Part shown: positions 1 to 64,000 of the stretch, piece by piece | Position numbering within the stretch: the stretch's first letter is position 1 | Layout of the letters: the number at the start of each line of letters is the position of its first letter | From: Anaeromyxobacter dehalogenans 2CP-1 | GTDB taxonomy: Bacteria > Myxococcota > Myxococcia > Myxococcales > Anaeromyxobacteraceae | Assembly (NCBI RefSeq): GCF_000022145.1 | Contig: NC_011891.1 | Span: 3,888,501-3,952,500, forward strand | Direction of reading: 5' to 3' | Length of the DNA stretch: 64,000 nucleotides | Notes under the pieces: model-generated | What the model saw: only the letters and a program-made list of their open reading frames with translations | Told to the model about the DNA's origin: nothing | Databases searched by the model: none | Translations under genes and position numbers: made by a program

Positions 1-651
1 CTCGCCGTAGCTGACCGTGTCGACGGAGGAGCTGACGCCGAGGTCGGTCAGGTACTTCTTGGCCGACTCGGCGCGGCGGTTGCCGAGCGCGACGTTGTAC
101 TGCGCGGTGCCGCGCTCGTCGCAGTTGCCCTGCACGAGCACGCGCTTCGCCGGGGCCTGCTTCAGGCAGTCGGCCAGCTTCTGCAGGTTCTGCTGCGACT
201 CGGGGGTCAGGTTCGAGCGATCGAAGGCGAAGTGGACGCTGAACGCGGTGACGTCGGCGCACTCGGGCGGAACGGACGCCTCGGGGGCGGCGGCGGCGCA
301 GCGGCCGGCCTGGCACTTCTCACCGGCGCCGCAATCGCGATCCGACGCGCAGGAGCCGGGCTCGCGGGCCACGCAGCGCTCGCCCTGGCAGGTCTGGCCG
401 GCGGGGCAGTCGGTGTCGGCCGCGCACTGGGGCTTCGGAACGCACGCGTTCGCGCGGCACACGAAGCCTTCCTTGCAGTCGGAGTCGGCGCCGCACTCCT
501 GGCAGCGGCCCTCGACGCAGACCTTGCCGTACCCCTCCTGCTCGGCGCAGTCCTGGCTGGTCTTGCACTCACCGTTCTTCGGCTTCGACGGACAGCCGCC
601 GAGGACGAGGGCACCTGACACGGTCAGGGCGAGAAGGAGAACACGACGCAT
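1..651 (-). CDS. Pal/OmpA-family lipoprotein with four Cys-rich repeats (3' end beyond window)
   Basis: The reverse strand reads ATG at 651 through the left edge, 217 codons without a stop. Residues 1-20 form a lipoprotein signal ending in LGGC (lipidated Cys20). Residues about 27-105 hold four Cys-rich units of the form CxxDxDC-x2-GxxC-x4-C. From about residue 118 an OmpA C-terminal domain begins, with the peptidoglycan-binding signature NCDERGTAQYNVALGNRRA. The family anchors the outer membrane to peptidoglycan, as Pal does in the Tol-Pal system. GGAGG lies about 6 nt before the start and a good sigma-70-type promoter lies upstream. The Cys-rich insert is not part of ordinary Pal; its role is unknown (disulfide-rich spacer or ligand module). 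The C-terminus is not visible, so calling it pal itself would be inference. Confidence 0.9.
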   Translation of the reverse strand, partial: MRRVLLLALTVSGALVLGGCPSKPKNGECKTSQDCAEQEGYGKVCVEGRCQECGADSDCKEGFVCRANACVPKPQCAADTDCPAGQTCQGERCVAREPGSCASDRDCGAGEKCQAGRCAAAAPEASVPPECADVTAFSVHFAFDRSNLTPESQQNLQKLADCLKQAPAKRVLVQGNCDERGTAQYNVALGNRRAESAKKYLTDLGVSSSVDTVSYGE

Positions 652-700
652 GACGACCTCCATTCGAAAATGACAAGTCTGGGAACTTGGGGACGCCCGC

Positions 701-729
701 TTATTGGCTCCATTCGGAACGCCTGTCAA
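701..729 (-). promoter_or_regulatory. Sigma-70-type promoter of the Pal-like lipoprotein gene
   Basis: On the minus strand TTGACA (724-729) is separated by 17 nt from CAATAA (701-706), about 50 nt upstream of the lipoprotein ATG. The -35 box is a perfect consensus match; the -10 box is weaker. It lies in the 121-bp gap between the divergent lipoprotein and response-regulator genes. Confidence 0.6.
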
Positions 730-772
730 AGGATTTCCTCGTCGCGGAACCATCCGGGATTAACATCCCCGC

Positions 773-2140
<1,368 letters not shown>

Positions 2141-2162
2141 CCGCCCGCCCGCCCCCGCCCGG

Positions 2163-2204
2163 CCGTGTCGCCCCGGCCACGGCGGCCGTGTCGCGGCGGA
2201 CACG
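2163..2204 (+). promoter_or_regulatory. Candidate enhancer (activator-binding) sites upstream of the sigma-54 promoter
   Basis: An inverted repeat CGTGTC-N6-GACACG spans 2187-2204. A second half-site, CCGTGTCG, lies at 2163-2170. They are centred about 90 bp upstream of the predicted sigma-54 start site, where NtrC-type activators normally bind. Recognition by the adjacent response regulator (773-2140) is inference. Confidence 0.5.
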
Positions 2205-2256
2205 CGCGCCAAGGAATCCGCTGGGCCGCCGCGCGTTCCATGGAGGTGGGGGCCCC

Positions 2257-2272
2257 TGGCACGCCGACTGCT
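2257..2272 (+). promoter_or_regulatory. Sigma-54 (-24/-12) promoter for the PBP1A operon
   Basis: The sequence TGGCACGCCGACTGCT matches the -24/-12 consensus TGGCACRNNNNTTGCW at all but one informative base. GG and GC have the required 10-nt spacing (58-59 and 70-71 of the 22xx block). Transcription would start near 2283. That excludes the upstream in-frame GTG at 2188 as the PBP1A start and favours GTG 2350. The gene just upstream encodes a sigma-54 activator. Confidence 0.7.
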
Positions 2273-2349
2273 CCCCCAGGGGCATGACCTTTCACCGCCG
2301 CGGCGCTTTGCCGGACGCCACCCCGGGAGCTATCGTTCGAGCCCTCGCC

Positions 2350-5112
2350 GTGGACACCCCCTCCCACCCCGCCACACCGCCCCCGGCCGCCGTCCGCGCC
2401 GCCGAGGGCGAGGAGCCGCCGCGCGTGCGCCGTCGCCTCTCCCGCAAGTCGAAGCGGCTCCTCCGCGCCGCCGCCCTGGCCGTGCTCGCCGGCGGCCTGC
2501 TCGGCGGCGGCCTGCTCCTCGCCTGGACCCGGGAGCTGCCCGCGTTCGACGGCCTGAAGGACTACGAGCCGCTCGTCTCCACCCGCGTGTTCGGCGCCGA
2601 CGGCGAGGAGGTGTTCCAGTTCGCGCGCGAGCGCCGCACCGTGGTGCCGATCGACGGCATCCCCGACGTGCTGAAGAAGGCGGTGCTCGCCGCGGAGGAC
2701 GCGCGCTTCTACGAGCACGAGGGCGTGAACTACCTCGCCATCGCGCGCTGCGCGGCGAAGGGGCTGCTGGGCGGCGGCGTGAAGTGCGGCGGCTCGACCA
2801 TCACGCAGCAGGTGGTGAAGACGTTCCTGCTCCCCACCGAGTGGCGCGTGAAGCGGAAGGTGAAGGAGCTCGTGCTGGCGCCGCGGCTCGAGCAGAACCT
2901 GACCAAGGACGAGATCCTCTACCTCTACCTGAACCAGATCTACTTCGGCCACCGGCGCTACGGCGTCGAGGAGGCGAGCCGCTTCTACTTCGGCAAGGGC
3001 GTGAAGGACCTCACGCTCGGCGAGGCCGCCGTGCTCGCCGGCGTGATCCAGTCGCCCATGCGCTGGTCGCCGGTGAACCACCCCGCGCGCGCCAAGGAGC
3101 GGCAGCGGTACGTGCTGCGCCGGATGATGGAGGAGGGCTTCATCACGCGCGCGCAGGCGGAGGCCGAGTCGGCGCGTGCCATCCGCACGCGCCCGCCGCC
3201 GGACGATCCGCCGGGCGCGTGGTACGCGGACGCGGTCCGGAAGTACCTGGACGAGCGCTACGGCGCCGAGGCGGTCGAGACGCAGGGGCTGCAGGTGGAC
3301 GTGGCCATGGACGCGCGGCTCCAGGCGGCCGCCGAGACCGCGCTCGAGGGCGCGCTGCGCGCCGTGGACAAGCGCCAGGGCTGGCGCGGCCCGCTGCTCC
3401 ACCTCGACCCGCCGCGCGCCGCCGCGGCGCTCCCGCTCTGGCGCAAGCGGCTCGAGGCGATCGAGCCCGGCCCGGGCGAGGTGTACGTGTGGGACCTCGG
3501 GCGCGTGAACCCCGACCAGATCGAGCCGGGGGAGGACGAGGAGCAGGAGCGCGACGTGGCGCGCATGGCGCGCGCGCGGCGGCTCGAGGACGGCGGCATC
3601 TACGCCGGGCTGGTGCGGGAGGTGGACGACCGGACCGCGGTGGTGGACCTGGGCAACGCGCGCGGCGAGGTGACGCTGGCGCAGGCCGCCTGGGCCCGCA
3701 AGTGGAACCCGACCTCCGCCACCGCCGCCCCGAAGAAGCTGTCCACGGTGGTGCAGCCGGGCGACGTGGTGAACGTGCGCGTGGTGCCGGGGAAGGTGCC
3801 GGCCGCGCGCACCGCGGCCGCCGGCAAGCCCGTGCCGCTCGCGCTGGAGCAGACGCCGCTGGTGCAGGGCGCGCTGGTGGCCATCGACCCGGCCACGCGC
3901 GGCGTGCGCGCGCTGGTGGGCGGGCTCGACTTCCAGGCCTCGCAGTTCAACCGCGCCACGCAGGCGCGCCGGCAGCCGGGCAGCGCCATGAAGCCGTTCG
4001 TGTGGGGCGCCGCCATCGAGTCGCGCCGCTTCACGCCGGCCACGGTGGTCTACGACACGCCCGACCTGTACCGCGACCCGTGGACCGGCAAGGAGTGGAA
4101 GCCGCGCAACTTCGAGAAGGACCAGTTCGACGGCCCCATGCTGCTGGCCTCGGCGCTGGCCCACTCCAAGAACACCGTCTCGGTGAAGCTGGTGGACGCG
4201 CTCGGGGTGGATGCGGTCATCGGCTTCTCGAAGCGGATGGGGATCGCGTCGGAGCTGCCGCGCAACCTCACGCTCGCGCTCGGGACGGGCGAGGTGCTGC
4301 CCATCGAGCTGGTGAACGCGTACGCGAGCCTCGCGGCGAACGGCTTCCAGACGCCGCCGCTGGTGGTGCTGCGCGTGCGCGACCGCACCGGCAAGGTGCT
4401 GGAGGAGCAGCGGCCGGTCGCGCCGCCCGCGCCGTCCCGCGACGGCGCGGTGGTGGTGACGGCCTCCGCGGTCGAGGCGGCCGGCGCCCCCGCGGCGCCC
4501 GCTGCCGCGCCCACCGCCGCCGTCCCCGGCGCTGCTCCGGCCCCGGCCGACGCGCCCGCCGGGGCGCTCGCCGCCGCGGCCCCGGCGGTCGAGGGCGCGG
4601 GCGCCACCGCCGCGCCGGCGCCGTTCCCGGTCCCGACCTCCGGCACTCGGCCCGACGTCTCGTACGTCGTGACCTCGATGCTGCGCGGCGTGATCGAGGG
4701 CGGGACCGGCGCCGCCGCGCGCGTGCTGGGACGGCCCGCCGCCGGCAAGACCGGCACCGCCCAGGATCACCGCGACGCCTGGTTCGTCGGCTACACGCCG
4801 GAGCTGGTCGCGGGCGTCTGGGTCGGCTTCGACGACCACTCGCCGCTCGGGCCGCGCGAGACCGGCGCGGTGGCGGCGCTCCCGGCCTGGATCGCGTTCA
4901 TGCAGGCGTCGCTGGGCGGCAGGCCCGCGAGCGACTTCGACCCGGTGCCCGGCGTCGAGGTGGCGCGGGTCGATCCGCAGAGCGGCCTGCTGGCCGCGCC
5001 CGACCAGGGCGGCGCGCCCGCGCTGCCGTTCCTGTCCGGCACCGCGCCGGCGCAGGAGGCCTCGTCGCACCCGGGCTCCGCGCCGCAGAACTTCTTCATG
5101 GACGACCATTGA
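2350..5112 (+). CDS. Penicillin-binding protein 1A, bifunctional transglycosylase/transpeptidase
   Basis: About 920 aa with a basic N-terminus and one membrane anchor (LLRAAALAVLAGGLLGGGLL). The GT51 glycosyltransferase domain contains EDARFYEHEG (catalytic Glu116) and GGSTITQQ. The penicillin-binding transpeptidase domain has SxxK at Ser545 (GSAMKP), an SKN motif, and KTGT at Lys800. An Ala/Pro-rich stretch of about 60 residues is inserted before KTGT, and an OB-like insertion sits between the domains. It polymerises and cross-links peptidoglycan in the periplasm. The GTG start at 2350 was chosen because the predicted sigma-54 transcript begins near 2283. ATG 2284 would be leaderless and GTG 2188 lies upstream of the promoter. 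The stop overlaps the next gene's TTG. Confidence 0.92.
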   Translation: MDTPSHPATPPPAAVRAAEGEEPPRVRRRLSRKSKRLLRAAALAVLAGGLLGGGLLLAWTRELPAFDGLKDYEPLVSTRVFGADGEEVFQFARERRTVVPIDGIPDVLKKAVLAAEDARFYEHEGVNYLAIARCAAKGLLGGGVKCGGSTITQQVVKTFLLPTEWRVKRKVKELVLAPRLEQNLTKDEILYLYLNQIYFGHRRYGVEEASRFYFGKGVKDLTLGEAAVLAGVIQSPMRWSPVNHPARAKERQRYVLRRMMEEGFITRAQAEAESARAIRTRPPPDDPPGAWYADAVRKYLDERYGAEAVETQGLQVDVAMDARLQAAAETALEGALRAVDKRQGWRGPLLHLDPPRAAAALPLWRKRLEAIEPGPGEVYVWDLGRVNPDQIEPGEDEEQERDVARMARARRLEDGGIYAGLVREVDDRTAVVDLGNARGEVTLAQAAWARKWNPTSATAAPKKLSTVVQPGDVVNVRVVPGKVPAARTAAAGKPVPLALEQTPLVQGALVAIDPATRGVRALVGGLDFQASQFNRATQARRQPGSAMKPFVWGAAIESRRFTPATVVYDTPDLYRDPWTGKEWKPRNFEKDQFDGPMLLASALAHSKNTVSVKLVDALGVDAVIGFSKRMGIASELPRNLTLALGTGEVLPIELVNAYASLAANGFQTPPLVVLRVRDRTGKVLEEQRPVAPPAPSRDGAVVVTASAVEAAGAPAAPAAAPTAAVPGAAPAPADAPAGALAAAAPAVEGAGATAAPAPFPVPTSGTRPDVSYVVTSMLRGVIEGGTGAAARVLGRPAAGKTGTAQDHRDAWFVGYTPELVAGVWVGFDDHSPLGPRETGAVAALPAWIAFMQASLGGRPASDFDPVPGVEVARVDPQSGLLAAPDQGGAPALPFLSGTAPAQEASSHPGSAPQNFFMDDH

Positions 5113-6515
5113 CGCCGCGGGCGGCCATCCCCGTGCTCCCGCCCGCGCTGCTCGCCGCCCTCGCGCTCGCCGCCCTCCCCGCCCGCGCGCAGGCGCCCGG
5201 CGCCGCGCCGCCGGCGCTCGCCGCCGCCGCCGAGGCGCTCGCGGACGCGCTCGGGCCGCCACCGGACGGCCGCCGCGCCCTGGCGCTCTCGGTGGAGACG
5301 CGCGCGCGGGCGCTGGCGGCGCCGCTCGAGGCCGCGCTGGAGGCGGCGCTCGCCCGCCGCGGCTACGCGGTGACCCCGGCGCGCGCCCCGGCCAGCGAGG
5401 CCGAGGCGGCGGCGCGCGCCTCCGGCCAGGACTGGCTGCTGCGGGTGCAGGCCGGGCTGGTGCCGGGGCGGCGCGAGCTGTCGCTGGTGGGCGAGGTGAT
5501 CCCGGCGTGGGCGTCCTTCTTCCTGCAGCACCGCCCGGGCGCGCGCGCCATCCCGCCGCGCCTCGTGCAGGCCCGCGCGGCCGCCGACCCGGACACGCTG
5601 CTGCTCGCCCGCGAGGACCGGCCGGCCGGCGCCGGCTTCGCGAGCGTGCGCGCGCTCGGGCAGGTGCCGGACGAGGTCCTGGCGCTCGCGGTGGGCGAGC
5701 CGGGCGGCGGCGGCGTCCGCGCGATCGTCGCCGTCACCTCGACCGAGGCCTGGGTGCTCTCCTCGGGCGGTGCGCCGGTGGCGCGGCGCGCGCTCGAGCC
5801 GGGGGAGCGGACGCCGGTGCGCGCCCCGGCCGCCGCGCTGGCGGTGGGCGAGTTCGGCGGCGGGCGGATCGCGGTGCGCCTGGCGGGCGCCGCACGCGGT
5901 GAGGTGCTCGCGCTACGCGACGGCGCCCTCCAGCCCGCGGGCGCGCTCGACGGCACGCCGGTCTGCGCCGCCGAGGGCGTGCGCGTGTGGGGCGCGTTCG
6001 CGCCCGGGCGCGGCGAGCTGCTCGACCGCCTCGCCGCGGATCCCGCGAGCCTGACGGCCGCCCCGCCTGCCGCCGGGGGCGCCGCGCCGGCCGCGCCGCG
6101 GCGCCTCTACCGCGTGACGGCGGCGCCGCACGGCGGGCCCGTGGCCGTCGCAGCGCTGGGCGTGGACGGGCGGCTCGACCTGCTCGGTCCCGACCTCGCG
6201 CCCGCCGCCGCGCCGCTCCGGGGCGTGGGCGCCGGCCTCGCGCTCGCGGACCTCGACGGCGACGGCGCGCCGGAGCTGGTGGTGTCCGAGCCCGGCCCGG
6301 GCGCCCCGGATCGCGTCCGGGTGCTGCGCACCTCCGGCGGTCCGCCGCTGCTCGAGTCCGGACCGGTCGCGGGGCGCATCCTGGCGGGCGCCGGCGGGGA
6401 TCTCACCGGCGACGGCGTGGACGACGCGGTCCTCGGCTCGGTCGGCGCCGGCCCGGACGGCCGGCCCGTCACGACGCTCCTGCTGGTGAGCGCGGACGCG
6501 CGGGAGGCCCCGTGA
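5109..6515 (+). CDS. Exported FG-GAP/VCBS-repeat protein of unknown function
   Basis: About 468 aa. A hydrophobic signal segment (LLAALALAALPARAQA) is followed by an Ala-rich domain, then a C-terminal region with FG-GAP/VCBS-type calcium-binding motifs (LADLDGDGAPELVV and GDLTGDGVDDAVLG). These repeats usually build extracytoplasmic beta-propellers. TTG 5109 overlaps the PBP1A stop, suggesting translational coupling; GTG 5133 is an alternative start. Its 3' end overlaps the solute-binding gene by 4 nt. The enzymatic role is unknown. Position in the PBP1A operon suggests an envelope function. Confidence 0.8.
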   Translation: MTPRAAIPVLPPALLAALALAALPARAQAPGAAPPALAAAAEALADALGPPPDGRRALALSVETRARALAAPLEAALEAALARRGYAVTPARAPASEAEAAARASGQDWLLRVQAGLVPGRRELSLVGEVIPAWASFFLQHRPGARAIPPRLVQARAAADPDTLLLAREDRPAGAGFASVRALGQVPDEVLALAVGEPGGGGVRAIVAVTSTEAWVLSSGGAPVARRALEPGERTPVRAPAAALAVGEFGGGRIAVRLAGAARGEVLALRDGALQPAGALDGTPVCAAEGVRVWGAFAPGRGELLDRLAADPASLTAAPPAAGGAAPAAPRRLYRVTAAPHGGPVAVAALGVDGRLDLLGPDLAPAAAPLRGVGAGLALADLDGDGAPELVVSEPGPGAPDRVRVLRTSGGPPLLESGPVAGRILAGAGGDLTGDGVDDAVLGSVGAGPDGRPVTTLLLVSADAREAP

Positions 6516-7972
6516 TCCGACGCGCCGCCGCGCCCGGCCTCGCGCTCGTCCTCGCGCTCGGCGCCGGCCTCCCCGGCCCGGCGGCGGCCGCGATCCCGCC
6601 CGCGTCGGGCGGCGAGCTCCGCGTGCTGCTCCCCGCGACGCCGCGCGTCGGCGATCCGGCGCAGGCCACCGCACCCCAGGACCTCGCGCTGGTGCGCGCG
6701 CTGCAGGCCACGCTCGTGGAGGTCGACGCGAGCGGCGGCCTCGCCCCGGGCCTGCTCGCCGAGCTCCCGGCGCCCGAGCCGGGCGGGACCGCCTACCGGC
6801 TCCGCCTGCGCCCCGGCCTGCGCTTCGGCGACGGCACGCCGCTCCGCGCCGCGGACGTGGCGGCCAGCCTGGCGCGCCTGCTCGCCCGGAGCGGCCCGGC
6901 GCGCGAGCCGTCTCCGCACGCCTGGGTGCTGCTGCCGGTGCTGGGCGCGGACGCGGTGCTGGAGGGGCGCGCCGTGGCGCCCGCTGGGCTCGAGGTGCTC
7001 TCGGAGCTGGAGCTGCGCGTCGTGCTCGCGTTCCCGTTCCCGGAGCTCCCCTGGGCGCTCGCCGCGCTCCCGTCGGCGGTGGTGTCGTCGCGGGGCGCGG
7101 GCGCCGGCCCGTTCGTGCTCGACGGGCACGAGGCGGGCGCCGTCCGGCTCGCGCCCAACCCGCACGCGGTGCGCGGCCTGCCGTTCGCGGATCGCCTGCT
7201 GCTCGGCGCCGCCGAGGCGCGGGGCGCGGCGCGCGCGCTCGAGCGCCGGCAGGCGGAGCTCGCCATCCGGCCGGAGGCGGTCTCGGACGGCGCCGTCCCC
7301 GCCGCGCCGCTCACCGTCACGCTGCTGGCGCTGCAGCGGTCGCGCCTGGGCGCGGGCACCGAGGCGGTGCGGCGGGCGGTGGAGGCGGTGGACCGTGCCG
7401 AGCTGGCCCGCCGGTTCGTGCGCGGCCCCTCCGTGCCGCTCGAGACGCTGGTGCCCCCGGCCATCCTGCCCGGGCGGCCGCGCCCGCGCCCGGGCCGGCT
7501 CGCGACGGCGCCGGCGCCGCGGCAGCTCACCCTGCTCGTCCCGGCCGGCGCGCCCGAGGCCCTCGCCGCCGCGGACCGGCTGCAGGTGAAGCTCCACGAC
7601 GCCGGGATCCGCGTGTCGGTGGAGACCGCGCCGCCGGAGCGCTTCGCGGCGCGCCTCGCCGCCGGCGACTGCGGGGCGGCGATCGGCTCCGTCCCGGTGC
7701 TCGGGCTGCGCCCGGCGCTCGCCGCCGGCCAGGTGGCGCTCGCGACCCGCGGCCCGGCCGCCGCGCGCCAGGCCATGGCCGCGCTCGCCGGGCTGGAGGG
7801 CCCGGCCGCGCTGGCGCGCGTCGCCGAGCTGGAGCGGTCGCTGGACCTCGTGCCGCTGTTCGCGTCCGGCCAGCGCGCCTCGCCGGCGCCGGCGCTCCAG
7901 GGCGCGGCGCCGCGCGCCGACGGCGGGATCGATCCGGGCGATCTGTGGCTGCTGGGGGGAGGCGCGCCATGA
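6512..7972 (+). CDS. Family 5 extracellular solute-binding protein
   Basis: 486 aa with an export signal (LALVLALGAGLPGPAAAA) and a DppA/OppA-type SBP_bac_5 fold. Visible signs are an RVGDP-type N-terminal segment, the motif YRLRLRPGLRFGDGTPLRAADV (typical of the family's F-x-DGxPxTAxDV) and AxSLARL. No permease or ATPase of a peptide ABC transporter is nearby. It lies between PBP1A/FG-GAP genes and a histidine kinase, overlapping both (GTGA at 6512, ATGA at 7969). It may serve ligand presentation to the kinase rather than uptake; that is inference. Confidence 0.8.
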   Translation: MIRRAAAPGLALVLALGAGLPGPAAAAIPPASGGELRVLLPATPRVGDPAQATAPQDLALVRALQATLVEVDASGGLAPGLLAELPAPEPGGTAYRLRLRPGLRFGDGTPLRAADVAASLARLLARSGPAREPSPHAWVLLPVLGADAVLEGRAVAPAGLEVLSELELRVVLAFPFPELPWALAALPSAVVSSRGAGAGPFVLDGHEAGAVRLAPNPHAVRGLPFADRLLLGAAEARGAARALERRQAELAIRPEAVSDGAVPAAPLTVTLLALQRSRLGAGTEAVRRAVEAVDRAELARRFVRGPSVPLETLVPPAILPGRPRPRPGRLATAPAPRQLTLLVPAGAPEALAAADRLQVKLHDAGIRVSVETAPPERFAARLAAGDCGAAIGSVPVLGLRPALAAGQVALATRGPAAARQAMAALAGLEGPAALARVAELERSLDLVPLFASGQRASPAPALQGAAPRADGGIDPGDLWLLGGGAP

Positions 7973-9714
7973 CGCTCCGCGGGAAGCTCGCGCTCGCGTT
8001 CTCGCTGTTCGCGGCGGTGCCGCTCGCCGCCACGCTCGTGCCCGTGTCGCGGGCGCTCGGGCGCGCGCTCACCACCGAGCACGCCGCCCGCCTGGACGGC
8101 GCCGCGGCCGCCGTGCAGAAGGAGCTGGCGCGCCTCGGCGAGCACGCGGCCGGGGCGGTGGCCGACCTGGCGCGGGCGCCGGAGCTGGAGGCGTTCGCGC
8201 GGGACCGGTCGGCGGACGGCGCCGAGCTCGCGGAGGCGGCGGCGCGCGCCGGCGAGTGGATGGGGCCGCGCGGCCTGGACGTGCTCGCGGTGCTGGAGCC
8301 GGACGGGCGGGTGGTCTCGTCGGGTCACCTGCCCGGCCGCGCCGGCGATCCCGACCCGGAGCTGGGCGACCTCCCCGACGCGGTGCGCCCCGGGCGCGCG
8401 GTGCCCCGGGTCGTCTCGCGGGCCGGGCCGGAGGGCGTGGAGCCGGTGCTGGCGCTGGTGGCCTGGGCGCCGGGGCCGGGCGATCCGCCGCTGCGGGTCG
8501 CCGGCGGCGTGGCGCTCACCGAGGCCCGCGCGGCCCGCCTGGCCGCGCTGACCGGCGGCGCGGTGGTGATCCGCTCGGCGGACGGCGAGGTGGTGGCGGC
8601 CGCGTCGGCGGAGGCGCCCGGGCCGGCGCGCGGCTGGCGGCGGCTGCGCCTGCTGTTCGGCGGGCTCTCCGCCGCGCCCCGCCGCACGATCCCGCTCGGC
8701 CCGTCCGAAGCCCCGGTCGCGCGGGTCGAGGTGTCGCTCGCGTCCGAGGGGCTGGCCCGCGCCGAGACCACGGTCCTGCTCGCGTTCCTGGGCGCGCTCG
8801 CGGCGGGCGTGGCGGCCGCGGCCGCGCTGGGCGCGGTGGTGGCGGCGCGCATCACCCGGCCGCTGGAGGGGCTGCGGGCCGCGGCCGCGCGGGTCGCCGG
8901 CGGGGACCTGGCCGCGCGGGTCGAGGTCCGCGCCGGTGGCGAGGTGGGCGAGCTGGTCCGGGCGTTCAACGCCATGACGCAGGACCTGGCGCAGGGGCGC
9001 GCCCGGCTGGCGCAGGCGGAGCGCATCGCCGCCTGGCGCGAGGTGGCCCGCCGGCTGGCGCACGAGATCAAGAACCCGCTCACGCCCATCGCGATGAGCG
9101 TGGAGACGCTCCGCGAGGCGCACGCGCAGGGGCGCGCCGACTTCCCCGAGATCTTCGACGAGGGCACGCAGGCGATCGGCGAGGAGGTCCGGCGCCTGAA
9201 GCGGATCGTGGACGAGTTCAGCCGCTTCGCCCGCCTGCCCGCGCCGGAGCGCAGCGAGGTGCCGGCGGAGGAGCTGGCGTCCGCGGTGCTGGCGCTGTTC
9301 CCGGCGGCGCCGGCGGGCGTCGAGGTCGAGCGGGCCATCGCGCCCGACCTCCCGGCGGTGCTGGCCGACCGCGACCAGGTCATGCAGGTGCTGCTCAACC
9401 TGGTCCGGAACGCGCTCGACGCCATGCCGTCCGGAGGCCGGCTGCGCCTGGTGGCGCGCAGCGACGGGGATGCGGTGGCGTTCGAGGTGTCCGACTCCGG
9501 CGCGGGGATCGCGCCGGCCGACCTGGAGCGGGTGTTCGAGCCCTACTTCACCACCAAGCCCGGCGGCACGGGGCTCGGGCTCGCCATCGCGCGCCGCATC
9601 GCCGAGGAGCACGGCGGCTCGCTCGAGGCGGCGTCCCCGCCCGGCGCAGGCGCGACGTTCACGCTGAGGCTGCCGGTCGCCGCGGCGGCGGTGCGGCAAG
9701 CGCCGGGCGCGTGA
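7969..9714 (+). CDS. NtrY-like membrane sensor histidine kinase
   Basis: 581 aa. TM1 lies at about 7-25, a periplasmic region follows to about 265, then TM2 (VLLAFLGALAAGVAAAAALGA) and HAMP. The HisKA box is EVARRLAHEIKNPLTPI with phosphoacceptor His365, followed by N-box NLVRNALDAM, G1 DSGAGI and G2 GTGLGLAIARR. The AERIAAWREVARRLAHEIKNPLTPI context is typical of NtrY-type kinases. ATG 7969 overlaps the previous stop (ATGA). An in-frame ATG at 7945 lies inside the upstream gene and has no better support. The NtrC-type regulator at 773-2140 is the obvious candidate partner. Confidence 0.93.
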   Translation: MTLRGKLALAFSLFAAVPLAATLVPVSRALGRALTTEHAARLDGAAAAVQKELARLGEHAAGAVADLARAPELEAFARDRSADGAELAEAAARAGEWMGPRGLDVLAVLEPDGRVVSSGHLPGRAGDPDPELGDLPDAVRPGRAVPRVVSRAGPEGVEPVLALVAWAPGPGDPPLRVAGGVALTEARAARLAALTGGAVVIRSADGEVVAAASAEAPGPARGWRRLRLLFGGLSAAPRRTIPLGPSEAPVARVEVSLASEGLARAETTVLLAFLGALAAGVAAAAALGAVVAARITRPLEGLRAAAARVAGGDLAARVEVRAGGEVGELVRAFNAMTQDLAQGRARLAQAERIAAWREVARRLAHEIKNPLTPIAMSVETLREAHAQGRADFPEIFDEGTQAIGEEVRRLKRIVDEFSRFARLPAPERSEVPAEELASAVLALFPAAPAGVEVERAIAPDLPAVLADRDQVMQVLLNLVRNALDAMPSGGRLRLVARSDGDAVAFEVSDSGAGIAPADLERVFEPYFTTKPGGTGLGLAIARRIAEEHGGSLEAASPPGAGATFTLRLPVAAAAVRQAPGA

Positions 9715-9748
9715 CCGCGCGGCGAAGCCGCTCCCGCGGGCAAGGCCC

Positions 9749-11380
9749 CTACCGCACCGGCGTCGCCTTGAGAGCGGTCTTCCCTTCCTTCACGTAGACC
9801 TGGAAGCGGACCGTGCGGCAGCCGTACTTCGCCACCAGCGTGGCGCGATTCTGCTCGAGCTTCTGCCGGAAGCGCTCGTAGGTGAGCCCCTCGACCGGCT
9901 CGCCGCACTCGCCGCGCACCCGGAGGAAGTCTCGGAAGACCTCGCGCCAGTGCTCCTCGTCGGTCGGCGGCTCCGGCGCGGTGGCGCGCGCGGCGGCCTG
10001 CAGCAGGTCTGCGGGCGCTGCCTGCGGCGGGTCGGGCACGATCGCCGGCGGCGGGCGAGCCGCCGGGGCGGGCACCGCCGCCGCCGCGAACGCGCCGCCC
10101 TGGAGCGCGCTGACGTCGAGCCGCTGCGTCGCGCCGGCGGCGGGCGGCGGGGGGACCGGGGCGGGCGGCGGGCGCGGCGGGAGCTGGAAGCTCTCCGGCT
10201 CGGGGGCGGGCGCCGGCGCGGCGAAGAACTCCTGCGTCAGCGACGGGGCCGGGCCGTGCGCCGCGGCGCCGGCCGCCTCGGTGGCCCGGTTCAGCGCGGC
10301 CGAGAGCGTGCCCATCTTGCCGGCCATGGCCGGCGCGCGGGCGCCGAAGTCGCCGCGGCCGATCCGGTCCGCGGCGGCGAGGAGGTCGGGCGGCACGTCC
10401 GGCGCCGGCTCGGCGCTGCGCACCAGCACGCCGAACAGCAGCCCGAGCACCAGCAGGACCGCGAGGAGCGCCGCGCCGTTCCACTGCAGCCGCACCACCG
10501 GCGCGAGCGCCGGCGCGGCCTGCGCGGACACCACCAGCGCCGCGTCCTGCACGCCGGCGACCGGCACGGCCAGCACCCGGTGCGCCGGGGCGGCGCCGGT
10601 CAGGAACCCGTGCGCGCCGATGGCGACGCCGAGCACATCCACCTTCACCGGCGCGAGCCGGCCCGCGTCGCGCTCGCGTCCGGCGCCCCCGCGCGCGGAG
10701 GCCGCGAGCTCGTCCGCGCCGGCCGGCGCCGAGGACGCCACCTTCGCGCCCGGCACGGCCAGGGTCAGGTCCACGCCGGTGCCCGCGGCGACGCCGCGCA
10801 GCCACGCGGCGTCGAGCGGGACCACGACCGCGAGCGCGCCGGACGCGCCGGCCGGGACGGCCACGGTGACCGCGAGCCCGCCCTGCGCCCGGGCGTACAC
10901 GCGCCGCGCCTTCCCGGCGAGCGCCTCGCGCAGCGCGGCCACGACGTCGGCGTCCGCCGCCGGCTGGGCCGCGCGCCGATCCAGCTCGGCCGCGTCCACC
11001 GCCACCGCGCGGGCGCCCGCCAGCGCGGTTCCCAGCTCGGACTGCGCGGCGGCCAGCGCGGCCGCCGCCGCCGCATCGAGCGCGGTCCCGCGCGCGGCCG
11101 CGTCCGGCTCCGCGGCGGCGACGCCGCGCGCCTTCCCGGCGGCGGCTGCCGGGGCGAGCGCCTGGAGCAGCGCGCCGTCGCGGGCGGCGAGCACTGCGGC
11201 GCCGTTCGCCTCCGCCTGCAGCGCGTGCTGCGCCGCGGCGAGGCGGCCCGCGCCGGCCTGCAACCGCGCGTCGAGCTGGCGCAGGGCGCTCGCCCGGAGG
11301 TCCGAGGTGAGGAGGTGGAGCGAGGCCGCACCGGCCCCGACCACGATGAGCGCATAGAGCCAGAGCTTGAGCCGGTTCAT
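9749..11380 (-). CDS. MXAN_5187-like two-pass membrane protein
   Basis: 543 aa. A short cytoplasmic N-terminus leads to TM1 (about 6-25) and a sensor-like extracytoplasmic domain to about 280. TM2 is GAALLAVLLVLGLLFGVLV, followed by a HAMP-like stretch and a Pro/Ala-rich linker. The conserved C-terminal 95 residues include HWREVFRDFLRVR and QNRATLVAKYGCRTVRFQVYVKEGKTALKATP. I recognise this end as the C-terminal domain named after Myxococcus xanthus MXAN_5187. Its function is not established. It converges on the kinase gene with a 34-bp gap. Topology resembles a chemoreceptor or kinase without a known output domain. Confidence 0.8.
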   Translation of the reverse strand: MNRLKLWLYALIVVGAGAASLHLLTSDLRASALRQLDARLQAGAGRLAAAQHALQAEANGAAVLAARDGALLQALAPAAAAGKARGVAAAEPDAAARGTALDAAAAAALAAAQSELGTALAGARAVAVDAAELDRRAAQPAADADVVAALREALAGKARRVYARAQGGLAVTVAVPAGASGALAVVVPLDAAWLRGVAAGTGVDLTLAVPGAKVASSAPAGADELAASARGGAGRERDAGRLAPVKVDVLGVAIGAHGFLTGAAPAHRVLAVPVAGVQDAALVVSAQAAPALAPVVRLQWNGAALLAVLLVLGLLFGVLVRSAEPAPDVPPDLLAAADRIGRGDFGARAPAMAGKMGTLSAALNRATEAAGAAAHGPAPSLTQEFFAAPAPAPEPESFQLPPRPPPAPVPPPPAAGATQRLDVSALQGGAFAAAAVPAPAARPPPAIVPDPPQAAPADLLQAAARATAPEPPTDEEHWREVFRDFLRVRGECGEPVEGLTYERFRQKLEQNRATLVAKYGCRTVRFQVYVKEGKTALKATPVR

Positions 11381-11671
11381 CGTCCGCCCTTATAGGCGGC
11401 TGCCGAGGGGGTGTCAAACCAACCGCCGACCGAGCGAGCGCCCCTTTTCTTCCGTGTTCCCGGGCAGTTCGACGGCCGGCCCGGGTTCACGGTCAGTGGA
11501 TGACGGCCCCGGACCGGGACGGCGCGGCCGAGGGCGCTGCGCCGGGGCCGGGAAGGGGCGCCACCCCCCCCGCGACGTGTCACGTCCGAGTACACCTTTC
11601 CTCCGTACGTTGCTGTTTCAACCTGGATCGGGCCGCCCTCCCGCCCGTCCGTCTCCCCGGAGACCCACCTC
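11381..11671. other. Divergent intergenic region
   Basis: These 291 bp separate the MXAN_5187-like gene from the S46 peptidase gene. I see no convincing promoter box, RNA gene or repeat, apart from a C-rich stretch. Short ORFs here lack coding character. Confidence 0.5.
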
Positions 11672-13792
11672 GTGAAGCGACTCCTCCTCGCGCTCCTCCT
11701 CGCCTCCCCGCTCGCCGGCCGCGCCGACGAGGGCATGTGGACCTACGACGCGTTCCCCTCGGATCGCGTGGCCCGCAAGTACGGTTTCGATCCGTCCACC
11801 GCGTGGCTGGACCGCGCCCGCCTCGCCTCCGCCCGCCTCGCCCGCGGCTGCTCGGCGTCGTTCGTGTCGGACGGCGGCCTGGTGATGACCAACCACCACT
11901 GCGTGCACGAGTGCGTGGAGGAGCTCTCCAGCGCCGGCAAGGACCTGGTGGCGACCGGGTTCCTGGCGCGCACGGGCGCGGACGAGCTGCGGTGCCCCGC
12001 GATGCAGGTGGACCAGCTGCTCCGGATCACGGACGTGACGAAGCGGGTGCACGGCGCGCTGGCGGGCCTCCAGGGCGCGCGCTTCAACGCCGCGCTCTAC
12101 GCGCAGAAGGCCGCGATCGAGAAGGAGTGCCAGGGCACCGACCCGGGCCTGCGCTGCGAGCTGGTGGAGCTGTACCACGGCGGCGTCTACAGCCTGTACC
12201 AGTACCGCCGCTACGACGACGTGCGACTGGTGTTCGCGCCGGAGTTCGCCATCGCGTTCTTCGGCGGCGATCCCGACAACTTCATGTTCCCGCGGTACGA
12301 CCTCGACGTCGCGTTCATCCGCGTGTACCAGGGCGGCAAGCCGGCGCGGACCGCGGACCACTTCACCTGGTCGCCCGCCGGGGCCCCTGCCGGCGCGCTC
12401 ACGTTCGTCTCCGGGAACCCCGGCAAGACCGAGCGGCTGCTGACCGTGGCGCAGCTCGCGTACGTGCGCGACCACGCGCTGCCGGATGCGCTGGAGCGGC
12501 TGGCGGAGGAGCGCGGCCTGCTCACCGGGTTCCAGCTCACCGGCCCGGAGGCGAAGCGCGTCTCCACCTCCCGGCTCTTCTACAACGAGAACAGCGTCAA
12601 GGCGCGCCGCGGCCAGCTCGCCGCGCTCCGCGATCCGGCGTTCTTCGCGACGAAGGTGGCGGAGGAGAACAAGCTCCGCGCCGCGCTCCGCCGCGACCCG
12701 GCGAAGGCCCGGAAGTACCTTCCGGCCTGGGACCGCATCGCGGCCGCGCAGGTGCGGGCGCTCTCGCTGGAGATCCCCTACGACTGGCTCGAGCTCCTGC
12801 CCTCCGGGCGCAGCCGGATCGGCGGCGACCTGTTCTGGATGGCGCGCCACCTGGTGCGCGCGGCGGACGAGCGCAGGAAGCCGGACGGCGAGCGGCTGAA
12901 GGAGTACCGTGACACCGCCCTCCCCTCCCTGGCGGACAGCGTCACCAGCACGGCGCCCATCGACGCGGCCTACGAGACGGTCCGCCTCGGGTTCTGGCTG
13001 GAGAAGGTGCGGGAGCGGCTCGGGACGGATCACGCCGCGGTGAAGCACGCGCTCGGATCCGCCTCGCCCGCCGAGGTCGCGCGCAAGGTGGTCGCCGGCA
13101 CGGCGCTGCGCGACCCGGCGGTCCGCAAGGCGCTCTGGGAAGGCGGCGCGGCGGCGGTCGACGCCAGCAAGGACCCGCTCCTCGCGCTCGCGCGCGCCGC
13201 GGACGCCGACGCGCGCGCGGTCCGCAAGCAGTGGGAGGACGAGGTCGACTCGGTCGAGATCCAGAACCAGGCGCTCATCGCCCAGGCCCGCTTCGCGGTG
13301 TACGGCCGGAGCATCTACCCGGACGCCACCTTCTCGCCGCGGCTCTCCTACGGCCAGGTGAAGGGCTGGAAGCAGGACGGCCGCGAGGTGGCGCCGTTCA
13401 CCACCTTCGCGGGCGCGTTCGAGCGCCACACCGGCAGCGAGCCGTACGCGCTCCCGAAGAGCTGGCTGGACGCGAAGCCCCGCCTCGACCTGGCCACGCC
13501 GCTCGACTTCGTCACCGACAACGACATCATCGGCGGGAACTCGGGCTCACCGGTGTTCGACCGCGACCTCCGCATCGTGGGGCTGGCCTTCGACGGGAAC
13601 CTGGCCTCGCTCGGCGGCGACTACGGGTTCGACGATTCGGCGAACCGCGCCGTGGCGGTCCACTCGTCCGCCATCGTCCACGCGCTGGCGCGCATCTACG
13701 GCGCCGACCGGCTGGTGTCCGAGCTCGGCGCCGCGCCGGCCGGGGCCGCCGGGGCGGCCCCCCCGCCGGGCGCCACCCGCAGCACGAAGTAG
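11672..13792 (+). CDS. S46 family dipeptidyl-peptidase
   Basis: 706 aa, the usual length for DPP7/DPP11-type enzymes. A signal peptide (LLLALLLASPLAGRA) precedes the diagnostic DEGMWTYDAFP start. The chymotrypsin-like fold shows the catalytic His region TNHHCVHECV (His75/76) and the Ser motif GNSGSP (Ser624). Members remove N-terminal dipeptides in the periplasm. Specificity (DPP7 versus acidic-specific DPP11) is set by one S1 residue I cannot place. The family suits a predatory or proteolytic lifestyle. A hairpin plus T-run follows the stop. Confidence 0.93.
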   Translation: MKRLLLALLLASPLAGRADEGMWTYDAFPSDRVARKYGFDPSTAWLDRARLASARLARGCSASFVSDGGLVMTNHHCVHECVEELSSAGKDLVATGFLARTGADELRCPAMQVDQLLRITDVTKRVHGALAGLQGARFNAALYAQKAAIEKECQGTDPGLRCELVELYHGGVYSLYQYRRYDDVRLVFAPEFAIAFFGGDPDNFMFPRYDLDVAFIRVYQGGKPARTADHFTWSPAGAPAGALTFVSGNPGKTERLLTVAQLAYVRDHALPDALERLAEERGLLTGFQLTGPEAKRVSTSRLFYNENSVKARRGQLAALRDPAFFATKVAEENKLRAALRRDPAKARKYLPAWDRIAAAQVRALSLEIPYDWLELLPSGRSRIGGDLFWMARHLVRAADERRKPDGERLKEYRDTALPSLADSVTSTAPIDAAYETVRLGFWLEKVRERLGTDHAAVKHALGSASPAEVARKVVAGTALRDPAVRKALWEGGAAAVDASKDPLLALARAADADARAVRKQWEDEVDSVEIQNQALIAQARFAVYGRSIYPDATFSPRLSYGQVKGWKQDGREVAPFTTFAGAFERHTGSEPYALPKSWLDAKPRLDLATPLDFVTDNDIIGGNSGSPVFDRDLRIVGLAFDGNLASLGGDYGFDDSANRAVAVHSSAIVHALARIYGADRLVSELGAAPAGAAGAAPPPGATRSTK

Positions 13793-13807
13793 CGGGACGG
13801 ATCGCCG

Positions 13808-13848
13808 CGGGCCCGGGTGCCGTCGAGGCGCCCGGGCCCGTCCATTTT
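13808..13848 (+). terminator. Rho-independent-type terminator after the S46 peptidase gene
   Basis: A 10-bp perfect GC stem pairs 13808-13817 with 13831-13840, extended by further pairs (one G-T) to a 5-nt loop. TCCATTTT follows at once. It sits 16 nt after the peptidase stop and before the permease gene. Confidence 0.7.
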
Positions 13849-13904
13849 GCCGCGCCGCCCCGCCCAGGGCCCCTGATATCCTCCGCCGCCTCAAGGAGAT
13901 CGCC

Positions 13905-15275
13905 GTGACCGCTCCCGCCTCCGCCCTCGATCGCTTCTTCGGCCTCCGCGCCCGCGGCACCACCGTGCGGCGCGAGATCCTGGCCGGCACCACCACCTTC
14001 ATGACGATGGCGTACATCCTGTTCGTGAACCCGGAGATCCTCGGGAACGCGGCGGGCGCGGGCCACTTCGCGGCCATCCTCACCTCGACGGCGCTGGTGG
14101 CCGCGGTCATGACCGCGGCCATGGGGCTGTTCGCGAACCTGCCGCTCGCGCTCGCCTCGGGCATGGGGCTGAACGCGGTGGTGGCGTTCGGGCTGGTGCT
14201 GGGCAAGAAGCTCACCTACCCGCAGGCCATGGGCGTCATCGTGGCGGAGGGCCTGCTCATCACGCTGCTGGTCGCCACCGGCCTGCGCCAGGCGGTGGTG
14301 CGCGCGGTGCCGATGACGCTGAAGCGCGCCATCGGCATCGGCATCGGCCTGTTCCTCGCCATCATCGGCTTCAAGGGCGCCGGCTTCATCTCGGCGGGCG
14401 GCGCGCTGCTGCAGCTCGGGCCCGAGGGCGCCGCGGGCCGCCTGGCCGGGTTCCCGGTGGTGCTGTTCGCGCTCACGCTCGTGTTCACCGCCTGGCTCGT
14501 GTCGCGCGGCGTGCGCGGCGCCCTGCTCATCGGCATCGCGGTCTCCACCGCGGTGGCGGTGGCCGCGAAGGCGGCGTTCGGCGGCGCGGGCTTCGCCCCG
14601 CACGTCGCGAACCTGCCCAGCTCGATCTTCGGCCTGCCCGACTTCTCCATGCTCGGCCAGGTGGACTTCTCGTTCGTGACGGTCCTCGGCTGGCTCGCGG
14701 CCTCCCTGGCGGTCTTCTCGATCATGCTCTCCGACTTCTTCGACACGGTCGGCACCGTGGTCGCGGTGGGCCAGGAGGCGAAGTACCTGGACGAGAACGG
14801 CAACTTCCCCCGCGCCAGCACGGTGCTGATGGTGGACTCCCTCGCCGCGATCGCGGGCGGGCTCGCCGGCGCCAGCTCGGCGACGACCTACGTGGAGAGC
14901 GCCGCGGGCGCGGCCTCCGGCGGCCGCACCGGGCTCACCTCGGTGACCACGGCAGCGCTGTTCGCGCTGTGCCTCTTCATCTCGCCGCTCGCCGGCATCG
15001 TCCCGCCGCAGGCCACCGGGGCGGTGCTGGTGCTGGTCGGCTACATGATGATGCGCGACGTCGGCTCCATCGCCTGGGACGATCCCACCGAGTCGATCCC
15101 CGCGTTCCTGACGGTGACCGTGATGCCGTTCACCTACTCCATCACGAACGGCATCGGCGCCGGGTTCGTCTCCTACGTGCTCCTGAAGCTCGCCGGCGGC
15201 AAGGCGCGCCAGGTCCACCCGCTCATGATCGGGGCCTCGATCGCGTTCGTGGTCTACTTCGCCATCGGCGGGTAG
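13905..15275 (+). CDS. AzgA-type NCS2 purine permease (guanine/hypoxanthine/adenine)
   Basis: 456 aa with about 12 hydrophobic segments. It opens with the family signature GTTVRREILAGTTTFMTMAYILFVNP. The motifs ALASGMGLNAVVAFG and SDFFDTVGTVVAVG, plus GLAGASSATTYVESAAG, are diagnostic of AzgA-like purine:H+ symporters in the NCS2/COG2252 family. GTG 13905 was chosen because AAGGAG lies 7 nt upstream. It is monocistronic. The substrate is inferred from the family; guanine/hypoxanthine versus adenine is not resolvable here. Confidence 0.93.
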   Translation: MTAPASALDRFFGLRARGTTVRREILAGTTTFMTMAYILFVNPEILGNAAGAGHFAAILTSTALVAAVMTAAMGLFANLPLALASGMGLNAVVAFGLVLGKKLTYPQAMGVIVAEGLLITLLVATGLRQAVVRAVPMTLKRAIGIGIGLFLAIIGFKGAGFISAGGALLQLGPEGAAGRLAGFPVVLFALTLVFTAWLVSRGVRGALLIGIAVSTAVAVAAKAAFGGAGFAPHVANLPSSIFGLPDFSMLGQVDFSFVTVLGWLAASLAVFSIMLSDFFDTVGTVVAVGQEAKYLDENGNFPRASTVLMVDSLAAIAGGLAGASSATTYVESAAGAASGGRTGLTSVTTAALFALCLFISPLAGIVPPQATGAVLVLVGYMMMRDVGSIAWDDPTESIPAFLTVTVMPFTYSITNGIGAGFVSYVLLKLAGGKARQVHPLMIGASIAFVVYFAIGG

Positions 15276-15327
15276 GCGGCGGGCCGGCGGCCGGGCCCCG
15301 GAGGGCGCCGCGCCGGCCCTGGCCGGC

Positions 15328-16332
15328 TCACGCGTCCCGCGGCACCGCGATCATCCGCTCCAGCGCGCGGCGCGCGCCGGCGGCGACGTCCGGCTCGACC
15401 CTCACCTCGTGCTTCCCGCGCACCAGCGCGTCGCGGATCATGAGCAGGTCGATCATCTTCATGTAGGGGCAGTGCATGCGACAGCCGATGCAGCCGTCGG
15501 CCACGATGAACTCGCGATCCGGCCAGCGCTTCTTCATCTGGTGCACGATGCCGTGCTCGGTGGCGACGATGAACGTCCGGGCCGACGGGAACTTCTCCAC
15601 CGCGGAGATCATGGCGGTGGTGGAGCAGACCACGTCGGCGACGTCGATCACGTCGGCACGGCACTCCGGGTGCGCGATGACCACCGCCTCGGGGCGGCTG
15701 GCGCGCACCTTCTCCACGTTGGCCGAGCGCAGCACGTCGTGCACGGGGCAGCAGCCGTCGTAGACCACCACCTCCTTCTCCGGCACCTTCGCCGCCACCC
15801 AGCGGCCCAGGTTCCGGTCCGGCGTGAACAGGATCTTCTGCTGCGGCAGCGAGCGCACCACCGAGGCGGCGTTCGCGCTGGTGCAGCAGATGTCGGAGAG
15901 CGCCTTCACCTCGGCGGTGGAGTTCACGTAGGTCACCACCGCGTGGCCCGGGTAGCGCGCCTTCCAGTCCTCCAGCGACTCGGCGGTGATCGAGTCCGCC
16001 AGCGAGCAGCCCGCGGACAGGTTCGGCAGGAGCACGCGCTTGTCGGGCGCCAGCACCTTGGCCGACTCGGCCATGAAGTGCACGCCGCAGAACACGATGG
16101 TGGACTGCGGCACCTTCTGGCCCAGGATGGCGAGCTGCAGCGAGTCGCCGACGTGGTCGGCCACGTTCTGCACCTCGGGCACCTGGTAGTTGTGCGCCAG
16201 GATGACCGCGTCCTTCTCCTTCGCCAGGGCGCGGATCTCCGCCTCGAGCCCGGCCACCTCGGCGGCGGGGAGGTCGCTGCCGCTGACGGGGTGCGCGACG
16301 GGGTCGTGGATGGGGACGACGGGCAGGGTCAT
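15328..16332 (-). CDS. nadA: Quinolinate synthase NadA
   Basis: 334 aa. NadA condenses iminoaspartate with dihydroxyacetone phosphate to quinolinate for NAD synthesis, using a [4Fe-4S] cluster. Visible motifs are ILAHNYQVPEVQ, VFCGVHFMAESAK (first Cys), CCTSANA (second Cys region) and DGCIGCRMHCPYMKM (third). The ATG overlaps the stop of a small ribbon-helix-helix-like gene (ATGA at 16329-16332), so the two are co-translated. No nadB or nadC is in the window. Confidence 0.96.
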   Translation of the reverse strand: MTLPVVPIHDPVAHPVSGSDLPAAEVAGLEAEIRALAKEKDAVILAHNYQVPEVQNVADHVGDSLQLAILGQKVPQSTIVFCGVHFMAESAKVLAPDKRVLLPNLSAGCSLADSITAESLEDWKARYPGHAVVTYVNSTAEVKALSDICCTSANAASVVRSLPQQKILFTPDRNLGRWVAAKVPEKEVVVYDGCCPVHDVLRSANVEKVRASRPEAVVIAHPECRADVIDVADVVCSTTAMISAVEKFPSARTFIVATEHGIVHQMKKRWPDREFIVADGCIGCRMHCPYMKMIDLLMIRDALVRGKHEVRVEPDVAAGARRALERMIAVPRDA

Positions 16333-16550
16333 GGCTTCACCCGGGCGCCGCGCGCGGGCTTGATGTCGCCCGTGCCGGCGGGAAATAGGCGCCAGAACTC
16401 GCGGCGCACGAGGCCGACCAGGGTGGCCGACTTGGAGAACCCGTGGTAGCGGGCCACCGCGTCGAGCATCGTCACGTCCTCGTCGGTGGCCGAGAAGCTG
16501 CGGACCTTGGCGGCCCGGCCGCCCGGTCGCTCGCCGTTCTTGCGGTTCAT
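16329..16550 (-). CDS. Small ribbon-helix-helix-like protein coupled to nadA
   Basis: 73 aa from ATG 16550. After a basic tail comes VRSFSATDEDVTMLDAVARY then GFSKSATLVGLVRREFWRLF. That is a short strand followed by two helices, the pattern of MetJ/Arc-type DNA-binding proteins, but no specific family is recognised. It overlaps nadA by 4 nt. An AT-rich -10-like element (TATAAC, about 16574-16579) would start transcription close to the upstream ATG 16568. I therefore prefer 16550, with GGAAG upstream. A role as regulator of NAD synthesis is inference. Confidence 0.65.
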   Translation of the reverse strand: MNRKNGERPGGRAAKVRSFSATDEDVTMLDAVARYHGFSKSATLVGLVRREFWRLFPAGTGDIKPARGARVKP

Positions 16551-16705
16551 GCGTCGCGCTTCCGGCATGGTCGAAAAGTTATATAAACGTTCGTGAAGAC
16601 CTACGCATCCTACGACGCCCGCGCGCCCCGGCGCAACCCGTGCCGGCCGTTCCCTTCGAGCGCCAGGCCTTGCGCGGAGGACCGGGAGCGGGCATCCCTG
16701 CCTGC

Positions 16706-17500
16706 GTGCGCCTCGTCGTCACCACCCCGCTCCGCCCGTCCGCCGAGGAGGAGCGCGACGCCGTGCTCGCCGCGGCGCGCTACGACCTGCCCTACGCCGC
16801 GCGCGGCGGGCGGGCGCTCACCCGCGTGGTCGCGGCCGCGGGCGGCGAGGCCGCGCTCGTCCTCTCCGCCACGCGCGCGGTGCTGGTGGCGGGCGGGGCC
16901 GAGCACGCCTGGTCGCCGGGGATGGGCATCCTCAGGATGAAGCGGGTGCTGGCGGCGCGCGCGTCCGGCCGGCCCGCGGCGCCGCCGGATCGCGACCCGT
17001 TCACCGAGGCGGCGGGGCTCGAGCCGGGCGACCGCGTGCTCGATTGCACGGCCGGCCTCGGCGCGGATGCGCTGGTGGCGGCTGGGGCGGTCGGGCCCCG
17101 CGGCGAGGTGGTGGGGATCGAGTCCTCGCGCGCGCTGGCAGCGTGGACCGGCGAGGGGATGCGAAGGCTGGAGCACGAGCCGGCGAGGCGGGTGGAGATC
17201 CGCTGCGCCGACCACGCGGCGTTCCTGGCCGGGGCGGCGGATCGGTCCTTCGACGTGGTGGTGTTCGATCCGATGTTCCGGCACGCGCGGGCGGAGCCGG
17301 GCGGGTTCGACGTGGTCCGGCGGCTCGCCGACGCGCGGCCGCTCGCGGCGGAGGCGCTGGCCGAGGCGCGGCGGGTGGCGCGGCGCTGGGTGGTGGTGAA
17401 GGACGGCGCGCCGGGGTGGGATCTGGCGCGGCTGGGGCTGGTGCCGATGGCGAGCGCGCGGGGGGCGCATCGGTACTATGCGAGGGTCGAGGCGAGGTGA
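16706..17500 (+). CDS. RsmJ-like class I SAM-dependent methyltransferase
   Basis: 264 aa from GTG 16706. The N-terminus RLVVTTPLRPSAEEE and the glycine-rich motif I DCTAGLGADALVAA resemble the RsmJ (16S rRNA m2G1516) and UPF0341/DUF548-type methyltransferases. Motif II is VVGIESSRALAAW and motif IV is FDVVVFDPMFRHA (DPMF as in rRNA/DNA methyltransferases). The target is not proven. A longer in-frame start at GTG 16640 adds 22 residues with no family match. Confidence 0.8.
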   Translation: MRLVVTTPLRPSAEEERDAVLAAARYDLPYAARGGRALTRVVAAAGGEAALVLSATRAVLVAGGAEHAWSPGMGILRMKRVLAARASGRPAAPPDRDPFTEAAGLEPGDRVLDCTAGLGADALVAAGAVGPRGEVVGIESSRALAAWTGEGMRRLEHEPARRVEIRCADHAAFLAGAADRSFDVVVFDPMFRHARAEPGGFDVVRRLADARPLAAEALAEARRVARRWVVVKDGAPGWDLARLGLVPMASARGAHRYYARVEAR

Positions 17501-17547
17501 ATCGGAGCGGGAGCCGCGCGCGAACGTTCCGAATGGCGGTGAGGGGG

Positions 17548-17709
17548 CGGGGGCGGCGGGAGCGGGGCTGCTTGGCCGGGCCGAACGGGGGCACGAGGGG
17601 GCGGGGGCGGTGTGCCGGAACCGGGCGGCGGGGGGCTTCGAGGACGCGGGGGCGGTCGGAGCGGGGCTGCTTGGCCGGGCCGAACCGGGGCATCGAGGGG
17701 GCGGGGGCG
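17548..17709. repeat. Two imperfect 63-bp direct repeats in a G-rich intergenic tract
   Basis: The 338-bp gap 17501-17838 contains no credible gene. It holds two copies of a G-rich unit, about 17548-17609 and 17646-17709, sharing the core AGCGGGGCTGCTTGGCCGGG. Strong G-over-C skew and GGGGGCGGGGGCGG runs suggest slipped-strand duplication or G-quadruplex potential on the plus strand. They lie directly upstream of the HNH gene. Confidence 0.75.
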
Positions 17710-17838
17710 CGTGTGTACGGTGCGCATCGCGCAGGCCGAGGTCCCGAGGGGCAGCGAGCGTTCGGCGGCGGTCGGGCCGGTGCCGCGTACCGAGGCCGCT
17801 GACGGCTCGTCGCCCTCCTTCGCTCCGAGCGCCATGCC

Positions 17839-18906
17839 ATGGCGGAGTTCCTGGTCGCGCTGGCGGAGTTCGACCGGCGGGGGTTGTACCGGGACCTGGG
17901 GCACGCCTCGCTGTTCTCTTTCCTGCATCGGGAGCTGAAGGTCTCGGCGGGCTCGGCCCAGCTTCGGAAGACGGCCGCCGAGCTCATCCAGCGCTACCCT
18001 GCCGTCGAGGGAGCGCTGCGGGAGGGCAAGCTGTGCCTGTCCTCGGTCTGCGAGCTGGCGAAGGTGGTGACACCGGAGAACTGTGCCGACGTCCTGCCCC
18101 GCTTCTTCGGGCTGTCGAGCCGCGAGGCGGCGGCCGTCGTCGCGTCCATCCGGCCGGTCGAGAATCCGCCGCGGCGGGAGATCGTGGCTTCGCTGCGGTC
18201 CGCTGCTCCTGCGGTGCTCCCGATGGCGGCCTCGCGCGATGCCGAGTCGCCGGAGCCCGCACGGGTCGTTTTACTTCATGCGCATGAAACGCCGCCGCCC
18301 CTCTCCGCTCGCGGTGGGCCTGTCGAACCGCAAGCGCTCGAGGCGGGCCCGGCGGCGCTCGCTCCGCCCGCCGCGCCAGCCCTGAAGCCCAGTTCCGTGG
18401 ACTGGCTCGACGGGGATTCGGCGCGCCTGCACCTCACCGTCTCCAAGGCCTTCCTGAAGAAGCTCGACGCCGCGCGGGACGCGCTGTCCCACGCGATGCC
18501 CGGCGCCTCCCGCGAGAACGTCCTCGCGGCGGCGCTCGACCTGCTCATCTCCGAGCGCGACCGGCGCAAGGGGCTCGGCGCCCGGCCGCAGAAGAAGGTT
18601 CGTCCTTCGAAGACGGACCACGTCCCGGCCCACGTCCGCCGCGAGGTCTGGGCGCGCGACGGCGGGCGATGCACCTTCGTGCTCGCGTCCGGGGAACGGT
18701 GCGGGTCCACGCACCGGCTCGAGCTCGACCACGTCGTGCCGCGGGCGCGCGGCGGCGCCTCGACGGCGGACAACCTTCGGATCCGCTGCAGAGGTCACGA
18801 TCTCGAGGAGGCGCGGCGGGTCTTCGGCGACGCGCTGATGGACGCATACGCGCCGAGGCCGCCCGCATCTCCACGGGCGAGCGACCGCCCTTGTCGGCCA
18901 CCATAG
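17839..18906 (+). CDS. HNH endonuclease of the DUF222-like type, N-terminus possibly lost
   Basis: 355 aa. A helical N-terminal domain (MAEFLVALAEFDRRGLYRDL, SAGSAQLRKTAAELIQRYP) and a Pro/Ala linker lead to a C-terminal HNH nuclease domain. That domain reads VRREVWARDGGRCTFVLASGERCG, then LELDHVVPRARGG (catalytic His) and DNLRIRCRGHD. Such proteins occur in many copies in Anaeromyxobacter-type genomes and are suspected selfish or mobile nucleases. In frame upstream of ATG 17839, LVALLRSERHA continues the domain without any start codon until a TGA at 17800. The annotated start is therefore probably not the ancestral one. Confidence 0.8.
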   Translation: MAEFLVALAEFDRRGLYRDLGHASLFSFLHRELKVSAGSAQLRKTAAELIQRYPAVEGALREGKLCLSSVCELAKVVTPENCADVLPRFFGLSSREAAAVVASIRPVENPPRREIVASLRSAAPAVLPMAASRDAESPEPARVVLLHAHETPPPLSARGGPVEPQALEAGPAALAPPAAPALKPSSVDWLDGDSARLHLTVSKAFLKKLDAARDALSHAMPGASRENVLAAALDLLISERDRRKGLGARPQKKVRPSKTDHVPAHVRREVWARDGGRCTFVLASGERCGSTHRLELDHVVPRARGGASTADNLRIRCRGHDLEEARRVFGDALMDAYAPRPPASPRASDRPCRPP

Positions 18907-19047
18907 CGTCGGCTGCGCGCGGCCGCGCCCGGACGGCCGCGCTACAATCGCCCCGCGCACCCGGAGGAACTGCTCGAGCGCGGCGTTGAGCGGCTGCGCC
19001 CGTTCTTCGACGGGCTCGGGTTCCGGTACGCCTTCCTCGAGACGGTC

Positions 19048-19371
19048 GTGGGATCGGGGGGCGTCGCGGCCGTGGGCGAGTTTCGCCGCGGGCCGTGCTT
19101 CGTCAGGCTCCACGTCCGCGGGGCGCTCGGCATCGTCGAGTATGGGCTGGACGGCGATCCGCGCGCACTCGTACGTCATCGTGACGTGCTCGCGCGGGTC
19201 AGGGTCGAGCAGCAGGCGGCGTTCCCGGCGTTCGGCGATGATCCCCTGACGAACGTCAGCGCGCTGCGGAGCGACCTCGAAAGATTCGTCCGGGCGCTCC
19301 TCGAGGACGACGAGAAGCTCAGGGCTCTGCTCGCCACGCCGTCGCCGAAGCGCAGCGGGCATCTCCCGTAG
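19048..19371 (+). CDS. Conserved-looking hypothetical protein lacking a normal start (possible 5'-truncated remnant)
   Basis: 107 aa from GTG 19048. Protein-like sequence ([18 protein letters not shown], then [27 protein letters not shown]) runs in the same frame from about 18943. No ATG, GTG or TTG exists between the HNH stop (TAG 18904) and 19048. Codon usage looks coding throughout. Either the gene lost its start, for example when the HNH segment arrived, or it uses a non-canonical start such as CTG 18970. No family is recognised. Confidence 0.5.
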
Positions 19372-19400
19372 GCCGCGAGCCCGCCGCGATGAACGAGAAG

Positions 19401-19428
19401 GGCCGGCCGCGCGGGTGCGCGACCGGCC
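19401..19428 (-). terminator. Candidate hairpin terminator of lon
   Basis: GGCCGG (19401-19406) pairs with CCGGCC (19423-19428), with a further GC-rich pairing inside broken by one C-A mismatch. It lies about 25 nt after the lon stop. No clear U-tract follows, so the termination mode is uncertain. Confidence 0.45.
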
Positions 19429-19452
19429 ACGGGAACGTCGGAGCGGCGGAGG

Positions 19453-21891
<2,439 letters not shown>

Positions 21892-22068
21892 GGTGGTCAG
21901 GCTCCTTGGTGGCCCCGGAGCAGCCCGTCGAGGCCGGTGAGAGACTAACACTTAACATCCGGGCCGCCCCCGTTCTTCGGGACCGCACTCAGGTTTCGCA
22001 CCGGCGGGGCTCCCCCGCCCGCCCGCGCTCTTGTCGGGCGTCCCGCACCCCGCTACAAGCCGGGACCC

Positions 22069-23790
22069 ATGCCCTTCGAACAGGTGGCCGCGCGCGTGCG
22101 CCGCGGCGAGATCGGCCGGCGTACCTTCGTCTGCACCCCCTTCGGGCGCAGGCTCGTGACCTACGCGGACCTGACCGCCACCGGGCGGGCGCTCGCGCCG
22201 GTGGAGGCGCTGGTCGCCGCGGCGCGGCCGCTCTACGCGAACACGCACACCGCCATCTCGACCACCGGGCGGGTGACCACCCGCCTGCGCGAGTCGGCGC
22301 GGGAGGCGATCGCACGCGCGGTCAACGCGGGCCCGGACGACGTGGTGCTGTTCGTGGGGAGCGGCGCCACGTCCGCCGTCAACAAGCTCGTCGGCCTGCT
22401 GGGCCTGCGCATCTCCGAGCCGCTGGAGCGCGCGTACGGCCTCTCGCGGCACGTCCCGCCGGACGAGCGGCCGGTCGTGCTGGTCTCGCCCTACGAGCAC
22501 CACTCGAACCAGCTCCCCTGGCTCGAGTCGGTGGCCGAGGTGGTGGAGGTGGACCTGGACGGCGACGGCCAGGTGGACCTGGCCGACCTCGACCGGAAGG
22601 CGGCCCGGTACGCAGGGCGCCCGCTGCGCGTGGGCGCGTTCTCGGCGGGCTCCAACGTGACCGGCGCGCTCACCGACGTGCGCGCGGTCGCGCGCGTGCT
22701 CCACCGTCGCGGGTTCCTGGCCTGCGCCGACTACGCCGCGGCCGGCCCGTACGTCCCCATCGACATGCACCCGGCCGACGCGGACGAGCGGCTCGACGCC
22801 ATCGTCGTGTCCACCCACAAGTTCGCGGGCGGGCCGGAGGGCTCGGGGATCCTGGTGGCGCACCGCGCGCTGTTCCGCAGCCGCACGCCCGAGCGGCCCG
22901 GCGGCGGCACCGTCGAGTACGTGGCGGCGTTCGACCGGCTCTCGGTGGACTACACCGAGCGGCTCGCGGAGCGCGAGGAGGGCGGTACGCCCGACATCCT
23001 CGGCGACGTGCGCGCGGGGCTCGCGTTCCTCGTGAAGGAGGCGCTCGGCCCCGAGGCGATCCTCGCGCACGAGACCGCGCTCGCCGAGCGCGCCATGGCG
23101 CGCCTGCGCCGGCACCCCCGCATCCGGCTCTACGGCCCGGCGCACGGGCCCCGCCTGCCCATCCTCTCCTTCAACGTGGAGGGGCTGCACCACGACTTCG
23201 TGTCGGCGCTGCTCGACCACCTGTTCGGCATCCAGAACCGCGCCGGGTGCTCCTGCGCCGGACCGTACGGGCACCGGCTGCTGGGCATCGGCCCGGAGCG
23301 CTCGTCCGAGCTCCGCCGCGCCATCGCGCTCGGCGTGCTGGCGCTGAAGCCGGGCTGGGTCCGGATCTCCCTGCCCTACACCGCCACCGAGGACGAGATC
23401 GAATTCCTGCTCGAGGCGGTGGAGCTGGTGGCGGATCACGGCGAGGCGTTCCTGCCGCTCTACCGGCTGGGCTGGGGCGACGGGATGTGGCGGCCGCTGG
23501 ACGCTGCGCCGGCGGATCCCGTCGCGGTGGAGCTGACGGTGGAGGCGGTGCGCGCGGCGCTCCTGCGCGAGGAGCCGCCGGCGCCCCCGGCGGAGGAGCC
23601 GGTGACCGAGGCCCAGGCGGCGGCGCTCCGCCGCGACTACCTGGACGAGGCGCGGCGCCTCGCGACGGAGCTCGAGGCCCGCCACGCCGGCCAGCCGCTG
23701 CGGTGGAACCCGCCCACCGGTGACGCGTTCGTGGACCGGCTGGTCTGGTTCCGCTACGTGCACGCGGACCCTTCGGCTCCGGCGGCCTAG
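22069..23790 (+). CDS. Class V aminotransferase, SufS/CsdA-like
   Basis: 573 aa, with the PLP fold of cysteine desulfurases. YANTHTAIS is near the N-terminus. FVGSGATSAVNKL and YEHHSNQLPW follow, with the PLP Asp region ACADYAAAGPYVPIDM, then the PLP-lysine motif VVSTHKFAGGPEGSGIL. A Cys-containing loop NRAGCSCAGPYGH corresponds to the persulfide loop. A C-terminal extension of about 150 residues makes it longer than SufS (about 410). No suf or isc genes are adjacent. The substrate is therefore uncertain (cysteine desulfurase or related lyase). Confidence 0.88.
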   Translation: MPFEQVAARVRRGEIGRRTFVCTPFGRRLVTYADLTATGRALAPVEALVAAARPLYANTHTAISTTGRVTTRLRESAREAIARAVNAGPDDVVLFVGSGATSAVNKLVGLLGLRISEPLERAYGLSRHVPPDERPVVLVSPYEHHSNQLPWLESVAEVVEVDLDGDGQVDLADLDRKAARYAGRPLRVGAFSAGSNVTGALTDVRAVARVLHRRGFLACADYAAAGPYVPIDMHPADADERLDAIVVSTHKFAGGPEGSGILVAHRALFRSRTPERPGGGTVEYVAAFDRLSVDYTERLAEREEGGTPDILGDVRAGLAFLVKEALGPEAILAHETALAERAMARLRRHPRIRLYGPAHGPRLPILSFNVEGLHHDFVSALLDHLFGIQNRAGCSCAGPYGHRLLGIGPERSSELRRAIALGVLALKPGWVRISLPYTATEDEIEFLLEAVELVADHGEAFLPLYRLGWGDGMWRPLDAAPADPVAVELTVEAVRAALLREEPPAPPAEEPVTEAQAAALRRDYLDEARRLATELEARHAGQPLRWNPPTGDAFVDRLVWFRYVHADPSAPAA

Positions 23791-23851
23791 GGCCGCCTAC
23801 GCTCAGGGTGAGCGGGCCTACATCCGGATCGACGCGCTCATCCCGAGCGTA

Positions 23852-23869
23852 GCGCCGCGCGAGCGGCGC
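23852..23869. terminator. Hairpin between convergent aminotransferase and clpX genes
   Basis: A perfect 7-bp stem GCGCCGC/GCGGCGC is closed by a GCGA tetraloop. It lies in the 92-bp convergent gap, so it could help terminate both transcripts. There is no U-tract. Confidence 0.4.
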
Positions 23870-23882
23870 GGAGTCGAGGGAC

Positions 23883-25121
<1,239 letters not shown>

Positions 25122-25205
25122 GTGCCACCTCCGGTTCGCGAGCCCGCTTCCTCGGCTGCTTCCCCTGGTGAGGATGCCCTCCGGCGCCTCGCCTCTTCCC
25201 TCATC

Positions 25206-25817
25206 TTACTGTGGCTTCTTGTCCGCCGCCTTCTTGTGCAGGAAGACGTCGTCGATCAGCCCGTATTCCTTCGCCTCTCCGGCGCTCATGAAGTAGTCCC
25301 GCTCGGTGTCCCGCTCGATCCGCTCGATCGGCTGGCGGGTGTGCCGGGCCATGATCTCGTTCAGCTTGGCCTTGAGACGGAGCGCCTCCTTGGCCTGGAT
25401 CTCGATGTCGGTGGCCTGCCCCTGGAAGCCGCCGGAGAGCTGGTGGATCATGATGCGCGCGTTCGGCACCGCGAAGCGCTTGCCGGCCGCGCCGCCCGCG
25501 AGCAGGAACGCGCCCATGCTGGCGGCCTGCCCGAGGCAGATGGTGGACACCTGGGGCTTCACGTACTGCATGGTGTCGTAGATGGCGAGGCCCGAGGTCA
25601 CGGAGCCGCCCGGGCTGTTGATGTAGAGGTTGATGTCCTTGTCCGGGTCCTCCGACTCGAGGAAGAGGAGCTGGGCGATGATGACGTTCGCGACGTCGTC
25701 GTCGACCGGCGTCCCCAGGAAGATGATCCGGTCCTTCAGGAGCCGCGAGTAGATGTCGTAGCTGCGCTCGCCGCGGTGGGTCTGCTCGACCACGTACGGC
25801 ATGGGGATGTAGGGCAT
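25206..25817 (-). CDS. clpP: ATP-dependent Clp protease proteolytic subunit ClpP
   Basis: 203 aa, the full family length. The N-terminus [27 protein letters not shown] fits ClpP. The catalytic Ser is in [11 protein letters not shown], His in [10 protein letters not shown], and Asp downstream in the D-R-D segment ([10 protein letters not shown]). It forms the tetradecameric peptidase chamber that partners ClpX, encoded 84 nt downstream. Confidence 0.98.
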
Positions 25818-25836
25818 CGCGGGTCTCCGGCGTTCG

Positions 25837-27126
25837 CTACTGCTGGATGGTTGCAGCGGAGGAGAGCAGCGAGAGCGCCTTCTCCTCCCTGATCCTGTTC
25901 TTTAGCGCCTCGCGCGCGTCCTTGCCGCGCGTCTGCTGCTGGACCTTCGCCAGGGGCATCCCCAGCTCGTCCGCGATGCGGGCCGCCTCGGCCTCCAGGT
26001 CCTCCTCGGTGACCTCGATCTTCTCGGCGTCCGCGATGGCCTCGAGCAGCAGGGCGCCGCGCACCTGGAGGAGCGCCTGCTCGCGCAGATCGGCGCGCAT
26101 GCGCGACACGTCGAGCTGGAGCTGGCGGATGTCGATCCCCTGGCGGGCGAACCGCTCGGCCGCGCCCTCGAGCATGGTGTCGATGGCGCGCTCCACCAGC
26201 GCCGGCGGCACCTCGAACTCGTTCCGGGCCAGCGCCGCCTTCACCAGCGCGTCCTTCAGCTCCGACTCGGCGCGCCGCTTCTCGCGCTTCTCCAGGTCGG
26301 ACCGGATCCGGGCGCGCAGCGCGTCCAGGGTCTCGACGCCCTCGATGCCCAGGTCCTTGGCGAGCGCGTCGTCGAGCGACGGCGCCTGGCGGGCCTTCAG
26401 CGCCTTCAGCGTGACCTTCATGTGCGCCGTCTTGCCGCGCAGCGCCTCGTCGCGGTGGTCGGCCGGGAACGGCTCGTCGAGCTCGACCACGTCGCCGATC
26501 TTCTTGCCCTTGAGGGCCTCGACGTTGCCTTCGGTGATCGGACCCGGCGCCACCTTGACGGTCACTCCCTCGGCCGTGCTGCCATCGAACGGCTTCCCGT
26601 CGATGGTGCCCTCGTGATCGATCACCGCCCAGTCGCCCTCCTGGGCCTCGAAGCGCCCCTCGACGGGCACGAGCTGGGCCATCGAGTCCTGGATCTTCGT
26701 CAGCTCGCCGGAGACCGCCTCGTCGGTGACCTCGGGCGGCTTCCGCGTCACCTCGAGGCCCTTGTAGTCCTTGGGCTCGAGCTTCGGCTTCACCTCGACG
26801 CGCGCCGAGTAGCGCATGGGCTTCCCCTCGGCCACACCGTCGGTGATGGAGACGCTGGGCGGCGCCACCACCGGCAGCGACTCGACCCGGACCGCCTCGG
26901 TGAACGTCTCGGTGACGATCCGCTCGGCGACCTCCCCCTCCACCTCGGTCTTGAACTGGCGCTCCAGGACCTTGCGCGGCGCCTTGCCGGGCCGGAAGCC
27001 GCGCAGCTTCACCCGCCGCGACAGGCTGGCGTACGCGCGATCGAGCTCCTTGGCGACGCGATCGGGGTCCACCTCGATGGTGACCTTCCGCTCGACGGGG
27101 GAGACCGTTTCGACCTGGATCTTCAT
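25837..27126 (-). CDS. tig: Trigger factor (ribosome-bound prolyl isomerase chaperone)
   Basis: 429 aa. The N-terminal ribosome-binding domain carries the signature [18 protein letters not shown]-type PPIase domain occupies about 150-240 ([17 protein letters not shown]). A long helical C-terminal chaperone domain ends the protein. It binds nascent chains at the ribosome exit tunnel. It is the first gene of tig-clpP-clpX, with a sigma-70-type promoter 45-75 nt upstream. Confidence 0.97.
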
Positions 27127-27170
27127 GTCCTGTTCGACCTTTGCGGGTGTGTGGGCGGGGAAATCGGCTA

Positions 27171-27199
27171 GTGCTACGTGCCCGCCGGTGGCGGGTCAA
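27171..27199 (-). promoter_or_regulatory. Sigma-70-type promoter of tig-clpP-clpX
   Basis: On the minus strand TTGACC (27194-27199), a 17-nt spacer and TAGCAC (27171-27176) lie upstream of tig and directly after the tRNA-Leu 3' end (27208). The spacer carries the hairpin CCCGCC-ACC-GGCGGG (27181-27195), which could also act on the tRNA transcript. Confidence 0.55.
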
Positions 27200-27207
27200 G
27201 GGTGAAG

Positions 27208-27289
27208 TGGGCGGGGAGGGGCTCGAACCCTCATGCCTTGCGGCACTGGATCCTAAGTCCAGCGCGTCTGCCAGTTCCGCCACCCGCCC
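27208..27289 (-). tRNA. tRNA-Leu (anticodon UAG)
   Basis: An 82-nt cloverleaf on the minus strand. Acceptor GGGCGGG (27283-27289) pairs with CCCGCCC (27209-27215), discriminator A at 27208. The D-arm is TGGCGGAACTGGCAGACGC. The anticodon loop CTTAGGA gives UAG. A long class II variable arm TGCCGCAAGGCA and a T-arm GAGGG-TTCGAGC-CCCTC complete it. CCA is not encoded. Confidence 0.96.
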
Positions 27290-27352
27290 CCGGGCGCCTC
27301 TTTACCATGCTCGCGAGGACGGGGAGCCGCGTCCTGTAGTACACAGAAACGC

Positions 27353-27760
27353 GTGGAGTCGCACCACGACCACGCCCCCGACGACCCCTGCCTGCCCGCC
27401 TGCCCGGGCTGGGCGCAGGGCGCGCTCGAGTTGTTCGCGCCGCAGCGGCGCTACGGCGAGATGCTCGAGGCCTGCCGCAACGCCTCGGCCATCGAGTGCG
27501 TGATCGTGGCGCCGGCCGCGCCGGCGGTGGAGATCCCCGAGTACCTCCACGAGGAGGAGCTGGTCCGCGTGAACCTGGTCGTCGGCCGGGACACGCCGGA
27601 GGTGCTCCTCGACGAATGGGGGATCCGCTGCAACCTGACGTTCCGCGGGCGCCGCTTCGACTGCGCGTTCCCGTGGCCCTCGGTGCTGGCGGGGATCCTC
27701 AAGCCACCCGAGCGCAAGCGGCCCCGCTTCGGCGTCATCCAGGGCGGCAAGAAGGACTAG
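27353..27760 (+). CDS. SspB-like ClpXP adaptor candidate
   Basis: 135 aa. The core LVRVNLVVGRDTPEVLLDEWGIRCNLTFRGRRFDCAFPWPSVLAGI aligns in pattern with the SspB substrate-binding fold (hydrophobic strands, then a V/P-rich strand before 'AVLAI'). The C-terminus KRPRFGVIQ (122-130) resembles the RPxLRVVK tail by which SspB docks on the ClpX zinc domain. It diverges from tig-clpP-clpX across a tRNA gene. SspB would deliver ssrA-tagged or other substrates to ClpXP. Identity is at fold and motif level, so the call is inferential. GTG 27353 is the only reasonable start. Confidence 0.65.
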   Translation: MESHHDHAPDDPCLPACPGWAQGALELFAPQRRYGEMLEACRNASAIECVIVAPAAPAVEIPEYLHEEELVRVNLVVGRDTPEVLLDEWGIRCNLTFRGRRFDCAFPWPSVLAGILKPPERKRPRFGVIQGGKKD

Positions 27761-29445
27761 CGCCCCCCGGCCTCCCTCGGCCGGAGCACCACCACGTGGT
27801 TCCGGAGCGCGCCGCCGCCCCAGCGGGCGTCCACCGCGCCGTCGTACACGCCCAGGTCCTCGACCCGGAAGCGCCGCGCCAGCTCCGGCGCGAGCACCCG
27901 GTCCGGCGGCTCCGAGGTCATGAGCAGCAGCGGCGGCGCCACGGGCGGCTCGGGCCGCTCGCGCGGATCCCAGGCGTGGATCTCGCGCCCGCTCGCCCAG
28001 ATCACCTCGATGAACTTGCCGGTCACGTCGCCGGCGCGGAAGAACGGCACGCCGGCGAGGTCGGCCCGGTGGCGGAGCTCGCCGTAGGGCCGGTAGCCGG
28101 GGTTGCGCGTGATGATGGCCGGCACCTGGCCGAGCACCAGCACGCAGGCCGCGGCCACCATCCCCACCATCCCGCCCCACATCGCCAGCGGCCGGAGGCG
28201 GAGCCCGGCGTGCGCGAGCAGCGCCGCCAGCGCCCAGAACACCGCCGCCGCCGCCGCGAGCAGCGGCCACCCGGGGCTGGCGCCGCGGGCGCGGAGCGCG
28301 AGCCACAGCGCAGGCGGGACCGCGGCGGCGATCGCCGCCATGAGCCAGGCGTTCGCCCGGACGAGGGCGCGATCGGCGCGGGTCTCGGCGCCGGCCCGGA
28401 ACGCGTCGGCCAGCGCGCGCACGTAGACCGCGGTGAGGAGCGCCATGGGCACCAGCACCGGGAGCAGGTAGCGCTCCTTCTTCTCCGGGAAGAGCGACAG
28501 GAGCCCCACGCCGGCCCAGATCCAGGCGGCGAGCAGCCGGTAGTCGGCGAGCCGCGCCACGCGGCGGCGCGCGTACGGGAACACCAGCGCGGCGGTGGCG
28601 AGCACCGCCCACACGCCCGACTGTGCGGTGAAGCTCCAGTATTGCCAGAACGGCCGCACGTTCCGGTTGATCCAGGCGGTGGACTCCTTCTGCGCGACGT
28701 GCGCGGAGGCCTCGGGCCGGGCCAGCCAGGCGTAGGCCGGCCACGCCGCGCTCGCGGCGAGCGCGACGACGATCGTGAGGAGCAGCGGGCGCCAGGCGGC
28801 GCGGTACGGCGCCACGCCGGACGAGAGCGTCCGCGCCACCAGGTACGGGAGCAGGAGCGAGAAGAAGGAGACCGGGCCCTTCGAGAGGAAGGAGAGGCCC
28901 ATGAGCAGGCCGGCGGCGGCGAAGCTCGCGAGCCGGCCGGCGGGGCGCGCCAGGCCGCGGTGCAGCTGCCAGATCGCGCCCAGCATGAACGCGTGGCAGA
29001 AGATGTCCCAGGTGATGTCCCGGGCCATGAAGAACACGTAGAACGAGGTGGCGGCGGTGCCGGCGGCGAGGAACGGAGCGAGCCGGTCGCCGGTGAGCTC
29101 GCGCGCCAGCAGCCACGCGAACGCGACCAGCAGCGCGCCGGCCAGCGCGGCGGGCAGGCGCAGCCGCCCGAGGTCCTCCTCGCCGAACGCGTCCATGGCG
29201 ACGGCGGTGGCCCAGGTCGGCAGCGGTGGCTTCTCCAGCCGCGGCTCCCCGTTCATGGTGGGCAGCAGCCAGTTGCCCTTCTCGAGCATCTCGCGCGCGG
29301 CGGTGAGGTTGCGCGACTCCATGATGTTCGCGGTGAGCGCGCCCGCGTTCACCACGAACGTGCAGGCGCAGAGCGCGGCGAGCAGCAGGAGCTGGACCCT
29401 CCCGCCCAGGCCGGGCGGGCCGGCGCGACCGGGCGCGGCGCTCAT
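27757..29445 (-). CDS. ArnT/PMT-like polytopic glycosyltransferase (GT39/GT83 type)
   Basis: 562 aa with about 11 hydrophobic helices. The first periplasmic loop has NIMESRNLTAAREMLEKGNWLLPTMNGEPRLEKPPLPTW-type sequence, with the acidic catalytic-type residue followed by the EKPPL motif characteristic of ArnT-like transferases. It moves sugars from polyprenyl phosphates to lipid or protein acceptors at the periplasmic face. ATG 29445 overlaps the upstream LAB_N gene stop (ATGA). The GT2 upstream could make its polyprenyl-linked donor. The acceptor is unknown. Confidence 0.87.
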   Translation of the reverse strand: MSAAPGRAGPPGLGGRVQLLLLAALCACTFVVNAGALTANIMESRNLTAAREMLEKGNWLLPTMNGEPRLEKPPLPTWATAVAMDAFGEEDLGRLRLPAALAGALLVAFAWLLARELTGDRLAPFLAAGTAATSFYVFFMARDITWDIFCHAFMLGAIWQLHRGLARPAGRLASFAAAGLLMGLSFLSKGPVSFFSLLLPYLVARTLSSGVAPYRAAWRPLLLTIVVALAASAAWPAYAWLARPEASAHVAQKESTAWINRNVRPFWQYWSFTAQSGVWAVLATAALVFPYARRRVARLADYRLLAAWIWAGVGLLSLFPEKKERYLLPVLVPMALLTAVYVRALADAFRAGAETRADRALVRANAWLMAAIAAAVPPALWLALRARGASPGWPLLAAAAAVFWALAALLAHAGLRLRPLAMWGGMVGMVAAACVLVLGQVPAIITRNPGYRPYGELRHRADLAGVPFFRAGDVTGKFIEVIWASGREIHAWDPRERPEPPVAPPLLLMTSEPPDRVLAPELARRFRVEDLGVYDGAVDARWGGGALRNHVVVLRPREAGGR

Positions 29446-30083
29446 GCGGCGGGGTGGCGCCGGGCGCGCAGGCCCAGCACCAGGTTGCGGGAGTAGGCCA
29501 CCGCGCCGCCGGCCTGCCCGAAGAACAGCACCGGATCGCGGCGGAACACGGAATACACCAGGATCATCGTGGAGCCGACCAGGCTCACCACCCAGAAGCC
29601 GTTCGAGAACACCGACTCCTTGCGCGACTCGGAGTCGATCCACTGCATCACGAAGCGGAACGTGAACACCACCTGGCCCACCGAGCCCCACACCTTGAGC
29701 CAGAGCGGGATCTCCACGTTGCCGAGGATGTCGCGCAGGTTGCCGGGCGCGCTGGAGACGAGGTACGCGACGCTCAGCACCGGGACCAGGTAGGCGGCCC
29801 ACCGGAACGGCGCGCTCACGGTCATCCACCGCTGCTGCAGGTGCAGGTTCCGGATGTAGATGAAGTAGACGATGAGCTGCCCGAGGACGATGGCGAAGTC
29901 CTTGCGCAGGATCCCGTAGACGAAGAACAGGATCCCGCCGAGCAGGCTGAGCTGCCAGAAGACCACCGGGGAGATGGGCTTGCCGGCCTTCTCGGAGTGG
30001 AACCACTGCACCAGCATCCTGGCGGCGAACAGGATCTGGGCGGTGAACCCGACGGCGAAGATCCAGAGGTGGCTCGCGGTCAT
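29442..30083 (-). CDS. Membrane protein with two LAB_N (lipid-A-disaccharide synthase N-terminal) domains
   Basis: 213 aa, apparently two tandem copies of the about 70-residue LAB_N membrane unit. Copy 1 runs GFTAQILFAARMLVQWFHSE to YFIYIRNL. Copy 2 runs GSVGQVVFTFRFVMQWIDSE to AVAYSRNL. LAB_N units otherwise appear fused to LpxB or near ArnC/ArnT-type genes. The biochemical role is unproven; lipid-linked sugar handling is inferred. Overlapping ATGA junctions on both sides show tight coupling with the GT2 and GT39-like genes. Confidence 0.88.
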   Translation of the reverse strand: MTASHLWIFAVGFTAQILFAARMLVQWFHSEKAGKPISPVVFWQLSLLGGILFFVYGILRKDFAIVLGQLIVYFIYIRNLHLQQRWMTVSAPFRWAAYLVPVLSVAYLVSSAPGNLRDILGNVEIPLWLKVWGSVGQVVFTFRFVMQWIDSESRKESVFSNGFWVVSLVGSTMILVYSVFRRDPVLFFGQAGGAVAYSRNLVLGLRARRHPAA

Positions 30084-30793
30084 CCCTTTTTCGCGATCTC
30101 GTAGCGGATGTAGCGGCTCCGCATCCAGCGGTAGGCGAACAGGTCGGCGGTGGGGCCGAGCAGCCGGTTCCAGAGGTGGTACTTCGACTCGCCGGCGACG
30201 CGCGGGAAGTGGCGCACCGGCACCTCCTTCACCTTGCCGCCGTCGAGCTGCACCAGCGCCGGGAGGAAGCGGTGCATCCCCTTGAAGAACGGGATGCGGC
30301 GGGCCACGTCGGCGCGGATCACCTTGAGCGGGCAGCCGGTGTCGCTGGCGCCGTCGTGGGTGAACGAGCGCCGGATGGCGTTGGCGATCCGCGAGGACAG
30401 CTTCTTCACCAGCGTGTCCTTGCGCTTCACCCGGACCCCGGTGACGAGCTCGTACTCGGCCGCGAACGGCATGAGCAGGTCGAAGTCGTCGGGCGAGGTC
30501 TGCAGGTCGGAGTCGATGTAGCCGGCCCAGCGCGTCTCCACGTGATCGAAGCCGGCCTTGAGCGCGGCGCTCAGGCCGGAGTTGCGCGCCAGGTGGACGA
30601 AGTGGAAGCGCGGGTCCGCGGCGCAGAGCGCCTCGATCATCTGGCCGCTGCGGTCGCGCGAGCCGTCGTTCACGAACAGGATCTGCGCCGGCGTGGAGGT
30701 GCGGTCGAGGTACGCGGTCAGCTCGCGACCGACGCGCTCGAGGTTGTCCTCCTCGTCGAAGACCGGGACGATGACGGTGAGCGTGGGATCCAT
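30080..30793 (-). CDS. DPM1/ArnC-like family 2 glycosyltransferase
   Basis: 237 aa, lacking C-terminal membrane helices. The GT-A fold begins TVIVPVFDEEDNLERV, with the nucleotide-sugar site YIDSDLQTSPDDF (DxD-type) and FVNDGSRDRS. The family transfers a sugar from a nucleotide donor to polyprenyl phosphate on the cytoplasmic face. Coupled to the LAB_N and ArnT-like genes, it is the likely first step of a two-step lipid or protein glycosylation. Confidence 0.92.
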   Translation of the reverse strand: MDPTLTVIVPVFDEEDNLERVGRELTAYLDRTSTPAQILFVNDGSRDRSGQMIEALCAADPRFHFVHLARNSGLSAALKAGFDHVETRWAGYIDSDLQTSPDDFDLLMPFAAEYELVTGVRVKRKDTLVKKLSSRIANAIRRSFTHDGASDTGCPLKVIRADVARRIPFFKGMHRFLPALVQLDGGKVKEVPVRHFPRVAGESKYHLWNRLLGPTADLFAYRWMRSRYIRYEIAKKG

Positions 30794-30821
30794 GGGCCTC
30801 GGCTTCCGGGGACGGGGCGGG

Positions 30822-31565
30822 CTACCGGCGATCGGCCGAGGCGCGCGCGCCCGGCTCCCCCGCGGGCGCGGCGGCCTCGCCGGGGCGGGCGGCCGGGCCG
30901 CGGATGGCGGCGGCGTTGAGGGGGAAGAGCAGGATCATCGCGAACAGCCAGGTGGCGCCGAACTCGAGCAGCTCGTCCCGCTCGCGCGACGGCACCAGCG
31001 CGATGAACGCGAACGTCGCCACCACCGCGATCACCTGCCGGACGCGGGGCACGGGCACGGCCCACGCGTCCACCAGCCGCGCGAACGCCGCCCGGCGGCG
31101 GTACGCCCAGGGGAGCACCAGCAGGAACAGCGCGGCGGCGACCGTGAAGAGCTGGGAGAAGACCAGCTTGTTCACCTTCACGCTGCCGACCACGAGGTTG
31201 TGGAGGTTCGTCTCGTGCTGCGCGTTGTGGCTCTGGAAGAACTCGGGGCTCTGGATGCCGAGGAGGCGCTGGCCCCAGCTGATCTCCTCGCCCGCCGCGA
31301 AGAAGCAGAGCAGCGTGAGGCCGATCCAGGTGAGGCGGTGGAGGCCCGGCTTGCCCGCGCCCGGACGGCGCGCGGTGACCGCGGCGACGCCGGCGCCGAC
31401 CAGCAGCGCGATGGCGGTGGCCCACTCGATGGGGCCGTCCTCCACGGCGTAGACCTGCTCGAACCAGTGCACGTCCACGATCGCCGCCGCCAGGCCGACC
31501 AGCAGGCCCACGGCGACGAAGGCGTAGACGGCGAGCTCCATGGGGTGACGCTTGTCGGTGTCCAC
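30822..31565 (-). CDS. Conserved polytopic membrane protein with GEEISWGQR motif
   Basis: 247 aa from GTG 31565 (AGGA 7 nt upstream; ATG 31541 also possible). About six hydrophobic segments are visible. A conserved polar patch reads CFFAAGEEISWGQRLLG, followed by FQSHNAQHETNLHNLVVG. Charged and His/Asn residues flanking helices suggest an enzymatic or metal-binding membrane protein. I do not recognise a named family. The 28-nt gap to the GT2 gene puts it in the same operon. Confidence 0.75.
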   Translation of the reverse strand: MDTDKRHPMELAVYAFVAVGLLVGLAAAIVDVHWFEQVYAVEDGPIEWATAIALLVGAGVAAVTARRPGAGKPGLHRLTWIGLTLLCFFAAGEEISWGQRLLGIQSPEFFQSHNAQHETNLHNLVVGSVKVNKLVFSQLFTVAAALFLLVLPWAYRRRAAFARLVDAWAVPVPRVRQVIAVVATFAFIALVPSRERDELLEFGATWLFAMILLFPLNAAAIRGPAARPGEAAAPAGEPGARASADRR

Positions 31566-31715
31566 GTGCGAATCCTGCTGCGAGGGTGAGGGGCGGGCGC
31601 GCCGCCCTGCCGCAGCGCGCCGGATACTACGTCGGCCCCCTGCCCGGATCCACGTCGGCGGGGCCCGGGGCCCGGCGGCGCGAGGGCCGCTGCGAGGCAT
31701 GCCCCGGATAGACGA

Positions 31716-31740
31716 AAACCCCTGGGGTCGCCAGGGGTTT
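31716..31740 (-). terminator. Rho-independent terminator of the tRNA operon
   Basis: A perfect 10-bp stem AAACCCCTGG/CCAGGGGTTT closes a 5-nt loop. On the minus strand it is followed by TTTTCG, only 5 nt after the 3' end of tRNA-Lys. It is the strongest terminator in the window. Confidence 0.88.
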
Positions 31741-31744
31741 CGAG

Positions 31745-31817
31745 TGAGCGCGGAAGGAATCGAACCTTCAACCTATGGATTAAGAGTCCATTGCTCTGCC
31801 AGTTGAGCTACGCGCCC
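31745..31817 (-). tRNA. tRNA-Lys (anticodon CUU)
   Basis: 73 nt. Acceptor GGGCGCG (31811-31817) pairs with CGCGCTC (31746-31752, one G-U). Anticodon stem ATGGA/TCCAT encloses loop CTCTTAA, giving CUU. Discriminator is A. It is the last gene of the minus-strand tRNA operon. Confidence 0.95.
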
Positions 31818-31912
31818 GATGCATCTCGGGATGGCCGAGGGGCGCCGTATTAGCAGCGTCCCGGTGGGCTGTCAACGACCTCCGGCGCGATCATCGCGCC
31901 GCCTTTTCAGCA

Positions 31913-31936
31913 CGCCCGGAGGGATTCGAACCCCCG
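31913..31936 (-). repeat. Partial tRNA-Arg copy (T-arm and 3' acceptor only)
   Basis: These 24 nt are identical to the 3' end of the tRNA-Arg genes (T-arm GGGGG-TTCGAAT-CCCTC plus CGGGCG). No D-arm or anticodon arm follows, so it is a remnant and not a functional tRNA. Confidence 0.8.
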
Positions 31937-32065
31937 GGCATTCGGACCCGGGGGCTTCGCACGAACGTGGCCGACGACGGGTCGTACCGCGACGCTGCGC
32001 CCCCGGACCCCCGCCGCGCTCCGGCGCGGCCTCCTCCGGCCGCGCCTGCGCGCCGAACGATGCAG

Positions 32066-32139
32066 CGCGCCCGGAGGGATTCGAACCCCCGACCCGCGGC
32101 TTAGAAGGCCGCTGCTCTATCCAACTGAGCTACGGGCGC
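32066..32139 (-). tRNA. tRNA-Arg (anticodon UCU)
   Basis: 74 nt. Acceptor GCGCCCG (32133-32139) pairs with CGGGCGC (32067-32073), discriminator G. Anticodon stem GCGGC/GCCGC encloses loop CTTCTAA, giving UCU. CCA is not encoded. Confidence 0.95.
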
Positions 32140-32160
32140 GTACGTCGAAGGTTACCTCGC

Positions 32161-32229
32161 CCGCGATCGGGAGGATCTACGGGGGCCAGTGACGGCCCCC
32201 GGGCCCCCGGCCAACTGAGCTACGGGCGC
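32161..32229 (-). repeat. 69-bp module: GC hairpin fused to a partial tRNA-Arg 5' end, copy 1
   Basis: It contains a GGGGGCC...GGCCCCC hairpin (about 32181-32200), then CCCGGGCCCCCGG, then 19 nt identical to the 5' end of tRNA-Arg (32211-32229). The downstream 25 nt also repeat the flank of the intact gene at 32140-32164. The second copy lies at 32470-32538 (about 64 of 69 positions identical). Confidence 0.8.
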
Positions 32230-32281
32230 GTACGTCGAAGGTTACTCTGCCCGCGGGTCGTGGGCGTCGGGCGAAAAAGTG

Positions 32282-32355
32282 GGTGAGTAAAGGGGCTCGA
32301 ACCCTTAACCCCCGGATCCACAGTCCAGTGCTCTACCGATTGAGCTATACTCACC
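32282..32355 (-). tRNA. tRNA-His (anticodon GUG)
   Basis: 74 nt including the characteristic G-1 (32355) paired with C73 (32282). Acceptor is GTGAGTA/TACTCAC. Anticodon stem CTGGA/TCCGG (one U-G) encloses loop CTGTGGA, giving GUG. Confidence 0.95.
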
Positions 32356-32372
32356 GTAAATCATCATCTCAG

Positions 32373-32446
32373 CGCGCCCGGAGGGAATCGAACCCCCGAC
32401 CTGCGGCTTCGAAGGCCGACGCTCTATCCAACTGAGCTACGGGCGC
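32373..32446 (-). tRNA. tRNA-Arg (anticodon UCG)
   Basis: 74 nt. Acceptor GCGCCCG (32440-32446) pairs with CGGGCGC (32374-32380). Anticodon loop is CTTCGAA. The anticodon stem is TCGGC/GCCGC, with an unpaired U27-C43 at its top, unlike the UCU gene, which has G27-C43 there. Confidence 0.93.
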
Positions 32447-32469
32447 GAAACTTCGAAACGCGACCTTGC

Positions 32470-32538
32470 CCGCGACCCGGAGGATCTACGGGGGCCAGTA
32501 TTGGCCCCCGGGCCCCCGGCCAACTGAGCTACGGGCGC
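32470..32538 (-). repeat. 69-bp module: GC hairpin fused to a partial tRNA-Arg 5' end, copy 2
   Basis: Same architecture and length as 32161-32229. The hairpin loop differs (ATT versus GAC). The last 19 nt (32520-32538) equal the tRNA-Arg 5' end. It lies between tRNA-Arg(UCG) and tRNA-Pro. Confidence 0.8.
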
Positions 32539-32580
32539 ATGAGGGAGCCGCACCCGGCCATCACCATTGCTGTCAAAGAG

Positions 32581-32654
32581 TCGGGGCGGCCGGATTCGGA
32601 CCGGCGACCTCCTGCGCCCAAGGCAGGCGCGCTACCAGGCTGCGCTACGCCCCG
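32581..32654 (-). tRNA. tRNA-Pro (anticodon UGG)
   Basis: 74 nt. Acceptor CGGGGCG (32648-32654) pairs with CGCCCCG (32582-32588), discriminator A. Anticodon stem CCTGC/GCAGG encloses loop CTTGGGC, giving UGG. First gene of the operon. The Arg-His-Pro association recalls the enterobacterial argX-hisR-leuT-proM cluster. Confidence 0.95.
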
Positions 32655-32704
32655 GAACACCTGCGGTGGCGCCGAGCGCCCCTGAGCCGATCCGAGAACG
32701 CCCG

Positions 32705-32734
32705 TCTCTAGCCGACCCGCCGCCGTCCCGTCAA
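32705..32734 (-). promoter_or_regulatory. Candidate promoter of the Pro-Arg-His-Arg-Lys tRNA operon
   Basis: On the minus strand TTGACG (32729-32734), 18 nt, then TAGAGA (32705-32710), about 50 nt before tRNA-Pro. The -35 box overlaps the 3' end of rdgB. The -10 box is weak. Confidence 0.45.
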
Positions 32735-33446
32735 GCGCCGCGAGCGGCGAGCGTGGCGAGCAACGGGCGCAGCCTGCGGAAAGCCTCACCTCGGTGGGAG
32801 AGGGCGTCCTTCTCCTCCGGCGTGAGCTCGGCCATGGTCCGCCCGCGGGTCCCCTCCCCGGCCTGGAGCTCCGCGGTCGGGATGAACAGCGGGTCGTACC
32901 CGAAGCCGCCGTCCCCCCGGCGCGCGCGGCCGATGCGCCCGGAGCACGTCCCGGTGACGGTTCCGACCAGCGTCCCGTCCGGCCGGGCGAGCGCCAGCAC
33001 CGCCTCGTAGCGCGCGGCACGGCGCGGGTCGGGGAGCCCGGACAGCGCTGCCAGCAGCTTGTCGTTGTTCCGCTCGTCGCGGGCGGCCCGCCCCGCCACC
33101 GGCCCCAGCTCCAGCTCGGCCACGCCCGCCAGCTCGCACACCGGGCTGGCCGGCCCGTCCGGCTCGAGATCGGACCAGCGGGCGGAGCGCACCCCGGGCG
33201 CCCCGCCCAGCGCGTCCACGCACAGGCCGGAGTCGTCGGCGAGCGCGTGCAGCCCCGACCAGCGCGCCCAGGCGATCGCCTTCTTCTCGGCGTTCGCCTG
33301 GAACGTCGCCCCGTCCTCCACCACCTCGGGCAGCGGCCGGCCCAGGTCGTCGGGCGAGACCACCCGCACCGCCAGGCCCGCCACCAGCCGGCGCAGCTCG
33401 CGCAGCTTCCCGGGGTTCGTGGTGCCGAACAGCAGATCCACGGGGC

Positions 33447-33450
<4 letters not shown>
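32731..33450 (-). CDS. rdgB: RdgB/HAM1 non-canonical purine NTP pyrophosphatase
   Basis: 239 aa. It hydrolyses XTP, dITP and ITP to monophosphates. Motifs are [14 protein letters not shown] at the N-terminus, [18 protein letters not shown] in the middle and [11 protein letters not shown] near the C-terminus, with [10 protein letters not shown] at the end. Somewhat longer than usual (about 200) through an insertion around 85-110. GTG 33450 overlaps the rph stop (GTGA). rph-rdgB is a common pair in bacteria. Confidence 0.95.
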
Positions 33451-34166
<716 letters not shown>

Positions 34167-34231
34167 GGCGGCGGGATTAGCACGGGCGCGCCGGGCGCGC
34201 CACGCCCACGGGGCGTCCCGGACGGCGGGGG

Positions 34232-34981
34232 CTAGCGGCTCGCCCGGACCGTCTGGGCGCGGTAGGCGGCGATCCCCTCGACGATGGCGCCCGCCACCTG
34301 CTCCTGGTAGGCCGCGCTGCGCAGCCGGTCGCCCTCGGCCGGGTGCGAGATGAACCCGACCTCCAGCAGCACCGCCGGCATGCGCGCCCCGGCGAGCACG
34401 TAGAACGGGGCCTGCTTCACGCCGCGGTCCTCCGCCCCGAGCGCCTGGACCAGCCGCTCCTGCACCGCGTACGCGAGGCGGGACGACTGCTGCAGCGCCG
34501 CGGTGTCCTCGAGGTCGCTCAGGATGGCGGCGACCGGATCCGACGGGTCCAGCTCGGGCTCGCCGGCCAGCCGGTCGGCGTTCTCGCGGGCCGCCACCGC
34601 CGTGGCGGAGGCGTCGCTCGCGTCGGCCGACAGGAAGTACGTCTCGATGCCGTGGGAGGCGCGGCGCGCCTCGGCGGTGGGCATCGAGTTCAGGTGGATG
34701 GAGACGAACAGGTCGGCGCGGATCGCGTTCGCGAGCGCGGCGCGCGCGGCGAGCGGCACCGAGGCGTCGGCGGCGCGGGTGAGCACGGCCTTCGCGCCGA
34801 GGCGCTTCAGCCGGGCCGCCACGCGCCGGGCGATCTGGAGCGTCAGCTCCTTCTCGCGGTCGCCGCGCGGCGAGACCGCCCCCTCCTGCTCGCCGCCGTG
34901 GCCGGGATCGATCACGGCGACGAAGCTCGGCCCCCGGGTGGCGGAGAGCGCGATCAGCGCGGCGGCGAGGTGCGCGAGCAC
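34232..34981 (-). CDS. N-acetylmuramoyl-L-alanine amidase (Amidase_3)
   Basis: 249 aa with a hydrophobic N-terminus (secretion signal). The zinc amidase motifs are [13 protein letters not shown] (first His), [13 protein letters not shown] (Glu ligand), [12 protein letters not shown] (second His) and [16 protein letters not shown] (catalytic Glu). It cleaves the bond between MurNAc and the stem peptide during daughter-cell separation or turnover. GTG 34981 is the likely start, and CTACAAT about 11 nt upstream may be a -10 box. Confidence 0.92.
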
Positions 34982-35002
34982 GGCCGCGGATTGTAGCAGA
35001 GG

Positions 35003-36058
35003 CTAGGGGACGAGCTCGATCCGCGGCGGGTCGCCGGGGAGCACCTCTCCCACCTCCACCGCCGCTACGCCGGCCGCCCGGAGCGCCTCGAGCACCGCGC
35101 CGGCCCGGGCGGCGTCCACCGCCGCGAGCAGCCCGCCGTTGGTCTGCGCGTCGGCGAGCACCGCCGGGAGCGCCTCCGCCACCCCGGGCGCCACCCGCAG
35201 CGCGGGCTCCACCCAGGCCAGGTTCGCCTTCGAGCCGCCCGGCAGCACGTCCTTCGCGGCGAGGTCGAGCACGCCCGGGAGGACCGGCACCGCGCCCGCG
35301 TGGAGCCGGAGCGCGACGCCCGAGCCCTCCGCCATCTCCCAGGCGTGGCCGAGCAGGCCGAAACCGGTGACGTCGGTGAGCGCGCGCACGGCGCCGCTCT
35401 CCGCCAGCACCTCGCCGGCGGCGCGGTTCAGCGCGGACATGACCTCGACGGCCGCGTCGATCATCGGGGCCGGCGCGATGCCGCGCTTGATGGCGGTGGT
35501 GATGATGCCGGAGCCGAGCGGCTTGGTGAGGAGCAGGCGGTCTCCCGGCCGGGCGCCCACGTTGCGGAGGACGCGGTCCGGGTGGACGAGGCCGGTCACG
35601 GCCATGCCGTACTTGGGCTCGGGGTCGTCGATGCTGTGGCCACCGACCACCGGCGCGCCCGCGAGCCGGGCGGTCTCGGCGCCGCCGCGCAGCACCTCGC
35701 CCAGCATCTCCATGGGCAGGGTCTTCACCGGCCAGGCGACCAGGTTCAGCGCGAACAGCGGCCGCGCGCCCATGGCCCATATGTCGGAGAACGCGTTCGC
35801 CGCGCCGATGCGGCCGAACCAGTACGGGTCGTCCACCACCGGCGTGAAGAAGTCCACCGTCTCGACCACCGCGCGCTCGGCGTCGAGCGCGTACACGGCC
35901 GCGTCGTCGCGGGTCGAGTGGCCGACCAGCACCCTGGGATCGTCGACGGCCGGGAGGCGGCGCAGGACCTGCGCCAGATCCGCTGGGCGGATCTTGCAGG
36001 CTCAACCCGCCCCGTGGCTCAGGCTGGTCAGCCGCACCGTCTTGTCCGCCTCGCTCAT
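35003..36058 (-). CDS. selD: Selenide, water dikinase SelD, itself a selenoprotein (Sec19 at in-frame UGA)
   Basis: 351 aa if UGA at 36002-36004 is read as selenocysteine. ATG 36058 opens [18 protein letters not shown], then UGA, then [17 protein letters not shown], continuing in frame into the conserved kinase ([45 protein letters not shown]). In the family the residue after SHGAG is the catalytic Cys or Sec, followed by x-C-K. It makes selenophosphate from selenide and ATP. A hairpin just after the UGA fits a bacterial SECIS. Naive ORF calling would start at 35932 and lose the active site. The C-terminal motif is QTNGGLL rather than the usual QTSGGLL. Confidence 0.93.
35968..36000 (-). promoter_or_regulatory. 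Candidate bacterial SECIS element in selD
   Basis: Starting 2 nt after the UGA, CCTGC (35996-36000) pairs with GCAGG (35968-35972). Inside it, AGATCCGC (35987-35994) pairs perfectly with GCGGATCT (35976-35983) around a CCA loop. A stem-loop in the coding sequence at this distance is what SelB recognises in bacteria; the loop sequence does not match the E. coli fdhF loop exactly. Confidence 0.65.
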
Positions 36059-36116
36059 GGTTTGGGACATATCGTCCCCGGCGGCCCGCGGCAACGCCGC
36101 CGAGCGAAGGCCCGTT

Positions 36117-36245
36117 CGCGCGGCGCAGCTGCGCCCGCGGGGACCTCGCGCGCACCCGCGTCAGCGGGCGCGCGAGGTCACGGGACCCGCGCAGCAAGGT
36201 GGGGCCGCGCGGAGCTCCGCTCCGTGGGGCGGGGCGCAGCCCCGT
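36117..36245. repeat. 129-bp dispersed palindrome-rich repeat, copy 1
   Basis: It aligns without gaps to 53067-53195 with about 10 mismatches. It contains a strong inverted repeat GACCTCGCGCG...CGCGCGAGGTC with an inner CCCGC/GCGGG stem whose loop differs between copies, and a GGAGCTCCGCTCCG palindrome. It fills the space between selD and the TPR gene, ending on the first base of the TPR stop codon. Functions as a terminator, REP-like or MITE-like element are all possible. Confidence 0.85.
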
Positions 36246-36949
36246 TACGATTGCCCGGCCGCGAGCTGGAGGTACATCTCGGCGTTGCGGTTGCCGGGAG
36301 AGATCTCCAGCACCCGCTGCCAGTGCCCCACCGCCTCGTCCTTGCGACCCACCGTGAATAGCGAGAGGCCCAGGTTGAGGCGCGCGAGCACGTAGCTCGG
36401 GGCCTGCCGGACCGCCTCCTCGTACTCGGCGATGGCCGCCTCGCGCTCCCCGGCGTCGCGCAGCGCGCCGGCCAGCTTCGCGCGGATGTCCACGAACGCC
36501 GGCCCCAGCGCGAGCGCCCGCCGGTACTCGGCGATCGCCTCGGCGTACAGGCCGGAGGAGAGGTACACGTCGCCGATGTCGGCGTACATGTTCGCGAGCT
36601 TGCCCTGCACGAAGCGATCGAGCTTGCCGTGCTGCGCGCCCGAGCGCGACAGCGCGTGGCGGTACGTCTCCTGCGCCTCGCGGTACTTGCCGGTGTCGTT
36701 GTACGTGACGGCGAGGTTCAGCGCCGCGTCGGTGTAGCCGGGGTTGATCCGGAGCGCCGCCTCGAAGGCGCGCAGCGCTTTCTGGTACTGCCCCTGGTCG
36801 TGGTAGATGACGCCGAGCATGTTGTACACGTCGGCGAACGACTGGTTCTGCTCGACGACCTCGGTCAGGTACTGCTCGGCGAGCCCGTAGTCCTTCTTGA
36901 GGTAGTAGCCGCGTCCGAGCGCGAGGGCCTGCTTCAAGGTGTCTTCCAT
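36245..36949 (-). CDS. Tetratricopeptide repeat protein
   Basis: 234 aa built of about six TPR units, e.g. [32 protein letters not shown] and [32 protein letters not shown]. There is no signal peptide or membrane helix, so it is a cytoplasmic protein-protein interaction scaffold. ATG 36949 was chosen; an upstream in-frame start at 37012 adds non-TPR residues. The partner is unknown. Confidence 0.9.
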
Positions 36950-37037
36950 GGTCGGGGCCTCCCGGCGCGCGAGTCTACACCAGACCGCGGCGCGCCCCGA
37001 GCGGCCGTTCACCGGCCGCGCGCGCCGCGCGGGACGC

Positions 37038-37853
37038 TCACAGCCCGTCCACGAACCGCCAGCGCTCGCCCTCGCGCGCGAGCACGTAGCGCGCGCGGCG
37101 GCGCTCCGCGGCGCGACCCTCCCGGACCAGCTCGTAGTCCTCGCCCACCTCGGCGCGGTCGCGCTCCACCCGGATCTGCCAGGCCGAGATCCGGACCCGC
37201 GCGCCCGCCGCGGCGGCGAGCTCGGCGCGGAGCCGCGCCCCCAGCGCCGCGGGGTCGCCGGCGTGGGCCTCGGCGACCAGCCGCTCCAGCGCGGCCGCGT
37301 CCGCCGCGTTCCAGGCGTCCTCGCGGCGGAACAGCGCCGTGAGCACGCCCCGCAGGCCGGCGAACTGCTGCCCGTCGCCGCACCAGAGCGCGATCGAGCA
37401 GCGGGTCATCGCGAACGCCTCGCGGCCGACGTAGGAGACCTCGGCGTGCTCGTCGCGCCAGGTCACCCGGCCATCCGCCTCCACGATGGCCAGCACCGAG
37501 GCGCGGTCGCCGTCCACCTGCACCGCCACCTCGGCGAAGCGGACCGGGACCAGCTCGGCGGTGCCGCCCGACTTGAAGCCGTAGACGTCGTTCAGGTGCG
37601 CGCGCTCCTGGTGGCGGAGCGCCTCGCGCACCTGCGTCTCCGGGCTGGCGGCGGAGATGGCGAGGTCGGCGCCGGCGATCCGGTCCCAGTAGCGCCACAG
37701 CAGCAGCGCCGCCACGGCGGCGAGCGCCAGCGGGACGAGGTAGGGGGCGCCGACCTTCGCGGCGCGGGCGCGCCGGCGGGCGGCGCGGGAGCCGGGGGAG
37801 AACGGCGGGGGACGCGCCGGCGGCGGCGCGGGCGGCTCAGCGGATCGAGGCAA
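37038..37853 (-). CDS. Single-pass membrane protein of unknown function
   Basis: 271 aa. A Pro/Arg-rich cytoplasmic N-terminus leads to one TM helix (YLVPLALAAVAALLLW, about 38-54). A soluble domain follows, rich in charged residues, with two short Cys stretches (TRCSIALWCGDG). The C-terminal ERRRARYVLAREGERWRFVDGL resembles the end of NTF2/lumazine-binding-like folds. Its 5' end overlaps bamD by 17 nt. I do not recognise a family. Confidence 0.75.
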   Translation of the reverse strand: MPRSAEPPAPPPARPPPFSPGSRAARRRARAAKVGAPYLVPLALAAVAALLLWRYWDRIAGADLAISAASPETQVREALRHQERAHLNDVYGFKSGGTAELVPVRFAEVAVQVDGDRASVLAIVEADGRVTWRDEHAEVSYVGREAFAMTRCSIALWCGDGQQFAGLRGVLTALFRREDAWNAADAAALERLVAEAHAGDPAALGARLRAELAAAAGARVRISAWQIRVERDRAEVGEDYELVREGRAAERRRARYVLAREGERWRFVDGL

Positions 37854-38625
37854 GGAGCTTCTCGGCCTCGGCCCGTCGCGCGTCGCCCGGGTGCTTCACG
37901 ATGAGCGTCTGGAGCGCCTTCCGGGCGCGGTGCTTCTCGTCCATCTTCAGGCAGGCGCTGGCGAGCTTCCAGAGCGCCTCGGGCTCGTGGGTCGAGCCCG
38001 GGTACTTGTCCACCAGCGTCTCGTACCGGCCCGCGGCGCCCGCCCAGCGCGAGCGCTTGTAGTAGTACTCGGCCACGTACCACTCGCGCGCCGCCAGCCG
38101 GGTCTGGGCCTCGGCCAGCACCTTCTTCGCGTCCGCCAGGTACTTCGACTGGGTCCGGGTCTGGACGAAGTCGGTCAGCACCTGCACCGCCTTCTCCGCC
38201 TGCCGCTGGTCCTTCTCCGACGCCGGCGGGAACAGCGCGAAGTCGCCGGGCGCGTCCTTGAAGTAGGCGAGGCCGGAGCGGTACTCCGCGTAGTCCACGT
38301 CCTCGTGGGTGGGGTGGAGCTGGACGAACTGCTTGTAGGCCTCGGCGGCCTCCAGGTACCGGTCCTGCTTGAACTTCACGTCGGCGAGGCGCAGCTCGGA
38401 CAGCGCCGCGAACTTCGAGAACGGGTACTTCGTCTTCACGAACTCGAAGAACTTCACCGCCTCGGTGAAGTTGTCCGCCTTCAGCTCGTCCATGCCGGCC
38501 TGGTAGTTCTCCTCGGGCGTCTTCCCGAGCTTCAGGCCGCCGGTGAAGGTGGTGTGCTTGGTGCCGCACGCCGCGAGGGCCACGGCGGCGGACAGGGCGG
38601 CGGCGAGGGCGAGGTTCCGGCGCAT
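37837..38625 (-). CDS. bamD: Outer membrane assembly lipoprotein BamD
   Basis: 262 aa. A lipoprotein signal ends in LAAC (Cys20). TPR-like repeats follow, including the family segment YQAGMDELKADNFTEAVKFFEFVKTKYPFSKFA and EAYKQFVQLHPTHEDVDYAEYRSGLAYF. BamD is the essential partner of BamA in inserting beta-barrel proteins. The C-terminal region is slightly longer than in E. coli (245). Confidence 0.93.
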   Translation of the reverse strand: MRRNLALAAALSAAVALAACGTKHTTFTGGLKLGKTPEENYQAGMDELKADNFTEAVKFFEFVKTKYPFSKFAALSELRLADVKFKQDRYLEAAEAYKQFVQLHPTHEDVDYAEYRSGLAYFKDAPGDFALFPPASEKDQRQAEKAVQVLTDFVQTRTQSKYLADAKKVLAEAQTRLAAREWYVAEYYYKRSRWAGAAGRYETLVDKYPGSTHEPEALWKLASACLKMDEKHRARKALQTLIVKHPGDARRAEAEKLLASIR

Positions 38626-38685
38626 GGGGCCCGGAAGATAGCAGAGGCCCGGCCGGCGCGCAGTCGTTCCGGGGACCGCCCGGGT

Positions 38686-39192
38686 TCAGCCGTCCTGGTC
38701 CTCGTAGACCCCGAGGGCCCGGGCCACCACCGCCCCGGAGAAGCCGCGCCCGAGCAGGAAGCGCGACAGGCGGCGGCGCCCGGCCGCGTCGAGGTCCGCG
38801 AGCGGCCGCCCCCGCGCCCGGCGCTCCGCCAGCGCGCGGCACAGCACCAGCTCGGCGGCGCGGGGATCCTCCCCCGCCTCCCCGGCCAGCGCCGCGGCCA
38901 CGGCCCCCCGCGCCTCGCCCGCACCGATCCCCTCCCCCACCAGCCGGCGCTCGGCCATCCGCGGCCCGAGCCTGCCGCCCGCGACCAGCGAGCGCGCCCG
39001 GGCCCGGGCGTAGGCGGCGTCGTCGAGGTAGCCCAGCCGGCGCAGCCAGGCCACGGTCTCGTCCGCCTCGGCCTCCAGGCCGTCGCGCGCCAGGCGCGCG
39101 CGGACCTGCGCCTCGGTGCGCATGCGGGACGCGAGCTGGCGGAGCGCGATCGCCTTGGCGCGCGCGAGCGGTGGCTGCCCGGGGGGCGGCAC
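38686..39192 (-). CDS. recX: Regulatory protein RecX
   Basis: 168 aa of tandem three-helix RecX repeats: AKAIALRQLASRMRTEAQVRARLARDGLEAEADETVAWLRRLGYLDDAAYARARARSL-type sequence, typical of the family. RecX inhibits RecA filaments. recA itself is not adjacent. GTG 39192 is the start that keeps the short Pro-rich leader. The gene starts 12 nt after the pilT stop, so the two are likely co-transcribed. Confidence 0.9.
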   Translation of the reverse strand: MPPPGQPPLARAKAIALRQLASRMRTEAQVRARLARDGLEAEADETVAWLRRLGYLDDAAYARARARSLVAGGRLGPRMAERRLVGEGIGAGEARGAVAAALAGEAGEDPRAAELVLCRALAERRARGRPLADLDAAGRRRLSRFLLGRGFSGAVVARALGVYEDQDG

Positions 39193-39203
39193 GGGGCGCG
39201 GCG

Positions 39204-40487
39204 CTAGAAGCGCTCGATCTGGAAGTCGTCGTCCGGCCCGCCCTGGCCGCCGGCGCGGGGCGCGGCGGGGGGCCGGGGAGCGGCGCCGGGCGCGAGCCGC
39301 CCGAGCGGCGCGCCGGGCGCGGGGCGGGGCGCGGCGGGCTGCCCGGGCGCCGGCGCGCGGGCCGCGGGGCCCGCCTCGGCCGGCTTCTCGAAGGAGTCCC
39401 ACTTCGAGTCGGAGGTGCCGCTCACGCCCGAGACGCGCAGCGCGAAGTCGTCCGGGTTGGTGGCCTGCCGGAGCGCCTCCTCGTAGCTGATGAGGCTCGA
39501 GCGGAGCAGCGCCATGAGCGACTGATCGAACGTCTGCATCCCGTAGGTGGTGTGGCCCTGCGAGATGGCGTCGGTGATCTCCTTCGTCCGGTCCTTGTCC
39601 TCGATGAGCTCGCGGACGCGCCCCGTCGCGAGCAGCACCTCGATGGCCGGCACGCGCCCCTTCCCGTCGGCGCGCGGCACCAGGCGCTGCGAGATCACCG
39701 CCTTCAGCACCGAGCCGAGCTGCAGGCGGACCTGCTTCTGCTGGTACGGCGGGAACGCGGAGATGATGCGGTTGATGGTCTCGGTCGCGTCGAGCGTGTG
39801 CAGGGTGGACATCACCAGGTGGCCGGTCTCGGCCGCGGTGAGCGCGGTCTCGATGGTCTCGAGGTCGCGCATCTCGCCCACCAGGATGACGTCGGGGTCC
39901 TGCCGGAGCGCGCTCTTCAGCGCCTGCCCGAAGCTCATCGTGTCCACCCCGACCTCGCGCTGGTTCACGATCGAGCGCTTGTCGCGGATGAGGAACTCGA
40001 TGGGATCCTCGATGGTCATGATGTGGCAGGTCTCGGTCGCGTTGATGTGGTCGATCATCGCCGCGAGCGTGGTGGACTTGCCGGAGCCGGTCGTGCCGGT
40101 GACGAGCACCAGGCCGCGCTGCTCGCCCGCGACCTTCTCCAGGATCTTGGGCAGCATGAGCTGCTCGATGCTCTGGATGCGGAACGGGATGACGCGGAGC
40201 ACCACGCCGAGCGTGCCGCGCTGCTGGAAGACGTTCACGCGGAAGCGGCCGAGGCCGGGCACGCCGTAGGCGAGGTCCACCTCGTTCGTCTGCTTGAACT
40301 TCTCCTTCTGGTACTCGTTCATGATCCCGAAGCCCATCCGCGCGATCTCCTCGGGCGGCAGGCGGCGGGCGTCCTTCAGCGGCACCAGCGAGCCGTCGAC
40401 GCGGAACATCGGCGGGAGGCCCGCCTTCAGGTGGATGTCCGAGGCGCCGGCGCGGAGCGCGACCTGCAGGATCTCGTTGAGTTCCAT
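39204..40487 (-). CDS. pilT: Type IV pilus retraction ATPase PilT, with long C-terminal extension
   Basis: 427 aa. Residues 1-350 match PilT: ASDIHLKAGLPPMFRVDG, Walker A GTTGSGKSTT, Asp box TIEDPIEF, Walker B DVILVGEMRDLET and His box VMSTLHTLDA. It powers pilus retraction and twitching/social motility. About 75 extra residues, rich in Pro, Ala and Gly, end in an acidic GGPDDDFQIERF tail. This extension is absent from E. coli and Pseudomonas PilT and may be regulatory or localising. Confidence 0.93.
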   Translation of the reverse strand: MELNEILQVALRAGASDIHLKAGLPPMFRVDGSLVPLKDARRLPPEEIARMGFGIMNEYQKEKFKQTNEVDLAYGVPGLGRFRVNVFQQRGTLGVVLRVIPFRIQSIEQLMLPKILEKVAGEQRGLVLVTGTTGSGKSTTLAAMIDHINATETCHIMTIEDPIEFLIRDKRSIVNQREVGVDTMSFGQALKSALRQDPDVILVGEMRDLETIETALTAAETGHLVMSTLHTLDATETINRIISAFPPYQQKQVRLQLGSVLKAVISQRLVPRADGKGRVPAIEVLLATGRVRELIEDKDRTKEITDAISQGHTTYGMQTFDQSLMALLRSSLISYEEALRQATNPDDFALRVSGVSGTSDSKWDSFEKPAEAGPAARAPAPGQPAAPRPAPGAPLGRLAPGAAPRPPAAPRAGGQGGPDDDFQIERF

Positions 40488-40552
40488 CGCGGTGCCGAGG
40501 GTAACATTCGTGATCCGGCGGATCCAATCGGACGGACCCCGGCGCGCGGCGC

Positions 40553-41629
40553 CTATGTAGGCGCGCGTGAGCGGCGCCCGGCCGCCGGTTCGCCGCCGGG
40601 GTCCCCGCCCGGCCCGGCGCCCCGGCGCGCCGCCCGCGCCCGCCGCAGCACCTCGCGCAGCGCGTCGCGGCGGACGGCCGCCGACGCGGCGCCGACCGCG
40701 AGCAGCGTCAGCACCGTGGCGGCGTGCGTGAGCACCGCGAGCGCGGCCGCGTCCGCCGGATCGGCCCCGAGCCGGCGCGCGCCCAGGGCCGCGAGCGCGT
40801 AGTACACGCCGGTGCCCACCGGCAGCCCCGGGGTGAGCTGGCCGAAGGTGACGAGCGCGAGGATCACCGCGCCGCCGGCGAGCGGATCGGCGACCCCGAA
40901 CGCGGCGAGCGGGAGCGCGTAGGCCGCCGCCGCGGCCAGCGGCGGGAGCGCGCCGAGCGCGAGCGCGCGGGACAGCCGGGCCGGCGCCGCCAGGCCGCGG
41001 ATCCCCTCGGCCCCGGCCGCGACCAGGCCGGCCCAGCGCGCGTGGCGCGGTGACAGCCGGCGGGCCGCGCCCGGGCCGAGTCGCGCCAGCGCCACCGCCG
41101 CGGAGGCCAGCGCCGCCACCGCCGCCGCGCCCGCGAGCGCGGCCCGGCCCGCCCCGCCCCCGCGCGCCGCGGCCGCCACGGCGCCGAGCGCCACCACCGC
41201 CGCGAGCTCGAGCAGCTTCGCCACGAGCTGCGAGGACAGCGCCGCGCCGAACGGCCGCCCGGTGAACCGTGCCAGCAGCGCCGCCGCCGCCGCCGGCCCC
41301 AGCTTGCCCGGCACGGCGTTGTGCACGAGCGCCCCGAGCGCGGTGGCGTGGTAGGCGTCGGGCCAGCGGACCCGCGCCGGCGCGAGCGCCGCCCGCCACA
41401 CCAGCGCGCGCAGCGCCGGCAGCGCGGCGGTGATCGCCGCGAACGGGACGAGCCAGCGGGCCTGGGCGGGGAGCTCGCGGGCGAACGCGCCCAGGTCGAA
41501 GCGCGGGACCAGCGCGGGCGCGCCGCCGCGCCACTCGGGCCGGAAGAACACCAGCCCGACGAGCACCGCCCCGCCCGCGGCGGCGGCCGCGAGCACCACT
41601 CCTCGTCCGGCGCCGCCCCGCTGCGACAT
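40553..41629 (-). CDS. Flippase-like membrane protein (UPF0104/lysylphosphatidylglycerol synthase TM type)
   Basis: 358 aa with about eight hydrophobic segments. The motif ALGALVHNAVPGKLGPAAAAALLARFTG (compare LRAGEVGRAYLL of the family) and GQLTPGLPVGTGVYYALAALG place it in the AglD/MprF-TM/UPF0104 superfamily of lipid flippase-like proteins. The transported lipid is unknown. It is transcribed away from the PLD gene at 41694. Confidence 0.8.
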   Translation of the reverse strand: MSQRGGAGRGVVLAAAAAGGAVLVGLVFFRPEWRGGAPALVPRFDLGAFARELPAQARWLVPFAAITAALPALRALVWRAALAPARVRWPDAYHATALGALVHNAVPGKLGPAAAAALLARFTGRPFGAALSSQLVAKLLELAAVVALGAVAAAARGGGAGRAALAGAAAVAALASAAVALARLGPGAARRLSPRHARWAGLVAAGAEGIRGLAAPARLSRALALGALPPLAAAAAYALPLAAFGVADPLAGGAVILALVTFGQLTPGLPVGTGVYYALAALGARRLGADPADAAALAVLTHAATVLTLLAVGAASAAVRRDALREVLRRARAARRGAGPGGDPGGEPAAGRRSRAPT

Positions 41630-41693
41630 GCCGGCAAGGTCGTCATCGCGGGAGCGCGGGCCCGGACCGCGGCCCCGTGCCCAACCTTCGGGC

Positions 41694-42947
41694 ATGCGCC
41701 TGAGGACGGACGGAGTGCTGGCGAGCGCCTTCCCGCTGGCGCTCGGGGTGGCCCTGGGCGGCCATCTCTCCCGCCGGCTGCGCCGGCAGCAGCTCGCCCG
41801 GCGGTTCATCCGCCTGGCGGACGAGGTGCCGCTCGACGTGCTGCTGGAGCGCGAGGTGGGCGTACCGGTCCGGGAGGCGAACGAGGTCTCGCTGCTCGAG
41901 GACGGGTCGATCTTCGACGCGCTGGAGCGCGAGATCCGGTCCGCGCGCGAGTCGATCCACATCTGCGAGTTCATGTGGCGCGGCACCGGCGACCCCTCCG
42001 AGCGGATCGGCCGCGCGGTGCTCGAGCGGCGCCCCGGCGTCGTCTGCCGGATCGTGCTCGACTGGTTCGGCTCGCAGCACTTCGACCCGGCGCTGGAGCG
42101 GCGGCTGGTGGCGAGCGGCTGCGCCATCCGGCGCCACGCGCCGCTGCCGGACCCGTTCCGCTGCAACCACCGGCGCGTGCTGGTGTTCGACGGGCGGACC
42201 GCGTTCGTGGGCGGCTTCGGGATCTGGAAGAGCTGGCTCGGGAACGGGGTGGGCGAGGAGGGCTGGCGCGACACGGCCGCCCGGGTGCGCGGCCCCGCGG
42301 TGGGCGACCTGCAGCGCGCCTTCGACGAGAGCTTCCAGGCGGCGGGCGGCCAGCCGCTCCCGGCCTCCGCCTACCCGCGCCTCGCGCCGGCCGGGCCGCA
42401 CCGCGTGGCGGTGGTCGCGTCCACGCCCGCCTGGGCGCGCGCCACGCTGGCCGCGCGGATGAGCTATGCGCTGCTGGCCTCGGCCCGGCGCCGGCTGTGG
42501 ATCGCGAACTCCTACTTCGTGCCGGATCGCTCGCTCCAGGACGTGCTGATCGCCCGTGCCCGGGCCGGGGTGGACGTGCGGGTGCTCGCGCCGGGACCGT
42601 GGCACGACGTTCCGCTGGTGCAGGCCGGGCAGCGCCGGACCTACCGGCGGCTGCTCGCGGGCGGGGTGCGCGTGTTCGAGTACGACGCGTCGATGATGCA
42701 CGCGAAGACCATCCTCGCGGACGGCGCCTGCGCGATCGGCTCGACCAACATGGACTCGCAGAGCCTCTCGTTCCTGTGGGAGACGTCGATCGTGACCGAC
42801 GCGCCCGAGGCGGCCGCCGGGCTCGCCCGGCGGTTCGGGCTGGACCTGACCCGCTCGTACGAGATCGAGCCCGGCGCCTGGCGGCGGCGGCCGAGGGCCA
42901 TGCGGCTCCGCGAGGCCGGCGCCGCGGTGGCCGAGCCCTGGCTCTGA
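41694..42947 (+). CDS. Cardiolipin synthase-like phospholipase D family protein
   Basis: 417 aa, with an N-terminal hydrophobic segment and two PLD domains. The second HKD motif is canonical (HAKTILADG, His336/Lys338/Asp343, followed by GSTN). The first is HRRVLVFDG (His159/Arg161/Asp166), where Lys is replaced by Arg. Spacing and YFVPD fit ClsA/B-type enzymes that join two phosphatidylglycerols. Whether the HxR motif supports catalysis is uncertain. ATG 41694 starts MRLRTDGV; longer in-frame versions have no family match. Confidence 0.87.
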   Translation: MRLRTDGVLASAFPLALGVALGGHLSRRLRRQQLARRFIRLADEVPLDVLLEREVGVPVREANEVSLLEDGSIFDALEREIRSARESIHICEFMWRGTGDPSERIGRAVLERRPGVVCRIVLDWFGSQHFDPALERRLVASGCAIRRHAPLPDPFRCNHRRVLVFDGRTAFVGGFGIWKSWLGNGVGEEGWRDTAARVRGPAVGDLQRAFDESFQAAGGQPLPASAYPRLAPAGPHRVAVVASTPAWARATLAARMSYALLASARRRLWIANSYFVPDRSLQDVLIARARAGVDVRVLAPGPWHDVPLVQAGQRRTYRRLLAGGVRVFEYDASMMHAKTILADGACAIGSTNMDSQSLSFLWETSIVTDAPEAAAGLARRFGLDLTRSYEIEPGAWRRRPRAMRLREAGAAVAEPWL

Positions 42948-42972
42948 GCTGCGCGGCGGCTCCGGACGCACG

Positions 42973-43005
42973 ACGGCCGGCGCCGCGTCGCCGCGGGCCG
43001 GCCGT
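42973..43005. terminator. Bidirectional hairpin between PLD gene and rpsI
   Basis: A perfect 9-bp stem ACGGCCGGC/GCCGGCCGT (42973-42981 with 42997-43005) lies in the convergent gap. No U-tract, so intrinsic termination is uncertain. Confidence 0.45.
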
Positions 43006-43028
43006 GGAGGTCCCGGAGGACGGGGCGG

Positions 43029-43421
43029 CTAGCGCTTGGAGAACTGGAAGCGCTTGCGGGCGCCCGGACGGCCGTACTTCTTGCGCTCGACGGCGCGCGC
43101 GTCGCGGGTCATGAAGCCGGCCTTCTTGAGCACCGGACGGTACTCGGGGTTCAACTCGACCAGCGCGCGGCTGATGCCGTGGCGGATCGCGCCGGCCTGG
43201 CCGGAGAGGCCGCCGCCGGCCGCGTTCACGAAGACGTCGAGCTTGCCCATCTGGTCGACGAGCTTCAGCGGCTCGACCAGGATCATCTTCGAGGTCTCGC
43301 GGCCGAAGTACTCGTCCATCGAGCGGCCGTTGATGGTGATGTTGCCCGTGCCGGGGACGAGCCGCACGCGCGCGACCGCCTCCTTGCGACGGCCGACGGT
43401 CATGTTCGCCTGGATAGCCAT
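43029..43421 (-). CDS. rpsI: 30S ribosomal protein S9
   Basis: 130 aa, family length. Signatures are [24 protein letters not shown] near the N-terminus and the C-terminal [18 protein letters not shown], the tail that reaches the P-site tRNA. It lies 12 nt downstream of rplM, forming the universal L13-S9 operon. Confidence 0.98.
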
Positions 43422-43433
43422 GTGCGATCGTCC

Positions 43434-43883
43434 TTACTGAGCGAGGCTCAGCGCCTCGGGCTTCTGCGCCGCGTGCGGGTGCGTGTCGCCCGCGTAGACC
43501 TTGAGCTTGGCGAGCATCTGCCGGCCGAGGTTGTTGCGGGGCAGCATGCGGCGGACGGCGTTCTCGATGATCTGCTCGGGGTGCCGCTCGCGGAGCTTGT
43601 TCATCGGCGTCTGCTTCGCGCCGCCCGGGTGCATGGTGTGCGTGAAGAAGACCTTGTCGGTCTCCTTGTTGCCGGTGAAGCGGACCTTCCCGGCGTTCAC
43701 CACGACCACGAAGTCGCCGGTGTCCATCGAGGGGGTGTACGCCGGCTTGTGCTTGCCCTTGAGGATCGAGGCGATGCGGGTGGCGGCGCGGCCGACGGTG
43801 AGATCGGTGGCGTCGACGACCCACCACTTCCGACCGTTCAGGGCCTCTGCGCGGGTGGCGCTGTGCGTGGTGCCTTTGGACAT
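43434..43883 (-). CDS. rplM: 50S ribosomal protein L13
   Basis: 149 aa. Recognised by KWWVVDATDLTVGRAATRIASILKGKHKPAYTPSMDTGDFVVVVNA and the MLPRNNLGRQMLAKLKVYAG segment. The first gene of the rplM-rpsI operon, with a near-consensus promoter upstream. Confidence 0.98.
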   Translation of the reverse strand: MSKGTTHSATRAEALNGRKWWVVDATDLTVGRAATRIASILKGKHKPAYTPSMDTGDFVVVVNAGKVRFTGNKETDKVFFTHTMHPGGAKQTPMNKLRERHPEQIIENAVRRMLPRNNLGRQMLAKLKVYAGDTHPHAAQKPEALSLAQ

Positions 43884-43919
43884 GGATAAACCTGCGGAAT
43901 CCCGAGTTTGGAAACGCGC

Positions 43920-43948
43920 CTTTTAGAGGACGCGTGCCCCGTTGTCAA
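43920..43948 (-). promoter_or_regulatory. Sigma-70 promoter of rplM-rpsI
   Basis: Minus-strand TTGACA (43943-43948), a 17-nt spacer and TAAAAG (43920-43925) lie about 37-65 nt upstream of rplM. It is the best sigma-70 match in the window, as expected for a ribosomal protein operon. Confidence 0.75.
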
Positions 43949-44128
43949 GCGTGATCGGACCCCTGTCCTGGCACCCGGCACGCGAGCCGTGCCTCCAGCC
44001 GGAGGGGAGCGGAAAGCGCCGCGCAATCTAGCGGCTTCGGGGCTTCCCCACAAGACCTCGCTCGCCGTCCCGGCCGGCGGGCGCCGCGCGCGGCCGCGCG
44101 GCGCACGTTGGCCTGGGGGGAGGAGCGT

Positions 44129-45301
44129 ATGGCCGATCGGCGGATCGGGGCGCTGGGCGCGGTGTTGCTGCTCGCCGCGTGCGGGGGCAGCGGGCGGGCC
44201 GGGGGCACGGCCGATCCGGGGCCGGCGCCGCCGCCGCAGACGCCGCCGGCGAGCAACCCTCCCCCGACCGGCGGATCGAGCGCGCCCCCGGCGCGGCTCG
44301 AGGTGTCGTTCACCGGGACCGAGTTCCGGTTCCTCGGGATCGGGGCCGACGGGACCGCGTACGCGACGAACCTCTCCGGGCCGCGGCAGATCCACGCCAG
44401 CGCCGACGGGCGCACCTGGACGCCGCGCGGTCCGACCCCGGGCGGGCGCGGCGTGCGCGTCTTCGCCGCCCTCTCCGGCGGTGCGCTGCTCGCCGACACG
44501 GCCGACGCGACCGGCCACGTGATCGCGCGCTCCGGCGACGGCGGCCGGACCTGGACCGACGTGCTGTGGCTCGGCGGGTACCGGATGCTCACCCCGGGCA
44601 GCGTGGCGGAGCTCGGCGGCGAGACGTTCCTGCTCGAGTACCAGTCCTTCACCGGCGACAGCGTGCCCATTCGCCTGTGGGCGAGCGCCGACGGCGGCCT
44701 CACCTGGTCGGTGCGCGCCGAGACCTCCGAGCACCGGCACGGGCACGGGCTGCTCGCCGACCCGGCCACGGGCGCGCTCTGGCTGTTCTACGGCGACCGG
44801 GTCGGCGGCACGTACCTCTCCTTCGACGGCGGCCGCACCCAGGCCCTGGTGCGAGGGCCGCTCGAGGGCGGCGTGCTGGTCCGCGCGGTGGCGACGCCCG
44901 AGGGGCTGCTCGGGGGGATCGACTCTCCGTTCACGCTGGTGGTCCCCCACGTGATCACGCTCTCGTTCGGCGGCGCGTACGAAGCGGGGTTCCGCCTGCC
45001 CGGCCCGAGCTACTCGGCGCTCGCGCTGCGCGGCGGCGGCTACCTGGTCGGCGCGGCCCGGGAGCCGGCCGGCGACGTGTACCCGGACGGCGACGTGTCG
45101 GCCCACCTGTTCGCGTCCGCCGACGGCGCCGCGTTCGACGAGGTGTTCGCCTGCGCGCGCCTCTCGCCGGACGCCACGGCGCGCGCCGACGCGAACTGGC
45201 AGCTCGCGAGCGGCGAGGTGGTGGTGGACGTCCTGAACTGCGAGGGCTTCGGGCCCGGCGGCGCGGGGTACGTGCTGCTCGCGCCCTCGGCCGGGCCCTG
45301 A
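44129..45301 (+). CDS. Lipoprotein with BNR/sialidase-like beta-propeller
   Basis: 390 aa. A signal ends in the lipobox LLAAC, then a Pro/Ser/Thr-rich linker (about 25-60). The remainder shows repeated Asp-box-like motifs: ASADGRTWTPRG, SGDGGRTWTDV, SADGGLTWSV and SFDGGRTQAL. This is the BNR/exo-alpha-sialidase propeller pattern. No catalytic Arg triad is obvious, so a structural or binding role is likely. GGGGAGGAG precedes ATG 44129 at good spacing; the ATG at 44108 lacks a Shine-Dalgarno. Confidence 0.83.
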   Translation: MADRRIGALGAVLLLAACGGSGRAGGTADPGPAPPPQTPPASNPPPTGGSSAPPARLEVSFTGTEFRFLGIGADGTAYATNLSGPRQIHASADGRTWTPRGPTPGGRGVRVFAALSGGALLADTADATGHVIARSGDGGRTWTDVLWLGGYRMLTPGSVAELGGETFLLEYQSFTGDSVPIRLWASADGGLTWSVRAETSEHRHGHGLLADPATGALWLFYGDRVGGTYLSFDGGRTQALVRGPLEGGVLVRAVATPEGLLGGIDSPFTLVVPHVITLSFGGAYEAGFRLPGPSYSALALRGGGYLVGAAREPAGDVYPDGDVSAHLFASADGAAFDEVFACARLSPDATARADANWQLASGEVVVDVLNCEGFGPGGAGYVLLAPSAGP

Positions 45302-45475
45302 GAGCACGTGAACCCATCCCCTCCCGTCGCCGCGGCGGCCGATCCGCGTCGCATCGCGTCGTTGCTCCTCCCTCACATGCCTCGGGGCATGCTCGGTCGT
45401 CGCGCCTCGCGCTGCTCGCGTCTCGACCGCCTGGCTCGGTCCGGGGATGGATTCACGCGCTCTGAGAGCGCGTGA
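45300..45475. repeat. Inverted-repeat element with terminal palindrome between lipoprotein and helicase genes
   Basis: 22-nt arms at 45300-45321 and 45443-45464 are inverted copies (19 of 22 identical) around 121 bp. The right arm runs into a perfect 23-nt palindrome (45453-45475, core GCGCTCTGAGAGCGC). The left arm begins inside the lipoprotein stop codon. The palindrome could terminate both convergent genes. The whole has the build of a small MITE-like element, but no target duplication was confirmed. Confidence 0.6.
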
Positions 45476-45493
45476 GCCGGCGCGCCCCGACGG

Positions 45494-47509
<2,016 letters not shown>

Positions 47510-47688
47510 GGCGCGGGGCCCGCGTATCTGGCACGCCGGCGGGCCGCCCGCAAGACTTGAAAATCCCGGCGCGACCGCGCGCCCGCGCCGTCGCGCGGCG
47601 CGCAACCGTCCGTTCCCCGTTTTGCCGCACCGGCGCGCGCCGCCGCGGTTAGGAACACGCCCCTCCACACACCCGGAGGTCCCCCACC

Positions 47689-48150
47689 ATGATGCGTTTC
47701 CTCGAGACCGACGACTCCACCACCCGCCTCTTCCAGCGCGTCGTGCTGGGCCTGGTGATGTTCCCGCACGGCGCGCAGAAGCTCCTCGGCTGGTTCGGCG
47801 GCCGCGGCCTGGAGGCCACCCTGACCGGCTTCACCGCCGGCATGGGGCTGCCCTGGCTGCTGGCGGTGCTCGTGATCCTCGCCGAGTCGGTCGGCTCGGT
47901 CATGCTCGTGCTCGGCGTGCTCTCGCGCCTCGCCGCGCTCGGCATCGCGTCGGTGATGGTGGGCGCCATCGTCACCGTGCACGGGCAGCACGGGTTCTTC
48001 GCGCCCGACGGCTTCGAGTACCACCTGCTCGCGCTGGGGCTGGCGCTCCCGCTGGTCGTGGCGGGGGGCGGCCGCCTCTCGCTGGACCGCGCGCTGGCCC
48101 TTCGCCGCTCCGCCGGGCGCGCCCACCCGGCGCTCCCGGCGGAAGGCTAG
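47689..48150 (+). CDS. DoxX family membrane protein
   Basis: 153 aa with four hydrophobic helices. RVVLGLVMFPHGAQKLLGWFGG is the family signature, followed by LAVLVILAESVGSVMLVLG and HGFFAPDGFEYHLLALGLALPLV. DoxX-like proteins are linked to quinone or thiosulfate redox and stress tolerance in the inner membrane, with no single established reaction. GGAGG lies upstream of ATG 47689. Confidence 0.9.
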   Translation: MMRFLETDDSTTRLFQRVVLGLVMFPHGAQKLLGWFGGRGLEATLTGFTAGMGLPWLLAVLVILAESVGSVMLVLGVLSRLAALGIASVMVGAIVTVHGQHGFFAPDGFEYHLLALGLALPLVVAGGGRLSLDRALALRRSAGRAHPALPAEG

Positions 48151-48159
48151 TCCCGCTCG

Positions 48160-48372
48160 TCAGGCGCCCCGGGCCCGCAGCGACGCGCTCGCGGCGGGCC
48201 CCGGCGCGCCGGCGCCGATCCGCCCGAGCGGCGCGGCCACGCCCACCGCCACCCAGGCCCAGAGCGACAGCCACACCGCCAGGATCAGCAGGCTCCCCAG
48301 CAGATCCATCAGCCTTCGCCAGCCGTCGGCCTTCGCGGCGCGGGGGACGGTCGGGTTCACGGGACGGGCCAT
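48160..48372 (-). CDS. Small single-pass membrane protein
   Basis: 70 aa from ATG 48372 (an in-frame start at 48396 is also possible). One TM helix (LLGSLLILAVWLSLWAWVAVGVAA, about 24-47) is flanked by a basic N-terminus and a Pro/Gly/Ala tail. It diverges from the CGNR regulator gene across the palindromic region 48387-48413. No family is recognised. Confidence 0.6.
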   Translation of the reverse strand: MARPVNPTVPRAAKADGWRRLMDLLGSLLILAVWLSLWAWVAVGVAAPLGRIGAGAPGPAASASLRARGA

Positions 48373-48386
48373 GGCCTCTCTCCTTG

Positions 48387-48413
48387 TAACCGGCATGCCG
48401 GATTATAACCGGC
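48387..48413. promoter_or_regulatory. Palindromic operator candidate between divergent genes
   Basis: TAACCGGC (48387-48394) recurs at 48406-48413 as a direct repeat with 19-bp period. Between them lies the inverted half GCCGGATTA, forming the perfect palindrome CCGGCATGCCGG (48390-48401). AT-rich flanks suggest promoters. The adjacent CGNR-type regulator may bind here; inference. Confidence 0.5.
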
Positions 48414-48492
48414 AAGTCGCGTTTAGATGGTTACAGCTTGGGCCTGGCTATCTAACCTGTCAAGTGGCATCATGCGGGTTAAAGGAGCGCTC

Positions 48493-49128
48493 GTGACCCA
48501 GCCCCCCTTCCGGTTCGATCTCTCCGGCGGCCGCCTCTGCCTCGACTTCGCGAACACCGTCGGCGGCATGCGGGGCGTGACGCCGAAGGAGCGCCTGGCC
48601 GCCTACCCGGACCTGGTCGAGTTCGCGCGGCAGACCGGCGCGGTGAACGAGGCGCAGGCCCGCCACCTGCTCGCCGAGGCCCGCCGGCGCCCCGCCGAGG
48701 CGGAGCGCGCCTTCTCGGACGCGCTCACGCTCCGCGAGACGCTGTACCGGACGTTCCTGGCGCGGGCGGAGCGGCGCGCGCCCGCCGCCGAGGACGTGGA
48801 GCGGCTCTCGACGGCGCTGGGCGCGGCGCTCGCGCACCGGCGCCTGGAGCGCCGCGGCGACGCGTTCGCGCTGGGCTGGGACGCGGACGCCGGCGCGCTC
48901 GACGCGCCGCTCTGGCCGGTGGTGCTCTCCGCCGCCGAGCTGCTCACCTCCGACGCCGACGCCGACCGGGTCCGCGTCTGCGGGCTCTACGAGACGCACG
49001 AGTGCAGCTGGCTGTTCGTGGACGAGACCCGCGCCGGCACCCGACGCTGGTGCTCGATGCAGGACTGCGGCAACAAGGCGAAGGCGCGGCGCCACCACCG
49101 GCGCACCCGCGAGCAGCGGCAGGCCTAG
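48493..49128 (+). CDS. CGNR zinc-finger transcriptional regulator with ABATE domain
   Basis: 211 aa. The N-terminal ABATE (stress-response) domain begins FDLSGGRLCLDFANTVGG. The C-terminal CGNR zinc finger reads CSWLFVDETRAGTRRWCSMQDCGNKAKARRHHRRTRE, with Cys ligands in C-x15-C-x4-CGNK spacing. Such proteins are putative transcription factors. AAAGGAG lies 9 nt before GTG 48493. The palindrome upstream is a candidate autoregulatory site. Confidence 0.9.
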   Translation: MTQPPFRFDLSGGRLCLDFANTVGGMRGVTPKERLAAYPDLVEFARQTGAVNEAQARHLLAEARRRPAEAERAFSDALTLRETLYRTFLARAERRAPAAEDVERLSTALGAALAHRRLERRGDAFALGWDADAGALDAPLWPVVLSAAELLTSDADADRVRVCGLYETHECSWLFVDETRAGTRRWCSMQDCGNKAKARRHHRRTREQRQA

Positions 49129-49141
49129 CGGACCGTCGCCG

Positions 49142-50056
49142 TCACGCGAGCAGCAGCCAGGCCAGCCCGCCCAGCAGCGCGAACTTCACGGCGTAGTACG
49201 TGGGCCGGTTCCAGGCCTTGAGCCGCTTGCCGACGAGGCGCACCTGGTACACGCGCGCGAAGGCGCGGTTCACCCAGCCGATCTCCTCGCCGTCCTCGTT
49301 CCGGGTCCGGCTGGCGCGCATCAGGTGGTCGCCGACCCAGCGGTTGAGCCGGCCGGCGGCGCGCCAGCGCATGGGCCGCTCCACGTCGCAGAACAGGATG
49401 ATCCGGGCCGTGTCGGTCTGGTTGACGGCGTGGTGGACGTACGTCTCGTCGAACAGCACCGCCTCCCCGTCGCGCCAGGCGTAGGGCTCGCCGTCCACCA
49501 CGATGCGGCAAGCGTCCGAGCCCGGCGTGACCAGGCCGAGGTGGTAGCGGATCGAGCCCGCGAACGGATCCCGGTGCGCCATGAGCGTCCCGCCCGGCGG
49601 GAGGAGCGCGAACATGGCCGCACGGACCCCGGGGATCGCCTCGACCAGCTCGACCGTTCGCGGGCAGCGGGCGCGCGCCGACGCGAGCGGCTCGCCGTAC
49701 CACTTGAGGTAGAAGCGCTTCCAGCCGCGGCGGAAGAACGAGTTGAACCCCGCGTCCACGTGCCCGTCCGCCGCGCGGATGCGCTCCTCCGACTGGAGGC
49801 GCAGCGCCTCGTCGCGGATCTCCTGCCAGTGCGCCCGGAGCGGCGCGAGCGCCGGGAAGTCGGCGAGGTCGAGGAACGGGCGGCTCGGGACCGCGGAGGC
49901 GAGGTACACGAGCGCGTTCAGCGGCGCGAAGAAGGTCGAGTGGTCGGTGAGCTGCCGGAAGAAGGGGTGGCGGACACGGCCGCGGCGGTGCACGTACGCG
50001 GCGGAGCCGACCAGCGCACCGACGGCGCCGAGCTTCAGCAGGAGGGCGGGGTTCAC
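49142..50056 (-). CDS. LpxO-like aspartyl/asparaginyl beta-hydroxylase family protein
   Basis: 304 aa from GTG 50056. A short N-terminal hydrophobic segment (LLLKLGAVGALVGSAAYV) and a C-terminal one anchor it. The Fe(II)/2-oxoglutarate dioxygenase core shows GTLMAHRDPFAGSIRYHLGL (HxD), DGEAVLFDETYVHHAVN (second His) and an R-x-I strand (TARIILFCDVERP). Homologues hydroxylate lipid A acyl chains (LpxO) or protein residues. A lipid A role is plausible given the membrane anchors but is inference. Confidence 0.87.
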   Translation of the reverse strand: MNPALLLKLGAVGALVGSAAYVHRRGRVRHPFFRQLTDHSTFFAPLNALVYLASAVPSRPFLDLADFPALAPLRAHWQEIRDEALRLQSEERIRAADGHVDAGFNSFFRRGWKRFYLKWYGEPLASARARCPRTVELVEAIPGVRAAMFALLPPGGTLMAHRDPFAGSIRYHLGLVTPGSDACRIVVDGEPYAWRDGEAVLFDETYVHHAVNQTDTARIILFCDVERPMRWRAAGRLNRWVGDHLMRASRTRNEDGEEIGWVNRAFARVYQVRLVGKRLKAWNRPTYYAVKFALLGGLAWLLLA

Positions 50057-50237
50057 GTTCGCGGGTCTATGGCGCGCGGCGCGCCCGCCGGCCGCTCCCG
50101 GGCGGGGATGCCGCGGGCGCGGCGGCCCGGACCCGCCCGCCGGGCCCCGCGGCGCCCTCGCGACGGCCCCACGCGAAGGGGAGGCGCTGTAGTGTGGGCG
50201 CGCGCCGGGCGAGCGGACCGGCGCGGAGGGACGGACC

Positions 50238-51452
50238 GTGCAGGCGCAGCAGGACGAGCGGCGGGGCGCGCCGGCGCGGATCCCCGCCGGCGTGTGGGTG
50301 CTGGGCGGCGTGAGCCTGCTCATGGACGTCTCCTCCGAGATGATCCACGCGCTGCTGCCGCTGTTCATGGTGACCGCGCTCGGCGCGGGCGCGCTGACGG
50401 TGGGCGTGATCGAGGGGCTGGCCGAGTCCACCGCGCTGGGGGTGAAGGTGTTCTCGGGCGTGCTGAGCGACGCGCTCGGCCGGCGCAAGGCGCTCGCGGT
50501 CGCCGGGTACGCGCTGGGCGCCGCCACGAAGCCGCTCTTCGCCCTGGCGCCGACGCCGGCGGTGGTGCTCGGGGCGCGCCTGCTGGATCGGGTCGGCAAG
50601 GGCATCCGCGGCGCGCCGCGCGACGCGCTGGTGGCCGACATCACGCCGCCGGCGCTCCGGGGCGCGGCGTTCGGCCTGCGCCAGGCGCTCGACACGGTGG
50701 GCGCGTTCGCGGGCCCGCTCCTCGCCACGGGCCTGATGCTGCTGTGGGCGAACGACTTCCGCCGCGTGTTCTGGGTGGCGGTGATCCCGGGCGCGCTGTC
50801 GGTGGCGCTGCTCTGGCTCGGGCTGCGCGAGCCCGAGCACCGCGGGGACGGCCGACGCACGAACCCGATCCGGCGCGAGAGCCTGCGGCGCCTCGGCCCC
50901 CGGTACTGGTGGGTGGTGGGCATCGGCGCGACGTTCACGCTCGCCCGCTTCAGCGAGGCGTTCCTCGTGCTGCGCGCGCAGCAGGGCGGCGTCCCGCTCG
51001 CGCTCGTGCCGCTGGTGATGGTCGCGATGAACCTGGTGTACGCGCTGACCGCCTATCCCTCGGGGCGCCTGTCGGATCGCGTGAGCCGCAGGGGCCTCCT
51101 GGCGGCGGGGCTCGGCGTCCTGGTCGCCGCGGATCTCGTGCTGGCGATGGAGGGCGGCTGGCCGGTGGTGCTCGCCGGCGTGGCGCTGTGGGGCGTGCAC
51201 ATGGGCATCACGCAGGGCCTGTTCGCGACGCTGGTGGCGGACACCGCCCCGCCCGACCTGCGCGGCACCGCGTTCGGCGTCTTCAACCTGCTCGCCGGGA
51301 TCGCCACGCTGGTGGCGAGCGTGGTCGCGGGGCTCCTCTGGGAGCGGCTCGGCGCGCCCTTCACGTTCCGCGCGGGGGCCGTGTTCTGCCTGCTCGCGCT
51401 GGCGGGGCTCGCCGGGAGGCCGGCGGGGCTCCGGGCGGCGCCGCGCGGCTGA
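50238..51452 (+). CDS. Major facilitator superfamily transporter
   Basis: 404 aa with about 12 hydrophobic helices. MFS loop motifs include VFSGVLSDALGRRKALAVAGY (loop 2-3) and YPSGRLSDRVSRRGLLAAG (loop 8-9). The N-terminal GVSLLMDVSSEMIHALLPLFMVTALGA is typical of a subfamily seen in many proteobacteria whose substrates are unknown. GTG 50238 follows GGAGGGAC. Monocistronic, diverging from the hydroxylase gene. Confidence 0.9.
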   Translation: MQAQQDERRGAPARIPAGVWVLGGVSLLMDVSSEMIHALLPLFMVTALGAGALTVGVIEGLAESTALGVKVFSGVLSDALGRRKALAVAGYALGAATKPLFALAPTPAVVLGARLLDRVGKGIRGAPRDALVADITPPALRGAAFGLRQALDTVGAFAGPLLATGLMLLWANDFRRVFWVAVIPGALSVALLWLGLREPEHRGDGRRTNPIRRESLRRLGPRYWWVVGIGATFTLARFSEAFLVLRAQQGGVPLALVPLVMVAMNLVYALTAYPSGRLSDRVSRRGLLAAGLGVLVAADLVLAMEGGWPVVLAGVALWGVHMGITQGLFATLVADTAPPDLRGTAFGVFNLLAGIATLVASVVAGLLWERLGAPFTFRAGAVFCLLALAGLAGRPAGLRAAPRG

Positions 51453-51466
51453 GATCCGCCGGCGGC

Positions 51467-52363
51467 TCAGCCGGCGAGCGCGGCGATGGCCCGCTCCAGG
51501 TCCTCGGGCAGCGGGGCGCGCACCTCCACCGGCGCGCCGTCGGACGGCCGCGGGAACGCGAGCCGCGCGGCGTGGAGCGCCTGGCGCGCGATCGCGTCGG
51601 CGCGCACGCCGTAGGCGGCGTCGCCGAGCACCGGGAAGCCGGCCTCCGCGAGCTGCACCCGGATCTGGTGGGTGCGCCCGGTCTCGAGCCGGACCCGCAG
51701 GAGCGCGGCGCCTCGCAGGGCGCGCTCCACCGTCCAGGACAGCCGCGCGCGCCGGGCCGAAGGGAAGCGCGTGGTGAAGCGGCGCGGATCGGCCGGGTCG
51801 CGCCCGTACGGCGTGTCGAGCCGGCCCTCCCGCGGCGGGGCGCCCCCCACCAGCGCCAGGTACTCCTTCTCGACCGCGCCGGCCTCGAACGCGGCGCGCA
51901 GCGCGGCCAGCGCCCGGTCGTGGCGCGCCAGCAGCAGCGCGCCGCTCGTGTCGCGGTCGAGCCGATGCGGCAGCCCGGGGACGGCGCGGCCGTCCACGTC
52001 GAACGAGCCCAGCCGGCTCGCCGCCGCGACGGCCGACGCGCCGCCGGGCGCCGACGCCTCCACCGCGAGCCCGGGCGGCTTCGCGACCACCAGGCAGTCC
52101 GCGTCGTCGTACAGCACCGCCAGCGCCGGGCCCGACGCCTCGGCCGCGCGCGGCGCGGGCCGCTCCACCGCGACCTCCTCGCCCCCGAACAGCTTGCGGT
52201 GCGGGGAGCAGGTCTTTCCGCGGATGCGCACCCGGCCCGTCTCCACCAGCCAGCGGGTGCGCTCCGCGGTCGCGCCGATCGCGCCGGCCAGCCAGCGGTC
52301 CAGCCTGGCGCCGGCCGCCTCGCGCGGCACGCGGAGGAGCTCCGGCGCGGCGGGTGTACCCAC
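51467..52363 (-). CDS. RluA-family 23S rRNA/tRNA pseudouridine synthase
   Basis: 298 aa from GTG 52363. An S4-like RNA-binding domain (GARLDRWLAGAIGATAERTRWLVETGRVRIRGK) is followed by the catalytic domain with the signature GLPHRLDRDTSGALLLAR (catalytic Asp), VEKEYLALV and ETGRTHQIRVQLAEAGFPVLGDAAYG. The target base is not determinable. ATG 52432 would extend the N-terminus into the divergent GST promoter region without a ribosome binding site. Confidence 0.9.
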   Translation of the reverse strand: MGTPAAPELLRVPREAAGARLDRWLAGAIGATAERTRWLVETGRVRIRGKTCSPHRKLFGGEEVAVERPAPRAAEASGPALAVLYDDADCLVVAKPPGLAVEASAPGGASAVAAASRLGSFDVDGRAVPGLPHRLDRDTSGALLLARHDRALAALRAAFEAGAVEKEYLALVGGAPPREGRLDTPYGRDPADPRRFTTRFPSARRARLSWTVERALRGAALLRVRLETGRTHQIRVQLAEAGFPVLGDAAYGVRADAIARQALHAARLAFPRPSDGAPVEVRAPLPEDLERAIAALAG

Positions 52364-52445
52364 CGTGAACGGCCCCCTTCTTCCGGGCCCCGCGGGGCCG
52401 CGACCCGGTCTAGAACGATCCGAACCCTTCATGGAGGACACCGGG

Positions 52446-53051
52446 ATGAAGCTCTACTACGCGCCGCGCACGCGGGCCACCCGCCCCCGCTGGCTGCTCG
52501 AGGAGATGGGCGTTCCCTACGAGCTGGTCCGGCTCGATCGCGCCGCCGGGGCGCTGCGCACGCCCGAGCACCTCGCCCGCCACCCGATGGGCCGCGTGCC
52601 GGTCCTGGAGGACGGCGACGCCCGCCTCTTCGAGTCGGCCGCCATCTGCCTGTGGCTCGCCGAGCGCTTCCCGGAGAAGGGCATGCTCCCGCCGGCCGGC
52701 ACGCCGGGCCGCGCGCTCACCTACCAGTGGCTGTTCTTCGCCATGGACGAGCTGGAGCCGCCGCTCGAGGCGCTGCACGGGCTGCTCCGTCCGCCCGAGG
52801 GCGAGCGCGACGCGGCGGCCATCGAGGCCCAGAAGGCCAGGTTCCTGGAGGGCGCGCGCGTCCTCGACCTGGCGCTCCGGGGCCGCCCGTTCCTCGCCGG
52901 CGACGCGTTCGGCGTGGCCGACCTCGTCACCGGCGCCGTGGCCTCCTGGGGCAAGGCGCTGGTGGGCGGTATCGACGGGATGCCGGCGCTGGCGGCCTGG
53001 CTCGCCGGCGTGAAGGCGCGGCCCGCCTGGAAGCGGGCCATCGCCGACTGA
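52446..53051 (+). CDS. Glutathione S-transferase family protein
   Basis: 201 aa. The N-terminal thioredoxin-like domain starts MKLYYAPRTRATRPRWLLEEMGVPYELV and has the GSH-binding motif GRVPVLEDGDARLFESAAICLWLAERF (cis-Pro, ES). A helical C-terminal domain follows (FGVADLVTGAVASWGKAL). It probably conjugates or isomerises electrophiles. GGAGG lies 7 nt before ATG 52446. Confidence 0.93.
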   Translation: MKLYYAPRTRATRPRWLLEEMGVPYELVRLDRAAGALRTPEHLARHPMGRVPVLEDGDARLFESAAICLWLAERFPEKGMLPPAGTPGRALTYQWLFFAMDELEPPLEALHGLLRPPEGERDAAAIEAQKARFLEGARVLDLALRGRPFLAGDAFGVADLVTGAVASWGKALVGGIDGMPALAAWLAGVKARPAWKRAIAD

Positions 53052-53066
53052 GGCACGGGAGCGCCC

Positions 53067-53195
53067 CGCGCGGCGCAGCCGCGCCCGCGGGGACCTCGCG
53101 CGAGCCCGCGAACGCGGGCGCGCGAGGTCACGGGCCCCGCGCAGCCGGGTGGGGCCCCGCGGAGCTCCGCTCCGTGGGGCGGGGCGCAGCCCCGT
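53067..53195. repeat. 129-bp dispersed palindrome-rich repeat, copy 2
   Basis: Same orientation and length as 36117-36245, about 92% identical. It lies between the GST stop and the natural end of the M16 gene. The M16 reading frame runs into it, so the element supplies the last ~22 codons and the stop of that gene. Confidence 0.85.
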
Positions 53196-55977
53196 CAGAT
53201 ACCGTCCCCGGCTTCACGTTGCCGTCGGCGTCCACGAGCTGGACCTCGCCGAGGCCGATCTCGCGCAGGCCGGGCTCGATCTTGGCGCGGTCGCCGATGA
53301 TGACCCAGGTGACGCGGTCCGGCTCCACCATGCGGGCCGCGTCGGTGAGGTCCTTCGGGCCGAGCGCGGCCACCTTCTGCGCGAAGCCGTCGAAGTAGCG
53401 ATCGTCGAAGCCGAAGCGGACGATCTGCGCGATGGACCGCGCCACCGCCCGCGACGTCTCCCAGCGGCCCGGCAGCGACAAGGTCAGCGTGCCCCGCGCC
53501 ACCGCCGCCTCCTCGGCGGTGACGGGCTTCGCCCCGCGGATGCCGGCCAGCTCCTTGCGGATCTCCAGCACCGTCTCCTTGGTCTTGTCGGCCTGCACCG
53601 GCGCGAGCGCGAAGAACGGCCGCTGGCCGCGGGCGTCGGTGAGCAGCGCGCGGGCGCCGTAGGACCAGTGCTTGTCCTCGCGCAGGTTCATGTTGAGCCG
53701 CGAGGTGAACGCGCCGCCCAGCACGGTGTTCATGGCGGTCTGCGCGATCTCCGCGGGGTTCGCCCGCGGCGGGGCGACCTGCCCGGCGATCACCACCGAC
53801 TGGATCGACCCTGGCCGATCGAGGAGGAACACGCGCTGCCCGGCCGGCAGCGCCACCTGCGCCAGGTTCTTCTTCGGGACCTCGCCCGCCTTCCAGCCGC
53901 CCAGCAGCCGCTCCAGCTTCGGCACGATCTCCGCGGCGGTGGTGTCGCCCACCACCACCAGCGTGGCGTTGTTCGGCTTCACCCAGGTCGCGTGCCAGCG
54001 GGCCGCGTCCGCGCGGGAGAGCTTGCCGACGGTGGCCGCGGTGCCGGAGCCGGTGAGCGGGTTCGAGTAGGCGTGCCCCTCGCCATACAGCAGGCGCGGC
54101 AGGATGCGGAACGCCGCCGTCACCGGCTGCACCGCCTCCTGGCCGAGGCCGGCGAGCTGCTGCGCCTTCAGCCGCTCGAAGTCGGCCTCCGGGAACACCG
54201 GGTTCACCACCACGTCGGCGAACAGCGCCAGCGACGCGTCGAGGTTCGCGCGCAGCGCCGCCATGCTGACCAGCGAGGTGTCGAGGTCCGCGCCGGTGTC
54301 GAGGCGCGCCCCCAGCCGCTGCAGGGTGTCGGAGATCTCCAGCGCCGAGCGCGAGCGGGTGCCCTCGTCCAGCATGGCCGTCGCCAGCTTCGCGAGCCCG
54401 GGCGCGCCGTGCTGGTCGGAGGCGTAGCCCGCGTCCACCAGCAGGTCGAGCTGCACGTCCGGGACCGCGTGGCGCTCGGCCACCACGACCTTCAGGCCGT
54501 TGGAGAGCTGGTGCCGCGTGAACGCCGGGAACCGGGGCGCCGGCGCCGGCCCGGGCTCGGGCCGCACCTTGCGATCCGCGCCGGTGGCGGCGGCCTGCAG
54601 CTCGGGGAACGGCAGCACCGACAGCACGTAGACGCCGTCTGACAGCCAGCGGCGGCAGGCGTCCCGGACCTGGGCGGCGGTGGCCGAGCGGATGCGCCCG
54701 AGCCGGGTGCGGTAGGCGTCCGGCGTCCCGCCGTAGACCTGGTTCTCGGCGAGCACGTCGGAGACGCCGCCGAAGCCGCCGATGCGCTCCACGCCGCGCA
54801 CGAACTCGGACAGGATGCCGGTCTTCGCCCGCACCAGCTCCTCGGCGGTGGGGCCCTGCGCCACGAGCCGCGCCACCTCCTCGCGCACCGCGCGCTCGAC
54901 CCTGGCGAGGTCGCCACCGGGCTTCGCGGTCGCCTCGATGAAGAACGTCGAGCCGATCTCGCTGGTGCCCGGATCGGCGCTCACGTCGGTGGCGATCCGC
55001 TCGTCGTAGACGAGCCGCTTGTAGAGCCGCGAGCTCTTGCCCGACGCGAGCACCCGGGCCGCCACCGTGAGCAGGTCGTCGTCCGGGTGGCCCCACTCCG
55101 GCGTGTTCCACACCAGGTAGGCGCGCGCCTGCGGCACGCGGTCCTGCATCACCTGGCGCTGCTCGCCGGTGCGCTTCGCGATCCAGGCCTGCTGCTTGGC
55201 GATGGGCTCGCCCGGCGGCACGTCGCCGAAGTAGTGCTCGACCTTCTTGCGGACCTCGTCGGGCTTCACGTCGCCCGCCACCACCAGCACCGCGTTGCTC
55301 GCGCCGTAGTAGCCGCGGAACCACTCCTTCACGTCGTCGAGCGAGGCGGCCCCCAGGTCCTCCATGGAGCCGATCACCGTCCAGGAGTACGGGTGCGCCT
55401 TCGGGTAGAGCGAGGGCGTCATCACGTCGTACACGCGCCCGTACGGCTGGTTCTCGCCCTGCCGCTTCTCGTTCTGGACGACCCCGCGCTGCTCGTCGAG
55501 GCGCGCCTGCGTGATGGCGCCGAGCAGGTGGCCCATGCGGTCGGACTCCATCCACAGCACGGTGTCGAGCGCCGACACCGGCACGTTCTGGAAGTAGTTG
55601 GTCCGGTCGTTGTTGGTGGTGCCGTTCAGGTCGGTGGCGCCGACGCGCTCCAGCACCTTGAACCAGTCGTCGTCGAAGTGCTCCGAGCCGTTGAACATCA
55701 GGTGCTCGAAGAGGTGCGCGAATCCGGTCTTGCCCGGCCGCTCGTTCTTGGAGCCGACGTGGTACCAGACGTTCACCGCCACGATGGGCGCCTTGTGGTC
55801 CTCGTGGACGATGAGCGTGAGGCCGTTCGGCAGCACGCTCTTCACGTACGGCAGGTCCGGGATCTCCGGCAGGCGCACGGCGGCGGGAGCGGCTGGGGCG
55901 GCGGCGGCCGGCGAGGGCATGGCGGCCAGGGCTGCGATGCCGGCGAGGGCGAGGGAGGCGAGGGTGCGTGTGGGCAT
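53128..55977 (-). CDS. Periplasmic M16 metallopeptidase, two-domain (PqqL/pitrilysin-like)
   Basis: 949 aa with an export signal (LASLALAGIAALAAMPSPAAA). The first M16 half has the inverted zinc motif HLFEH (His88, Glu91, His92) plus the downstream Glu in a NEKRQGENQPYG context. The second half begins about 480 (FTRHQLSNGLKVVVAERHAVPDVQLDLLVDAG) and lacks HxxEH, as in active/inactive domain pairs. It degrades peptides in the periplasm. The C-terminal tail after VDADGNVKPG ([23 protein letters not shown]) comes from the 129-bp repeat, so the original stop was lost or displaced. Confidence 0.92.
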   Translation of the reverse strand: MPTRTLASLALAGIAALAAMPSPAAAAPAAPAAVRLPEIPDLPYVKSVLPNGLTLIVHEDHKAPIVAVNVWYHVGSKNERPGKTGFAHLFEHLMFNGSEHFDDDWFKVLERVGATDLNGTTNNDRTNYFQNVPVSALDTVLWMESDRMGHLLGAITQARLDEQRGVVQNEKRQGENQPYGRVYDVMTPSLYPKAHPYSWTVIGSMEDLGAASLDDVKEWFRGYYGASNAVLVVAGDVKPDEVRKKVEHYFGDVPPGEPIAKQQAWIAKRTGEQRQVMQDRVPQARAYLVWNTPEWGHPDDDLLTVAARVLASGKSSRLYKRLVYDERIATDVSADPGTSEIGSTFFIEATAKPGGDLARVERAVREEVARLVAQGPTAEELVRAKTGILSEFVRGVERIGGFGGVSDVLAENQVYGGTPDAYRTRLGRIRSATAAQVRDACRRWLSDGVYVLSVLPFPELQAAATGADRKVRPEPGPAPAPRFPAFTRHQLSNGLKVVVAERHAVPDVQLDLLVDAGYASDQHGAPGLAKLATAMLDEGTRSRSALEISDTLQRLGARLDTGADLDTSLVSMAALRANLDASLALFADVVVNPVFPEADFERLKAQQLAGLGQEAVQPVTAAFRILPRLLYGEGHAYSNPLTGSGTAATVGKLSRADAARWHATWVKPNNATLVVVGDTTAAEIVPKLERLLGGWKAGEVPKKNLAQVALPAGQRVFLLDRPGSIQSVVIAGQVAPPRANPAEIAQTAMNTVLGGAFTSRLNMNLREDKHWSYGARALLTDARGQRPFFALAPVQADKTKETVLEIRKELAGIRGAKPVTAEEAAVARGTLTLSLPGRWETSRAVARSIAQIVRFGFDDRYFDGFAQKVAALGPKDLTDAARMVEPDRVTWVIIGDRAKIEPGLREIGLGEVQLVDADGNVKPGTVSDGAAPRPTERSSAGPHPAARGP

Positions 55978-56206
55978 GTGGGCTCCGTTCGGTCGCAGAG
56001 GCCCGGATCCCGGAGACGTGACGGCTGCCCGCCCTCCCGGACCCGGCCGGGGGTGCGCGACGCCGCGCACCTGGCGCGCGCACACGAACGCACCGTCCGC
56101 GCACGCCTCCGCGGGTCGGTCACCGCGCACCCGCCGCGCATGATAGCGTTCCGGGGCGACGGCAACCCGCCGTTTTCCCCCAGCCGACCCTCCCCGCCCG
56201 CCCACC

Positions 56207-57379
56207 ATGCGCTCCGTCTCCCTCGAGCTCCGGCTCCTCGTCGCCCTCTTCGCCCTCTGCGCCGGGGCCGCCTTCCTCGGCGCACGCCTGAGCGGCGGGA
56301 TCGTCGAGCAGCAGGTGGAGCAGGCCGGCACCGAGCGGCTGCGCGGCGCGGAGGAGGCGTTCGCGTCGCAGGAGCGGGCCGAGATCGAGAAGCTCTCGGC
56401 CACGCTCGACGCGCTGCTGTCGCGGGACGACCTGCGCCAGGCGTTCGTGGCGCGCGACCGGGAGCGCCTGCTGGCGCTCTCCGCGCCGCTGTTCGAGACG
56501 ATGCGCGACCGGGATCGGATCACCCACTGGTACTTCATCGCGCCGGAGCCCGACGCGACCGTGTTCCTGCGCGTCCACCGGCCCGAGCTGCGCGGCGACA
56601 AGGTCGATCGGGTCACGTTCCGGCGCGCGGTGGAGACGGCCGACGTGGGCGCCGGCAAGGAGCTGGGGCGCACCGCGTTCGCGCTGCGGGTGGTCCGGCC
56701 CTGGCTCCAGGATGGGAAGGTGGTCGGCTACCTCGAGCTGGCCGAGGAGATCGACCACTTCCTGGGCGCGATGAAGTCGCGCACCGGCGACGACTACGGG
56801 ATCCTGGTGAAGAAGCGGTTCCTCGACCAGCGGCGCTGGGCCGAGGTGCTCGGCGAGCGCTCGAACACCTGGAACGACCGGGCCGACGTGGTGGTGGTCG
56901 ACACCACCACCTTCACCGAGGGCATCATCGACTACGAGGGCGACCTCGAGGTGCTGCCCGACGAGGGCGTCGCGCTCGGCGAGGTGGTCCGCGACGACCG
57001 CGCGTACATGCGCGGCATCTTCCCGCTGCGGGACGCGGGCGGGCGCAAGGTGGGCGGCCTGTTCGTGCTGCACGACTTCACCGCGGAGCACGGCGCGGCC
57101 CGCGCCGCCATGCTCCGCTCCTTCATGGTGCTGATCGGCGTCGGCGCGGTGCTGGCCGCGATCCTGGCCGCGATGCTGCACTACGCGGTGTTCGCCCGGC
57201 TGCGCCGGCTGGAGCGCCGGCTCGAGCGCGAGGCGGCCCTGCGCCAGCTTCCGCCGGGGCGGGTGGTCGAGCTCACCGACGACGAGATCGGCCGGCTCGA
57301 GGTGCTGCTGGGCCGCGCGCTGTTTCCGAGCCGCGACGAGTTGCCGCGCGACCCATCGTCCACCGGCCGCCAGGGTTGA
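56207..57379 (+). CDS. Double-Cache-like membrane sensor protein without output domain
   Basis: 390 aa. TM1 (LLVALFALCAGAAFLGA, about 9-25) is followed by a large periplasmic domain. Its pattern THWYFIAPEPDATVFLRVHRPELRGD and FALRVVRPWLQDGKVVGYLELAEEI fits a double Cache-type ligand sensor. TM2 (about 305-325) then leads to a short cytoplasmic HAMP-like tail. No kinase or methyl-accepting domain is present. It starts 73 nt before the heme-motif histidine kinase, so it may be its accessory sensor. The function is inferred from context. Confidence 0.8.
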   Translation: MRSVSLELRLLVALFALCAGAAFLGARLSGGIVEQQVEQAGTERLRGAEEAFASQERAEIEKLSATLDALLSRDDLRQAFVARDRERLLALSAPLFETMRDRDRITHWYFIAPEPDATVFLRVHRPELRGDKVDRVTFRRAVETADVGAGKELGRTAFALRVVRPWLQDGKVVGYLELAEEIDHFLGAMKSRTGDDYGILVKKRFLDQRRWAEVLGERSNTWNDRADVVVVDTTTFTEGIIDYEGDLEVLPDEGVALGEVVRDDRAYMRGIFPLRDAGGRKVGGLFVLHDFTAEHGAARAAMLRSFMVLIGVGAVLAAILAAMLHYAVFARLRRLERRLEREAALRQLPPGRVVELTDDEIGRLEVLLGRALFPSRDELPRDPSSTGRQG

Positions 57380-57451
57380 CCCGAGGCAAGGCCGCAGGGA
57401 TCCCGCGGGCGCATCCTGCGCCTGGGCCGGAGGGAATCGGCCAAGGCGATC

Positions 57452-59188
57452 ATGGCGGAAGCACGCGAAGCCGAGGAGCGTGGCACCGGCGCCCCGGCGC
57501 CGGCCGGTGGCGTCCCGGGAGGGAGTGCGTCCGGCCGCGCAGTGCCGTTCTGGCGCCGCCTCTCCACCAAGCTGCTGGCCGCGGTGGTGCTGCTCGCCCT
57601 GCTCGCGCTCGCGGCCGTGGTGCTCGCGGAGCGCCGCTTCGAGCGGCACCTCCAGGACGAGATCGTCCGCTCCACCGCGCTGGTCGGCGAGGCGGTGACC
57701 ACGGTGGGCCAGGCGGCGCTGCTCGGCGCGACCGAGCGCCACGAGTACCGGACCATCGGCCGGCTCGCCGCGCTGGAGGGCGTGGACCGGATGCGCGTCC
57801 TCGACCCCCGGGGCACGGTTCGCTACGCCAGCCGGCCCGAGGAGATCGGGCAGACCCGCGACAAGGCGCACGCCTCCTGCGTGCCCTGCCACGCCGGGCA
57901 CGAGCTGCCGCTCTCGCGGGCGCCGGCGGAGCAGCGCTGGCGCGAGGAGCGCGGGCCGTCCGGCCGTCGCCTGGTGGTCACCACGCCCGTCTACAACGAC
58001 CGGACCTGCGCCACCGCCGAGTGCCACGTCCACCCGCCCGGCCGGCAGGTGCTGGGCCTGCTCGAGACCGACGTGGCCCTGGAGCCGATCCTCTCCGGCG
58101 TGGCGTCGTTCCGGCGCGGCTTCGTCTCGCTGCTCGTGATCGCGATCGTCGCGACCTCGGCGCTCATGTACCTGTTCCTCCGCTCGGAGGTGCTCGGGCC
58201 GGTGGCCGCGCTGGTCGAGGGCACGCGGCGCGTGGCGAAGGACCAGCTCGACGTGGAGGTCCGGGTCCGCTCGCGCGGCGAGCTCGGCAACCTGGCCGCG
58301 TCGTTCAACGACATGACCCGCTCGCTCCGGCGCCTGGAGGACGAGCTGAACGGGCTGCTCGCCGGCCTCGAGGAGCAGGTGGAGGCGCGCACGGCCGATC
58401 TGCGCAACGCGCAGGAGCAGCTGGTGCGGACCGAGAAGCTCTCCTCCCTGGGCAAGCTCTCGGCCTCCATCGCCCACGAGATCAACAACCCGCTCGCCGG
58501 CATCCTCACGTTCGCGAAGCTGGTGTCACGCACCCTGGCCGAGGGTCCGCCCGACGACGCGCGGCGCGCGGTGCTGCAGCGGAACCTGGGGCTGGTCGAG
58601 CGCGAGGCCCAGCGCTGCAGCGCCATCGTGCGCAACCTGCTCGACTTCGCGCGCGAGCGCCCCATGGCGAAGAAGCCGGTGGATCCGCGCGCGGCGGTGG
58701 AGGAGGCGCTGTCCCTCATCGCGAACCAGATCGCCATCCAGGGCGTGAAGCTGGAGCGCCACCTGCCTCCGCTCCCGCAGGTGCTCGCCGACTTCGGCCA
58801 GCTCCGCCAGGCGTTCGTGAACGTGGCGATGAACGCCTGCGAGGCGATGGGCGCGAAGGGCGGCAAGCTGCGGATCACCGCGCGCGCGCCGGAGGGAGCG
58901 GTGGAGATCGCGTTCCAGGACGACGGGCCGGGCATGCCGCCGGAGCGCGTGAGCCACATCTTCGACCCGTTCTTCACCACCAAGGAGAAGGGCACCGGCC
59001 TGGGCCTCTCGGTGGTGTACGGCATCGTGCAGCGCCACGGTGGGAGCATCGCCGTGGACAGCACCGAGGGCGAGGGCACCACCTTCACCTTCCGGCTGCC
59101 GGCGGTCCCGGCGGAGCGGACCGCGGAGCCGCCGGCCCCGCCGATCCCGGCCGACCCGGCCGCCGCGCCGGCGCGCGCGCAGGGCTGA
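57452..59188 (+). CDS. Sensor histidine kinase with periplasmic c-type heme motifs
   Basis: 578 aa. TM1 is at about 40-59 and TM2 at 224-244. The periplasmic domain between them carries CVPCH (Cys143, Cys146, His147), a classic CxxCH heme-attachment site, and CATAECH (Cys186, Cys191, His192), a CX4CH variant. HAMP (245-300), a coiled coil, the HisKA box SIAHEINNPLAG (His342), N-box, G1 DDGPGM and G2 GTGLGLSVVYG follow. A redox or gas signal sensed through heme is likely. Comparable heme-c periplasmic sensors are known in Geobacter. No response regulator is adjacent. Confidence 0.92.
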   Translation: MAEAREAEERGTGAPAPAGGVPGGSASGRAVPFWRRLSTKLLAAVVLLALLALAAVVLAERRFERHLQDEIVRSTALVGEAVTTVGQAALLGATERHEYRTIGRLAALEGVDRMRVLDPRGTVRYASRPEEIGQTRDKAHASCVPCHAGHELPLSRAPAEQRWREERGPSGRRLVVTTPVYNDRTCATAECHVHPPGRQVLGLLETDVALEPILSGVASFRRGFVSLLVIAIVATSALMYLFLRSEVLGPVAALVEGTRRVAKDQLDVEVRVRSRGELGNLAASFNDMTRSLRRLEDELNGLLAGLEEQVEARTADLRNAQEQLVRTEKLSSLGKLSASIAHEINNPLAGILTFAKLVSRTLAEGPPDDARRAVLQRNLGLVEREAQRCSAIVRNLLDFARERPMAKKPVDPRAAVEEALSLIANQIAIQGVKLERHLPPLPQVLADFGQLRQAFVNVAMNACEAMGAKGGKLRITARAPEGAVEIAFQDDGPGMPPERVSHIFDPFFTTKEKGTGLGLSVVYGIVQRHGGSIAVDSTEGEGTTFTFRLPAVPAERTAEPPAPPIPADPAAAPARAQG

Positions 59189-59203
59189 TCGGCCCGGGCC
59201 GGC

Positions 59204-59500
59204 TCACCCGCCCCGCTGCGCGCCGCGCAGGAGCGCGGCGGCGAGCGAGAGCGGGCCGGAGGCGATGTCGTCGGCGTCGATCACGATCACCTCGTCGTCG
59301 CCGTCCCAGCGCGACTCGCGCGGCGGCAGCGGCCCGGCGCCGGGATCCACCACCAGCACCGCGGCGGGCACGAGCGCGCGCACCCAGCGCAGGATCGCCG
59401 CGAGCCGCCTCGGGCTGGCGCCGCGGCGCACGATCACCACCGGAGCCTCGGAGCGATCCCGCACGTGATCCAGAACAGGCGTCCGTCCGGCGCATTTCAC
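59204..59500 (-). CDS. Hypothetical protein
   Basis: 98 aa, GTG start at 59500 (GTG 59464 is an alternative; neither has a good ribosome binding site). VVIVRRGASPRRLAAILRWVRALVPAAVLVVDPG then DEVIVIDADDIASGPLSLAAALL suggests a small Rossmann-like alpha/beta protein. No family is recognised. It fills the gap between the kinase and the divergent ABC gene. Confidence 0.5.
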   Translation of the reverse strand: MKCAGRTPVLDHVRDRSEAPVVIVRRGASPRRLAAILRWVRALVPAAVLVVDPGAGPLPPRESRWDGDDEVIVIDADDIASGPLSLAAALLRGAQRGG

Positions 59501-59534
59501 CCCCTGGCGGGCACGTCCGCATTAGCATCCCCGG

Positions 59535-60974
59535 ATGCGCCGGCCGCTCGTCACGCTCGACCGGGTGGACGTCCGCCTGGGCGGGGTCCCCGTCCTCGCC
59601 GACGTCACGCTCGCGCTCCACGCCGGCGAGGGGCTGGCGGTGCTGGGCGGGAACGGCGCGGGGAAGTCCACGCTCCTGCGGGTCCTGCGCGGGGAGCTGT
59701 GGCCGGATCCGCGCGGCGGGCGACGCCTGTTCCACGGGCCCGACGGCGCGTTCGAGAGCCCGATCGGCGCGCGCGAGCGGTTCGCGCGGGTGGCGCCCGA
59801 GGCGCAGGACGCGTACCTGCGCAACGACTGGGACCTGCCGGTCGAGGCGGTGATCCGCTCCGGCTTCTTCGACGCGCTGTGGCCCTCCGAGGCGGCGACG
59901 CCGGAGCAGGCGCGGCGCGTGCGCGAGGTGGCCGGCGCGCTGGGCGTGGACGCGCTGCTGGGGCGCTCGGTGCTGGAGCTGTCGCGCGGCGAGGGGCGGC
60001 GCGTGCTGCTGGCGCGCGCGCTCGCGCCGCGGCCGGAGGCGCTGTTCCTCGACGAGGCCTGCGACGGGCTCGACGCGCCGGCGCGGGCCGGGCTGCTCGA
60101 GACCGTGTCGGGCATCGCGCGCGGCGGCGTCGCGGTGGTGATGGCCACGCACCGGGTCGAGGAGCTCGTGCCCGAGCTGGGCCGCGTCATCCGGCTGGAG
60201 GGCGGGCGGATCGCCTGGGAGGGCGACCGCGCCGCCGCCCTGGCGGGCGCGCGCGAGGCCGCGGCGCCGCGCCGCGCGCCGCGGCGCGACGCCGGCCCGC
60301 GCGCGGCGCTCTTCGCGCTCCGCGGCGCCACCGTGCTCGTGGACGGGCGCGCGGTGCTCGACGGCGTGGACTGGACCGTCGGCGCCGGCGAGCGCTGGTC
60401 GGTGACCGGCCCGAACGGCGCGGGGAAGTCCACCCTGCTCCGGCTGCTCGCGGGCGAGGAGCAGCCGGCGCGCGGCGCGGTGGAGCGGCTCGGCCTCGGG
60501 CCCCACGCCTCGGCCGACGACCTGCGCGGCCGCGTGGGCCTGGTCTCGCCGGAGCTGCAGGCGCGCCACCGCTTCGACGCGCGCGCCGGGGACGTGGTGC
60601 TCTCCGGCTTCGCGGGCACGGTCGGCCTCGCCGTGGAGCCCACCGCGCGCGAGCGGGCGCTGGCCGCCGCCGCGGCGGCGCGGCTCGGCGTGACGCCGCT
60701 GCTCGAGCGCCACGTGCTGTCGCTCTCCTACGGCGAGCTGCGCAAGGTGCTCATCGCCCGCGCGCTCGCCTCGGCCCCGCGGGCGCTGCTGCTGGACGAG
60801 CCGCTCGCCGGGCTCGATCCCGGCGCGCGCGCCTGGGTGCTCCGGGTGCTCGACGATCTGGGCGCGGCCGGCACCGCCATCGTGGCCGTGTCCCACCACG
60901 CCAACGAGCTGCCCGGCGCGGTGGACGGGCGGGCGCGGCTCGAGGCGGGCCGGCTCTCCGTGGATCGCGGCTGA
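59535..60974 (+). CDS. ABC ATPase with two nucleotide-binding domains (ModF-like)
   Basis: 479 aa. NBD1 has Walker A GGNGAGKST, an atypical signature LSRGEGRRV, and Walker B EALFLDEACDGLD. NBD2 has Walker A GPNGAGKST, signature LSYGELRKV and Walker B ALLLDEPLAGLDPG. There are no TM segments and no partner permease, as in ModF/PhrA proteins of molybdenum regulation or ABC-F-like factors. The short linker between NBDs and the missing ABC-F P-site motif favour the ModF-like type. The substrate is unknown. Confidence 0.88.
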   Translation: MRRPLVTLDRVDVRLGGVPVLADVTLALHAGEGLAVLGGNGAGKSTLLRVLRGELWPDPRGGRRLFHGPDGAFESPIGARERFARVAPEAQDAYLRNDWDLPVEAVIRSGFFDALWPSEAATPEQARRVREVAGALGVDALLGRSVLELSRGEGRRVLLARALAPRPEALFLDEACDGLDAPARAGLLETVSGIARGGVAVVMATHRVEELVPELGRVIRLEGGRIAWEGDRAAALAGAREAAAPRRAPRRDAGPRAALFALRGATVLVDGRAVLDGVDWTVGAGERWSVTGPNGAGKSTLLRLLAGEEQPARGAVERLGLGPHASADDLRGRVGLVSPELQARHRFDARAGDVVLSGFAGTVGLAVEPTARERALAAAAAARLGVTPLLERHVLSLSYGELRKVLIARALASAPRALLLDEPLAGLDPGARAWVLRVLDDLGAAGTAIVAVSHHANELPGAVDGRARLEAGRLSVDRG

Positions 60975-61059
60975 GGGGGACCGCGGCCGGCGGCGGGCGG
61001 GCGCACGGCGCGCCGCCCGGGCGGTGGCGTCGCGGGCGGCCCGGGGGTATCACCGTCGC

Positions 61060-62025
61060 GTGCCGCTCGCCCCGCTCCTCGCCCTGCTCGCCGCCGCCGC
61101 CCCGTCCCTGACCCTCGCGCCCGAGGCGGCGCGCCCCGGCGACGCGGTGCTGGTGCGGGTCGCGGGCACCGGGCGGGAGGCGCCGCGCGGCACGCTGGGC
61201 GGACGCCCGCTCACGTTCTGGCGCGCCGGCGCGGAGTGGCGCGCGCTGGCGGCGCTCCCCATCGAGACGCCGGCCGGCGAGCTCCCCGCGGAGGCCGAGG
61301 CCGGCGGCGCCGCGCTGCGGGCCACGCTGCGGATCGTCGAGCCCAGATTCGCGTCGCGCGCGCTCACGCTCGCGCCGAAGTACGTGGAGCCGCCCGAGGC
61401 GGTGAAGGCCCGCATCGCGGCCGACCGCAAGGCGTTCGCGGACGCCTACGCGCGCCCGTTCGAGCCGCCCGCGTTCGCGCGGCCGTTCGCGCTGCCCCGT
61501 CGCGCGCCCACCTCGGGCCGCTACGGCGACCAGCGGGTGCTGAACGGCGAGAAGCCGAGCGTGCACTACGGGCTCGACCTGACCGGCCCGCGCGGCGCGC
61601 CGGTGGCGGCCGCGAATGCCGGGCGGGTGGTGCTGGTGCGCGACGCCTACCTGTCCGGCCGGAGCGTGGTGCTGTGGCACGGGGCGGGCATCTACACGCT
61701 CTACTTCCACCTCGACCGCGTGGACGTGCGCGCCGGCCAGGTGGTGCGGCGCGGTCAGCGCATCGGGCGGCTCGGCTCGACCGGCCGCTCCACCGGCCCG
61801 CACCTGCACTGGAGCGTGCGGGTGGACGGGCTGCTCGTGGATCCGGAGTCGCTGGTCGCCATCGACTTCGCGCGGGGCGTCGCGCCCGCCCGCGCGCCGG
61901 CGCCCGCACCCGCGGTCGCCTCCCCGGCCGCCGTCCCGACCCCGACGCCGGCCCCGGCCGCCGTCGCCGCGCCGGCGACCCCGATCGCGCCCGCCGCCGC
62001 CGGCACGCCCGCCGCGCAGCCCTGA
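61060..62025 (+). CDS. Exported M23 (LytM-type) peptidase
   Basis: 321 aa from GTG 61060. The short signal (PLAPLLALLAAAAPSLTLA) is followed by an Ig-like N-terminal region. The M23 domain has SGRYGDQRVLNGEKPSVHYGLDLTGPRGAPV (His and Asp ligands) and GPHLHWSV (HxH). A C-terminal Ala/Pro tail ends the protein. It cleaves peptidoglycan cross-links or activates amidases. The in-frame ATG at 61024 would put residues ahead of the signal. Confidence 0.92.
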   Translation: MPLAPLLALLAAAAPSLTLAPEAARPGDAVLVRVAGTGREAPRGTLGGRPLTFWRAGAEWRALAALPIETPAGELPAEAEAGGAALRATLRIVEPRFASRALTLAPKYVEPPEAVKARIAADRKAFADAYARPFEPPAFARPFALPRRAPTSGRYGDQRVLNGEKPSVHYGLDLTGPRGAPVAAANAGRVVLVRDAYLSGRSVVLWHGAGIYTLYFHLDRVDVRAGQVVRRGQRIGRLGSTGRSTGPHLHWSVRVDGLLVDPESLVAIDFARGVAPARAPAPAPAVASPAAVPTPTPAPAAVAAPATPIAPAAAGTPAAQP

Positions 62026-62029
62026 CCCG

Positions 62030-62827
62030 CTAGCCCTCGCGCCGGATGACCTCCAGCATCGGCGCGTGGAGCGCCGGCGCCGCGGCCAGGATGTCGCCGG
62101 TCTCCAGCATCCGGTCGCCGCCGTCGAGGTCGGTGACCAGGGCCCCCGCCTCGCGCGCGATCAGGATCCCCGGCGCGACGTCCCACGGCTTCAGCCGCTC
62201 CTCCCAGAACCCGTCGAAGCGCCCGGCCGCGACGTAGGCGAGGTCGAGCGCCGCGCTCCCGAGGCGCCGCACGCCGCGCGCGCGGCGCACGAACGCGCCG
62301 AACAGCCGGAGCGGCCGCTCGTGGCGCCGGTGCACGTCGTAGGGGAAGCCGGTGACGAGCAGCGCCTGCACCAGCTCCCCGCGGGCGGACGCCCTCAGGG
62401 GCGCGCCGTTCAGGTGCGCCCCGCCGCCTCGGGCCGCCGTGAACAGCTCGTCGCGGAGCGGGTCGTAGGTCGCCCCGGCGGCGATCCCGGCCCCGTCGAG
62501 CGCGGCCACGTTCACCGCGAACTGGGGCAGCCCGTGCGCGTAGTTGGTCGTCCCGTCGAGCGGGTCCACCACGAAGCGGAGCCCGCCGCCCTCGCCACCC
62601 CGGCCGCCGCTCGCGCCCGACTCCTCCGCCAGGATCCCGGCGCCGGGGAAGCGGCCGCGCAGGAAGCCCAGCACCGCCGCCTCGCTCGCCCGGTCCGCGT
62701 CGGTGACGAGGTCGATCTCGCCCTTCAGCTCCACCGAGCGCGCCTGGCCCCACCGCTCCCGCAGCACCGCCCCGCCCCGCCGCGCCGCCTCGGCGCAGGC
62801 CTCCCGCAGCTCCGTCGCCTCGCTCAT
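62030..62827 (-). CDS. suhB: Inositol monophosphatase family protein (SuhB-like)
   Basis: 265 aa, usual length. Metal-binding motifs are ILAEESG (about 70), VDPLDGTTNYAHGLPQFAVNVA (DPxDGT) and a C-terminal WDVAPGILIAREAGALVTDLDG. It hydrolyses myo-inositol or related phosphates in a Mg2+-dependent, Li+-sensitive way. SuhB also acts in rRNA antitermination in some bacteria; which role applies here is unknown. It converges on the M23 gene with a 4-nt gap. Confidence 0.93.
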   Translation of the reverse strand: MSEATELREACAEAARRGGAVLRERWGQARSVELKGEIDLVTDADRASEAAVLGFLRGRFPGAGILAEESGASGGRGGEGGGLRFVVDPLDGTTNYAHGLPQFAVNVAALDGAGIAAGATYDPLRDELFTAARGGGAHLNGAPLRASARGELVQALLVTGFPYDVHRRHERPLRLFGAFVRRARGVRRLGSAALDLAYVAAGRFDGFWEERLKPWDVAPGILIAREAGALVTDLDGGDRMLETGDILAAAPALHAPMLEVIRREG

Positions 62828-62931
62828 CCGCTCCGGCTCCTTTCCGCCCGCGGAGGATAGCCCGCCGCAGCCCTCGCCGCAGCGGCCACGCGGACGGAGC
62901 GCCCGACCCCCGCGCTTGGTAGAATGCCCGG

Positions 62932-63231
62932 ATGCTCAAGGCGCTCGCCGTGCTCCGGACCATCTTCCTCCTCGGCCTGGTGGTGTACGTGGTCGCCTGG
63001 GCGATGCCCTGGTCCACCTACGTCGCCGATCCGATCGAGGTCCAGTACCGCCACTGCTCCGCCAGCCTCAGCCGGATGAGCGGCGCCGTCTGGATCGCCG
63101 TCGCCTGGATCGCGTTCGAGACCGTCGTCGGCTGGATGATGTCGGCCTGGTCCGGCCGCCGGAAGGGCGCCGCCCGCGTGCCCCCGCCGGCGAGCGGCGA
63201 GCCGCCGTTCGCGCCGCCGCCGCGCGGGTGA
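62932..63231 (+). CDS. Small two-pass membrane protein
   Basis: 99 aa. Two hydrophobic helices (about 8-26 and 48-68) flank a loop with one Cys (QYRHCSASLSRM). A Pro-rich cytoplasmic tail follows. It lies 16 nt before the deacetylase-family gene, so probably co-transcribed. No family is recognised. Confidence 0.7.
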   Translation: MLKALAVLRTIFLLGLVVYVVAWAMPWSTYVADPIEVQYRHCSASLSRMSGAVWIAVAWIAFETVVGWMMSAWSGRRKGAARVPPPASGEPPFAPPPRG

Positions 63232-63247
63232 GCCCGGGCGCCGCGTG

Positions 63248-64000
63248 ATGCGCCCGCGCGCACTCCTCTACCGGCTCCGCTCCTGGTTCTACCGCCGGGA
63301 CGTGACGCTCTGGTACGACCCGCGCTACCGCCTGCCGCTCTCCGGCCTCGAGTCCGGCGCCGGCATGGAGCCGCGCCGCGCCGACTTCGTGGCCTGGTGG
63401 CTCGCCGACTCCGGCGCCGTGCCGCGCTCCCGGCGCCGCACGCCGCGGCGGATCTCGTTCGAGGACCTGGCGCGCGTGCACGACGCGGAGCTGCTCGAGT
63501 CGCTGGGCCACCCCGACACGCTGGCGCGGGTGTTCGCGGTGGACCCGTCCGACGTCCCGGTGGACGAGGTCATGACCACCGTCCGGCTGGCCTGCGGCGG
63601 CACCCTGGGCGCGGCCCGCGAGACGCTCCGCACGCGCGCCCCCGCCATCAACCTCCTGGGCGGCTTCCACCACGCGTTCCCCGGCGCCGCGGGCGGCTTC
63701 TGCCCGGTCAACGACGTCGCCGTCGCGATCGCCGCGGTGCGCGCGGAGGGGTTCTCGGGGCGCGTGGCGGTCCTCGATCTCGACGCGCACCCGCCCGACG
63801 GCATCGCCGCCTGCCTGGCGCAGGATCCCGATCACTGGATCGGCTCCATCTCCGGGTCGGACTGGGGGCCGCTCGAGGGCGTGGACGAGACGGTGCTCCC
63901 GCCGGGCAGCGGCGACGACCCCTACCTCGAGGCGCTCGGCGCGCTGCTCTCGCGGATGCCGCGGCCGCAGCTCGCGTTCGTGCTGGCCGGGGGCGACGTG
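63248..64000 (+). CDS. Histone deacetylase/acetoin-utilization family hydrolase (3' end beyond window)
   Basis: 251 codons are open to the right edge from ATG 63248 (GTG 63245 possible). Class II-type motifs are visible: an HDAEL helix, the active-site His pair in NLLGGFHHAFPGAAGGFCPVNDVAVAI, and the zinc ligands in AVLDLDAHPPDG (Asp and His). The usual DxHHGDG is here DAHPPDG, with the second His replaced by Pro. Bacterial members deacetylate acetyl-CoA synthetase, polyamines or proteins. The second conserved Asp lies past the edge. Confidence 0.9.
   Translation, partial: MRPRALLYRLRSWFYRRDVTLWYDPRYRLPLSGLESGAGMEPRRADFVAWWLADSGAVPRSRRRTPRRISFEDLARVHDAELLESLGHPDTLARVFAVDPSDVPVDEVMTTVRLACGGTLGAARETLRTRAPAINLLGGFHHAFPGAAGGFCPVNDVAVAIAAVRAEGFSGRVAVLDLDAHPPDGIAACLAQDPDHWIGSISGSDWGPLEGVDETVLPPGSGDDPYLEALGALLSRMPRPQLAFVLAGGDV

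Follow-up and report, generated by a model that had tools for sequence, protein, structure and literature searches.

The window analysed here is a stretch of 64,000 nucleotides (positions 3,888,501-3,952,500) of the 5,029,329-bp, single-contig genome of Anaeromyxobacter dehalogenans 2CP-1 (G000 below), and positions within the locus are given in window coordinates. On its minus strand it carries a cluster of five tRNA genes in the order Pro-Arg(TCG)-His-Arg(TCT)-Lys, all of them intact by the agreement of ARAGORN and Rfam, together with three fragments of tRNA-Arg, as the original prediction had held. Two A units of 90-92 bp each, consisting of nucleotides 1-19 of tRNA-Arg, a GC-rich hairpin and a linker, precede both tRNA-Arg genes, and a single B unit with two hairpins and 29 bp of a tRNA 3' end lies behind Arg(TCT). 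The features are listed below in the sense of the transcript, with scores from two models: R2, for a palindromic element that we call E and describe further on, with its stem-loops SL1 and SL2, and R3, for the tRNA copy plus hairpin of the A modules.

32580..32654, minus strand: tRNA-Pro(TGG), first gene of the cluster (ARAGORN, Rfam)
32520..32538, minus strand: A module 2, exact copy of tRNA-Arg nucleotides 1-19 (R3, 79.5 bits)
32487..32519, minus strand: A module 2, hairpin corresponding to the second stem-loop of E, with GTA at its end
32447..32486, minus strand: A module 2, linker of 40 bp, homologous by alignment to the linkers of relatives
32372..32446, minus strand: intact tRNA-Arg(TCG) (ARAGORN, Rfam)
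32281..32354, minus strand: tRNA-His(GTG) (ARAGORN, Rfam)
32230..32255, minus strand: second copy (26 bp) of the linker end, before module 1
32211..32229, minus strand: A module 1, exact copy of tRNA-Arg nucleotides 1-19 (R3, 82.1 bits)
32178..32210, minus strand: A module 1, hairpin corresponding to the second stem-loop of E, with GTA at its end
32140..32177, minus strand: A module 1, linker of 38 bp (by alignment)
32065..32139, minus strand: intact tRNA-Arg(TCT) (ARAGORN, Rfam)
31939..32054, minus strand: B module, full E (SL1 + SL2), with boundaries placed by eye (R2, 48.3 bits, E 1.2e-6, over 32000-32053; fold)
31908..31936, minus strand: B module, 29-bp copy of the 3' end of tRNA-Arg(TCT)
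31744..31817, minus strand: tRNA-Lys(CTT) (ARAGORN, Rfam)

The two 5' pieces, which had been predicted to end at 32229 and 32538, are each exactly the first 19 nucleotides of tRNA-Arg. The 3' piece proved to be real and, at 29 bp, slightly longer than the 31913-31936 first assigned to it, and the duplicated hairpin module was recovered at a length of 76 bp (32154-32229 and 32463-32538, 92% identical) instead of 69 bp. The copied flank aligns with the end of the module linker over 27 columns, an alignment that none of 1000 shuffles equalled, and can be read either as the trace of a lost unit or as part of a target duplication. When the genome-wide and comparative search proposed in the original prediction was run, the 76-bp module matched its two places in the cluster and no others in its own genome, and modules scoring at least 62 bits with R3 were found in six of the 24 genomes of the family. 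An assembly artefact, named beforehand as grounds for dismissing the whole arrangement, is unlikely, because the identical type of module recurs in separately sequenced relatives.

Consensus scans for promoters and terminators between 31600 and 32900 found none. Judged from their position in the cluster, the A modules are plausibly transcribed with it; the B module, situated between the last Arg gene and tRNA-Lys, may belong to a separate transcript. A TTGACA followed after 17 nt by TAATAC lies upstream of tRNA-Lys (31847-31875, minus strand) and was not reported by the consensus scan; by reading, relatives have a similar sequence at that position.

The A and B units have in common the sequence GGGGGYCCGGGGGC, of which the 5,029,329-bp genome has three copies, one in each A hairpin and one in a hairpin of B. 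Since it is otherwise absent from the genome, this sharing goes far beyond chance. A pattern extended from the B sequence, GGAGCGNGNNGGGGGTCCGGGGG with up to two mismatches, matches 16 of the 24 genomes of the Anaeromyxobacteraceae, and from the reading of these loci the element E consists of GCGAGCGCAGG, stem-loop 1, CCGGAGCGAGC and stem-loop 2, whose loop is variable, followed by a short tail. Its copies are about 75-120 bp long (by reading), which is too short to encode a mover. The first stem of E is supported by covariation: among 35 aligned copies, selected from 41 distinct and well-bounded ones with the badly decayed copies excluded, 98.7% of its cells are paired, six of the nine pairs show double changes, and the covariation score was reached by none of 500 shuffles. 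This two-stem structure replaced an initial one in which only 42.5% was paired.

At E <=0.01, R2 matches 15 of the 24 family genomes and gives at least 66 copies for G007, 27 for G008, 20 for G004 and four for G000, the counts being lower bounds because 150 candidates per genome were scored. Copies are numerous in G014 and G019 too, and nine family genomes yielded none. Of 145 genomes searched in the order, it matches 15 at E <=1e-4 and with stricter filters, all of which belong to the family; the 121 from outside the Anaeromyxobacteraceae gave no match. E is thus a dispersed family of bipartite palindromes, with the multiple scattered copies, the conserved stem-loop and the short length by which small dispersed palindromes are recognized, and the hairpins of the cluster belong to it. 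We did not find an earlier description of E or of the modules in the titles and opening lines of abstracts returned for Anaeromyxobacter palindromes and repeats, for REP in "Myxococc", or for partial tRNA and tRNA-gene repeats.

The relationship is less direct for the A modules than for B. The A hairpin corresponds to the second stem-loop of E alone, the first stem being absent, and R2 aligns to the A modules over that part only, with a score (17.8 bits, E 0.36) that is not significant by itself. The derivation of the A modules from the second hairpin of E is something we infer because GGGGGYCCGGGGGC is shared and because the tails match (CCCCCGGTACGAAG in the module of G014, and similar tails in the dispersed copies, by reading). 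The stem of the A hairpin is paired in every module. An acceptor-like outer pairing suggested by folds of single modules was discarded, since in relatives GCAGGC or GCCGGC stands in place of its 3' strand (by reading).

Pieces of genes flank E at several places that are unrelated to each other. The flanks were compared for 55 copies of E (the fetched loci gave 72 hits, 56 of them passed a stem test, and both flanks were present for 55), with the 99th percentile of cross-pair comparisons, a score of 33, as the cut-off. Copies of a gene end that bracket E stand clearly over this cut-off for five of the 55: at the 3' end of glmS in G008 (L142, 400-760; scores 86 and 70; copies of 45-48 bp in the order gene-E-copy-E-copy), at the 5' end of tsaD in G006 and in G000 (scores 64 and 59; 37 bp), and at tRNA-Arg in G000 (score 53; 29 bp). 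Similar arrangements at tsaD in G001 (29) and at a hisH-like start in G008 (26) fall below it, the names glmS and tsaD coming from NCBIfam and hisH from reading the sequence. Four further loci at or over the cut-off were not counted, one with two neighbouring tRNA-Ser genes (L129), one with an adjoining E copy (L159) and two with doubtful GC-rich alignments (L103, L120). The remaining E copies among the 55 have no long flanking repeat. E or its hairpin is also found between gene-end copies at tRNA-Arg(CCT). At tsaD, a partial 5' copy lies across E from the intact gene in three genomes (L128, L099, L104), with, by reading, a short segment of the gene in inverted orientation between E and intact tsaD.

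Of the four copies of E found in G000, two are no more than 300 bp from a tRNA, a zone that makes up 0.47% of the genome (P = 1.3e-4, for a small number of copies and a test picked after the fact). One copy in G000, at 4195515, is close to two tRNAs, and in other genomes copies of E adjoin or separate tRNA-Ser genes (L115, L129, L135, L144).

E is found within protein genes as well. In pyrE, mfd and mutS the reading frame stays open through E, which in every case has the same strand and frame and encodes a peptide like RAQGQPDEAAPERAGGPGG..PP. The hosts were identified by NCBIfam as mfd in G011 and as mutS and pyrE in G014, and by sequence as pyrE orthologues in G005, G010 and G019; the in-frame loci are L126, L138, L109 and L165 (pyrE), L107 (mfd), L112 (mutS), L122/L100 and L166.

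These surroundings bear on the suggestion, made in the original prediction, that a tRNA-derived repeat is itself spreading through the genome. Each unit does contain a tRNA fragment, but the unit exists in two copies genome-wide, both in the cluster; elsewhere the tRNA portion is in every case that of the local gene (in G019, tRNA-Arg(CCT)), and at protein genes E adjoins pieces of those genes instead. What is dispersed is the hairpin element, and we regard a spreading tRNA repeat as the most improbable of the explanations weighed here.

The reading that we consider probable is that E is a selfish palindromic element that settles at gene ends, where it becomes associated with gene-end copies, and that tandem gain and loss of units follow later. 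As to when the copies are made, we infer that they arise at insertion. The small number of flanked copies, together with an E at the end of a gene in G000 that we take to be ubiX-like, absent from G001 (an empty site) and lacking a flanking duplication, means that the gene-end copies may instead be a product of later tandem duplication. Gene-end copies are either an inconstant mark of insertion or one that decays fast outside conserved sequence. Simple slippage might by itself have duplicated the ends of tRNA genes at GC-rich hairpins, with no special part for E, and identical tandem units (two of 93 bp in G003) and the X-E-X-E-X arrays of G008, at glmS and at tRNA-Arg, are what such a process would leave; but every gene end that is bracketed has the hairpin of E, whose motif occurs nowhere else in the G000 genome, so that we find slippage alone an unlikely account.

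The comparison with relatives shows how the number of modules changes. R3 identifies 12 A modules in the six genomes (two in G000, four in G003, two in G004, one in G014, one in G016 and two in G019), and all of them stand before tRNA-Arg genes. Of seven weaker matches, five proved to be intact tRNA-Arg genes and two to be unrelated sequence; in a pattern scan of 84,980 genomes, six of the ten matches were chance occurrences with no tRNA nearby. The two tandem units of G019 stand before tRNA-Arg(CCT) and carry its first 19 nucleotides, one unit with a single mismatch and the other with two (by reading). In G014 (L051), the two tRNA-Arg anticodons have exchanged places compared with the genus of the window, the order being Pro-Arg(TCT)-His-Arg(TCG)-Lys.

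Within the genus, A modules are found at the cluster in three of nine genomes and are lacking in the other six, the contig of one of these (G007) beginning at Arg(TCG), so that the side upstream of that gene lies outside the comparison. From none to two units stand before a tRNA-Arg gene among the relatives. In a tree built from 900 bp upstream of tRNA-Pro, the pairs are G000 and G006 (support 0.87), G003 and G002 (0.99), and G004 and G008 (0.99), and in each pair only the first-named genome has the module. The linkers of G000, G003 and G004 are homologous in most pairwise comparisons, and in some also to that of G014. Together, the tree pairs and the homology of the linkers suggest an old presence of the module and its repeated loss, aided by the 19-bp direct repeats. 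One scar of such a loss is preserved in the module-free genome G006, where the final 19 bp of the linker survive unchanged (0/1000 shuffles); a similar candidate in G008 was dropped as weak (P = 0.043, uncorrected). With the varying unit number in close genomes and the two TCG units of G003, identical over 93 bp (by reading), the scar supports the repeated recombination that the original prediction had considered, in this case around a mobile repeat.

The same comparison has to be weighed against a role for the modules as functional RNA, in which the 5' copy would compete for the 3' acceptor strand and so tune the maturation of tRNA-Arg, or a small structured RNA would be released. The rtT repeats of the E. 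coli tyrT operon have a unit of 178 bp that includes 19 bp of the 3' end of tRNA-Tyr. They offer a precedent in that RNA is released from the transcript of that tRNA operon (PMC4986893). The A units differ from rtT in carrying the 5' end of the tRNA and a dispersed hairpin element, and are known here from sequence alone. By forced-pair folding, which leaves aside co-transcriptional folding and modification, the competing acceptor pairing reaches -84.1 kcal/mol versus -78.8 for the native one in TCT, and -84.3 versus -83.6 in TCG, so that the 5' copies are possible acceptor-stem decoys. Selection could also explain why the 19-nt copies are 95-100% conserved while the linkers have diverged to 61-79%, and the pairing of the hairpin stem in every module also speaks for such a role. 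Yet any exact copy would compete in this manner, and gene conversion accounts for the conservation. The six genomes of the genus without modules (apart from the TCG side of G007), and the differences between sister genomes, argue that the modules are dispensable; in G016, moreover, the tRNA copy has decayed though the hairpin stayed. We consequently think that a function of this kind has little in its favour, somewhat less than plain slippage, and that the modules probably have none. We would give no more credence to a variant in which a miniature element targets the D-loop boundary of tRNA-Arg (after G19), rebuilds the gene by duplicating nucleotides 1-19 and inserts there repeatedly, the retained 5' copies acting as acceptor-stem decoys that modulate maturation.

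The ends of tRNA genes and of glmS are known target types of integrating elements, and direct repeats bracket the units, as would be expected of the att-like scars that the original prediction had considered. We nevertheless hold such an origin to be very unlikely: the inserted part is a 33-bp hairpin with a linker, related to a small repeat found across the family, one set of copies sits at the 5' end of the tRNA, none of the ten nearby ORFs scanned, which include those for ClpX, ClpP and trigger factor, has an integrase domain, and the junction pattern has no match in viral contigs. A search of viral contigs with the stretch left of the cluster in a chance frame, a poor query, gave no match. 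Transposases of the RAYT type were considered as movers of E. Y1-transposase-like matches exist in 20 of the 24 family genomes, but E is absent from the 18 regions inspected around such genes in ten genomes, where the best site has at least four mismatches.

If E does spread as a selfish palindrome, the history of the cluster was probably as follows. E would be a family-specific and non-autonomous palindrome, of which the modules are remnants. A full E would have inserted behind tRNA-Arg(TCT) to give the B module, and its second hairpin, the only stem-loop remaining, after nucleotide 19 of tRNA-Arg genes to give the A modules. The direct copies of the gene end would bracket the hairpin, and therefore one intact gene would always be left. 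The short direct repeats would then permit the gain or loss of whole units through recombination or slippage, and the 19-nt copies would stay identical because the tRNA-Arg genes convert one another.

E has resemblances to several known groups of repeats, with which it was compared by description. The Rickettsia palindromic elements, as portrayed in PMC2229807, are small dispersed palindromes found in frame in conserved protein genes and also in the genes for tmRNA and M1 RNA. E, compared with them by description, is likewise found in frame within protein genes (pyrE, mfd and mutS), but is bipartite and GC-rich, is limited to the Anaeromyxobacteraceae among the genomes searched, and is found bracketed by gene-end copies. 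The YPAL/RU-2 elements of Yersinia (also PMC2229807) have internal inverted repeats, are not A+T-rich and make variable target duplications of 3 to 26 bp. E is similar in its inverted repeats, its base composition and the variable length of its duplications; by description it differs in that its gene-end copies reach 45-48 bp and lie at the ends of tRNA and essential genes. REP elements with GTAG or CGTC tags are, according to PMC3733652, short palindromes of many copies, some of them in DNA-repair genes. E resembles these REP elements in both respects, and differs from the RAYT type in that its consensus GCGAGCGCAGG-SL1-CCGGAGCGAGC-SL2 has no GTAG or CGTC tag at its start (by reading), as well as in its absence near the Y1-transposase-like genes inspected.

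E adds a palindromic repeat family, with free-living myxobacteria as hosts, to the few that are known to enter both protein-coding and RNA genes. The presence and absence of modules in close relatives make their gain and loss directly testable. If it is true that the 5' tRNA copies affect the folding of the tRNA, tRNA maturation could be studied at this locus as a natural experiment. The gene-end copies that bracket E suggest how selfish repeats might sit at essential genes, such as those for tRNA-Arg, tsaD and glmS, without killing their host.

Follow-up and report, generated by a model that had tools for sequence, protein, structure and literature searches.

A conserved CXXCH and CX4CH motif pair in a putative diheme Cache histidine kinase of Anaeromyxobacter dehalogenans, and its probable NtrC-type regulator

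The nearest described counterparts of the kinase analyzed here are the Geobacter sensors GSU0935 (PDB 3b42) and GSU0582 (PDB 3b47), which carry a c-heme PAS-like (sCache) domain. The heme of GSU0935 is ligated by His144, together with Met60 when reduced; Met60 is part of a redox-linked spin switch, and once the Geobacter sensors are reduced, NO and CO displace it. The potentials of GSU0935 and GSU0582 are −251 mV and −156 mV, respectively (PMC8396549). According to the same source, signal proteins of G. sulfurreducens contain one or two c-heme motifs with the signature CX2-4CH, the two-motif proteins being GSU0591 and GSU0599, of which GSU0599 is annotated as two-component (PMC8396549); these resemble our kinase in signal transduction and in having two c-heme motifs, a likeness of description only. 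The sCache_heme domains (Tll0287-like, PF11845), described in 2026, likewise hold a covalently attached c-type heme in a Cache fold, and a signalling member binds NO and has the properties of an NO sensor (PMC12889525). The CX4CH spacing itself has a precedent in tetraheme cytochrome c3, where it occurs twice (PMC10454114).

In strain 2CP-C, Adeh_3383 and Adeh_2011 were described in 2013 as PAS-like proteins with an additional heme-binding motif (PMC3831638). These are very probably the orthologues of the present kinase and of its paralogue, respectively. In the genome taken as that of 2CP-C (G002), clear heme-Cache kinases were found at 1.070, 2.234, 2.252, and 3.893 Mb; of these, only the last two were recovered with the profile of the two-site family. 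Interpolation of locus numbers from position placed the single-heme kinase at 1.070 Mb near Adeh_0923 and the other two near Adeh_2011 (2.252 Mb) and Adeh_3383 (3.893 Mb). Since these positions fit, the two-motif state of the orthologue has very probably been reported already. The text of that report contains no analysis of spacing, ligands, partner, or regulator for the two proteins, and the literature searched yielded no report of a CX4CH at the ancestral heme site, of the Met loss, of the partner gene, or of a link to the regulator of the paralogue.

The kinase is encoded in a window of 64,000 bases from A. dehalogenans 2CP-1, corresponding to positions 3,888,501-3,952,500 of the single 5,029,329-base contig. 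The open reading frame at 57452..59188 (all features given here lie on the + strand) codes for a sensor histidine kinase of 578 amino acids. Its identification as such in the preliminary description was borne out by Pfam, which detected HAMP (residues 243-293, 58178..58330, E 3.1e-10), HisKA dimerisation/phosphoacceptor (residues 333-402, 58448..58657, E 1.3e-13), and HATPase_c (residues 449-551, 58796..59104, E 4.6e-28) domains. The kinase domains are intact. The translation contains the H-box SIAHEINNP, with the phospho-acceptor His342, and the N, G1, F, and G2 boxes; the protein has both the HisKA domain with its phospho-acceptor His and the HATPase_c domain of a transmembrane sensor histidine kinase. 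The first transmembrane helix was located by hydropathy at residues ∼40-59 (57569..57628), where the predicted model shows a long helix, and the second, also by hydropathy, at residues ∼224-243 (58121..58180). The periplasmic part was assigned to no family by Pfam or NCBIfam. The protein resembles GSU0935 and GSU0582 in having a Cache-type domain between two transmembrane helices followed by HAMP, and a heme c motif, aligned with theirs, before the last strand. However, those proteins hold one heme at a CXXCH and have an MCP output, whereas the window kinase has two motifs, a CX4CH at the shared site, Leu in place of Met60, and a kinase output. The kinase represents a variation on an established class of bacterial redox/gas sensors.

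Site 1, CVPCH (Cys143, Cys146, and His147; residues 143-147, 57878..57892), is the additional heme c motif and lies between the predicted β2 and β3, and site 2, CATAECH (Cys186, Cys191, and His192; residues 186-192, 58007..58027), is the CX4CH and lies between the predicted β4 and β5. The coordinates and residue numbers given earlier for both motifs were correct in the translation, as was their placement between the two flanking hydrophobic helices. The whole periplasmic stretch contains four cysteines, all within the two motifs. On shuffling this stretch 20,000 times, CXXCH arose in 0.33% and CX4CH in 0.24% of the sequences, and both together in none. Conservation in homologues, which had been proposed as a check, was observed in 28/28 distinct Anaeromyxobacteraceae sequences of the CX4CH kind, with identity down to ∼30%, and in L052 and L054 from two further Myxococcota families. 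An alignment of 27 rows showed the residues of the motifs to be invariant or almost so, apart from a single distant row in which both sites read CXXCH. A match was obtained in 22 of 60 related genomes, and every family member of the CX4CH kind has both motifs; a search of plasmids gave nothing. The motif pair is not due to chance, for which conservation is far stronger evidence than the shuffles.

The family profile, searched against all PDB sequences, gave GSU0935 (3b42, E 0.0022) and GSU0582 (3b47, E 0.017) as the best two matches; the Cys-Cys-His of their heme site is aligned, though the matches are weak. The sole CXXCH of these proteins falls on the CX4CH of the family, Cys140-Cys143-His144 of GSU0935 corresponding to site 2, and the columns of Cys186, Cys191, and His192 are invariant in 41/41 aligned sequences, GSU0935 and GSU0582 included. 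Because the crystallographic heme site aligns on the CX4CH, site 2 is read from this alignment as the ancestral heme site with two residues inserted, and the CXXCH as the added one. Of the earlier reading of a diheme periplasmic sensor, the two-heme part stands, whereas its implied view of the CX4CH as the secondary site was rejected by the alignment to 3b42 and 3b47. A CX4CH is easily overlooked by CXXCH scans, yet it can act as a sensor's principal heme site.

Tertiary structure prediction with AlphaFold2 (27 sequences, pLDDT 79.5, pTM 0.67, residues renumbered by +27) gave the order of a long first helix, β1 (111-117), β2 (122-126), site 1, β3 (163-168), β4 (171-181), site 2, β5 (200-209), and the second transmembrane helix. 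The model was comparable to WalK (Z 12.7, 2.3 Å over 136 residues), CitA (Z 12.1, 2.4 Å, 120 residues), and DcuS (Z 10.9, 2.7 Å, 128 residues), and a Foldseek search listed 3b42 among the matches (E 1.1e-3). The periplasmic domain between the two transmembrane helices is hence predicted to be a single Cache domain, and weak sCache_3_2 Pfam matches were present in 17 of 27 family members. The sCache_heme family PF11845 found no match in the 27 members at E 0.1 and none above the cut-off in the genome. With regard to the CXXCH that sCache_heme proteins have in an inserted Cache element, site 2 sits at the heme position of GSU0935, with CX4CH spacing. The description of sCache_heme includes neither a second heme nor a CX4CH (PMC12889525). 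The genome encodes cytochrome c assembly proteins (PF01578, ResB). Conservation, the predicted fold, and the position of one motif on a crystallographic heme c site together make the reading as a two-heme periplasmic sensor well supported, and it is highly likely, judged from these comparisons, that both sites carry heme c.

When the profile search was extended to 195 Myxococcota genomes, three kinds of sensor were distinguished, namely, those with site 2 only, as CXXCH (L023, L059, L060, and L061), those with two CXXCH sites (L053 and L055-L058), and those with CXXCH and CX4CH, comprising the Anaeromyxobacteraceae family together with L052 and L054. In the maximum-likelihood tree the 30 CX4CH rows fell on one side of a branch with support of 98/96, and the site-2-only and two-CXXCH kinds were intermixed. 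This would fit an insertion of two residues that was gained once, and a site 1 that some lineages have lost; the direction of gain and loss is an inference since the root of the tree is not fixed.

The heme pocket shows a further deviation, which the preliminary description had overlooked, as it had the conserved dCache_3 gene and the paralogue with its regulator and respiratory genes (see below). The column of Met60, located by residue counting in the alignment of the profile with the PDB sequences, holds Met in 38 of 41 rows and Leu in the remaining three, which are the window protein, where it is Leu90 (57719..57721), and its two nearest orthologues. The distal Met of the GSU0935/GSU0582-type sensors is thus absent from the window kinase. 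Speculatively, His97 (57740..57742), which occurs in six rows of the 41-row alignment, all of the orthologue clade, might replace it, and His194 of a CHxH arrangement (58031..58033), conserved in 29 of 41 rows, is another candidate axial ligand. As to the signal, the preliminary description had named redox state or NO/O2. Redox and NO fit the best-characterized relatives, which respond to redox state and bind NO or CO; O2 is the least likely of these options, as the two sCache_heme proteins tested form no stable O2 complex. By comparison with its relatives, the window kinase may read redox state or NO, or possibly another signal.

No response regulator adjoins the kinase gene, which is followed by genes for an ABC ATPase and an M23 peptidase. 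About 72 bases upstream lies a gene for a periplasmic dCache_3 sensor of 390 amino acids (56207..57379; PF14827, E 8.8e-15) with two transmembrane helices, a HAMP-like tail, and no kinase domain. It precedes the kinase in five of five orthologous Anaeromyxobacter loci, whereas the surroundings of four kinases that are paralogous or distant yielded no such gene. The dCache_3 protein is possibly a co-receptor of the kinase. Upstream of this gene pair no sigma-54-like site was found.

The genome contains one close paralogue, at 2,206 kb, that shares 33% identity with the window kinase in the sensor, 69-70% in the kinase core, and 79% in DHp, the phospho-acceptor helix being near-identical; the next-best kinase of the genome shows 44% identity to the window kinase core. 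The paralogue stands in a cluster (L064:6996-14715 and L119:328-2618) consisting of the kinase, an M54 peptidase, an NtrC-type regulator (L064:9370-10752) with receiver, sigma-54 activation, and Fis-type HTH domains, a gap, and genes for Fer4 and NrfD proteins, followed by a GCV_H-like protein, a small ORF, another GCV_H-like protein, and a cytochrome that has nine CXXCH motifs and is hydrophobic in a C-terminal segment. The genes for the regulator, Fer4, and NrfD are all present in 16 family loci. A sigma-54-like site (a consensus match with at most two mismatches, taken as a candidate promoter element) was found on the operon strand of the gap between regulator and Fer4 in 10 of these 16 loci, ∼155-372 bases before the Fer4 gene, against ∼0.06 sites per gap estimated from the rate in shuffled sequence, although the loci are related and the counts are not independent. 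In two genomes (L105 and L072) this gap was ∼2.4 kb instead of the usual ∼0.5-0.8 kb, and the L072 gap includes a gene matching DUF6311. In gene content the cluster resembles the CbcSTU (Cbc4)/SirCD-type quinol dehydrogenases, which comprise an Fe-S protein, an NrfD-type membrane protein, and a multiheme cytochrome c (PMC11434368), and differs from CbcSTU by the extra GCV_H-like proteins; it matters here only as a likely regulated target. Owing to the similarity of the two kinases and the conserved layout of the cluster, the window kinase is a probable second input to the NtrC-type regulator and, by sequence comparison, probably feeds it.

The loading of both sites has to be weighed against two other readings. 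A sensor with one heme, like GSU0935, in which the other motif is structural or vestigial, would be in line with the site-2-only relatives in the same family (L023, L059, and L060) and in the same genome (L062), and the nesting of three site-2-only family members among two-site sensors on the tree indicates that site 1 can be lost. A vestige, however, would decay, whereas both motifs retain their Cys and His residues throughout the CX4CH-kind family sequences, which renders the one-heme sensor improbable. Two Cys pairs with nearby His residues could also make a site for zinc or Fe-S instead of heme; yet the alignment places the triad of site 2 on a heme c site known from crystal structures, relatives exist that have a single pair or a CXXCH exactly at site 2, and where members gave weak Pfam matches these pointed to families of multiheme cytochromes and none to zinc or Fe-S sites, so that metal binding appears very remote.

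If Leu in place of Met60 left the sixth position of the site-2 heme open or weakly ligated, NO (or CO) rather than redox state would be what the kinase senses. The confinement of this exchange to the window protein and the two orthologues closest to it, the displacement of Met60 by NO and CO described for the reduced Geobacter sensors, and the behavior of the signalling sCache_heme protein, which lacks an axial Cys, binds NO tightly, and holds no O2 (PMC12889525), all speak for such a gas sensor. However, His97 or His194 could take the ligand place of Met, and the presence of a second heme points to electron exchange no less than to gas binding; a sensor of NO or another gas rather than of redox state is judged somewhat unlikely. 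The kinase might also have an unlinked regulator of its own, as could be argued from the lack of an adjacent regulator, the low identity of the two sensor halves, and its own partner gene. Against this stand the near-identical phospho-acceptor helix and the distance in sequence that separates the pair from all other kinases of the genome, and a private regulator, though plausible, is the less favored arrangement.

The reading preferred here, to which we assign a probability of about 60%, is that of a single-Cache diheme sensor signalling through the NtrC-type regulator of its paralogue to a respiratory module. The site-2 heme would be placed as in GSU0935 and GSU0582, with the site-1 heme added, and the input would be an altered oxidation, spin, or ligand state of heme, set by the periplasmic redox poise or possibly by NO. 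Such a change would shift the Cache domain and the second transmembrane helix and, by way of HAMP, set the autophosphorylation of His342. The phosphate would most likely pass to the regulator beside the paralogous kinase, whose location suits it to switch on, at a putative sigma-54 promoter, a putative quinol-to-cytochrome module of Fer4, NrfD, GCV_H-like proteins, and the nine-heme cytochrome; the dCache_3 protein may supply a second input. The kinase would then probably contribute to the timing with which the cell produces part of its respiratory chain. An unlikely extension of this reading is that two diheme Cache kinases with near-equal cores and diverged pockets, one with and one without the distal Met, converge on one NtrC-type regulator, with the dCache_3 co-receptor joining the second, such that a single sigma-54 operon of respiration would combine the input of two periplasmic heme sensors, each set to its own potential or to NO. 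Periplasmic redox sensing and the choice of respiratory chain in cytochrome-rich anaerobes are largely an open question, and the locus offers a testable case, in which a putative two-heme kinase and a paralogue whose heme pocket differs have a candidate regulator in common, encoded beside a candidate respiratory target.

Two further heme-Cache kinases were observed. The third such kinase of the same genome (L062:1063-2601), with a single CXXCH at site 2, has a glutamyl-tRNA reductase-like ORF immediately upstream and is followed by an ORF for a sigma-54-activator regulator (L119:12398-13537). The other, a CX4CH diheme kinase from a different Myxococcota family, precedes two proteins in each of which a receiver is fused to a GCV_H-like domain (L074:655-4160).
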